Below are positions 1 through 35,877 of a DNA stretch of 35,877 bases, piece by piece. Numbering within the stretch: the stretch's first letter is position 1; the number at the start of each line of letters is the position of its first letter. Source of the DNA: Verrucomicrobiota bacterium (lineage in GTDB: Bacteria; Verrucomicrobiota; Verrucomicrobiia; Opitutales; Opitutaceae). The notes beneath the pieces were generated by a model. The model was not told where the DNA came from. It was given only the letters and a program-made list of their open reading frames with translations, and did not search any database. The stretch lies in assembly GCA_026398135.1 (NCBI GenBank), contig JAPLTN010000051.1, positions 1-35,877 of the forward strand. The letters are read 5' to 3'. The position numbers were made by a program, and so were the translations under genes.

Positions 1-1
1 A

Positions 2-313
2 GGTATTTTCGTAGGCCTCACCCACATAGTCCACCTACCTTGGTTCTGGTCAGCTGTTTCTGCATTTGCCACGGCTACCGTAGTCAATTACCTACTTTCA
101 ATCTCTCATGTCTTCGAAAGTGGTCAGCGATATCACCAGAAACATGAAATATTGCTCGTTTTCGCCGTAAGCGGCATCGGGCTTGTTTTAAATCAACTGA
201 TTATGTGGCTGCTGATTGAGCGCATTTTAATACCAATTTTAATTTCAAAACTTTTGGCTATAGGAATGGTTTTCTTCTGGAATTATTTTGCCAGGAAAAA
301 GTTCATATTTTGA
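2..313 (+). CDS. GtrA-like membrane protein (C-terminal part, 5' truncated by window)
   Basis: An open frame enters from the left edge and stops with TGA at 311-313, giving 103 residues. The visible part has several hydrophobic segments separated by short charged stretches and ends in a motif typical of the GtrA family (WNYFARKKFIF, where the usual form is WNFxxxrxwvF). GtrA proteins are small four-helix membrane proteins thought to move undecaprenyl-phosphate-linked sugars across the inner membrane for surface-glycan modification. The gene lies 18 bases before a UDP-glucose dehydrogenase and shares its AT-rich composition, which fits a surface polysaccharide locus. The N-terminus and true length cannot be seen. 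Confidence 0.8.
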   Translation, partial: GIFVGLTHIVHLPWFWSAVSAFATATVVNYLLSISHVFESGQRYHQKHEILLVFAVSGIGLVLNQLIMWLLIERILIPILISKLLAIGMVFFWNYFARKKFIF

Positions 314-331
314 TTCAAGTTCACTAAATTT

Positions 332-1696
332 ATGATTAAAATTTGCTGTATAGGTGCCGGCTACGTTGGCGGACCAACAATGGCGGTTATTGCACAAAAA
401 ATGCCAGCGCTAACCGTAACCATTGTGGATCTAAACGCAGAGCGAATCGCTGCATGGAATTCAGAAGTTCTTCCCATATATGAACCAGGACTTTATGAAA
501 TAGTTAAAGCATCACGCGGCAAAAATCTCTTTTTCTCAACAGACGTTAAGAATACGATAATAGAAGCAGACATTATTTTCGTCGCAGTAAATACCCCTAC
601 CAAAAACTATGGAATTGGTTTGGGCAAAGCAGCGGATACTCGCTATATCGAGTCAGTTGCTCGGATTATAGCTGAAGTTTCCACAGGAAACAAAATTATT
701 GTAGAAAAATCTACCGTACCGGTTAAGACAGCTGAGACGCTCAAGGAGATTTTAACTTCGAATAATCATGGCGCTGAGTTTCAGGTCCTTTCAAATCCGG
801 AGTTTCTTGCCGAAGGCACGGCTATCCAAGATTTAATAAATCCTGACCGTGTATTAATTGGCGGTGATCCTACGCCAGAGGGTAAAAAGGCAATTGAAAC
901 CCTCGCGGCCATATACGCCCACTGGATTCCACGAGAAAAAATACTAACCACCAACCTATGGTCATCCGAACTATCGAAATTGGTTGCAAATGCATTTTTG
1001 GCGCAACGAATCTCGTCCATTAATTCAATTTCCGCACTATGTGAAAAAACTGGAGCAGATATTGACGAGGTCGCTAATGCGATAGGAAAAGATACGCGAA
1101 TAGGTTCGAAGTTCCTAAAGGCTTCCATAGGCTTTGGTGGTTCGTGTTTTCAAAAGGATATTTTAAATTTAATATACTTATGCGAATACTATGCCTTGCC
1201 CGAGGTAGCGCGTTATTGGGCTAAAGTAGTTGAAATGAATAACTGGCAAAAACAAAGATTTAGCCATCAAATAGTTCGCACGCTTTTTTCAACAGTTGCA
1301 AATAAACGTATTGCTGTCTATGGTTTTGCGTTTAAAAAAGACACAAATGACACACGTGAATCTGCTGCAATTGATGTTTGTCGTTCTTTAATAGAAGAAT
1401 GTGCTGAAGTTGTTATATACGATCCAAAGGTAACTCAATTTCAGATAATGGAATGCTTGGCGCAAGGCATTGGTAAAAATGGTCGAGTTCAAGTCGAGAG
1501 TTGCCCTTATCACGCCGCGTTACAAAGTCACGCGATTCTTGTGTTAACCGAATGGGAACAATTTAAAGCACTTGATTTTAACCGCATATATAATTCCATG
1601 CAAAGGCCCGCTTTTGTTTTTGATGGGAGAAATACTTTAAACATCACTGAACTTTGTTCAATTGGGTTTAGGGCTTTTGGTATTGGGAAATCTTAA
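332..1696 (+). CDS. ugd: UDP-glucose 6-dehydrogenase, eukaryote-like type
   Basis: The 454-residue product oxidises UDP-glucose to UDP-glucuronate with two NAD+, supplying glucuronate and its derivatives for glycans. The N-terminal Rossmann motif is GAGYVGG (residues 8-14). The catalytic cysteine is C272 in [10 protein letters not shown], and the C-terminal UDP-binding domain begins near residue 325 ([17 protein letters not shown]). Length and block order match the animal/plant enzyme rather than the shorter common bacterial Ugd: [40 protein letters not shown] and [13 protein letters not shown] all follow the eukaryotic pattern as I know it. The gene is AT-rich compared with the rest of the window. 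It starts with ATG; I see no strong ribosome-binding site. Function is secure; the subgroup is based on remembered family motifs. Confidence 0.95.
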
Positions 1697-1740
1697 TTGA
1701 GGTTTTTTAATATAAAAAACATTATTCTATTTTTGATTAA

Positions 1741-1998
1741 ATGATGGGACAACTCAATCAACTTAGGTCTATACGTGTTCTCGGCACTGGGTTTTGTCAT
1801 TACCTAACTGGTATGAATCCTGCTTTTGAGTTTATCAATTCGTGGCAAAAGATGCTTCAAGTAGTTACTAATCGTATGGGGGGGGGCTTATGTGAATATC
1901 TTGCGAATAGGCAGAGCATGCAGCCGGTACACATGTTCTTTGATTGGATTTCAGCCGATATTTACGATGAGTATGAGAGTCTTCTTTCCGCTGAGTGA
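1741..1998 (+). CDS. Hypothetical 85-residue protein with a 9-G homopolymer
   Basis: The frame starts at ATG 1741, immediately after an in-frame TAA, so it cannot extend upstream. It ends in TGA at 1996-1998, overlapping the GTG start of the following GT2 gene (GTGA), which suggests translational coupling. I do not recognise the family. The sequence has no clear signal peptide or membrane helix and contains a run of nine G residues (1878-1886) encoding Met-Gly-Gly-Gly. A slip in this run would change the C-terminal half and uncouple the downstream gene. It could be a genuine small protein, a remnant of a larger glycan-locus gene, or the product of a base-calling error in the G run. Confidence 0.45.
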   Translation: MMGQLNQLRSIRVLGTGFCHYLTGMNPAFEFINSWQKMLQVVTNRMGGGLCEYLANRQSMQPVHMFFDWISADIYDEYESLLSAE

Positions 1999-2924
1999 AA
2001 GTATCAATTATAACGGCTACTTATAATAAGCTCGAACTTACCCAGGCATTCTGGGCTAGTTTGGTGTCTTATCCTCCCGATGTTGAGTGGGAGATGATTT
2101 GGGTAGATGATGGCAGCACGGATGGCACGCGAGAATGGCTACGCACGCAGCCTGCTGCGTTGTGCCGTAGTTTCTTTAATGATAAAAATCTAGGCTATGC
2201 CGGCGCTAATAATCTTGGCGCAACACACGCTACCGGCGACATCTTGGCTTTTCTTAATAATGATCTTGTTTTGACAGATGGATGGTTTCCCCCTTTGTGT
2301 AATATTCTTCAAAATTCGTCAGGGGTTGGGATCGTTGGTAATGTCCAGCTATCAACTGTCACTGACCTGATAGATCATGCGGGTGTTAGGTTTGATCTAG
2401 TTGGTGTGCCTGTCCATCATCTGAAAAACCGGCCCCGGGGTGCATTGCGTGGAAATGGATGTTTAAGTAAAGCTGTTACAGCGGCTTGTTGGCTAGTTAA
2501 TCGGACGGTTTTTTTAGAAAATGGCGGTTTCGATGAATCTTATCGAAATGGAAGTGAAGACATCGATTTGTGCATTCGTCTTGGCAATGCGGGGTATCGA
2601 CACTGGGTCGATTATCGAAGTGTTATTTGGCATCATGTAAGTTCTAGCCCGGGTCGGAAAACTTATGATCTTCAGAATCAGGCCCGGTTTTTAAAACAAT
2701 GGAGCCATGTTACTTTAGTATGGGGCCAAGTAGATTGGCCCCGAGCCTATCTTTCCCGTATTTTAAGAAATCCCGGCCAGTTAAATCTCACGAAGGCGTT
2801 TGATGCTTTACTTCGTGTTATGTGTTTGCGGCGGGGTGATTCAGATTGGGCAGCCAAACGCAGGCAAAAATTGATGAATATCTATGAAACTAAAGCTAAG
2901 GTAGTCGCCGAAGTCGCTTCGTAA
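1995..2924 (+). CDS. Family 2 glycosyltransferase
   Basis: The 309-residue protein has a GT-A fold of the GT2 type. It opens with SIITATYNK, has the nucleotide-binding WVDDGSTDGT near residues 36-45, the metal-binding DXD-like segment AFLNNDLVLTDGW, and a later acidic motif GSEDIDLCIRLG that typically carries the catalytic base region. It probably transfers a sugar from a nucleotide-sugar donor to a lipid-linked or surface glycan at the cytoplasmic face. There is no membrane segment. The GTG start overlaps the stop of the preceding small gene and is chosen because the family signature starts at residue 3. Only 10 bases separate it from the next glycosyltransferase, so the two are probably co-transcribed. 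Donor and acceptor cannot be predicted. Confidence 0.88.
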   Translation: MKVSIITATYNKLELTQAFWASLVSYPPDVEWEMIWVDDGSTDGTREWLRTQPAALCRSFFNDKNLGYAGANNLGATHATGDILAFLNNDLVLTDGWFPPLCNILQNSSGVGIVGNVQLSTVTDLIDHAGVRFDLVGVPVHHLKNRPRGALRGNGCLSKAVTAACWLVNRTVFLENGGFDESYRNGSEDIDLCIRLGNAGYRHWVDYRSVIWHHVSSSPGRKTYDLQNQARFLKQWSHVTLVWGQVDWPRAYLSRILRNPGQLNLTKAFDALLRVMCLRRGDSDWAAKRRQKLMNIYETKAKVVAEVAS

Positions 2925-2934
2925 GCCGTTTGTA

Positions 2935-4164
2935 ATGAAAGACAGTTCCTTGCGCATTCTCTACGCTTCACCTAATTTACCTGAGCCTGCCACAAGTGGC
3001 GGGTCTCAACGCACCGGGCTACTGCTTGATACATTGCGTGGGCTCGGTCACGTCGATGCTGTTTTTTTACCTGCTCAAGTTCCTGATGAGCGATTACGCT
3101 CTAAAATTAATGGAGATCACAGTGTTTTGGCCGTTAAATCTACTGATTATATTCAACAACAATCACACATAGATATATATTCCAGGTTGTTAGGAACTAA
3201 TTCCGCATCTTTTTTTATGGCAGGACGCCATCGTTGGCAGCCATTTCATGCACTGGTTCGTGTAATCGGCGATATACAACGCTATGATCTCGTTGTTTCC
3301 CGTTACCTTTCCTCCGCTTGCATCATTAATCTTTTTCGTCACCCGCATTTGTTAATTGATGTTGATGACTTTGATCCTGATCGTTTGCGCCAGCGTATTT
3401 CGTCGGTCGATTGGCTAAAGCGACTTACGTTAAAGCGGTGTTTGCGTTATTCGGAAGAGGCTCATCGGAATTTACTGCCCCGTGCGGCGCATTGTTGGGT
3501 TTCCAATCCCGCAGATCGACGACATCCCGGATTATCGGCGGCTACGCTTCTGCCTAATATTCCTTATTTTCCGGCGGGACTGCCCCAACTTTTGCCACCT
3601 CCGCCTGCAAATGAGTCCCCCGTTTTCCTGATTGTTGGCACTTTGAGTTATAGCGCGAACTCGGATGGCATCGATGCCTTCCTTCGTGAGGCTTGGCTCG
3701 CGCTTAGAAACCAAGCGCCTAATGTTGAATTACATATAGTCGGTCAGGGTTTGAGCGTAGGTCAGCGTAAACGTTGGGGGGGCTTTCCAGGAGTTAAGCC
3801 GATTGGCTTTGTTGAATCTTTGTCTGAATCCTATGCGCGATGCATTGCTACTTTGGCTCCTATTCTTGCCGGCGGTGGAACGAACATTAAGGTCCTAGAA
3901 TCGAGTGCCTATGGGCGGCCTTGTGTGGTGAGTCGGATCGCCCATCGCGGTTTTGAAGACACTCTGCCTGCCGGTGAGGCCTGTTTGAGGGCGGAACAGA
4001 TATCCGATATGGCAGGACAATGTCTGCGGTTGATTGGAGAACCCGGTTTGGCGCAGCGTATTGGTGCTGAAGCGCGTGCATCTATCGAGCGCCACTATAC
4101 TGTAAATAAATTTAACGCTGCAGTTCGTGAGGGGTGTGAAATCGCACTTAAGAAGCCGCTTTAG
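2935..4164 (+). CDS. Family 4-type (GT-B) glycosyltransferase
   Basis: The 409-residue protein has the two-Rossmann-domain GT-B architecture. The N-terminal acceptor domain starts with RILYASPNLPEPATSGGSQR, and the C-terminal nucleotide-sugar domain starts near residue 229 (FLIVGTLSYSANSDGIDAF). A GT4-type donor-binding segment is visible in APILAGGGTNIKVLESSAYG, where the glutamate is the usual donor ligand. It resembles the glycosyltransferases found in exopolysaccharide loci. It follows the GT2 gene by 10 bases and is the last gene of the AT-richer glycan block. Which sugar it transfers is not visible. Confidence 0.88.
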   Translation: MKDSSLRILYASPNLPEPATSGGSQRTGLLLDTLRGLGHVDAVFLPAQVPDERLRSKINGDHSVLAVKSTDYIQQQSHIDIYSRLLGTNSASFFMAGRHRWQPFHALVRVIGDIQRYDLVVSRYLSSACIINLFRHPHLLIDVDDFDPDRLRQRISSVDWLKRLTLKRCLRYSEEAHRNLLPRAAHCWVSNPADRRHPGLSAATLLPNIPYFPAGLPQLLPPPPANESPVFLIVGTLSYSANSDGIDAFLREAWLALRNQAPNVELHIVGQGLSVGQRKRWGGFPGVKPIGFVESLSESYARCIATLAPILAGGGTNIKVLESSAYGRPCVVSRIAHRGFEDTLPAGEACLRAEQISDMAGQCLRLIGEPGLAQRIGAEARASIERHYTVNKFNAAVREGCEIALKKPL

Positions 4165-4272
4165 TCTTTCGCTACACGCGAAACTACAGGCGCTATCTTT
4201 TTTAAATATACGTGCCCAATTTTTTAATTCCTTGGTTAGTAACATTCTCCAGCGCTTCACAGTCCAAGGTGG

Positions 4273-4300
4273 AGCTAGTAAGCTGGTAGAGTAAGCCGGT
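4273..4300 (+). repeat. AGCTGGTAAG-family intergenic repeat, partial copy (copy a)
   Basis: This intergenic stretch reads AGCTAGTAAGCTGGTAGAG followed by TAAGCCGGT. It is a shortened relative of the repeats at 8455-8493, 8876-8914, 10166-10198, 10280-10317 and 13052-13105. It lies left of the AAA ATPase gene, and a degenerate relative lies to its right at 5711-5746. Confidence 0.5.
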
Positions 4301-4318
4301 CAGTCTTTCTTAGCGAGC

Positions 4319-4383
4319 CTTCGCGTTCTTCGCGGTTTACATGGTTTGAGTTCGGAATTTTATCAACCACGAAGGACGCGAAG
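4319..4383. repeat. Imperfect 19-bp inverted repeat (GCGAAGGACGCGAAG family)
   Basis: The left arm 4319-4337 (CTTCGCGTTCTTCGCGGTT) and right arm 4365-4383 (AACCACGAAGGACGCGAAG) are complementary at 17 of 19 positions, and both mismatches can form G-U pairs in RNA. The 27-base spacer is AT-rich. The structure could be a strong hairpin 3' of the glycosyltransferase operon, on the 5' side of a gene-flanking direct repeat. There is no clean T-tract after the stem, so a classical terminator is not supported. Confidence 0.6.
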
Positions 4384-4393
4384 TTACGCGAAG
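4351..4393 (+). repeat. Left direct repeat flanking the ATPase gene
   Basis: The 43 bases from TTCGGAATTTTATCAACCAC through GAAGGACGCGAAGTTACGCGAAG closely match 5657-5697 in the same orientation. The last 24 bases differ at a single position. The two copies bracket the minus-strand gene 4417-5580. Confidence 0.75.
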
Positions 4394-4416
4394 ATTGAAC
4401 ATCGATTGGGGTAAGG

Positions 4417-5580
4417 CTACTGCACGGCGTCGATCAGCGTGGCGAGGCTGGCCAGGCCTAGCACATCCACACGCTCGGCGAGGGGGTAGTTGTCCACTCC
4501 GGGGTGGATAACCCAGATGCGCTCTAGCTCCAAATCACTCAGAGCGCTTCGCATCGAGGGCGTCAGGCGCGGGGCGTCGGCGTATTTGAACTCGACGCCC
4601 CACAGTTTCCCTTTCGCTTCGAGCACGAGGTCGAGCTCCGCGCCGCCATGAGTGCCCCAGAAGTAGGCATGGCGGTCTCCCGTGCGCGCGAGAATTTGCT
4701 CCAAAGCAAAGCCTTCCCACGAGGCTCCGAGCTTGGGGTGCCCTTGGAGCGTGGCGAGGTCCGGGATGCCCAGGATGGCGTGCGCCAGACCGCTGTCGCG
4801 AAGGTAGATTTTGGGGGCTTTGACCTGGCGTTTGCCGAGGTTGGCGTGCCACGCTTGGAGCCGCCGCATAACGAAGGCCCCGGTGTAGAGATCGAGGTAA
4901 TCGTTCATCATCATCGGCGACATGCCAAGTGAGCTCGCGATCGCCGACCCGTTCCAAGTCTGGCCGTGATAATGGGCACACATCGAAAGAAAGCGGCGCA
5001 GGCGCTCCGCCGGTATCCGGTAGCCGAGCTGGGGCACGTCGCGCTCGAGAAAGGTGCGGATAAAGTTTTCCCGCCACGTCATCGAAACGGCTTCGCTGGC
5101 CGCCAGATACGACTCGGGATAGCCGCCGCGTAACCACAAGGTCGTGGCCTGCGCCGTCCCGGTTTCCTCCACCGTGAGCCCGGCCATATCGATAAATCGC
5201 ACCCGCCCGGCGAGGGATTCGGCGGAGTGGCGAACCAATGCAGGCGAAGCACTGCCTAGAATCACAAACTTCGCTGGCATGGGCTGGCGGTCGCTCAAAA
5301 CCCGCAGAATGTCGCTGAGTTGTGGAATGCGCTGAAACTCGTCGATGAACACGGTGCCGTTGAGCGTTTCGAGGGTTAGCAAAGGGTTGGCGAGGCGGGC
5401 GGCGTCGCGGGGATTCTCGCAGTCGAACCACGTGGCCTGCCGTCCGGCGTTTTTCTCTTGGTGGTAAAGGCCTTGGGCCAAAGTGGTTTTACCGCATTGG
5501 CGTGGCCCCAGGAGGGCAGTTATCCGGCTCTCGGCGACGCTGAGGGAGAGCAATTCGGTCAGGACTGGGCGGCTTATCAT
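4417..5580 (-). CDS. AAA-family ATPase with DUF4143 domain
   Basis: The 387-residue protein has a P-loop GPRQCGKTT at residues 25-33, a Walker B strand GTVFIDEFQRIP near residues 75-86, and a sensor-like segment FVILGSASPAL near 105-115. This is the AAA_14 layout. The C-terminal half (LGYRIPAERLRRFLSMCAHYHGQ through LEFKYADAPRLTPSM-like sequence) fits DUF4143, which has a PD-(D/E)XK-like fold. The cellular role of this widespread family is not established; members are common in accessory DNA. It is a single gene transcribed opposite to both neighbours and flanked by direct repeats (4351-4393 and 5657-5697), which suggests a passenger gene. The ATG start at 5580 gives the expected N-terminus. 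Confidence 0.9.
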   Translation of the reverse strand: MISRPVLTELLSLSVAESRITALLGPRQCGKTTLAQGLYHQEKNAGRQATWFDCENPRDAARLANPLLTLETLNGTVFIDEFQRIPQLSDILRVLSDRQPMPAKFVILGSASPALVRHSAESLAGRVRFIDMAGLTVEETGTAQATTLWLRGGYPESYLAASEAVSMTWRENFIRTFLERDVPQLGYRIPAERLRRFLSMCAHYHGQTWNGSAIASSLGMSPMMMNDYLDLYTGAFVMRRLQAWHANLGKRQVKAPKIYLRDSGLAHAILGIPDLATLQGHPKLGASWEGFALEQILARTGDRHAYFWGTHGGAELDLVLEAKGKLWGVEFKYADAPRLTPSMRSALSDLELERIWVIHPGVDNYPLAERVDVLGLASLATLIDAVQ

Positions 5581-5656
5581 GCGTGAAATTTAAATAAGTG
5601 ACATCGAATTTTCAAGGTAAATGATGGTGTTTGACGCCTAGTTTAAGTTGAAGGAT

Positions 5657-5697
5657 TTCAGAATTTTTAACCGCGAAGGACGCGAAGTTACGCGAAG
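5657..5697 (+). repeat. Right direct repeat flanking the ATPase gene
   Basis: The 41 bases from TTCAGAATTTTTAACCGCG through AAGGACGCGAAGTTACGCGAAG are a near copy of 4351-4393 in the same orientation. It ends about 150 bases before the TolC-like gene start. Confidence 0.75.
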
Positions 5698-5710
5698 GGA
5701 GGGGGGTGGG

Positions 5711-5746
5711 GAGCGAGTAAAGCGAACTAAGCTGGTAGGGCATTAG
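5711..5746 (+). repeat. Degenerate AGCTGGTAAG-family repeat (copy b)
   Basis: The segment contains CTAAGCTGGTAGGGC between other AGTAAAGC-like words, a weak match to the repeat family best seen at 8455-8493. It follows the right direct repeat of the ATPase unit. I consider it a decayed copy rather than a functional site. Confidence 0.3.
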
Positions 5747-5849
5747 GTGCGAAGACAAAAGCGTCGTCGTGCCGCCGCACTCGATAACAAGCCAATTTTC
5801 CGCCAGCTTTTCGCTTGGCCTCTTGGCTTCGGTAATCTGCGTTGAGGCA

Positions 5850-7199
5850 ATGTTCGCTCAACGTTTCATCACGGTTTTGCTATTCGGGATCGGTTCGACC
5901 TCAGCAGCACTCGCACAAACTTCGCCGAGCTATCCCGAGGCACTCCTGCCGGAACTCACCCAGATTCTGGATCAGGCGCGGGAGCGGGCGCCTGCCTTGG
6001 TCGCCCAGGCCATTGCGCAGCAGGAGGCTACAGCCCGGCTCGACGCGGCAAAGGCGGCTTATTACCCGCGGGTGGATTTCGGGGGGAATTTTGGCTTAAC
6101 CCAGAGCAGTTATTTAGACGGCAATTATCCCGATGAACAAACGACGGGCGTGGCTTTTAACGCCCGCGTCACCCGTCCGATTTACCACTGGGGTGCCATC
6201 GAGGCCAAAATCCGGCAGGCTTCACTCGATTTCACCAACGAATCGCTCCAGCGCGTGTTTATTCTCCGTCAGATAAAGCGCGGGCTGCGAGCGGATTACC
6301 TCACGCTTTTGCTTAACCAGACTTCGTTGGAAATTCTTCGCCTGCGGCGCCAGATCACGGCGGATAATGCCACCCGCACCGCTTCGGATCGGCAGCAGGG
6401 GGCCTTGTCCACCATGGCATCCGAACAAGCTGAAATCAATCTGGCTCAGGATGTTTTGAACTTGGAGCAGGTCGATTCAGATCAGACGCGCATCGTGGCG
6501 GATTTTAAACGGAATCTAGGTTGGGATGCTCCGTTGCGTCTTGATGTGCCGCCGCCACGCCCGGATGCCGCCGCGCTAATCGCTTGGGCGGAGCAGACGC
6601 GCGCTCAAGGGCTCGACGCCTGGCTGGCCGACCATGCCGAGGTTAAGCGTCGGGAAAATCTCATTGAGCGTGAGCGGGCCGAGCTCATTCGCATTAAATC
6701 CACCCAACGGCCCTTGCTAAACTTTACCGCCAGTATCGGGCAGGGGCAGCGCAACACTTCGGCTGCGAATAATGTGTCCACCTTAAGCACGTTCATCGGT
6801 ATCGACGCCACTTGGAATATTTTCGACGGCTTCGAAACTTCCGCCCGCAAGCGCGAGTCGCAGCTGCGTCAGCGTCGGCTGGAGCGCCAGTTGGAGGCTT
6901 ATCGCGCGGAGTTGCGGGCTCAGGCGGTAAACGTGGTTGCGCAAATCGGATTTTTGGCGCGCCAGTATCAACTGGACGAGCGGCGCGCGGCCTTGGCCGA
7001 GCAGACGTTTTCGATTCAAAAACGCGAAATGGACGAGGGTCGCGTATCTGCCCCCGTATTTCGCCAGCAGCAGGTTGCGGTGCAGGAAAGCCGCTTGGCG
7101 GAATTGCGCGTCCGGGTGCGGCTCTTGCTCGCGTTGAACGACTACCTCGATCTCACGCTTCCGGCGGCGGTTGATGCGCAGCTAGATTATTCTAAATAG
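5850..7199 (+). CDS. TolC-family outer membrane efflux protein
   Basis: The 449-residue protein forms the outer-membrane/periplasmic exit duct of a tripartite exporter. The frame is open from 5769, but ATG 5850 is preferred because it places a signal peptide (MFAQRFITVLLFGIGSTSAALAQ) exactly at the N-terminus. The mature part has the two pseudo-repeats of TolC proteins: long alpha-helical stretches rich in Ala, Gln, Glu and Arg (about residues 30-70, 135-245 and 330-420) alternating with beta-barrel strands such as RVDFGGNFGLTQSSYL and LLNFTASIGQGQ. The gene is followed by a membrane-fusion protein, an ABC permease and an ATPase in the same direction, so it is very likely their dedicated outer-membrane partner. 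The substrate is unknown. Confidence 0.92.
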   Translation: MFAQRFITVLLFGIGSTSAALAQTSPSYPEALLPELTQILDQARERAPALVAQAIAQQEATARLDAAKAAYYPRVDFGGNFGLTQSSYLDGNYPDEQTTGVAFNARVTRPIYHWGAIEAKIRQASLDFTNESLQRVFILRQIKRGLRADYLTLLLNQTSLEILRLRRQITADNATRTASDRQQGALSTMASEQAEINLAQDVLNLEQVDSDQTRIVADFKRNLGWDAPLRLDVPPPRPDAAALIAWAEQTRAQGLDAWLADHAEVKRRENLIERERAELIRIKSTQRPLLNFTASIGQGQRNTSAANNVSTLSTFIGIDATWNIFDGFETSARKRESQLRQRRLERQLEAYRAELRAQAVNVVAQIGFLARQYQLDERRAALAEQTFSIQKREMDEGRVSAPVFRQQQVAVQESRLAELRVRVRLLLALNDYLDLTLPAAVDAQLDYSK

Positions 7200-7223
7200 T
7201 TTTCTAGATGGCCTTATCCAGGA

Positions 7224-7301
7224 AATTGGCCGGGGACGTCCAACGCTACACCCCATCAATTTATTTCAATCTCATGCAGGGTTGGCCGTCACCGGCCAAT
7301 T
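7224..7301 (+). promoter_or_regulatory. Mutually exclusive hairpins in the leader between the TolC-like and MFP genes
   Basis: Three short segments lie in the 145-base gap: A at 7224-7233 (AATTGGCCGG), B at 7282-7288 (TTGGCCG) and C at 7292-7301 (CCGGCCAATT). B and C form a 7-bp GC-rich hairpin with a 4-base loop just before the MFP start at 7345. A can instead pair with all ten bases of C. Alternative pairing could act as an attenuator or RNA processing site, but no regulatory family is recognised. Confidence 0.3.
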
Positions 7302-7344
7302 CAGCCAAACATCAACGCATCCTAGAATTAACTACCCCCTTTTT

Positions 7345-8448
7345 ATGTCTGCTCTTAAACGAAGTTTCACGGTTTTAACGGTGCTGGGCTTGGCCGTGAG
7401 TGGCTGGTTTTTTCTTGGCTCCGCCACGGAGCTAGAGGTTGCCCAGGTGCTGCGGGATATCGCGATCGATGCCGTGCCGGCGGCCGTCAAAGTGGACCCG
7501 GAGTTTCAGGTCACTATCACCAGCGATGTGGCCGGCTTGGTGCGCAAATCCAACGTGAAACGCGGGCAGCGAGTCAAAGAGGGCGATATGCTCTTCGAGA
7601 TCGATTCCTCCAAATACGCCCTGGAGCTGGAGCAGATGAAGTTGCAGCTCGAAAACACCCGCCAGCAGTTCGCGCTGAATCTCGATCAGCGAACCGCGCT
7701 GGAGCGGCGCAAAGAGGATTTGGAGAACTTTGCCAAACGCACCGCCTCGGGCGAATACCCCGAAATCGAGCTCAAGCGCCGCACCGAGGAGTTTGCGATG
7801 TTTCAGGAGGGGCAGGCCCGGGAGCGTCTTGGGCGCGAGCAGCAACTCACCAACATGGCTCACGCGATTAAGTTGAAGCAAAAGGACATCGATGATTGCG
7901 CCCTGCGTTCGCCGGCGTCGGGTACGATCACAGAGATTTTTGCCCAGCCCGGTGAAGTTATCGGGGTTCGTGCAGCTTTGGTCCGGCTTTACAGCGATGC
8001 TTTGTTGGTTGAGGCGCGCATTAACGAGGAAGACTTTTCCGGCATTCGTCCTGGACTGGATGCCTCGGTGCGTTTCCTCGCTTACGGACCTGAGCTTTAC
8101 ACCGCCAAGGTGGTGAAGGTGTTGCCCAACGCGGATCCGCAGAACCAACAATACCGAGCCTACTTGGAGGTCGAAATCGCCGCCGACCGGCTCATTCCGG
8201 GTTTGAGCGGCGAGGCCAGCATCTTGCGCAACCGGCGAACCAACACGCTCGTGGCGCCTCGAGCTGCGTTGCTAAACGGTGCGGTCTTCGTGGTCGAAAA
8301 CGGCGTCGTGCGTCGCCAGCCGGTGGAAATCGGGTTCCGCAGTCTCACTGCCATCGAAATCATCAAAGGGGTAAAAGAGGGCGATGTAGTTGCGCTGACG
8401 GGGTTAGATGGCCTTCGCGACGGGCAACGGGTTCAGGTGCGGAAGTGA
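7345..8448 (+). CDS. Membrane-fusion (periplasmic adaptor) protein of an ABC exporter
   Basis: The 367-residue protein is an HlyD/MacA-like adaptor joining the inner-membrane ABC transporter to the TolC-like duct. ATG 7345 is chosen over an upstream TTG because it gives an N-terminal membrane anchor (about residues 7-26, FTVLTVLGLAVSGWFFLG). A split lipoyl half follows (VTSDVAGLVRK-type segment and GQRVKEGDMLFEID). Next is a charged alpha-helical hairpin (about residues 85-185), then the second lipoyl half (LRSPASGTITEIFAQPGEVI) and a beta-barrel/membrane-proximal domain to the C-terminus. No lipobox cysteine is present. Together with 5850-7199, 8925-10163 and 10329-11003 it completes a MacAB-TolC-like system. 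A 476-base interval containing the four-helix-bundle unit separates it from the permease gene. Confidence 0.92.
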   Translation: MSALKRSFTVLTVLGLAVSGWFFLGSATELEVAQVLRDIAIDAVPAAVKVDPEFQVTITSDVAGLVRKSNVKRGQRVKEGDMLFEIDSSKYALELEQMKLQLENTRQQFALNLDQRTALERRKEDLENFAKRTASGEYPEIELKRRTEEFAMFQEGQARERLGREQQLTNMAHAIKLKQKDIDDCALRSPASGTITEIFAQPGEVIGVRAALVRLYSDALLVEARINEEDFSGIRPGLDASVRFLAYGPELYTAKVVKVLPNADPQNQQYRAYLEVEIAADRLIPGLSGEASILRNRRTNTLVAPRAALLNGAVFVVENGVVRRQPVEIGFRSLTAIEIIKGVKEGDVVALTGLDGLRDGQRVQVRK

Positions 8449-8454
8449 ATTACA

Positions 8455-8493
8455 AAGCTGGTAAGCTAAAAAGCTAGTAGAGCTAGTAAGCTT
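8455..8493 (+). repeat. Left inverted repeat of the four-helix-bundle unit (copy c)
   Basis: The segment begins AAGCTGGTAAGCTAAAAAG and contains the core CTAGTAGAGCTAGTAAG at 8474-8490. Its imperfect reverse complement lies at 8876-8914, on the other side of the gene 8505-8864. The same 17-base core recurs exactly at 10180-10196. Confidence 0.85.
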
Positions 8494-8504
8494 CTAAACA
8501 CCAC

Positions 8505-8864
8505 ATGGCAGGTAACGATTCATGGCGCGATCTCCTGGTATGGCAAAAGTCCCACGCCGCTTGCCTGAGCATTTACCGGCATACGGTTTCATTTCCGCCC
8601 GAAGAACGCTTCGGCCTTACAGCGCAACTGCGTGGCTCTGCACGCTCAATCCCCACCAATATTGCCGAAGGTAAAGGCCGCGCCACCAATAACGATTACC
8701 GCCATTTTCTTATCATTGCGCGTGGCTCACTGGAAGAAACTCGCTACCATCTCCTGCTCTCGCGTGATCTTAGTTATCTAAGCGATCCCGACTACACACA
8801 ACTGGAGTCAAACTACACTGAAATCTCGCGCATGCTCAACGCTCTCATTCGGTCCCTTGGCTAA
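8505..8864 (+). CDS. S23-type four-helix-bundle protein
   Basis: The 119-residue protein matches the family named after proteins encoded in 23S rRNA intervening sequences. Diagnostic segments are DLLVWQKSH near the N-terminus, FPPEERFGLTAQLRGSARSI, PTNIAEGKGR, and FLIIARGSLEETRYHLLLSRDL. Known members form pentameric four-helix bundles; the fold is shared with Avd, the accessory protein of diversity-generating retroelements. The molecular role of stand-alone copies is unknown; a basic nucleic-acid-binding surface is described for relatives. Here it is not inside an rRNA gene. It lies between two imperfect inverted repeats and splits an exporter operon, so its partner is more likely the flanking repeats than the exporter. 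ATG 8505 matches the usual N-terminus. Confidence 0.92.
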   Translation: MAGNDSWRDLLVWQKSHAACLSIYRHTVSFPPEERFGLTAQLRGSARSIPTNIAEGKGRATNNDYRHFLIIARGSLEETRYHLLLSRDLSYLSDPDYTQLESNYTEISRMLNALIRSLG

Positions 8865-8875
8865 CACCCTCCCAC

Positions 8876-8914
8876 CCTTACCAGCTCTACTAGCTTACAA
8901 GCTTTACCAGCTCC
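8876..8914 (-). repeat. Right inverted repeat of the four-helix-bundle unit (copy d)
   Basis: Read on the minus strand this gives GAGCTGGTAAAGCTTGTAAG followed by CTAGTAGAGCTGGTAAGG, aligning along its length with copy c at 8455-8493. The 17-base core on the plus strand occupies 8877-8893. Confidence 0.85.
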
Positions 8915-8924
8915 CAACACCACC

Positions 8925-10163
8925 ATGTCCCCCGCTCTCCTCATCGCGCTTCGGTTCCTCAGTGCGCGCAAACGCGCAATGCTCATGAGTCTGGCCGGTA
9001 TCGTTTTTGGCGTGGCATTTTTCGTCGTCACCCAGGCCCAGACCGCCGGGTTTGAGAGCTATTTTATCAAAACCATTCTGGGGGTGAATGGCATGGTGCG
9101 CATCGAGGACCGCATCCAATCCACCCGTTCACTCGCCGCGACCCAGGGCAGTGACTTCACCATCGCGGTGGAGGGTTCGGTGAAATACATTCCGGGCGTT
9201 CAGTATCCGAACGACTTACTCGGCGCGCTCAAGCGTTTCCCCGAGGTTACCGCCGCTTCGCCGGTCATTCGCGGCAATGCTACTCTGATCGCGAATTTTC
9301 GTGAGTATGACGTCAAACCCTACGGCATCGAGTTGGCCTCGTTCGTGAACGTGTCGGACCTCGACACCCAGATTATCGACGGTTCCCTGGGCGCTTTTTC
9401 TGAAAACCCCTACGGCCTGATTCTCGGGGTGCGCATCGCCAAGCGCATGAATCTTCAGATTGGCGACTCCGTGTTGCTCGACGCGGCCGGAGAACCGCAG
9501 CGTTTCCGCATCAACGCCATCTACGAAACCGGGATCGATCAAGTGGATCGCGAACGGGTTTACCTGCATTTGCCCGCAGGCCGGAGCCTGCTCAACAAAC
9601 CGGTGGGGGCCTCGTTTATCCAAGCCAATGTCGTGGCCCCCGAGCTCGCGCCGGCTTTGGCCATGCGCATTGAAGAGGCCGTGGGCCACTCCACTCTGGC
9701 GTGGCAGGAGCGGGAGAAAACCTGGCTGCAGGTCTTCAGTGTGCTGCGCATCTCTTCGGCGCTTACCATTTCAACGATCATTTTCATCTCCGGTTTGGGC
9801 ATGTTTAATACGCTGGTGATGATCGTCGTGGATAAAACCCGCGAGATCGCGATTCTGCGCTCCATGGGCTATACCCGCGAAGACATCAGCCGGATTTTTA
9901 TGCTTCAGGGCGGTATTGTCGTGGCTTGCGGCGTGGTTTTCGGCTGCTTAGCCGCTGCCGCCGGTACGTATGCGCTTTCGCATATTCCGATTCGTATCCG
10001 GGGTATTTTTGCCAGTGACCATTTCGTGGTACTTTGGGATCCTTGGCACTACGTGGGGGCTGCGGTCATTGCGGTTATCGTGGTTATGGTCGCTAGTTAT
10101 TTCCCTTCCCGCCGCGCCGCGCGGCTGGAGCCGGGATCGATCATCCGAGGGAGCTCTTCGTAG
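8925..10163 (+). CDS. ABC transporter permease, FtsX/MacB type
   Basis: The 412-residue inner-membrane protein has the four-helix layout of the MacB/LolC/DevC-like permeases. One helix lies near residues 18-41 (MLMSLAGIVFGVAFFVVTQA). A large periplasmic domain (about 45-275) follows, then three helices near 278-302, 328-352 and 370-396. The cytoplasmic loop with the ATPase-contacting motif (KTREIAILRSMGYTREDISRIF) and the C-terminal YFPSRRAARLEPGSIIRG segment are characteristic. It pairs with the ATPase at 10329-11003 and with the upstream adaptor and TolC-like genes. MacB-type systems transfer substrates from the periplasm or outer leaflet outward through TolC rather than across the inner membrane. 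The cargo is not predictable. Confidence 0.93.
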   Translation: MSPALLIALRFLSARKRAMLMSLAGIVFGVAFFVVTQAQTAGFESYFIKTILGVNGMVRIEDRIQSTRSLAATQGSDFTIAVEGSVKYIPGVQYPNDLLGALKRFPEVTAASPVIRGNATLIANFREYDVKPYGIELASFVNVSDLDTQIIDGSLGAFSENPYGLILGVRIAKRMNLQIGDSVLLDAAGEPQRFRINAIYETGIDQVDRERVYLHLPAGRSLLNKPVGASFIQANVVAPELAPALAMRIEEAVGHSTLAWQEREKTWLQVFSVLRISSALTISTIIFISGLGMFNTLVMIVVDKTREIAILRSMGYTREDISRIFMLQGGIVVACGVVFGCLAAAAGTYALSHIPIRIRGIFASDHFVVLWDPWHYVGAAVIAVIVVMVASYFPSRRAARLEPGSIIRGSSS

Positions 10164-10165
10164 CG

Positions 10166-10198
10166 AATAAGCTGATAAACTAGTAGAGCTAGTAAGAC
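10166..10198 (+). repeat. Left arm of an empty inverted-repeat pair (copy e)
   Basis: The segment contains AATAAGCTGATAAA then the core CTAGTAGAGCTAGTAAG at 10180-10196, identical to the core of copy c. It begins three bases after the permease stop codon. Its opposing partner is at 10280-10317. Confidence 0.8.
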
Positions 10199-10279
10199 CG
10201 CCCATATAACCCATGAACTCACGCCCACGCCGAGCGGCATTCGCAAGCGAACGCCCTACCAGCCCCAGCGCTTTTGACG
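10199..10279 (+). other. Gene-free spacer of the empty repeat pair, with a small hairpin
   Basis: This 81-base spacer has no plausible gene. It contains a hairpin GGCATTCG-CAAG-CGAACGCC with one mismatch at about 10238-10257. It takes the place that the four-helix-bundle gene occupies in the neighbouring unit. Confidence 0.4.
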
Positions 10280-10317
10280 CTCTTACTAGCATTACTAGCT
10301 CTACCAGCTTATCAGCC
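10280..10317 (-). repeat. Right arm of an empty inverted-repeat pair (copy f)
   Basis: On the minus strand this reads GGCTGATAAGCTGGTAGAG then CTAGTAATGCTAGTAAGAG. The core (plus-strand 10291-10307) differs at few positions from copies c, d and e. Removing 10164-10317 would leave about 11 bases between permease stop and ATPase start. Confidence 0.8.
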
Positions 10318-10328
10318 ACCCTCGCTTT

Positions 10329-11003
10329 ATGAGTCTCCTTCGCGTTGAAAATCTCCACCGTTACCTTGGCGAGGGCGATACTCGGTGCCACGCCTTGCGC
10401 GGGGTGGGGTTTACCATCGAGCCGGGTCGCACCTACGCCATCGCCGGGCATTCCGGCTCGGGGAAGAGCACGCTGCTTTATTTGCTCGGATTGCTCGATA
10501 TTCCCGACCAAGGCCAGATCTGGGTGGGTGATCGCGAGACCAGCCGTCTGACTGACGACGAGCGCACCGCCGTGCGCAACGAACACATGGGTTTTGTGTT
10601 CCAGTTTCATTTTCTGCTCAAGGAATTCACCGCGCTGGAAAACGTGATGCTGCCCATGCGTAAACTTGGCCGCCTCTCCGAGGAGGCGATGCGGGCCAAG
10701 GCCTCGGATTTGCTCGTGGCGGTTGGTCTCGGTGACAAAACCCGTCGTCTCGGTACCCAGCTTTCCGGCGGTGAACAACAACGCGTCGCCATCGCCCGCG
10801 CGCTCGCCAACGACCCCGGCCTCATCCTCGCCGACGAGCCCACCGGCAATTTGGACCATACCAACGCGGACCGTGTTTTCGCGCTCTTGAGCGACATCGC
10901 CCACCAGCGCGGGCAGGCCTTGCTCATGGTGTCGCACAATCCCGAGCTCGCTTCGCGCTGCGACCACGTTTTTCGCATGCAGGACGGGGTGATTTTGCCG
11001 TAG
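10329..11003 (+). CDS. ABC transporter ATP-binding protein, MacB/LolD type
   Basis: The 224-residue cytoplasmic ATPase has a Walker A motif GHSGSGKST at residues 40-48, a Q-loop at FQFHF (about 91), the signature LSGGEQQR at 145-152, Walker B LILADEPT at 165-172, the D-loop GNLD and the switch histidine in MVSHNPEL. The length and the Q-loop-to-signature spacing are typical of the LolD/MacB-N group, which works with FtsX-type permeases. It powers the exporter formed with 8925-10163, 7345-8448 and 5850-7199. It is separated from its permease gene by the empty inverted-repeat pair. ATG 10329 begins directly with the family start MSLLRVENLHR. Confidence 0.95.
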   Translation: MSLLRVENLHRYLGEGDTRCHALRGVGFTIEPGRTYAIAGHSGSGKSTLLYLLGLLDIPDQGQIWVGDRETSRLTDDERTAVRNEHMGFVFQFHFLLKEFTALENVMLPMRKLGRLSEEAMRAKASDLLVAVGLGDKTRRLGTQLSGGEQQRVAIARALANDPGLILADEPTGNLDHTNADRVFALLSDIAHQRGQALLMVSHNPELASRCDHVFRMQDGVILP

Positions 11004-11069
11004 AGAGCTTCGGGCGATCTCGCTAAATCAGGTTTACCTGTATCATGGCCCGGGTTTTATCGCTGCTGC

Positions 11070-11627
11070 ATGGATTTCGTTACCTCAATCTCCCGTTTGT
11101 CTGCCGAACTGGAGCGCGAGGGGGTTCGGTTTGCCCTGATCGGGGGCTTGGCCATGGCGCTGCGTGGGGTGGAGCGGGCAACGTTCGACGCGGATTTTAT
11201 CCTGATGATGGAGGATTTGCCACGCGCTCACGCCATCCTGATCGCGTCTGGTTATACGCGCGAATTTTACTCCGAAAACGTATCCTACTATTTCCATTCC
11301 AGTTCCGCGCTCGCCCGGGTGGATATTTTGCACGCGTTCCGCGGACCGAGTTTGGGCATGTTGCAACGGGCGCAACGCTTGCCCTTGGGCCCCGGTTGCG
11401 CCCTGCCAGTCGTGCAAATCGAGGACCTGATCGGCCTAAAGGTGCAGGCCCTCGTCAACAATCCCGACCGCGTCTTGGGCGATTGGAACGACATCTACCG
11501 GCTTGTCTCTTACGCGGGCGGCCAAAAACTCCCGCTTCAATGGGACCTGCTCGCCGACTATTTAACGCTTTTTCGCCTCGAGGCTAAACTACCTGAGCTC
11601 CAACGCTTATATGGCCCGATTGACTGA
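11070..11627 (+). CDS. Nucleotidyltransferase-like protein (AbiEii/MNT-like fold)
   Basis: The 185-residue protein has the pol-beta-type nucleotidyltransferase layout. It carries GGLAMALRG near residues 25-33, then RATFDADF with a DxD pair at about 40-42, and a third acidic residue in ARVDIL near residue 91. A later segment (PVVQIEDLIGLKVQALVNNPDR) matches the helical region of DUF6036/AbiEii-type proteins. Such proteins are found in toxin-antitoxin and abortive-infection systems, and also as stand-alone enzymes of unknown target. The next small frame overlaps it by 17 bases. No second AbiE-like partner or HEPN protein is visible, so calling this a toxin-antitoxin pair would be speculative. 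Confidence 0.75.
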   Translation: MDFVTSISRLSAELEREGVRFALIGGLAMALRGVERATFDADFILMMEDLPRAHAILIASGYTREFYSENVSYYFHSSSALARVDILHAFRGPSLGMLQRAQRLPLGPGCALPVVQIEDLIGLKVQALVNNPDRVLGDWNDIYRLVSYAGGQKLPLQWDLLADYLTLFRLEAKLPELQRLYGPID

Positions 11628-11826
11628 CATCGAAAAAGCCCAGCTCCTCGCCGCTGCTGTGGTATTTGCCGAGCCGAACGCCTCGCTCCACCGGGTGCCG
11701 CCTCCATCTGCCCGGCGGCCTGCGCTCGGCTTGGGGACCTACTTTGCTCAACTCGACTCCTGGCAACGGCTTCGTCCCGCGCCGCCCAAACCCATTAACT
11801 TTTCCGGCGACTCCTGGCGCCTGTAG
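11611..11826 (+). CDS. Small hypothetical protein overlapping the nucleotidyltransferase gene
   Basis: The 71-residue frame starts inside the end of the preceding gene (17-base overlap) and ends 18 bases before the next start. The N-terminus MARLTDIEKAQLLAAA looks like an amphipathic helix; the rest is proline-rich without a recognisable domain. The tight packing supports translation with the nucleotidyltransferase gene. I do not recognise a family and assign no function. Confidence 0.5.
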   Translation: MARLTDIEKAQLLAAAVVFAEPNASLHRVPPPSARRPALGLGTYFAQLDSWQRLRPAPPKPINFSGDSWRL

Positions 11827-11844
11827 TTCTTCCACACTTCCGTA

Positions 11845-13044
11845 ATGGCCCTGTCCTTTTTCTCCAAAACCCCGCCTTCGATCCGTACGCGTTGCCGCGA
11901 CGACTCGGCCACCAAGTTGCGCCTGCGTTACGCGCCCTACTACCACGCTCCCGAATGGCAGGACGGGACCCGCATCCGGCTCGGCGGACGCGACATGATC
12001 ATGTTGGCGAGCAACGATTACCTCGGGCTCTCCTTCCACCCCAAGACCATTGAGGCCGCCCGCGCCGCCCTGCACCAATGGGGCACGAGCACCACCGGCG
12101 CACGCGTTTCCAACGGCTCCCGTTCCTACCACGTCGCCCTGGAGGAGAAACTCGCCGCTTTTCTCGGTAAAGAGGCCTGCCAAGTCCACTCCGCCGGTTA
12201 CCTGTCCTGCCTGTCGGCCCTCGCCGCCTTCGCGCAGAAGGGAGACATCATCGTCGCGGATAAAAACATCCACTCCTGCATGTGGGACGGCGCCCGGCTT
12301 TCCACCGCCACGCTCGAACGCTTCGCGCACAACAACCCCGAGGACCTGCGCACCGTCGCCGCCGCGCTACCGGCCGACGCACCCAAGATGCTCGCCGTCG
12401 AGGGCGTTTACTCGATGGAGGGGCACATCGCCCGCCTGCCCGAGCTGCTTGCCACCGCCGCCGAGCACAAGATGTTCACCGTGCTCGACGACGCCCACGG
12501 CTTCGGCGTTCTGGGCTGCCAGGGACGTGGCACCGCCGACCATTTCGGCGTGGCCAACCAGATCGATATTATCTGCGGCAGCATGTCGAAGTCGCTCGGC
12601 TCGGTCGGCGGTTTCGTCGCCGGGGATCGCGAGCTGATCGAATACCTCCGCACCCACGGCAAACACACCATCTTTAGCGCCGCCCTTCCGCCCGCCCAAG
12701 CCGCCGCCGCATCCGCCGCGCTCGACATCATCCAGAACGAACCCGAACACCTGGCGCGTTTGCAGGAAAACACCCGCCGTTACCGCCAGATTTTGGTCGG
12801 TCTCGGTTTCGACACCTGGGGCAGCGAGACACCCGCCATCCCGGTCGTGATCGGAGACAAACAAAAGGCTTACGCTTTCTGGCAGGCTCTGATGGAGAAG
12901 GGGGTTTTCACCGTCATGTCCATCGCCCCCGCCGTGCCGCCGGGCAAGGATTTGATCCGCACCGCCATTTCCGCCGGACACACCGATGCGCAACTCGAAC
13001 AAATCGCCGACGCCTTCGCCTACGCGAAGAAAAAGGCGCTCTGA
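11845..13044 (+). CDS. Alpha-oxoamine synthase family PLP enzyme
   Basis: The 399-residue fold-type I PLP enzyme condenses an amino acid with an acyl thioester with loss of CO2. This family includes KBL (2-amino-3-ketobutyrate ligase), BioF and serine palmitoyltransferase. Visible motifs are SNDYLGLS (56-63), the cofactor aspartate/histidine region DDAHGFG (215-221) and the Schiff-base lysine K249 in GSMSKSLGSVGG. The substrate-specificity class is uncertain. No biotin genes, threonine dehydrogenase or obvious sphingolipid genes are adjacent. An acyl carrier protein/ketoacyl synthase operon exists 18 kb away (29176-33458), which does not establish a link. The ATG start gives an N-terminus of normal length. 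Confidence 0.88.
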   Translation: MALSFFSKTPPSIRTRCRDDSATKLRLRYAPYYHAPEWQDGTRIRLGGRDMIMLASNDYLGLSFHPKTIEAARAALHQWGTSTTGARVSNGSRSYHVALEEKLAAFLGKEACQVHSAGYLSCLSALAAFAQKGDIIVADKNIHSCMWDGARLSTATLERFAHNNPEDLRTVAAALPADAPKMLAVEGVYSMEGHIARLPELLATAAEHKMFTVLDDAHGFGVLGCQGRGTADHFGVANQIDIICGSMSKSLGSVGGFVAGDRELIEYLRTHGKHTIFSAALPPAQAAAASAALDIIQNEPEHLARLQENTRRYRQILVGLGFDTWGSETPAIPVVIGDKQKAYAFWQALMEKGVFTVMSIAPAVPPGKDLIRTAISAGHTDAQLEQIADAFAYAKKKAL

Positions 13045-13051
13045 AGTTCTA

Positions 13052-13105
13052 AAGCTGGTAAGCGCATAAGCTGGTAAGCTGATAAGCTTGTAGAGCTAGT
13101 AAGCA
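13052..13105 (+). repeat. Extended AGCTGGTAAG-family repeat (copy g)
   Basis: The 54-base segment holds three successive AAGCTGGTAAGC-like words followed by the core CTTGTAGAGCTAGTAAG at 13087-13103. It lies just after the alpha-oxoamine synthase stop. Unlike the other good copies it has no opposing partner nearby. Confidence 0.8.
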
Positions 13106-13160
13106 TCAAACCACCGACTCTACCTAAGCCTGCGCCTCAACCTAACCGACACCTTCAAAC

Positions 13161-13382
13161 ATGACGCCTCTCGCCGCTCTCCGTCTCGTCGCCTTGGTCG
13201 GGCTGCTGCTCAGCTTCGGCGCGCTGGCGGCTAATATCGTCCAGACGTGGGACACCTTTGCGCCGGCCTACGTCGGCCATTACGTGCAACAACAACTCGC
13301 GCGTCCGCTGGTCGGCCTCGGTCTCGCGTTTTTGGTCCTGGTCCTGGCCCGCCCGCTCGCCCGATGGCTCGCGCGCGATTGA
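13161..13382 (+). CDS. Small two-helix membrane protein, unknown function
   Basis: The 73-residue protein has two hydrophobic segments: about residues 5-25 (AALRLVALVGLLLSFGALAA) and 47-65 (PLVGLGLAFLVLVLARPLA). It ends in a basic tail. Its 3' end overlaps the start of the heparinase-like gene by 19 bases in another frame, which suggests co-translation. The family is not recognised. Confidence 0.6.
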   Translation: MTPLAALRLVALVGLLLSFGALAANIVQTWDTFAPAYVGHYVQQQLARPLVGLGLAFLVLVLARPLARWLARD

Positions 13383-15121
13383 GTCGGGTCGTCCGCGCGG
13401 TCGGGCTGGCCGGCCTCTGGCTCGGCGTTGTCGGCTTCGCCGTTCCTGCTTTCGCCGCCCCGCACCCCGAAGCGGACGCCGCCCTCGTCCATACATTTAC
13501 CCTCCAAGGCGTCACCGGCACGCAGCCGTTCGATGCCGCCGGCGGTTACGACTGGGATTGGCGCGGCCCGCGCGACGACCCCGAATGGGCCTGGTTTTTT
13601 AACCGCCACGGCTGGTTTCCCGAACTGCTGGCCGCGTATCAAGACACCGGCGACGCCCGCTACCGTGATTCCTTGCTCGCCACGCTCGACGACTGGATCG
13701 TCAAACACCCGGCTCCCGGGCGCATCACCTTCTCCCCCGCCTGGCGTCCGCTTGAGGCCGCGCGGCGTCTGACGGAGAGCTGGTTGCCTATCGCGCCGGG
13801 CCTTGTCGCTCTGCCGGAGTTTACGCCGGAGCGGGCGTCGCGCTTTCGCGCCAGTCTGGTCGATCACGGCGAACACCTGCGCTCCCACCACGCGTTTGGC
13901 GGCAACCACCTCGTCACAGAGATGCTGGCGCTCACCCGGCTCGCGCTCCAGTTCCCCGATTTGCCCGGCGCCGCCGACTGGCTCGCCTACGGTCTCGATC
14001 AACTGGCACGCGCCTACGACGAACAAATTTATCCCGACGGCGCGCACACTGAACTCTCCACCCATTATCAGCGTGTCATTGCCTTAAACTATCAGGAGCT
14101 GCTGATCTCCCTCCGCCATTATCAACGGGCCGAACTCGCCGCCGCCTGGGCTCCGCGCGTCGAGCGGCTTTGGCTCTACGTCGCCGCCGTCATGACCCCT
14201 GCCGGAGCCAATCCGCTCAACAACGACTCCGATCGCGAAGACTACCGCGGACTGCTTGCCAGCCACGCCCCGGCGCTGCTCGGCCGCCCGCCGCAGACCA
14301 CGCATTTCCCCTACGCCGGGCAGACGGTGTTTCGCGGCGGTCCGGAGGCCGCGCAGTGGGCGTTTTTCGAGGCCGGGCCGCGCGGCACAGACCATGACCA
14401 CCCCGACCACCTGCAATTCGACCTCGCGCTCGGCGCCGACGAATTCCTGGTGGACAACGGCCGTTACACCTACGCTCCCGGCCCGTGGCGCGACTACTTT
14501 GCCGGACCGACCGGGCATAACGTGGTTCTCCTCGAAGGCCGGGGTGCGGAGAAGCGGCCGCCCCGAGTTTCGGCGGCTCCGGATGCTCTGTGTTTTCGGC
14601 GCGTGGATGGGTTTGAGTTGGCGTGGGGCGACGCGGTTTTCTCATCGGACACGAACGCCCGCGCGGGCGACTGGCGGCGCGTGGTCGTTTATGCTCCCGG
14701 CGCTGGCTGGGTGGTGATCGACCGCGTCGTCGCCTTCGGCTCGGCCACCCTTACGACCCAGTGGCACTGGGCACCGGGAGTTACGCTGGCCCCGCCAGCC
14801 GACGGTGGAAACGTTCGCGCCCAGGCGGGCGTATCAGAACTCGCCGTCGCGCCACCGGGCGGCGGCAGTTGGCAAACCTTTCGTGGCGTCGAGCCGCCTG
14901 GCAAGGTGCGTGGCTGGCACAGCGATCTTTTCAATCGCCGCGAACCGGCCACGCAGACCGACTACGTGCAGACGCTGCGCGGTCCGCAGGTGAACGTCTG
15001 GGTGTTTCGCCCCGCCGGAGCGGCCAACCAGTCCGGGCTGACCGCCGAGCTGACGCCCGAGGGTCGGGTGCGCATCCAAGCCGGTGCGCAGAGCTACGTG
15101 GTGGATCCCGAAGCGCCCTGA
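13364..15121 (+). CDS. Exported heparinase II/III-like protein (polysaccharide lyase candidate)
   Basis: The 585-residue protein starts at ATG 13364, which places the signal peptide MARARLSRVVRAVGLAGLWL...VPAFA (residues 1-31) at the N-terminus; the frame is open further upstream without one. An alpha/alpha-toroid lyase N-domain covers about residues 60-330 (GWFPELLAAYQDTGDARY, HHAFGGNHLVTEM, LARAYDEQIYPDGAHTELSTHYQ). The heparinase II/III beta-sheet domain follows, with HDHPDHLQFDLALGADEFLV and DNGRYTY. These His/Tyr-containing blocks are the family's catalytic region. It probably cleaves acidic polysaccharide such as alginate-, heparin- or ulvan-like glycan in the periplasm or outside. Substrate is not predictable from the sequence alone. 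Confidence 0.88.
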   Translation: MARARLSRVVRAVGLAGLWLGVVGFAVPAFAAPHPEADAALVHTFTLQGVTGTQPFDAAGGYDWDWRGPRDDPEWAWFFNRHGWFPELLAAYQDTGDARYRDSLLATLDDWIVKHPAPGRITFSPAWRPLEAARRLTESWLPIAPGLVALPEFTPERASRFRASLVDHGEHLRSHHAFGGNHLVTEMLALTRLALQFPDLPGAADWLAYGLDQLARAYDEQIYPDGAHTELSTHYQRVIALNYQELLISLRHYQRAELAAAWAPRVERLWLYVAAVMTPAGANPLNNDSDREDYRGLLASHAPALLGRPPQTTHFPYAGQTVFRGGPEAAQWAFFEAGPRGTDHDHPDHLQFDLALGADEFLVDNGRYTYAPGPWRDYFAGPTGHNVVLLEGRGAEKRPPRVSAAPDALCFRRVDGFELAWGDAVFSSDTNARAGDWRRVVVYAPGAGWVVIDRVVAFGSATLTTQWHWAPGVTLAPPADGGNVRAQAGVSELAVAPPGGGSWQTFRGVEPPGKVRGWHSDLFNRREPATQTDYVQTLRGPQVNVWVFRPAGAANQSGLTAELTPEGRVRIQAGAQSYVVDPEAP

Positions 15122-15196
15122 GTTACGTCGTTTGGAACTTAAATCCATTTTCGTCGTTCCCGCCGGGGCTGGTTTCGGCCTTGATGCCTCGACTTC

Positions 15197-15502
15197 ATGG
15201 AAAACACCTCTCTCACCGGCGCTCAAAAAACCCGCCTGCGCGGCCTCGGCCAGACGCTCGAAGCCTCGCTCAAAATCGGCAAGGCCGGCCTCACTCCGGC
15301 GTTTTTTCGCGAGTTCGCCCGCATGCTCGACGCCCGCGAGCTGGTGAAACTTCGCTTCGACGGCGCCGACCGCCACGCCCGCGCCGCGTTTATCGCGCAA
15401 ATCGAAGCCGAGACCACCGTTCCCTGCGTCGGCGCGGTTGGCCATACCGCCTTGTTTTATCGTCAAAACGCCGAGCCCGCCAAACGCGTGGTCACGCTCT
15501 GA
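15197..15502 (+). CDS. yhbY: YhbY/CRS1-YhbY-domain RNA-binding protein
   Basis: The 101-residue protein is a single CRM domain: LTGAQKTRLRGLGQTLEASL at residues 6-25, the IGKAGLTPAF motif at about 28-37, ELVKLRFDG, and the terminal GHTALFYR. E. coli YhbY associates with pre-50S ribosomal particles. It precedes rsgA by 19 bases, so a small ribosome-assembly operon is likely. ATG 15197 is the only start giving the normal length. Confidence 0.93.
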   Translation: MENTSLTGAQKTRLRGLGQTLEASLKIGKAGLTPAFFREFARMLDARELVKLRFDGADRHARAAFIAQIEAETTVPCVGAVGHTALFYRQNAEPAKRVVTL

Positions 15503-15521
15503 TCCCCTCGGTCTGGTTGCC

Positions 15522-16637
15522 GTGGACGCTCCTGCTTTAGACATTCACCCGCTCGCGCCCTATGGCTGGGATGCGGCGTGGGCCGAGGTGTTCGCCCCGC
15601 ACGCCGCCGCCGGGGCCGAGCCGGCGCGCGTGGTCGTCGAGCTGCGGCGGCATTACTACGCGGTGGTGACGGCGGCGGGCGAATTGCTGGCCGAGTGCAC
15701 GGGCAAGTTTCACCATGAGGCGCGGCGCGATCCGAATCTGTATCCGGCAGTCGGCGACTGGGTGGCGGTGTTGCCCAGTCCGGGGGCGGAAGGCCGGGCC
15801 CAGTTGCACGCGCTTTTGCCGCGTCGCAGCCGGTTCTCGCGTCAGTCGGCGGGTGGCGAGCAATCGCAGCAGATCATCGCGGCCAATATCGACATCGTGT
15901 TTCTGGTCAGCGGACTGGACCGAAACTACAACCCGAAGCGCATCCAGCGTTTTCTGGTGGCGGCGCGCGATTCCGGGGCGCAGCCGGTGATCGTGCTCAA
16001 CAAGGCCGACCTGCACCCCGACCCCGAGGCGGTGCGCACCGAGATTGAGCGCCTCGTGCCGGGCGTGCCGGTGGTGATTACCAGCAGCCATACGCGGCGG
16101 GGTTTAAAGCTCTTGGGCGGCCACGCCACGCCGGGGCGCACGCTGGCCTTTGTCGGCAGCTCCGGCGTGGGTAAATCCAGCTTGATCAACCGCCTCGCGC
16201 GCGACGCCGAGCTACCCACCGCCGAGGTGCGGGAAAAAGACGCCAAGGGTCGCCACACCACCACGCGGCGCGAACTGGTGCTCGCGCCTAGCGGGGCGCT
16301 GATCATCGACACGCCCGGCATGCGCGAGCTTCAGCTTTGGGACGCCGACGAGGCGCTGGAGGAGGCCTATGCCGACATCGGTGAGATCGCGTTGCGGTGC
16401 CGTTTCACGAGTTGCCTGCACGAGGACGAGCCGGGCTGCGCGGTGCGCATCGCGTTGGCCGGGGGTACGCTGCCGCCGGAGCGGCTGGCGAGTTATCGTA
16501 AGCTGAAAGCGGAGCAGGCGGCCAAGGCGCCGGGCTTGCGCAAGCCGAGCGCGGTCGCGGGCAAACCGAGCTGGAAAAAAAAGGCCGAGGAGCGGGTGGC
16601 CAAACCCTTCCGCCATCAACACCACCGCGAGGACTGA
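15522..16637 (+). CDS. rsgA: Ribosome small-subunit-dependent GTPase A
   Basis: The 371-residue protein is a circularly permuted GTPase that proofreads late 30S maturation. The OB-fold covers about residues 35-115. Motifs follow in permuted order: NKAD (160-163), P-loop GSSGVGKSS (212-220), then DTPG (263-266). The C-terminal zinc knuckle has C293, C298, H300 and C306 (CRFTSCLHEDEPGC). The basic C-terminal tail is typical. The frame extends into yhbY, but GTG 15522 is preferred because it lies just after the yhbY stop and gives a normal N-terminus. No strong ribosome-binding site is seen, so coupling to yhbY is plausible. Confidence 0.95.
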   Translation: MDAPALDIHPLAPYGWDAAWAEVFAPHAAAGAEPARVVVELRRHYYAVVTAAGELLAECTGKFHHEARRDPNLYPAVGDWVAVLPSPGAEGRAQLHALLPRRSRFSRQSAGGEQSQQIIAANIDIVFLVSGLDRNYNPKRIQRFLVAARDSGAQPVIVLNKADLHPDPEAVRTEIERLVPGVPVVITSSHTRRGLKLLGGHATPGRTLAFVGSSGVGKSSLINRLARDAELPTAEVREKDAKGRHTTTRRELVLAPSGALIIDTPGMRELQLWDADEALEEAYADIGEIALRCRFTSCLHEDEPGCAVRIALAGGTLPPERLASYRKLKAEQAAKAPGLRKPSAVAGKPSWKKKAEERVAKPFRHQHHRED

Positions 16638-16654
16638 GGCGGTGTTGCCTCGGG

Positions 16655-16674
16655 GTGCGGGGGGCTCCCCGCAC
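16655..16674. terminator. GC-rich hairpin between convergent rsgA and bglX
   Basis: GTGCGGGG-GGCT-CCCCGCAC forms a perfect 8-bp stem with a 4-base loop in the 37-base gap between two converging genes. It is symmetrical and could end transcription from both sides, but no T-tract follows on either strand. Confidence 0.5.
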
Positions 16675-18933
16675 TTACAGCGCTTTTTCCAGACGGTAGG
16701 GCAGGGGCGTGCCGGTGCCGGCGTGCGGAGCTATCCAGACTTGGAAATCGCCCGGTTCCACCAACCAGCGGCCCTGGCGGTCGGTGAAGCCCAGCGCGGC
16801 GGAATCAAGCGGGAAACTCACGGTCCGGCTTTCGCCCGGCGCGAGCGTCAGGGTTTCCCAGCCGCGCAACTCTTGCACCGGGCGGGCGCCGACGCTGCAT
16901 GCCACGTCGCGGACGTAGAATTGCGCCACGGTCTGGCCGGGACGTTTGCCGGTGTTGGTGATGATGGTTCGCGCCACCGCAGGGCCGTCCGGCGGGGTGG
17001 AGATTTCCGCCGCACCGTAGGTAAACTCGGTGTAGCCGAGGCCAAAGCCAAAGGGGAAGAGGGGCGCGCGGGTGAGGTCGCGGTAATCGACCATGGTGGG
17101 CCGGCCGGTCATGGCGTGGTTGTAGTAAATAGGCACCTGGCCGTTGGCGCGGGGGAAGGAAATGGGCAGGCGGCCGGTCGGTTCCTGGTCGCCGTAGAGC
17201 AGGGCGGCCAGCGCGGGTCCGCCTTGCAGTCCGGGGTGCCAGGCTTGTAGCAAGGCTTGGGACTGGGCGGCGACGTTGGTCAGCACGAGCGGGCGTCCGC
17301 TGAAAACCACTACGACCAGAGGTTTTCCGGTGGCGGCGAGGGCGGCGAGCAGCCCGGATTGGCGGCCGGTGAGATCGAGCTCGGCGCGGGAGGCGTTTTC
17401 GCCCGACCAGCCGCGGGGCTCGCCCACGGCGGCGATGATCACGTCCGCGCGGCGGGCGGCTGCGAGGGCGGAGGACCAGCGTTTTTTCGCCTTGGCGGCG
17501 TCCACCTCGGCGGCGGGGTCGCTCACGATGGAGCCGTCGGTGAGGGCGCGGGTGCGCGGGCCGGTTTCGAGCAGTTCGCAGCCGAACTCCACATCAAGGC
17601 GGGTGCTGGCGGGCAGGCGTTGGCGGAGGGCGGCGGCGAGGGTGACGACGTCGCCCGGGCGGCCGTGGCCTGGCCAGGTGCCGAGCATCTCGCCGGCGTC
17701 GTCGGCGAGGGGGCCGATGAGGGCGATGCGGCGGGCGGTGGCGGCGAGGGGGAGAGTGCCGTTGTTTTTGAGCAATACGATGGAGCGGGCGGCGGCTTCG
17801 CGGGCGGTGGCGAGGGCGTCGGGCGCGAGGGCCACGCGGTCGAGCGCGGCGGGGTCGGTGTAGGGCTGGGCGAAGACGCCGGCGCGCAGTTTGCCGCGCA
17901 GCACGCGGCGCACCGCTTCGTCGAGCAAGGCGGGGGAAAGGTCGCCGCGGGCGAGCTGGGCGGGCAGAGTTTCCTCGAAGGTGGTGCTGACCATTTCCAT
18001 GTCGTTGCCGGCGGTGAGGGCGAGGCGTGCGGCGGCGGCGCGGTCGGCGGCGTAGCCCCAGGCGATGGCCTCCTCGACACTGGTCCAGTCGCTGACCACG
18101 AAGCCGTTAAAACCCCACTCTCCGCGCAGGATATTGGTCAGGGCATGGTGGTCGGCCACGGCGGGGATGCCGTCGGTGGCGTTGAAGCCGCTCATGACGC
18201 TGAGCGCACCGGCGGCGACCCCGGCCTGGAAGGCAGGCAGGTGGGCGTTGCGCAGGCTGAACGGGGTGACGTCGGTGGCGTTATAATCGCGGCCGCCGAC
18301 GGTGGCGCTGTAGCCGACGTAGTGTTTGAGGGTGGCGGCTACGCGGTCGGGGGCGGCGGGGTTGTCGCCTTGAAAGCCGCGCACCGAGGCGGCGGCGAGG
18401 CGCGCGCCGAGGTAAGGGTCTTCGCCGAAGGTTTCGGCCACGCGGCCCCAACGTGGATCGCGGGCGAGGTCGCACATGGGGGCGAAGGTCCAGTCGATGC
18501 CGGCGGCGCGGGTCTCGCGGGCGGAGACGGCCTGGGCGCGTTCGACCAGCGCGGCGTCCCAGGCGGCGGCGAGGCCGAGGGGAATCGGAAAGGTGGTGCG
18601 GTAGCCGTGGATGGCATCGTATCCGAAAATCAAGGGCACGCGCAGGCGGCTTTGTTCCAGGGCTACTTTCTGGAGCTGGTTGCGGAAGGTGGCGGCTTGC
18701 TCGGCGGAGGCGCTGAGGATGAAGGAGCCGCGGCGGCCTTCGCGCACCAAGAGGGAGGCGGCGGCGACCTCCTCGGGGGTGTTGATCACGCCCTGGGAGA
18801 GTTGTCCGATTTTCTCCGCCTGGGTCATGCGGGCGAGCAGGTCGTTGACCTGGGTTTCGTCCACGGGGGGAATGGCGGCGGGCGAGATCAGGGGGAGTCC
18901 AAGCATGAGGAGGAGTTGGGCGGGGCGGAGCAT
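16675..18933 (-). CDS. bglX: Exported GH3 beta-glucosidase, BglX-like
   Basis: The 752-residue protein starts at ATG 18933, which begins a signal peptide (MLRPAQLLLMLGLPLISPAA); the frame is open 17 codons further but would overlap the upstream gene. The GH3 N-domain shows MTQAEKIGQLSQG, the substrate-pocket PMCDLARDPRWGR and FGEDPYL, the KH pair near residues 203-204, and the nucleophile Asp near residue 282 in GFVVSDW. The GH3 C-domain (IVLLKNNGTLPL through GRLPISFPR) contains the likely acid/base region GEPRGWSGENASRAEL. A fibronectin III-like domain closes the protein. It probably releases glucose from beta-glucosides in the periplasm. It follows the dehydrogenase gene by 34 bases, likely in one transcript with apt. 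Confidence 0.93.
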   Translation of the reverse strand: MLRPAQLLLMLGLPLISPAAIPPVDETQVNDLLARMTQAEKIGQLSQGVINTPEEVAAASLLVREGRRGSFILSASAEQAATFRNQLQKVALEQSRLRVPLIFGYDAIHGYRTTFPIPLGLAAAWDAALVERAQAVSARETRAAGIDWTFAPMCDLARDPRWGRVAETFGEDPYLGARLAAASVRGFQGDNPAAPDRVAATLKHYVGYSATVGGRDYNATDVTPFSLRNAHLPAFQAGVAAGALSVMSGFNATDGIPAVADHHALTNILRGEWGFNGFVVSDWTSVEEAIAWGYAADRAAAARLALTAGNDMEMVSTTFEETLPAQLARGDLSPALLDEAVRRVLRGKLRAGVFAQPYTDPAALDRVALAPDALATAREAAARSIVLLKNNGTLPLAATARRIALIGPLADDAGEMLGTWPGHGRPGDVVTLAAALRQRLPASTRLDVEFGCELLETGPRTRALTDGSIVSDPAAEVDAAKAKKRWSSALAAARRADVIIAAVGEPRGWSGENASRAELDLTGRQSGLLAALAATGKPLVVVVFSGRPLVLTNVAAQSQALLQAWHPGLQGGPALAALLYGDQEPTGRLPISFPRANGQVPIYYNHAMTGRPTMVDYRDLTRAPLFPFGFGLGYTEFTYGAAEISTPPDGPAVARTIITNTGKRPGQTVAQFYVRDVACSVGARPVQELRGWETLTLAPGESRTVSFPLDSAALGFTDRQGRWLVEPGDFQVWIAPHAGTGTPLPYRLEKAL

Positions 18934-18967
18934 GCGGCGCGGGGAGGAGGGGGGAGTGGGAAAAGGT

Positions 18968-19963
18968 TTACGTAACCACGTCACTCATTTCGGCCAGTCG
19001 TCCGGCGACAAAGTTCTCCAGATTGGCCAGAAACAGGGAGACGAGGGCGGCGTCCTGGTCGGAGCGGCCGCCGGCGGAGTGGGGGGTGAGCCAGCAGTTT
19101 TTAGTGGTCCAAAGCGGGTGGCCGGGAGGCAGGGGTTCGGTGTCGAAGACGTCGAGGTAGGCACCTCCGAGCCGGCCGCTTTCGAGGGCTTCGATCAGGG
19201 CGCGTTCGTCCACGGTGGGGCCGCGGCCGATGTTGTAGAAAAACGCGCCGGGTTTCACCAAGGCGAGGCGGCGGGCGTTGATGTAGCGGTGGGTGGCCTC
19301 GTTTTCCGGCAGCATGTTGATAATGTGGTCGGCGAGCGGGAGCACGGCGGAGAGTTTTTCCTCGGCGATGATGTGTACCCCGGCCTCGCTGTAGGTGCGG
19401 CGGCGCAGGGCGTAGATTTTCATGCCGAAGGGGGCGAGCAGTTCGACCAGGCGTTTGGCGATCGCGCCGTAGCTGAGGAGTAGCACGGTCTGGCCCTTGA
19501 GCAGGCGGGATTCGGCGCGGCGCTCGAAGTGTTTCCAGGCGCGCGTGGTGCTTTGCTCGACCACGGAGGCGGGCAGGGCGCGGCTGAGGCCGAGCATCAT
19601 GGCGAGGGCGTGTTGGGCGCAGGGCTCGGCGAAGACGGAGGAGGCGTTGGTGAGGATCGCGCCCCGGGCGCGCAGGGCCTCGCGGGTCTCTTCGTTGTCG
19701 TAGCGGGTGTAGCCGGCGGAGGTGAGGGCGATCCATTTCAGCCGGGCGCTGGCGCGGCAGGTGGCGGCGTCGGGCTGGCCGAAGGCGATGTCGGCGGTGG
19801 CCAGCGCGGGGTCGGGCGCGGCGGCGGCCAGTACGGAGGCGGTGGCCTGGGCGGAGACAACTAGGCGGTGGCCCGCGGCGGTGATGACGGTTTCGAGCCG
19901 GGCGCGGGCGGCGGGTTCGAGCGCGGCGTTGGTCCAGATGACTAGGCGGCGCGGTGAGGTCAC
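18968..19963 (-). CDS. D-2-hydroxyacid dehydrogenase family protein
   Basis: The 331-residue NAD(P)-dependent oxidoreductase probably interconverts a 2-hydroxyacid and a 2-oxoacid. The catalytic triad is present: Arg in NIGRGPTVDERAL, Glu in DVFDTEPLPPGHPLW and His in LTPHSAGG. The dinucleotide-binding loop is unusual: VLLLSYGAIAKR replaces the first and third glycines of GxGxxG with Ser and Ala. GTG 19963 is preferred, starting 14 bases after the apt stop; an upstream ATG at 20002 would overlap apt. The substrate is unknown. Its position between apt and bglX gives no metabolic clue. Confidence 0.88.
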   Translation of the reverse strand: MTSPRRLVIWTNAALEPAARARLETVITAAGHRLVVSAQATASVLAAAAPDPALATADIAFGQPDAATCRASARLKWIALTSAGYTRYDNEETREALRARGAILTNASSVFAEPCAQHALAMMLGLSRALPASVVEQSTTRAWKHFERRAESRLLKGQTVLLLSYGAIAKRLVELLAPFGMKIYALRRRTYSEAGVHIIAEEKLSAVLPLADHIINMLPENEATHRYINARRLALVKPGAFFYNIGRGPTVDERALIEALESGRLGGAYLDVFDTEPLPPGHPLWTTKNCWLTPHSAGGRSDQDAALVSLFLANLENFVAGRLAEMSDVVT

Positions 19964-19977
19964 GTAGGCGGGGGAAG

Positions 19978-20529
19978 TTATTCGGTCTCGGTGAAGCTGC
20001 ACACCGCCTGCACGCGCAGGCCGGCGGCGCGGAGTTTGGCGGAGCCGCCCAGCTCGGGCAGGTCGATGATGGCGGCGACGCCCACGACTTCGGCGCCGAG
20101 GGAGCGGATGAGGCCGGCGGCGGCGAGCACGGTGCCGCCGGTGGCGATGAGATCGTCCACGATGAGCACGCGGTCGCCGGGTTTGCAGGAGTCGGCGTGG
20201 ATCTCGATCGAGGCGCGACCGTATTCGAGGGCGTAGTCGGCGCCCACGGTACGGTGGGGGAGTTTGCCTTTTTTGCGCACCAGCATGAAGGGGCGGTGGA
20301 GTTGGTAGGCGAGCGCGCCGCCGAGGATGAAGCCGCGCGCGTCCACGGCGGCGACGAGGTTCACGCCGAGCCGGGTGGCTTCCCAGGCGATGGTTTCGAC
20401 GAGGATGCGGAAGGCCTCGGGGTCTTGGAAAAGGGTGGTGACGTCGCGGAAGTTTACGCCGGGGGCGGGCCAGTCGCGCACGGTGCGGATTTTCGATTTC
20501 AGTTCGGCGGCGGGATCGAGGTGGGACAT
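19978..20529 (-). CDS. apt: Adenine phosphoribosyltransferase
   Basis: The 183-residue enzyme converts adenine and PRPP to AMP in purine salvage. The PRPP-binding loop VLIVDDLIATGGT covers residues 121-133. The N-terminal PAPGVNFRDVTTLFQDPEAF and central DARGFILGGALAY segments are those of bacterial Apt. Length and start are normal. It is probably the first gene of a minus-strand group with the 2-hydroxyacid dehydrogenase and bglX. Confidence 0.96.
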   Translation of the reverse strand: MSHLDPAAELKSKIRTVRDWPAPGVNFRDVTTLFQDPEAFRILVETIAWEATRLGVNLVAAVDARGFILGGALAYQLHRPFMLVRKKGKLPHRTVGADYALEYGRASIEIHADSCKPGDRVLIVDDLIATGGTVLAAAGLIRSLGAEVVGVAAIIDLPELGGSAKLRAAGLRVQAVCSFTETE

Positions 20530-20571
20530 GGGCGAAGTAAAGGGCTGAAAGTCTGAAGGGGCGGAGATGGG

Positions 20572-20600
20572 GACAAAGTAACCTATTGGGTTACTTTGTC
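20572..20600. repeat. GTAACC-N5-GGTTAC palindrome, copy 1
   Basis: GACAAAGTAACC - TATTG - GGTTACTTTGTC is a perfect 12-bp inverted repeat with a 5-base loop. It lies upstream of apt and downstream of the glycosidase-like gene. It shares the GTAACC-N5-GGTTAC core with 20677-20697, 26577-26623 and 26895-26931. Confidence 0.85.
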
Positions 20601-20676
20601 TTTGGGTGGGTTGATGGTTGGGGCGAGGAATTTTCGAGGTAAACGTGGTGGTGGGGCGGATGTGTGGCGTGGGGCA

Positions 20677-20697
20677 AAGTAACCTAATAGGTTACTT
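20677..20697. repeat. GTAACC-N5-GGTTAC palindrome, copy 2
   Basis: AAGTAACCT - AAT - AGGTTACTT is a perfect 9-bp inverted repeat, 77 bases from copy 1. The core is GTAACC-TAATA-GGTTAC. It lies 22 bases beyond the stop of the glycosidase-like gene (read on the minus strand). Confidence 0.8.
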
Positions 20698-20718
20698 GAT
20701 GCTTGGGGTGGGGGGAGG

Positions 20719-22008
20719 TCAGGTTTTGGCGGGGGCTTGGGCGTGGAGGGAGCGGGCGCGGGAGAGGACGTGGGTGAGGAGTTCGGTGTGTTCGACGGCT
20801 TCGTGGTCGTCGGCGTGGACCAGGCCGGCGCCAAAGGGAGGGGTGTCGTCGCTGCCGTCGGCCCAGTGCGCCCACTCGACTCCCACGGTGCGGGGATCGC
20901 GGCAGGCGGCGATTAACGCCTCGCGGCCGGAACGGAGCAGGCGCTCCAGGCGGGTGGGGCCGGTGCCGTCGCGCACAGGCAGGCGGCAGAAATCGCCGTG
21001 GTTAAGGCCGCCGCCAGTCACCCATTGAGGCATGTCGTTACTGGCTTCGCTGGCTTGAATGGAAAACGTATCGCGGGCGTGGTGACGCCAGGAGACGGCG
21101 TCCATGTCGGGCCAGGCGCAGGCTTCGCGCACGCCGGGCGGGGGCGGGGTGGCGAAACGGCAGCCGAGCACGAGGTGGTCGGGGTCGGCTTCACGCAGGG
21201 CGCGTCCGGCGGTGGCGAAGTAGCGGCGGGCGACTTCCTGGGCAAAGCGGTGGGCGTCCTCGGCGAAGGCGGGGCTGGAGAGCGGGCGTTCGAGGCGGGT
21301 GAGCTGGCGGACGTTTTCGCGGTGGGCGAGGGGAAGGCCCCAGGCGCGGCCGAGGGCGTCGTGCGAGCCGCCGTTGGCCGCGAGCACGAATTCCCAGGCG
21401 GCATGGTGGGCGGAGTAGGCGGGTTCGAGGCTGAGGCAGGATTGGAGCAGGCTTATGCCGCCGGGGGCATCGCCCCAGCCAAGGGCGTCGTCGGTGAACC
21501 AGCCCACAAGTTCGCGGCGGCCAAGCCAGGGGGCGGCGACGGCGGCGGCGTGGGCTTCGGCGGCGAGCGGCCAGCGCGGGTCGAACACGTCGGGCAGGCG
21601 CAGGCCGGGGCCGTGGAGGATCGGGGTGTCGGCGCGGCAAAAGTTGGTTAGGGCGGTGAAGTAGAAGCCGCGGTGCATGAGGCCGGGGTCGGCCCAGGGT
21701 CCAACGGTATCGACGCCCCAGGCGTGAAGGCGGGCGACGGTGCTTTTTTCCCAGGCGGCGCCGGTGGTGCCGTAGAGGTTTTCTACGGTTTGGGCGTAGG
21801 CGCTGCGGCGGACGGGCGGGGGGCCGGCGCGGCCGTGGCGGTTAACGCCGGCGACGGCGCGCAGCAGGCAGGGCTCGTCTTCGGGGGTGAGCAGCCACCA
21901 GGCGTCGCTCTGGGTGCGGCCGAGGCGGAAGAAGCCGGGGGTGCCGCGCAGGGTGGCGGTTTTAAAGTCGGCGAAGATGGGACCGCCGCGTCGTGAGGTT
22001 TGGCCCAT
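20719..22008 (-). CDS. Putative clan-A glycoside hydrolase (agarase/GH50-like)
   Basis: The 429-residue protein has features of TIM-barrel glycosidases related to agarases. The N-terminus (PGFFRLGRTQSDAWWLLTPE) introduces the usual ignore-or-describe domain of these enzymes. Further along are WGVDTVGPWADP, a WFTDDALGWGD segment at a barrel strand, and READPDHLVLGCRFA, all typical of GH50/agarase-like proteins. GVEWAHWADGSD near residue 380 ends the barrel. The usual NE acid/base dipeptide is replaced by DD in TDDALGWG, so activity on a known substrate is uncertain. No signal peptide is seen. It lies 28 bases after the flavin reductase gene. Alternative: an inactive carbohydrate-binding relative. 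Confidence 0.65.
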   Translation of the reverse strand: MGQTSRRGGPIFADFKTATLRGTPGFFRLGRTQSDAWWLLTPEDEPCLLRAVAGVNRHGRAGPPPVRRSAYAQTVENLYGTTGAAWEKSTVARLHAWGVDTVGPWADPGLMHRGFYFTALTNFCRADTPILHGPGLRLPDVFDPRWPLAAEAHAAAVAAPWLGRRELVGWFTDDALGWGDAPGGISLLQSCLSLEPAYSAHHAAWEFVLAANGGSHDALGRAWGLPLAHRENVRQLTRLERPLSSPAFAEDAHRFAQEVARRYFATAGRALREADPDHLVLGCRFATPPPPGVREACAWPDMDAVSWRHHARDTFSIQASEASNDMPQWVTGGGLNHGDFCRLPVRDGTGPTRLERLLRSGREALIAACRDPRTVGVEWAHWADGSDDTPPFGAGLVHADDHEAVEHTELLTHVLSRARSLHAQAPAKT

Positions 22009-22036
22009 GTTGGTTCAAGCAAACACGGGCGGCAGT

Positions 22037-22654
22037 TCAGCGGCGGCGGTCGGGGCGCTCAAGCTGGAAGCGTTCGCGGGTGGTGGCGTAGTCTTCGCCG
22101 CCGAGGCGTCCGATGGAGTCGAGTTTGGCGGGATCGACGGTGCCGCCGGGGCCGAGCACGTCGTCGCGCACGTGGACGCGGAGGATGTCGGCGATGACGA
22201 TGTGGGCGGCGAGGGCGCCTTCGCCGACGGGCACGATCTGGCGGACGCGGCACTCGAAGGCGGCGGGGGCGCGGGCGACGCGGGGCGGGCGCACAAGGGT
22301 GCTGGGGGTGGACTCGATGCCGAAGGCGGCGAACTCGCTCTCGCCGCGCGGGAGTCGGGCGGCGCAGGCGTTCATGCTTTCGGCGAGGTCGCGGGAGACG
22401 ATGTGGACGACGCACTCGGGCACCTCTTCGAGGTTGAGCACGGTGTCTTTTTTAACGCCGTCGCGCAGGTTGACGGGGATGAAGAGGAGGGTGGGCGGGT
22501 TGGAGGTGACGCCGTTGAAAAAGGAAAAGGGGGCGAGGTTGCTGCGGCCTTGGGCGTCGATGGTGGAGACCCAGGCGATGGGGCGCGGGGTGATGAGGTT
22601 GGAGAGCCAGGCGTAGGAGTCGCGGGCGGGGATGGTGTTGAGATCGATTTCCAT
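22037..22654 (-). CDS. Flavin reductase family (FMN-binding split-barrel) protein
   Basis: The 205-residue protein begins MEIDLNTIPARDSYAWLSNL, the usual start of this family; the frame is open 23 codons upstream but that extension is atypical. Following segments PRPIAWVSTIDAQGRSNLAP, FSFFNGVTSNPPTLLFIPVN, KKDTVLNLEEVPECVVHIVS and AFECRVRQIVPVGEGAL match FMN-binding flavin reductase-like domains. It may bind FMN and reduce it or act in a small oxidoreductase system; the specific partner is unknown. It is upstream of and close to the glycosidase-like gene and divergent from the membrane protein at 22771. Confidence 0.9.
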   Translation of the reverse strand: MEIDLNTIPARDSYAWLSNLITPRPIAWVSTIDAQGRSNLAPFSFFNGVTSNPPTLLFIPVNLRDGVKKDTVLNLEEVPECVVHIVSRDLAESMNACAARLPRGESEFAAFGIESTPSTLVRPPRVARAPAAFECRVRQIVPVGEGALAAHIVIADILRVHVRDDVLGPGGTVDPAKLDSIGRLGGEDYATTRERFQLERPDRRR

Positions 22655-22770
22655 GGTGCGGTATTTCGTGCCGACGGGGGCGGTAGAAGCAATGGCGGGG
22701 GCTGCGCGAAAATTGGAAAACATTGTGCGCGGGGCGGCGGGGCGGAAGGGTGGGGGTTCCTTTTTATCCG

Positions 22771-23496
22771 ATGTGCGCCGCTCTTGTTGATGCTCCTGTA
22801 GAAATGGCTTCGCCCTGGCGGGCTTCGTTGCGCGCGGCGCGGGCGAATCTGGTGCCGGGCTTGATCTTGCAGGCGTTCGCGGGAGCGTTGGTGGCGGCGT
22901 ATTTTTTCTCCGGGACGGCGCGTGCGGCGCTGGAGCGGTTGGCGGCGTGGCGGGTGGAGATCGGGCCCTTGTTCGGCGTGGTGACGACGGCGGTGTTCGG
23001 GGCGGTGGTGCCGTTTCTGGTGCTGGGTCTGCGGGCGGGGACGCGCGGGCGTTACACCGGGGCGCAGATGGCGGCCTTGATCGCGTTTTGGGGCTACAAG
23101 GGGCTGGAGGTGGCGTTTTTTTACGGGTGGCAGGCGAGGGTGTTTGGCGAGGCCGGGGATTTTACCACCATCGCGCTCAAGACGTTTGTGGACCAGTTTG
23201 TGTATTGTCCGCTGGTGGCGGTACCCTGTACTTGGGCAGTCTATGCGTGGGTGGAGTACGGGTTTCAGGCCGGGCCGCTTTGGGCGGAGTGGCGGCGGCC
23301 GGGTTGGTATGGGCGGTGTGTGTTGCCCTTGTTGATCGCGACTTGGGGCGTGTGGACGCCGGCGGTGGCCTTGATTTATGTGCTGCCGACCGCGTTGCAG
23401 TTGCCGCTGCAAAATGTGGTGCTGTGTTTCTTCACCTTGCTGGTGATTTTTATGACCAAGCGGGAGTCGGCGCGGGAGCAGGAAGCGGGAAACTAG
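22771..23496 (+). CDS. Membrane protein resembling the Mpv17/PMP22 family
   Basis: The 241-residue protein has about four or five hydrophobic segments (near residues 20-40, 60-80, 95-110, 135-155 and 185-225). The KTFVDQFVYCPLVAVP and ATWGVWTPAVALIYVLPTAL segments correspond in position and character to the DQ...P and W..WP...NF.fVP blocks of Mpv17/PMP22 proteins, which are mainly known from mitochondria and peroxisomes as possible channels. The canonical NF is absent, so the match is remote. ATG 22771 is one choice; ATG 22804 is equally possible. No strong ribosome-binding site separates them. It may be monocistronic, 57 bases before dsbD. Confidence 0.55.
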   Translation: MCAALVDAPVEMASPWRASLRAARANLVPGLILQAFAGALVAAYFFSGTARAALERLAAWRVEIGPLFGVVTTAVFGAVVPFLVLGLRAGTRGRYTGAQMAALIAFWGYKGLEVAFFYGWQARVFGEAGDFTTIALKTFVDQFVYCPLVAVPCTWAVYAWVEYGFQAGPLWAEWRRPGWYGRCVLPLLIATWGVWTPAVALIYVLPTALQLPLQNVVLCFFTLLVIFMTKRESAREQEAGN

Positions 23497-23553
23497 CGGG
23501 AATTTTTGCCGAGCGGGCGGCTCTCATGTAGCGTCACGATAACTTTGAATTTT

Positions 23554-25701
23554 ATGCGTCCCTTTATGCGTCCTTTTTTTCTTCGGTTTTGGCTTTTGCT
23601 GTTCGTGGCTTTGGCACCGGCCAGTTGGTCGCGTGCGCAGGTGGATGCTTCGTTGGTGGCGTTGAAGGCCACCTTTCCGGCAGACGCGGGCAAAGTCGTG
23701 GTCGGGCTGCGGCTGGCGCATCAGCCGAAGTGGCACTCTTACTGGATCGCGCCGGGTACGGGCCTGCCCACTACTTTGACTTGGGAATTGCCGCCGGGCT
23801 GGAGCGCGGGGCCGATACTCTGGCCGGCACCGCATCGGGTTTACGACACCAGCGGACATCTGGCGGGCAACGGTTACGAGGGCGTGGTTTATTTGCCGGT
23901 CGAGCTGAAACCACCAGCCGGGCTCGCCGCCGGGGTGCCGGTGACGCTGCGGGCCAAGGCGGAATGGCTGATGTGCAAGGACGTGTGCAAGCCGGGCGAG
24001 GCGGCGGTCGCGCTCACGTTGACCCCCACTCCGGCCGGTGCGATGACCGCGGCCAACGTCACCGATTCGGCCGATGGCGAGGGTTTGTTGGCGGCGCTGG
24101 ATGCGGTGCCGCGTGGGTTGCCTCCGATCTGGCAGGCGGCGGCGACCGAGGTGGCGGGAGCGAGTACAGGCCTCGGCGCAGGAGCGGAGGGCAAAGGCAA
24201 GATCGTGCGGCTGACCTTGCGCGCGGCCGACGCGCGGCAAGCGGTGCCGGCGGGTCCGTGGTTTTTTGCCGAGGATGCGTCCATCGCCTACGATCAGCCT
24301 CAGGCGCGGCGGGAGACACCGCATGCGCATGAGTTTATCGTGGATCTGGCGGTTTCGGATTATGCGGAGCCAGCGGTGCCGACGCGTTTGCGCGGGGTGC
24401 TGACTTTTGCCGAGGGGGCGGCTTACGCGCTGGATTTGCCGATCACGGCGGCGGGCGCGATGGCGGACAACGCGACGAAGGAGGGTGCGGCGTTGGGCGC
24501 GGCGGCGTTGGGCGGGGTTTTGGCGGCGGCGTTTTTCGGGGGGCTGATTTTGAACCTGATGCCCTGCGTGTTTCCCGTGTTGGGTTTGAAGGTGCTGGGT
24601 TTCGTGCAGCAGGCGGGGGCGGATCGCAAAAAGATCACCGCGCACGGGCTGGTGTTTACGTCCGGGGTGTTGTTGTCGTTTTGGTTGCTGGCGGCGGTGC
24701 TGGCCTTGTTGCGGGCGGGGGGCGAGCAACTGGGGTGGGGCTTTCAACTCCAGGAACCGGGGTTCGTATTCGTGCTGGCGGCGGGTTTGCTGGCCTTTGC
24801 GATGAATCTGTCGGGTGTTTTTGAGTTTGGGTTGGGGGCGACCGCGCTGGGCGGGGGCTTGCAGCAGAAGCAGGGACTGGCGGGCTCGTTTTTCACCGGC
24901 GTGCTGGCGACGGTGGTGGCCACGCCGTGCAGCGCTCCTTTCCTGGCTCCGGCGCTGGGGGCGGCGCTGGCCTTGCCGGTGGTGGCGAGCTTCGCGGTGT
25001 TTACCGCGATCGGGCTTGGGTTGTCCGCGCCGTATTTGCTGCTGGCGGCGTTTCCGGCGGCGGTGCGGGCGCTGCCGCGACCGGGGGCGTGGATGGAAAC
25101 GTTTAAGCAAGGCATGGCGTTTTTGCTCTACGGCACGGTGGGTCTGATGGTGTGGATTTTGGCCGGGCAAGTGGAAGGCGACGGGCTGCTGGCGGTGTTG
25201 CTGGCGCTGACCGGGCTGGCGTTTGCCTTGTGGCTTTATGGCCGGGCCACGGCACCGGCGGCGCGGCCGCGACGAGGTTTGCTGGTGTTTGCGTTGGGTT
25301 TGGTGGCGGTTGCGATGGTTTACGGCTGGCCGCGCGCGGCGGCGGCGGGCGATTTGAAGTGGGAGCCGTGGAGTGCGGAGCGGGTGGCCGGGCTGCGGGC
25401 GGAAGGGCGGCCGATCTACGTGGATTTCACCGCGCGGTGGTGTTTCACCTGCCAGACGAACAAAAAGGCTATTTTCGCCGGTCCGGGTTCGGAGGAGCTG
25501 CGCAAGGTGATGCGAGAGCGGCGGGTGGCGCTGCTGCGAGGAGACTGGACCAACCGCGATCCTCTGATCACGGCGGAGTTGAAACGTTGGGATCGGGCGG
25601 CGGTGCCGTTTAATCTGGTCTATCTGCCTGGAACGGCGGAGCCGAAGGTGCTGCCGGAGCTGTTGACGGCCGCGACGGTAAGGGCGGCCTTGGGCGATTG
25701 A
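23554..25701 (+). CDS. dsbD: Thiol:disulfide interchange protein DsbD
   Basis: The 715-residue inner-membrane protein carries reducing power from cytoplasmic thioredoxin to the periplasm. ATG 23554 gives a signal peptide (residues 1-29, MRPFMRPFFLRFWLLLFVAL...SRAQ). The N-terminal DsbD-alpha-like domain contains WHSYWIAPGTGLP and the cysteine pair MCKDVCKPG. The membrane domain (about residues 310-595) has MPCVFPVLGLK and ATPCSAPFLAPALG, the two conserved cysteine segments. The C-terminal thioredoxin-like domain has WCFTCQ with C630 and C633. All three redox modules are intact. Its likely role is keeping cytochrome c maturation and periplasmic thiol proteins reduced. Its stop lies 20 bases before the glycosylase start. 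Confidence 0.94.
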   Translation: MRPFMRPFFLRFWLLLFVALAPASWSRAQVDASLVALKATFPADAGKVVVGLRLAHQPKWHSYWIAPGTGLPTTLTWELPPGWSAGPILWPAPHRVYDTSGHLAGNGYEGVVYLPVELKPPAGLAAGVPVTLRAKAEWLMCKDVCKPGEAAVALTLTPTPAGAMTAANVTDSADGEGLLAALDAVPRGLPPIWQAAATEVAGASTGLGAGAEGKGKIVRLTLRAADARQAVPAGPWFFAEDASIAYDQPQARRETPHAHEFIVDLAVSDYAEPAVPTRLRGVLTFAEGAAYALDLPITAAGAMADNATKEGAALGAAALGGVLAAAFFGGLILNLMPCVFPVLGLKVLGFVQQAGADRKKITAHGLVFTSGVLLSFWLLAAVLALLRAGGEQLGWGFQLQEPGFVFVLAAGLLAFAMNLSGVFEFGLGATALGGGLQQKQGLAGSFFTGVLATVVATPCSAPFLAPALGAALALPVVASFAVFTAIGLGLSAPYLLLAAFPAAVRALPRPGAWMETFKQGMAFLLYGTVGLMVWILAGQVEGDGLLAVLLALTGLAFALWLYGRATAPAARPRRGLLVFALGLVAVAMVYGWPRAAAAGDLKWEPWSAERVAGLRAEGRPIYVDFTARWCFTCQTNKKAIFAGPGSEELRKVMRERRVALLRGDWTNRDPLITAELKRWDRAAVPFNLVYLPGTAEPKVLPELLTAATVRAALGD

Positions 25702-25721
25702 GGCGAGGAAGCGTTACCTAC

Positions 25722-26564
25722 ATGCCCGAACTCGCCGAAGTCGAATACATGCGCCGCCGGTGGAATCCCGGCCTCGGCCACGTGGTGGCGACGGTGCGGC
25801 TGCATGCGCGCGCCGGCGTGTTCAAAGCCTGCGATGCCACCGAACTCGCCAGCTGGTTGCCCGGCGCGAGGTTGGAGTCCTCGGCGGCGGCGGCCAAGCA
25901 AATGGTGTTTCGCTTGATCGCCGCCGACGCGGCGCGCACTCCGCTCTGGTTGGGCGTGCATCTGGGCATGACGGGTGAGCTGACGGTGCGACCGGCCGGG
26001 TTGACCGACCAAAAAGCGGATCACCTCATCCTCGATCAACCGGGGGCGCGGCAGTCGCTGGTGTTTTCTGATTTTCGTATGTTTGGGCGGGTGCAATTTC
26101 ACGTCGGACCGGATGCGCCCGAGTGGTGGGCGGGCATCGCGCCGGCCGTGACTTCGTCCGGGTTTACGGTGGAGGCCGTGACGGAGTTTTTACGCCGACG
26201 GGCGCGGGCTCCGTTGAAGGCGGTGTTGCTTATGCAGGAACGGTTTCCGGGCGTGGGTAACTGGATGGCGGATGAGATTCTGTGGCGGGCGGCGCTGCAT
26301 CCGGCGCGGCGTTGTGGCGAGCTTTCGGCGGTTGAGATCAAGAAACTGCATCGCGAGACGGTGTGGGTGGCGGAGCAGGCGTTGCGGTTGATCGGTGAGG
26401 GCGACACCGCCGCTGAGCGGTGGCCGGATCCGCCGGCGAGCTGGCTTTTCCAGCACCGTTGGGAGGAGGGAGGCAAGTGTCCGCGCACGAAAAAACCCCT
26501 CGAACGTGCGACCATCGGTGGACGCACGACCTGCTGGAGCCCGGCCCGGCAAAAGCTCGCGTAA
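25722..26564 (+). CDS. Fpg/Nei-family DNA glycosylase with degenerate zinc finger
   Basis: The 280-residue base-excision repair enzyme starts MPELAEVEY; after Met removal Pro2 is the Schiff-base nucleophile and Glu3 the acid. ATG 25722 is therefore chosen over the longer frame from 25698. K59 in AAAAKQMVFRL corresponds to the conserved lysine of MutM. The H2TH domain includes RFPGVGNWMADEILWRAALHP. The C-terminal hairpin ending GGRTTCWSPARQ keeps the DNA-contacting arginine, but of the four zinc-binding cysteines only two are seen (GKCPRT and TTCWS). The finger may therefore fold without zinc, as described for some Fpg/Nei relatives. It probably excises oxidised purines. Confidence 0.88.
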   Translation: MPELAEVEYMRRRWNPGLGHVVATVRLHARAGVFKACDATELASWLPGARLESSAAAAKQMVFRLIAADAARTPLWLGVHLGMTGELTVRPAGLTDQKADHLILDQPGARQSLVFSDFRMFGRVQFHVGPDAPEWWAGIAPAVTSSGFTVEAVTEFLRRRARAPLKAVLLMQERFPGVGNWMADEILWRAALHPARRCGELSAVEIKKLHRETVWVAEQALRLIGEGDTAAERWPDPPASWLFQHRWEEGGKCPRTKKPLERATIGGRTTCWSPARQKLA

Positions 26565-26576
26565 TGGGATGCATAC

Positions 26577-26623
26577 GGCACCCGGCACAGTGTAACCAAT
26601 TTGGTTACACTGTGCCGGGTGCC
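26577..26623. repeat. GTAACC-N5-GGTTAC palindrome, copy 3 (perfect 47-base palindrome)
   Basis: The arms 26577-26599 and 26601-26623 are perfectly complementary over 23 bp around a single T. The inner 31 bases, from GCACAGTGTAACCAATTTGG onward, are identical to the inner part of copy 4. It starts 12 bases after the glycosylase stop and could also stop transcription, though without a T-tract. Confidence 0.92.
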
Positions 26624-26894
26624 CGGTAAGGGAGGGGAGGGCGATTCGGAGCGGGTTGATGGGTAGTGGGTGGCTTCCGGTCCGCTGCCGGCCCGTCTGC
26701 CGTTCCCTCTACCGGTCCGTCTGCCGACTCACTCTGGCCCATTCCGGCCCCCGCTAACGCTCTGCGCTGATAGCCAGTTACCGCTCTGCATCGCTTCCGC
26801 CGCGTAGAGCGGCCGCGCCATCCCGAGTGGACACCCCTGTTCTGCCGCGCGCACCCGACGCTTCGTCACCGACAAATCCATCGGGATACCGATT

Positions 26895-26931
26895 CAAGCA
26901 CAGTGTAACCAATTTGGTTACACTGTGCTTG
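26895..26931. repeat. GTAACC-N5-GGTTAC palindrome, copy 4 (perfect 37-base palindrome)
   Basis: The arms 26895-26912 and 26914-26931 are perfectly complementary over 18 bp around a single T (CAAGCACAGTGTAACCAA on the left). Copies 3 and 4 are 271 bases apart. Outside the shared 31-base core their outer arms differ yet each stays self-complementary. Confidence 0.92.
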
Positions 26932-27134
26932 GGGCGTGGAAAGGCTGCGGAGCGGGGGCGGGATATCGGCACGCGAGGGGCACGGTAGGGGGAATGATAG
27001 TGGCGGGATAGAGGGCGGGGGAGGAATCGGGTGGCCGAGGGCGTGGGGACAGGGGCGGGGTGACGGTGTTGGTTGGGGGAAGAATGGCCGTTGAACCGGT
27101 GACGATTCTTGCCCCACATTTTAGACCTCCTGCC

Positions 27135-27512
27135 ATGTTTCCGCCCCAGTATTCAAAACCTCTCTTTATCGGCAACTCCGGCACCGCCGCCGGTCGCGAG
27201 CCGAGGAGCGAGTCTTCACCCCGGGGCAGCGCGGTCTTCGTCGAGGCTTGGATCACGGCGACGCATCCAGCGGCTCCCGTGCGGGTGCTGAACCGCGCCG
27301 ACGCCATGCGCGCGCGGATGGACGAATACGGGGTGATCGCGCGGCGGTCGGCGACTTGTCATGGCAAGCGTTTTCTGGATACGCAGGCGGCGTTCGATGC
27401 GGTGCTGGCGCACGCGCATTCGGCCAGTCTGGCTTGGGATCGGGTGCATCCGCAGCCGGCCGGGCACATGATTCCGGCGCGGGCGTTTCTCGCTGAGTGG
27501 GGCGCGCTCTGA
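27135..27512 (+). pseudogene. Internally deleted SGNH/GDSL hydrolase remnant
   Basis: The 125-residue frame joins the two ends of an SGNH hydrolase. The start PLFIGNSGTAAGREPR corresponds to block I (normally LFIGDSITDxGR), with GDS changed to GNS. The end WDRVHPQPAGHMIPARAF carries block V with the Asp and His of the catalytic triad. The central part with blocks II and III (oxyanion Gly and GxND), about 80-100 residues in full-length relatives near 210 residues, is missing between residues 30 and 50. The frame is nevertheless open and its TGA overlaps the tlyA ATG (TGATG), so it may still be translated and coupled. An esterase function is unlikely. Confidence 0.75.
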
Positions 27513-28282
27513 TGTCTGCCCCTCACGGAAAAATCCGGCTTGATGAATTGTTGGTGGCGCGCGGGCTCGCGCCGACGCGCACCAAGGCCAAGGCTTACGT
27601 GATGGCCGGGCTGGTGCGCAGCGGAACCGAGCGGCTCGACAAACCGGGGCGCGAATACCCGTCGGATTTTCCGCTCACGCTGGTGCAGGCGGAGCGCTTC
27701 GTCTCGCGCGGCGGGGAAAAACTTCAGGGTTGGCTGGACCGCTTCGGGCTCGATCTGCGCGGGGCTCATGTGCTGGATGTCGGTGCCTCAACGGGTGGGT
27801 TTACCGACTGTGCGCTTCAGGCCGGGGCGGTGGACGTGGTTTGTCTCGACGTGGGGCGGGCGCAGTTGCACGGGCGTTTGCTGGCGGATCCGCGCGTGAC
27901 CAATCTGGAGCAGGTCAACGCGCGCACGCTGGATCCGGCGATTTTACCCCGGGCGGAGTTTGATGCGGTGGTGATGGATTTATCGTTCATTTCGCTGCGC
28001 AGCGTGCTGCCGGCGGTGTGGCCGGTGGTGCGGGCGGGCGGCACGTTGGTGGCGTTGGTGAAGCCCCAGTTTGAGGCGGGCAAGGCCGAGGTGGACAAGG
28101 GGCAGGGCATCATTCGCGACCCGGCGGTGCAGCAGCGGGTTCTCGAAGATATTCAGGCGTTTGCGCTGAGCCAGTTGGCCGGGGCGGAGCTGGTCGGCAC
28201 GATGGATAGCCCAATCACCGGGACGGATGGCAATCGCGAGTTTCTGCTGGGGTTAAAAAAAGCGGGCGTCGCGCACACGTAA
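27512..28282 (+). CDS. tlyA: TlyA-family rRNA cytidine/ribose methyltransferase
   Basis: The 256-residue protein has an N-terminal S4 RNA-binding domain (about residues 8-66, [20 protein letters not shown]) and a FtsJ-like SAM methyltransferase domain ([16 protein letters not shown] near 87-102; [26 protein letters not shown]). Homologues 2'-O-methylate cytidines in 16S and/or 23S rRNA; some are annotated as hemolysin. The ATG overlaps the stop of the SGNH remnant. It lies 51 bases upstream of nadK, an arrangement with tlyA next to nadK that is frequent in bacteria. Confidence 0.94.
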
Positions 28283-28333
28283 CGCATTGGCCGTTGGACA
28301 TTCGCCGGCGAGCCAGGCAAGTTGACCGCACGC

Positions 28334-29179
28334 ATGACCCCCATCCGCCGCCTTGCCTTTGTGGTTAACGAACAGAAAGCCGGCGCGTGCGATTTGGCGG
28401 CGGACTTGGTGGCGCTGGCGGAAGCGGCGGGCGTGAGCACACGCGTGACGCATGCGTTTCCGCTGCCAACCTCGCACCTGCGCGACGTGGATGCGTGCTG
28501 TGTGATTGGCGGCGACGGGACCCTGCTGGGTACGGCTCCGGCGGCGGCGGAAGCGGGCGTGCCCTTGATCGGGGTGAACCGGGGCAGCCTGGGTTTCTTG
28601 ACGCCGTGGGCGGCGGACGAGGCGCGGGAGTGTTTTACGACTTTGCTGGCGGGCGACTACGTGACGACCGAGCGCGCTCTGGTGACGTGTCGTTGCGGCG
28701 AAGGTGAGCGGGTGGCGGCGCTGAACGATATTTTGATCAAGGATGCGTCCAACTCGCGCCTGGTGCGGCTGGAGGTGTTTGCGGACGACGAGTTGGTGAC
28801 GGACTACCTTTGCGACGGGTTGGTGTTCAGCACGCCGACGGGTTCGACCGCGTATAACTTATCGGCGGGCGGGCCCTTGATTCACCCGGCGGCGGAGGTT
28901 TTGGCGATGACGCCGATCTGTCCGCATACGCTGAGCAACCGTTCGATTATTTTTTGCGCCGGGGTGAAGTTGCGGGTGCATAATTTATCAGAAGCGGCGA
29001 CTGGGCTGATCGTGGCGGCGGATGGACGTTTGCTTCCCGCGCCCGCGCCGGATGCGGCGATTGAAATCGCGCTTTCGCCTTATCGGCTGCGGCTGATCGA
29101 GCGGCGCGACCACAGCCACTTCGCGGTGGTGCGGGCCAAGCTCAAGTGGAGCGGCGGGGCGGCGGCGGATAAACGCTAA
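28334..29179 (+). CDS. nadK: NAD kinase
   Basis: The 281-residue enzyme phosphorylates NAD to NADP. The diacylglycerol-kinase-like motif GGDGT is at residues 59-63, followed by GVNRGSLGFLT. The C-terminal beta-domain has the family signature STPTGSTAYNLSAGGPLIHP. ATG 28334 is chosen over an upstream TTG. The stop codon TAA (29177-29179) overlaps the stop of the converging glycosyltransferase gene, leaving no room for a separate terminator. Confidence 0.95.
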   Translation: MTPIRRLAFVVNEQKAGACDLAADLVALAEAAGVSTRVTHAFPLPTSHLRDVDACCVIGGDGTLLGTAPAAAEAGVPLIGVNRGSLGFLTPWAADEARECFTTLLAGDYVTTERALVTCRCGEGERVAALNDILIKDASNSRLVRLEVFADDELVTDYLCDGLVFSTPTGSTAYNLSAGGPLIHPAAEVLAMTPICPHTLSNRSIIFCAGVKLRVHNLSEAATGLIVAADGRLLPAPAPDAAIEIALSPYRLRLIERRDHSHFAVVRAKLKWSGGAAADKR

Positions 29180-30384
29180 CTGGCGTAAAGGGCGGCGAGG
29201 CGGGCGGCGTTTTGGTGAGCGTCGAATTCGCGCTCGACCCAGGCGCGGGCACCGGTGCGCAGGCGTTCGGCTTGGGCGTCGTCGTCGCGCAGCTCGCGGA
29301 GGATGTTTACCCAGGCGGCGGCGTCTTCGGCGGCGGCGACGCGGCCGGTTTTTCCTTCGTGTATCGCTTCGGTGGTGGCGGCGGCGGGGGAGGTGACGAC
29401 GAGCACGCCGGCGGCCATGGCCTCGGGGATGACGTTGGGCAGGCCGTCGCGGTCGCCGTCGGCGGCGACCACGCCGGTGTGAAGCAGTACGTCGGCCCAG
29501 GCGCGCAGCTCGGCTATGTCGGATTGGGGGCGGTGGCCTAGGAAGGTAACGCAGTCGGTGAGATGGGCGGCGCGGAGGGCGGTTTCCAGTTCGGCGCGCA
29601 GGGGGCCTTCGCCCGCGATGCGGGCTTCGAAGGCGATGCCTTTGGCGCGGAGGGCGGCGTAGATGCGGACCTGGTGCTCGAAGCCTTTTTTGGGCACGAG
29701 GCGGGCGACGCAGAGCAGGCGCAGCGGGGTGGTGGCGCGGTCGGGGCGCAGGGGCTTGAGCGCGGGCAGGGAGGTGAGGCCGCGGCGGATGACGTGAATT
29801 TTTTCCGGGGCGATGCCCTTGGCGCGCAGGGTGGCCGCGCCCATCTCGGTCGAGGTGTGGACGAAGCGGGCGGGAGCAAGTTTTTCGCGCAGCCAGCCGT
29901 CTCCGCCGTGGCGATACAGATCGTAGGCGTGGCCCGCGCCGCTGAAGGGGTGTCCGTCGAGCCGCCAGAGCAGCCAGGCGGCGGCGGAGGGGCCGCCGCC
30001 CCAGACGGCGTGGACGTGGGCGGGGCGCAGGCGGCGGAACTCGGCGGCGTGGGTGAGGGCGAAGCCGAGGCTGATGAGGTTTTCTCCGAGGTTAAGCAGG
30101 GAAGGCGGACGGCGCCGCGCGCCGCGCAGCAGCTCGGCGGTCGCGCGGGGGCGGCAGAGGACGAGCCAGGGCAGCCACCAGAGCAGGGTGAGGAGTTTCC
30201 ACTTGGGGAAGAGGCGGACGGGCCGGCCCTCGAATGTGGGTTCTCCGCCCCAGATGGAGTAGAGGCGCAAGTCGAGGCCGCGGGCGAGCAGGCCGGAGAC
30301 CTCGCGCTGGATGAAGGTCTCGGTGTTTTTGGGGAAGGTGGTGAACAGATACGCGATCACCGGGGCCGCAGACCGGGATTTCAT
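29176..30384 (-). CDS. GT4-family glycosyltransferase, last gene of the acyl/glycan operon
   Basis: The 402-residue GT-B enzyme begins with the acceptor-domain start VIAYLFTTFPKNTETFIQRE, characteristic of colanic-acid-type GT4 proteins such as WcaL. The donor domain starts near residue 225 (LRLLCVARLVPKKGFEHQV) and includes GEGPLRAELE and the donor-binding GDRDGLPNVIPEAMAAG with the conserved glutamate. The ATG at 30384 overlaps the stop of the SDR gene (ATGA), so translation is coupled. A long open frame extends upstream but is an artefact of G+C content within the SDR gene. Being the last gene of an acyl-carrier operon suggests glycosylation of an acyl-derived product, which is inference. 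Confidence 0.9.
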   Translation of the reverse strand: MKSRSAAPVIAYLFTTFPKNTETFIQREVSGLLARGLDLRLYSIWGGEPTFEGRPVRLFPKWKLLTLLWWLPWLVLCRPRATAELLRGARRRPPSLLNLGENLISLGFALTHAAEFRRLRPAHVHAVWGGGPSAAAWLLWRLDGHPFSGAGHAYDLYRHGGDGWLREKLAPARFVHTSTEMGAATLRAKGIAPEKIHVIRRGLTSLPALKPLRPDRATTPLRLLCVARLVPKKGFEHQVRIYAALRAKGIAFEARIAGEGPLRAELETALRAAHLTDCVTFLGHRPQSDIAELRAWADVLLHTGVVAADGDRDGLPNVIPEAMAAGVLVVTSPAAATTEAIHEGKTGRVAAAEDAAAWVNILRELRDDDAQAERLRTGARAWVEREFDAHQNAARLAALYAS

Positions 30385-31214
30385 CTTAGGTCGAAGTAGC
30401 GGGCCTGGATGGCGCGGCGCAGCGGTTCGGAGCCGAGGCGGGCGAGGAGCGGGGCGAGGCGGGCTTGAAAAAAGGAACCCGAGCGCACGATGCCGGAGCG
30501 GCCGCGACGTAGGGCCCGAACGAGATCTTCGGCGGCGACATCCACGGTGGGGGCGTCGTCGTGCATCGCCTCGAAGCGCCGCCAGACGCGGGCCCAACGA
30601 GGGGCGGGCGGCTCGGCGGTGCCGGGGCTTTGCACGACGGCGGTGTTGAAGGGGGTGCGGAAATCGCCGGGGCGAAAGTCCACCACGGATACGCCGGTGC
30701 CGGCGAGTTCGTAGGCGAGGCTGAGGCTCCAGGCGGAGAGGCCGGCTTTGGCGGCGTTGTAGCCGCTCATGCCGGGGATGGGGAACTCGACCGCAAGGGA
30801 GCTGATGTTGACCAGTGCGCCGCGGCCGCGGGCGCGCATGGCGGGCAGGGCGAGCAGGGAAAGGCGGAGGGTTTGGGTGAGCAGGGCGTCGAGCTGGGCG
30901 GCCCAGATGGGGAAGGGCTGGCTCTCGACCGGGCCGAAGACGCCGTAGCCGGCGTTGTTGATTAAGAGATCGAAACCGCCGCCGGCCTCGGTCTGGGCCT
31001 GGGTGAAGGCGGCGGCGGCGTCGTCGCCTTGGGCGAGATCGAGTGAGACGGGGTGGAAACCGGGGCGGGCGGGCAGGCGGGAGGCGTCGCGGGCGGTGCC
31101 CCAGACCTCCACGCCCTCGGCGAGCAGGCGGGTGGTGAAGGCCGCGCCGAGGCCGCTGCTGGCGCCGGTGATGAAGGCGCGCGGGTAACGCTCGGCGAGG
31201 GGGCGGGCGGGCAT
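30381..31214 (-). CDS. Short-chain dehydrogenase/reductase
   Basis: The 277-residue protein is a classical SDR: cofactor motif GASSGLGAA (residues 17-25), NNAG (about 87-90), catalytic Ser in NISSL and the YxxxK motif YNAAK, followed by PGDFRTPF. It lies 6 bases after the ketoacyl synthase gene and overlaps the glycosyltransferase start. It might act as the ketoreductase of this acyl operon, but the sequence resembles generic SDRs, not FabG. NAD versus NADP preference cannot be settled by eye. Confidence 0.9.
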   Translation of the reverse strand: MPARPLAERYPRAFITGASSGLGAAFTTRLLAEGVEVWGTARDASRLPARPGFHPVSLDLAQGDDAAAAFTQAQTEAGGGFDLLINNAGYGVFGPVESQPFPIWAAQLDALLTQTLRLSLLALPAMRARGRGALVNISSLAVEFPIPGMSGYNAAKAGLSAWSLSLAYELAGTGVSVVDFRPGDFRTPFNTAVVQSPGTAEPPAPRWARVWRRFEAMHDDAPTVDVAAEDLVRALRRGRSGIVRSGSFFQARLAPLLARLGSEPLRRAIQARYFDLR

Positions 31215-31220
31215 GGCGGC

Positions 31221-32483
31221 CTAGACGACGCGGGAGAAGGCCACGGCGACGTTGGCCCCGCCGAAGCCGCTGCTGTTGTTGAGCACGGTGCGCAAGGAGG
31301 CGGACTCGGTGGTGCGGGGGATGTTCAGGCCGGCGGCGACGGGGTCGAGTTTGGCGATATGGGCGGAGCCGGGGATGAAGCCGCGTTTGAGGGCGAGGGC
31401 GCAGAAGGCGCTTTCCATCGCGCCGGCGAGGGAGAGGCCGTGGCCGGTGAGGGCCTTGGTGCTGCTCACGGCCACGCGGGCGGCCTCGTGCCCGAGCACG
31501 GTGTGAAGGGCGCGGCACTCGGAGGCGTCGCCGATGGGGGTGGAGGTGGCGTGGGCGTTGACGTAATCGAGATCGGCGGGGGTGAGGCGGCTGGCGGCGA
31601 GGCAGCGGCGCATGGCGGAGGCGAGGCCGAGGCCCTCGGGGTGGGACATGGCGACGTTGTGGCCGTCGGAGGCCTGGCCCCAGCCGAGGATTTCGCAGTA
31701 GGGCTGGACGCCGCGGCGGAGGACCTCGGCTTCGCTTTCGAGCACGAGGACCACGCCGCCGCCGGTGCCGACGAAGCCGTCGCGCGCGGCGTCGAAGGGG
31801 CGGGAGGCGGTGGCGGGGTCGGGGTTGAGGGAAAGGGCCCGCATGGAGGCGAAGGGCAGGATGGTCTCGACGTTGCCGTCCTCGGCACCGACCACGAACA
31901 TGCGGTCCTGGCGGCCGAGGGCGATGTCATCGACGGCGAAGCCGAGGGCGTGGGCGGAGGAGGCGCAGGCGGAGGCGAAGCCGGTGGAGGAGCCCTTGAT
32001 TTTCCAATGGGCGACGAGGTTGAACTGGACCGCGCCGGCGATGCTGGCGACGACGGCGAGCGGGGGGCAGCGCATGACGCCGTGCTGGTGCATGCGCTGG
32101 ATGTTGGCGGCGAGCAGGCGGGGCGAGCCGGCGGAGGCGGCGTAGAGGCCGGTCTGGTCGTTGGAGACGTCGGCGGGGGCGAGGCGGGCGTCGGCGATGG
32201 CCTGTTGCAGGGCGCAGGAGGCGTAGAGCACGTGGGGGCTCATGCTGCGCAGGAGTTCGCGTTTGAAGGCGTAGCCGGCGGGCAGGGTCCATTCCTCGGG
32301 GTCGTTGGAGATGGTGTCGAAGCCTTTGACCGTGCCGGAGACTTTGACCGGGATGCCGGCGGCGGCGAAGGGGGCGTAGGGCTCGATGCCGTGGCGCAGG
32401 TCGCGCAGGTTGCGCTCCACGGTGGCGGAGTCGTTGCCGATGCTGGTGATGAAGCCTAAACCGGTGACAAAAACGCGGGCCAT
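31221..32483 (-). CDS. Beta-ketoacyl-ACP synthase (KAS II-like)
   Basis: The 420-residue condensing enzyme has an intact Cys-His-His triad: C173 in SACASSAHAL, H311 in HATSTPIGD and H348 in STKALTGHGLSLAG (with K343). It extends acyl-ACP chains by two carbons with malonyl-ACP. ATG 32483 (MARVFVTGLGF) is chosen because the upstream frame extension is unlike the family. It is the third gene of a run ACP-dehydratase-KS-SDR-GT. It may supply a dedicated acyl or polyene chain rather than bulk fatty acids. Confidence 0.93.
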   Translation of the reverse strand: MARVFVTGLGFITSIGNDSATVERNLRDLRHGIEPYAPFAAAGIPVKVSGTVKGFDTISNDPEEWTLPAGYAFKRELLRSMSPHVLYASCALQQAIADARLAPADVSNDQTGLYAASAGSPRLLAANIQRMHQHGVMRCPPLAVVASIAGAVQFNLVAHWKIKGSSTGFASACASSAHALGFAVDDIALGRQDRMFVVGAEDGNVETILPFASMRALSLNPDPATASRPFDAARDGFVGTGGGVVLVLESEAEVLRRGVQPYCEILGWGQASDGHNVAMSHPEGLGLASAMRRCLAASRLTPADLDYVNAHATSTPIGDASECRALHTVLGHEAARVAVSSTKALTGHGLSLAGAMESAFCALALKRGFIPGSAHIAKLDPVAAGLNIPRTTESASLRTVLNNSSGFGGANVAVAFSRVV

Positions 32484-32535
32484 TTGCGGGCAGTGAGCGG
32501 CAAAGTGAGGGGGCGGGGAAGCCCTTTTTCGCGAC

Positions 32536-33009
32536 TTATGCCGAGGCGGGGCCGAAGGTGAGGGTGATCTCTTCGGCACCGACGGCTTTCTGGCCGCCGA
32601 CGCGGATGACGCCTTCAAGCACGGCGAGGGGGGCTTTGATGCGGCGCGGTTTGATCGAGAGCTCCAGAATGTCGCCGGGGCGGCAGACGCGGTGGCAGCG
32701 CACGCCGTCGCAGGAGGCGAAGAAAATCGTGGCGGGGTCGATCGGGCCGGTGGCGGCGGATTCGGGCAGGCCGGTGAGCAGGTAAAATACGCCGAGCTGA
32801 CCGAGGGCTTCCAGCATCACGGAGGCGGGCATGATGGGGTTGCCCTTAAAATGACCGGCGAGAAAAAACTCCTGTCCGGTGATGGTGTAGCGGCCTTGGG
32901 CGCCGGAGGGGCCGACGGTGGCTTCGTCCAGAAACATGAACGGCGGCGCGATCGGCATGCGCGCCAAGATCGCTTCAGTCGGGAAAAAAACCGGTGCGGC
33001 GGGCTCCAC
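32536..33009 (-). CDS. 3-hydroxyacyl-ACP dehydratase-like hotdog protein
   Basis: The 157-residue protein has a FabZ/FabA-type active-site helix, AGHFKGNPIMPASVMLEALG, with catalytic His53 and Glu67. The PPFMFLDEA segment near residue 23 is typical of FabZ. It would dehydrate 3-hydroxyacyl-ACP made by the neighbouring enzymes. It starts 11 bases after the acyl carrier protein gene and ends 52 bases before the ketoacyl synthase start. Confidence 0.9.
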   Translation of the reverse strand: MEPAAPVFFPTEAILARMPIAPPFMFLDEATVGPSGAQGRYTITGQEFFLAGHFKGNPIMPASVMLEALGQLGVFYLLTGLPESAATGPIDPATIFFASCDGVRCHRVCRPGDILELSIKPRRIKAPLAVLEGVIRVGGQKAVGAEEITLTFGPASA

Positions 33010-33020
33010 GTAGCGGGCGC

Positions 33021-33458
33021 TTAGGCTTGAGCGGCGGCGGCTGGATGGTCGCCGACCGGGGAAGCGGGGGAGGCATCCAGGCCGGCGGCCTTGCGGTCGA
33101 TGAAGGTGCGGATGTCGCCGACGGTGAGCAGGCCGCGCAGCTCGTCGTTGGAGATGGTGAGGCCGACGACCTCTTCCACCAACATCACGATTTCCATCAT
33201 GGTGAGGGAGTCGAGTCCGAGGTCTTCAACGAGACGCAGGTCTTCTCCAGCTTCGGTGAGTTTGGCACGGAGTTCGGGGTCCACGTAGCGCTCGATGATG
33301 CCGACCACCACGGGCAGGGTGTGGGCGGGGGCTTTGGTTTGCCGGTAGGCCAAGGCGGCCTGAATGGTCTGCTCGGAGCAACGCCGCAAACTGTCGCGCA
33401 ACTGCGCTTCGGTAACTTGATCGGGGGCGGTGGAGGAGGTTTCAGGAGGCTGTGACAT
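33021..33458 (-). CDS. Acyl carrier protein with N-terminal extension
   Basis: The 145-residue protein contains an ACP domain from about residue 48 to 118, with the phosphopantetheine serine S84 in EDLGLDSLTMMEI. An N-terminal part of about 45 residues (QVTEAQLRDSLRRCSEQTIQ) and a C-terminal Ala/Pro-rich tail make it roughly twice the size of AcpP. It is the first gene of the minus-strand operon and is divergent from the GT4 gene at 33603. The extension may select a specific partner; this is inference. Confidence 0.88.
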   Translation of the reverse strand: MSQPPETSSTAPDQVTEAQLRDSLRRCSEQTIQAALAYRQTKAPAHTLPVVVGIIERYVDPELRAKLTEAGEDLRLVEDLGLDSLTMMEIVMLVEEVVGLTISNDELRGLLTVGDIRTFIDRKAAGLDASPASPVGDHPAAAAQA

Positions 33459-33602
33459 CTCGGTAAAAGCGGCTAGTATGCAAAATTAAGAGAAGAAAGC
33501 ACGGTTCATTCCGGCCAAGACAAATATTCATACTTTTGCGAGGGGTGTGTTTATCTGCTTGCGGCTTTCGTTGCGGGTTTCGGTGTTTTTGGGGCTTCGT
33601 CC
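33459..33602. promoter_or_regulatory. Divergent promoter region between the acyl operon and the GT4 pair
   Basis: This 144-base gap separates two divergent transcription units and contains a local AT-rich patch (about 33476-33540) in otherwise G+C-rich DNA. That is where promoters for both directions should lie. I could not assign convincing -35 and -10 boxes with proper spacing on either strand, and no operator palindrome is evident. Confidence 0.45.
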
Positions 33603-34766
33603 ATGGCCCGCACTGGTTTTCCTTTGTTTATCTTAACGCATGAGTTCTTCCCCAAGCGGGGCGGGATTGCGACGTTTACGGAAGAGATGGCGCGGGCGGC
33701 GGTGGAGTTAGGGCATGAGGTGGAAGTCTGGGCGCAGCAGACGACGCGCCCGGATGATGCTGCGGAGTGGCCGTTTAAGATTCGACGGTTGGAGCTGCGG
33801 GGATCGCACGGATGGCGGTGTTGTCTGGCGCATGCGCGGCAGTTGGTGCGGGCGCGGCGGCAGTTGCGCCGGGCGCAGGTCTATCTTTGCGAACCGGGGC
33901 CGATGCTGGCGATGATGCCTCTGCTGTCGTTTCGTACCTTCCGACCGAGAAATCTTACGTTAACCTTTCATGGTTCGGAGATTTTGCGGCTGCATGCCAA
34001 TCCGCTGGCGCGGGTGATGACGCGACGCTTGATCGCTCATGCGGAGCGGGTGAGTGTATTGACCGGTTATACGGAAAAAATTCTTCTGGAACGGTTTCCC
34101 GAAGCGGCGACCAAGATTTTTCGCACCCCGGGGGCCTTGCGGGCTGGTTTCGGAACGCGGGCGGCGGAAGAGCGGGCTCCGGCGGAAGGGCGGCGTTTGG
34201 TGGTGTTGACGGTGGGGCGGCTGCATCCGCGCAAGGGGCAACTGGATACCTTGGAGGCGCTGCGGGCGCTGCCTTCCGAGTTGCGGGCGCGGGTGGAGTA
34301 TCGACTGGTCGGCACCGCATCTCGTCCGGCTTATGAAGGGCGCTTGCGCGAGGCGGCGGCACAGGCGGATTTCCCGGTGGTTTTTTTGGGGGATGTTTCC
34401 GATGAAAACCTGGAGTCGGTTTATGCGGCGGCGGATATCTTCGCGCTGACGAGTATCGACCATGGCCATAGTGTGGAAGGGTTTGGGTTGGTGTATTTGG
34501 AGGCCTCGGCGCACGGGTTGCCGGTGGTGGCTCACCGGGTGGGCGGGGTGCCGGAGGCGGTGGAAGACGAGGTAACCGGGTTGTTGGTGGCGCCGCATCG
34601 GCGGGCGGAACTGACTGGGGCCTTTGCGCGTTTGTTGGAGGATAAGGCGTTGCGGGAGAGATTGGGCGCGGCGGGGCCGGAGTGGGCGCGGCGGCATACG
34701 TGGGAGCACTCGGCGCGTCTGTTGTTTGGCACGACCGAAGAGGCGGCGCTGTCTTTGGGCGAATGA
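33603..34766 (+). CDS. GT4-family glycosyltransferase
   Basis: The 387-residue GT-B enzyme has an acceptor domain starting LFILTHEFFPKRGGIATFTE, with the glycine-rich loop common in PimA/PimB-like GT4 proteins. LTFHGSEILRL follows near residue 122. The donor domain starts near residue 199 (LVVLTVGRLHPRKGQLDTLE) and has the donor-binding HSVEGFGLVYLEASAHGLPV with the E-x7-E pattern. It probably acts on a lipid acceptor at the cytoplasmic membrane. Its stop overlaps the next start (ATGA), so both glycosyltransferases should be made together. Confidence 0.92.
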   Translation: MARTGFPLFILTHEFFPKRGGIATFTEEMARAAVELGHEVEVWAQQTTRPDDAAEWPFKIRRLELRGSHGWRCCLAHARQLVRARRQLRRAQVYLCEPGPMLAMMPLLSFRTFRPRNLTLTFHGSEILRLHANPLARVMTRRLIAHAERVSVLTGYTEKILLERFPEAATKIFRTPGALRAGFGTRAAEERAPAEGRRLVVLTVGRLHPRKGQLDTLEALRALPSELRARVEYRLVGTASRPAYEGRLREAAAQADFPVVFLGDVSDENLESVYAAADIFALTSIDHGHSVEGFGLVYLEASAHGLPVVAHRVGGVPEAVEDEVTGLLVAPHRRAELTGAFARLLEDKALRERLGAAGPEWARRHTWEHSARLLFGTTEEAALSLGE

Positions 34767-35877
34767 GTGCGTTACGTATCCGGATCGTGCAGGACGTGTT
34801 GCGTAGCGGGGGCACGGAGCGGCAGACGGTGTTGCTGGCGCAGGCGTTTCGTGCTGCCGGGCATGATGTCGGGGTGATCACTTTTCGGCCCGGCGGAGTG
34901 CTGGCGGGGACACTCGCGCCAGTGTCGGCCACTGCGTTGCAACCCTTTGATCTGGGTTTGAATTGGTTTGCGCCGGGTTTGGTACGGACTCTGCGCCGCG
35001 AGTGCCCTGACGTGGTGCTTCTCATGGGCCGCATGGCCAACAGCTACGGAGCGCGGTTGGTTGCTGCGCTTCCCGGGACTGTGGTGGTGGGCACGATGCG
35101 CACGGGCAAGGCGCTGCCGCGCGGGTTCCGGCGGAGTTTAAGCAAAGTAGCTCATGTCGTGGCAAATAGCGCGGAATCAGCGCGGGTTTTAATGGAGCGA
35201 TATGGAATGGGGCCGGAACGGGTAAGTGTGATTCACAACGCGTTGGTGTTTCCCCCCGGCGGCCAGGTTGGGACGGTTGGAGCGGGAGCGGGTCGAACGG
35301 CGGAGGGGGAGGCTTTGCGCCGGGCCGGGGGCGTGGGGGGCGGCTCGGTGGTTTTGTTGTGCGTGGGCATGTTTCGGGTGGAAAAAAACCAACGCGCCCT
35401 GATTGAGGCGGCGGCGCGCGTGTCGGCGACCGGGGTGGATTGGCGGCTCTGGTTTGTCGGGGAAGGACCGGAACGCGTCGGCTGTACCGCGTTGGCGGAG
35501 CGGTTGGGTTTGGCGGAGCGGGTGAAGTTTTTTGGGTTTCAGGCCGATCCGCGGCCTTTTTATGAGGCGGCGGATTTGGCGATTCTGGCTTCACGGGCCG
35601 AGTCGTTGTCGAATTTCCTGATCGAAGCGCAGGCCCATGGTTTGCCGGTGGTCGCCGCCCGTGCCGCCGGAGTGGATGAGTGCATCGAAGACGGGGTGAC
35701 GGGTATCTTGGTTCCGGCTGACGATACGGGGGCTTTGGCCGCTGCGCTCACGCGCTATCTCGTTGATCCGGCGGCGCGGGTCGCCGCCGCCAGGGCCGCC
35801 GCGAAGTTTGCCCGGAGGGTGTTTGCGCCGGCCGAACGGGCGCGGGATTACCTGGCTCTGTTTACCCGGCTGCGCGG
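34763..35877 (+). CDS. GT4-family glycosyltransferase, 3' end outside the window
   Basis: The frame starts at ATG 34763, overlapping the previous stop, and remains open to the window edge with 371 codons visible. It begins MSALRIRIVQDVLRSGGTER, a GT4 acceptor-domain start. Later segments are VVANSAESARVLMERYGM, the donor-domain start VVLLCVGMFRVEKNQRALIE, FVGEGPER and the donor-binding SRAESLSNFLIEAQAHGLPV, which carries the conserved glutamates. Almost the whole family length is present, so only a short C-terminal part is missing. With the previous gene it forms a coupled pair, likely acting in sequence on one glycan. Confidence 0.9.
   Translation, partial: MSALRIRIVQDVLRSGGTERQTVLLAQAFRAAGHDVGVITFRPGGVLAGTLAPVSATALQPFDLGLNWFAPGLVRTLRRECPDVVLLMGRMANSYGARLVAALPGTVVVGTMRTGKALPRGFRRSLSKVAHVVANSAESARVLMERYGMGPERVSVIHNALVFPPGGQVGTVGAGAGRTAEGEALRRAGGVGGGSVVLLCVGMFRVEKNQRALIEAAARVSATGVDWRLWFVGEGPERVGCTALAERLGLAERVKFFGFQADPRPFYEAADLAILASRAESLSNFLIEAQAHGLPVVAARAAGVDECIEDGVTGILVPADDTGALAAALTRYLVDPAARVAAARAAAKFARRVFAPAERARDYLALFTRLR

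Follow-up and report, generated by a model that had tools for sequence, protein, structure and literature searches.

The window analysed here is the whole 35,877-nt stretch of contig C102 of a Verrucomicrobiota genome from the family Opitutaceae (G000; 3.39 Mb in 117 contigs). It holds an operon for a membrane fusion protein (MFP), an ABC permease and an ABC ATPase, into which two array-bounded elements are set, one with an S23 gene and one gene-less. The features are as follows:

7345..8448, + strand: MFP gene, 5' of the S23 insertion (product name from the initial annotation; start set at ATG 7345, TTG 7282 in the ORF listing)
8456..8493, + strand: left array, about 4-5 units of AGCTNGTA(R)
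8505..8864, + strand: S23 gene, 119 aa, PF05635/TIGR02436 four-helix-bundle protein
8877..8912, - strand: right array, the AGCTNGTA(R) unit on the opposite strand, about 4 units
8925..10163, + strand: ABC permease gene, 3' of the S23 insertion (product name from the initial annotation)
10160..10328, no strand assigned: gene-less element with about 90 nt enclosed by opposed arrays; exactly 169 nt inserted compared with G154 and G152
10329..11003, + strand: ABC ATPase gene, also of this operon (product assigned from the sequence itself)
13051..13105, + strand: single AGCTNGTA array, 16 nt of which are missing in G154

An S23 gene between opposed tandem arrays

The S23 element separates the MFP gene, which stops at 8448, from the permease gene, which starts at 8925. 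Its protein scored 131.4 bits against PF05635 (cut-off 33.8) and 125.5 bits against TIGR02436 (cut-off 24), which places it in the S23 family, and up to an E value of 0.1 its Pfam matches consisted of 23S_rRNA_IVP and a sub-threshold bAvd only. The initial annotation had this gene enclosed by inverted repeats, and the enclosure is real: the arms at 8456-8493 and 8877-8912 are 86% complementary over 28 nt without a gap, and a local alignment of the two spans 36 columns, with a single gap, and scores 25. The annotation's single 39-base repeat did not hold, however, since each arm is a short tandem array of degenerate AGCTNGTA units at 8- or 9-nt spacing, the left one reading AGCTGGTA AGCTAAAA AGCTAGTAG AGCTAGTA and the right one being a like array on the other strand. 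A 19-mer core (≤3 mismatches) matched the window at seven sites, three in the S23 arms, three in 10178-10309 and one at 13085, compared with 0 matches in 100 dinucleotide shuffles. As RNA, the element is predicted to form a long hairpin (z -4.76 against shuffles). With 8455-8914 excised in silico, the MFP and permease genes are 16 nt apart, in agreement with the annotated gap of about 16.

Three further S23 genes were found above the cut-off in G000 by profile search, together with one weak match (21.1 bits) below it. GTAGYGA heptamers form the opposed arrays around the second gene (contig C31), and two divergent genes (C77 and C4) are enclosed by opposed arrays of units close to AAACGCTG and CAATGAC. 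Thus, all 4 of the 4 above-cut-off S23 genes of this genome are bounded by opposed arrays, with a different unit each time and inverted-match scores of 25, 24, 21 and 22.

Filled and empty sites in relatives

With the permease gene as the anchor, the syntenic site was located in relatives; 8 of the 15 genomes of the genus, G000 included, yielded a match, one of them at only 25% identity. The S23 element occupies the same junction in G158 (99% permease identity) and G154 (97%). The junction is empty in G152 (83%), where 20 nt separate the MFP stop from the permease start, and in G075 (73%), where about 40 nt hold neither array nor S23 gene. The proposal that gene and repeats are one inserted unit, for which a search for an empty site in relatives had been suggested, is therefore borne out by these two junctions and by the pairs of gene and unit at unrelated sites described below; among the relatives read, the gene is not present at this site in every one. 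Arm length varies between species, the right arm being longer in G154 (about 7 units).

The window S23 gene is under purifying selection, with dN/dS values of 0.075, 0.024 and 0.093 for the three pairs among G000, G154 and G158. Synonymous divergence among these genomes was lower in the S23 gene (0.26-0.39) than in the permease gene (0.51-0.81). Elsewhere in the window, the segment at about 11002-11843, with a 185-aa ORF (11070-11627), is absent or replaced in G158, and at about 23472 G158 has ~2.96 kb extra where the window has a G-rich, repeat-like patch.

Gene-less copies and dispersed arrays

The gene-less element at 10160-10328, between the permease and ATPase genes, is present in G000 and G158 and absent from G154, G152 and G135, in which the permease stop and the ATPase start overlap as ATGA. 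The insert lies between TTC and ATGAG and provides the permease stop codon in the window; at this site, the only exact insertion available, no clear target duplication was seen. It has the terminal inverted repeats required of a MITE, and as RNA it is predicted to form a long hairpin (z -4.64 against shuffles). Its spacer contains a small inner palindrome, GGCATTCGC..GCGAACGCC, at 10236-10255, and is similar in G158, though synonymous sites of the adjoining permease gene diverge widely.

Across G000, a 17-mer core (≤2 mismatches) had 35 matches compared with 4 for the reversed pattern, and the GTAGYGA pattern was dispersed, with 125 matches compared with 29. Among the 30 GTAGYGA loci and two AGCTNGTA loci that were read out of all matches, nine gene-less opposed GTAGYGA pairs and two AGCTNGTA pairs were found; 11 of the 18 GTAGYGA arms were 28 nt long (four heptamers), and the inner spacers measured 22-61 nt. 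Called ORFs contained 10 of 27 AGCTNGTA arrays, compared with 84% of random positions, and 17 of 28 GTAGYGA arrays, compared with 92%, rough counts from a caller that over-calls under the same rule for arrays and random positions. Five contigs (C11, C18, C40, C112 and C116) have AGCTNGTA arrays no more than about 0.9 kb from an end; the assembly may therefore have broken at the repeats, and the copy numbers may be lower bounds.

Opposed arrays around S23 genes in many phyla

Three sets of S23 loci were picked by protein similarity alone, with ORFs of the same loci as controls; simple rules served to place starts and neighbouring ORFs, and the control ORFs include spurious ones. Periodicity was scored as strong when at least 17 of 21 positions matched at lag 6-9. 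In the diverse set (the best 80 of 587 confirmed S23 matches, 77 of which were used, three being too close to a contig end), the left flank was periodic at 44 of 77 S23 loci compared with 34 of 508 control ORFs, and the right flank at 36 of 77 compared with 30 of 508. The lag was 7 in 65, 8 in 14 and 9 in 1 of the 80 periodic arrays. The inverted-match score averaged 19.9 at the S23 loci; controls averaged 11.1, left and right flanks taken from different loci 10.5, and direct matches 11.6. At 51 of 77 loci the score was at or above the controls' 95th percentile.

The gammaproteobacterial set, drawn from 369 genomes of which 22 had matches (28 of 29 loci used), gave periodic flanks on the left at 16/28 loci compared with 1/86 controls, on the right at 15/28 compared with 4/86, and an inverted match at 18/28 compared with 5/86. 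In the window's own family, where 125 of 150 genomes have an S23 match, the 28 loci used were 27 of 30 fetched plus L002, leaving out the window's S23 gene and its two 95-98% relatives; the counts were 8/28 compared with 2/125 (left), 10/28 compared with 2/125 (right) and 15/28 compared with 8/125 (inverted match). Fisher p values for the flank tests in the three sets ranged from 2e-5 to 3e-24. For the latter two sets, five loci with an internal stop were read past it to set the gene end. An earlier 33-locus analysis, overlapping with these two sets, used 25 loci, the other 8 being without the motif for placing the gene; at two of these 8 (L035 and L036), arrays are present on hand reading. 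Opposed tandem arrays around S23 genes are a general design found in many phyla. The initial annotation had proposed counting how often an S23 gene lies between opposed copies of its repeat: the arrangement proved frequent, but there is no one common repeat, the unit differing by S23 lineage. Its contrary case, repeats unassociated with S23 genes, was not what we found, as the repeats go with S23 genes.

At the 71 of 133 loci with both arms clear, arrays of four units were commonest (31 left, 38 right), followed by five units (17 left, 17 right); the left array ended a median of 15 nt 5' of the start codon, by our own start placing, and the right array began a median of 8 nt 3' of the stop. 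Clear opposed arrays (score 17-32) were present at 7 of 12 plasmid loci, most of them cyanobacterial. The others comprised one with arrays on both sides in direct orientation (L097), two with a left array only within the 110 nt read (L107 and L108) and two with no clear opposed array pair (L098 and L105). Three plasmid loci have the S23 gene within a CRISPR operon (L097, L099 and L101, from Pseudanabaena, Anabaena sp. 90 and Picosynechococcus), in the order cas6-S23-cas4 twice and cas10-S23-cmr3 once. Orientation was counted at the 52 of 80 loci with both neighbours no more than 400 nt away; in the 39 cases with co-directional neighbours, the S23 gene was sense to antisense at 32:7.

Array units and S23 proteins vary together

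Protein similarity correlated with unit similarity at the 49 of 77 loci whose left and right arms were periodic (r=0.41, p=0.0005) and in a larger set of 74 of 133 loci (r=0.30, p=0.001). The share of pairs with similar units was 0-2% below a normalised protein similarity of 0.6, 37% at 0.6-0.7 and 76% at 0.7-0.85, and reached 3 of 3 pairs above 0.85. The covariation is thus one among similar proteins: without the pairs at or above 0.6, the correlation was not significant (r 0.06, p 0.12), so that descent of whole elements without recognition could also produce it. Flank homology within 1.5 kb was missing in 50 of 69 similar-protein pairs (≥0.6), and the 34 pairs with a similar protein and the same unit included 19 without flank homology and 15 with it. 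A cyanobacterium (L149) and an acidobacterium (L184) have similar S23 proteins and a common unit with no flank homology. In a tree of 68 S23 proteins, built on few columns, with many open forks and with phylum labels assigned by hand, the labels are still clustered, changing 29 times where the minimum possible was 12 and the shuffled mean 45.8.

Array copy number follows the presence of the cognate gene. AGCTNGTAGAGCTNGTA (≤1 mismatch) has 41, 94 and 96 copies in G000, G154 and G158, respectively, and 0-5 copies in each of the remaining 77 of 80 genomes. A cognate S23 gene, at 95-100% identity, was found in exactly these three; the next-best match, in G027, had 64% identity and a stop. Because the three genomes are near relatives, the amplification may be one event. 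Independently of this, GGGAACAGGGAACAG has 1462, 422 and 125 copies in the three cyanobacterial genomes of L135, L185 and L143, S23 loci that carry GGGAACA/GGGAATA arrays, and at most 15 copies in the other 46 of the 49 genomes searched (for 50 of 80 loci chosen), four more cyanobacteria among them. In 20 cyanobacterial regions, picked from places listed for two genomes, 17 gene-less copies were single arrays and 3 had a convergent partner.

Protein fold and candidate partner enzymes

The predicted single-chain model of the window S23 protein (pLDDT 96.2) has the four-helix-bundle fold, with Z scores of 21.8 to XCC0516 (2gsc) and 17.9 to BT_0352 (2rld). The fold likeness to Avd of diversity-generating retroelements (DGR), noted in the initial annotation, was recovered at Z 15.1-15.7 (VIA), ahead of the next unrelated bundle at 12.1 or lower, in a list from which missing folds carry no meaning. 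By profile, the protein fell below the Avd cut-offs (DivGenRetAVD, 24 compared with 80 bits; bAvd, 20.2 compared with 40). The PDB entries 2gsc and 2rld, titled conserved hypothetical or of unknown function, have five chains each, and we take these S23 structures and Avd to be pentamers.

A reverse transcriptase (RT) match was found once in G000, on contig C86 rather than on the window contig C102, with none adjacent to the window S23 gene, and once in G154 (PF00078). No PF00078 match (E 0.001) was found in single-contig G003, despite its 8 S23 matches, nor in G030 (13 S23 matches), G037 (10), G001 (8), G009 (7) and G158. Matches to Y1_Tnp occurred in 38 of 46 genomes tested, G000 having five matches; at E 0.001 there was none in G159, G182, G183 and G185, the genomes of L131, L154, L155 and L157, S23 loci with strong left arrays, and G183 had neither an RT nor a Y1 transposase match. 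The initial annotation had a moving enzyme supplied from elsewhere in the genome; since RT and Y1 are each missing in some element-carrying genomes, neither looks obligatory, and both are possible partners in G000, with its one RT and five Y1 matches.

A proposed mobile element read by its own protein

We consider it probable, at roughly 0.68, that the S23 gene and its arrays together make up a mobile element, with a protein that recognises the arrays around its gene and spreads array-bounded segments. The stretch 8456-8912 would then be an autonomous copy, its sole gene encoding the S23 four-helix bundle and its ends being opposed arrays of about four to five short units that this S23 lineage would recognise. 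Unit-protein covariation and co-occurrence suggest that the protein may bind the arrays, a possibility raised in the initial annotation. It would most probably work on them as an oligomer, with a single strand of RNA or DNA folded and presenting the repeated units, one unit per subunit and a single-stranded intermediate, and would recruit host replication or repair, which would catalyse the copying or insertion of the bounded segment. Because RT and Y1 are missing in some S23-bearing genomes, binding by S23 with copying by host replication or repair is the mechanism that we prefer. Targets would be mainly gaps between genes, mostly in the sense orientation, and S23 activity in trans may spread gene-less pairs and single arrays of the cognate unit. 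A further-reaching form, at somewhat less than even odds, is that S23 proteins lie behind a widespread class of elements lacking a recognisable transposase, in which a ring-shaped protein reads its own 7-9-nt array, perhaps at one unit per subunit, and directs its spread, and that 23S rRNA intervening sequences (IVS) and, by extension, the cyanobacterial, Xanthomonas and Beggiatoa heptamers are products of this system.

Several observations count against such an element. It encodes no enzyme, and the exact insertion of the gene-less copy has no clear target duplication. An inverted match under the controls' 95th percentile was found at 26 of 77 diverse loci, and of the 12 plasmid loci 5 lack clear opposed arrays. 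Where the neighbouring genes are co-directional, 7 of 39 elements run antisense to them. Some arrays lie inside called ORFs (10/27 and 17/28 in G000), and cyanobacterial gene-less copies are mostly single arrays (17/20). The unit-protein correlation is lost without pairs at or above 0.6, and the genomes with co-occurrence are either near relatives of the own family or all cyanobacteria. In addition, the authors of a Coxiella study considered the S23 protein of its IVS to be probably not expressed in vivo (PMC4990558).

Alternatively, the arrays could be post-transcriptional or DNA regulatory sites kept for operon regulation, with S23 as a repeat-binding regulator, for instance in mRNA stability or RNase III processing. 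The strong predicted hairpins (z -4.76 and -4.64), the location between cistrons, the 32:7 sense bias, the purifying selection on the S23 gene and the similar inner spacer of the gene-less copy in G000 and G158 all fit regulation, as does the translational role suggested for Beggiatoaceae TAACTGA arrays in PMC4679880. We nevertheless regard it as unlikely, given that close relatives differ in filled and empty sites, that similar S23 proteins with their unit recur at unrelated sites in different phyla, and that each S23 gene of one genome has its own unit.

A little less likely again is that S23 is passive cargo between arrays that either are simple-sequence repeats in their own right or owe their movement to an unrelated enzyme such as a Y1/REP transposase. 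The unit follows the S23 lineage, array amplification is confined to genomes with the cognate S23 gene, and G159, G182, G183 and G185 have strong left arrays despite lacking a Y1_Tnp match, all of which argue against a cargo role; single arrays are common, however, and the wide occurrence of Y1_Tnp (38 of 46 genomes, five matches in G000) would suit it.

We hold it to be very improbable that an RT encoded elsewhere turns the RNA hairpin into cDNA with S23 in the role of Avd. Such an RT element would be in line with the Avd-like fold (Z 15.1-15.7 compared with 12.1), the sense bias and the single RT matches in G000 and G154, but six S23-bearing genomes (G003, G030, G037, G001, G009 and G158) gave no PF00078 match and the RT of G000 is on another contig (C86).

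Finally, an ordinary operon gene, read in the operon's direction and flanked by chance repeats or terminators, was ruled out by the flank controls, in which arrays are rare around control ORFs, and is contradicted by the 0 core matches in 100 shuffles and by the absence of the element in relatives.

To return to the mobile element, the S23 protein family, IVS and heptamer arrays are each already known, and we found no report that combines them into a single mobile element with a specific unit and gene-less copies: among the journal papers listed for S23, IVS, heptamer or REP-like repeats and Avd, no title or abstract start joins S23 genes with arrays. Our analysis suggests that S23-array elements are a widespread, little-noticed type of mobile DNA. 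The link pairs two orphans, S23 proteins with no assigned function and heptamer arrays reported with no mechanism of spread, and makes S23 function testable at once, since the flanking array is a candidate binding sequence for each protein. If true, it would add a family of mobile elements with no known recombination enzyme, located in operon gaps in many phyla and also in CRISPR-cas operons.

Comparison with known systems

Avd has a fold in common with S23, and according to PMC12875486 it is required for retrohoming by a reconstituted DGR. Different from Avd, the window S23 protein is below the Avd and bAvd cut-offs, and the only RT match of its genome lies on another contig.

In the REPIN/RAYT arrangement, a RAYT gene is bounded by opposed repeats that are also dispersed as gene-less pairs. 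The window element likewise has a gene between opposed repeats and gene-less opposed pairs elsewhere in the genome; unlike REPIN/RAYT, it encodes a four-helix bundle instead of a Y1 (HUH) transposase, and its ends are tandem 7-9-nt arrays.

Dispersed heptamer arrays are known as GGGAATC in Xanthomonas, GGGGAYT in Nostoc and TAACTGA in Beggiatoaceae. Cyanobacterial STRR are further arrays of this kind. In the 369 gammaproteobacterial genomes (the class of G161), the best identity to XCC0516 was 59%; no Xanthomonas was among the best 80 of 587 S23 matches, and no Xanthomonas or Beggiatoa was recognised among the genomes reached. According to PMC4692102, Xanthomonas GGGAATC arrays mostly have four units, are mainly intergenic and include 70 convergent pairs in one genome and 75 in another. 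PMC4679880 gives TAACTGA in sets of two to six and reports heptamer arrays without a mechanism of spread. The terms S23 and four helix have 0 hits in the main texts of both papers.

IVS of 23S rRNA resemble the window element in having an S23 ORF between complementary ends. The window element differs in lying between two protein genes, with gene-less arrays of its unit in the genome. IVS are excised from the transcript by RNase III; for the window element, a stem is predicted. It is not in rRNA, with no Rfam match up to an E value of 1 in window positions 7000-14000, and hence is not an IVS. PMC4990558 terms the function and origin of IVS unclear and describes, for Coxiella, a 28-bp terminal stem and tandem GACAGAT heptamers just 5' of the S23 start. 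Of eight other loci checked with Rfam, only L104, on an Azospirillum lipoferum plasmid, is in rRNA: here a 23S rRNA gene contains, in its own orientation, an S23 gene with opposed GACRGAN arrays. The connection between S23 and IVS drawn in the initial annotation thus recurs as the same architecture within rRNA, and IVS look like a special case, those members of a larger group of S23 elements that reside in rRNA.
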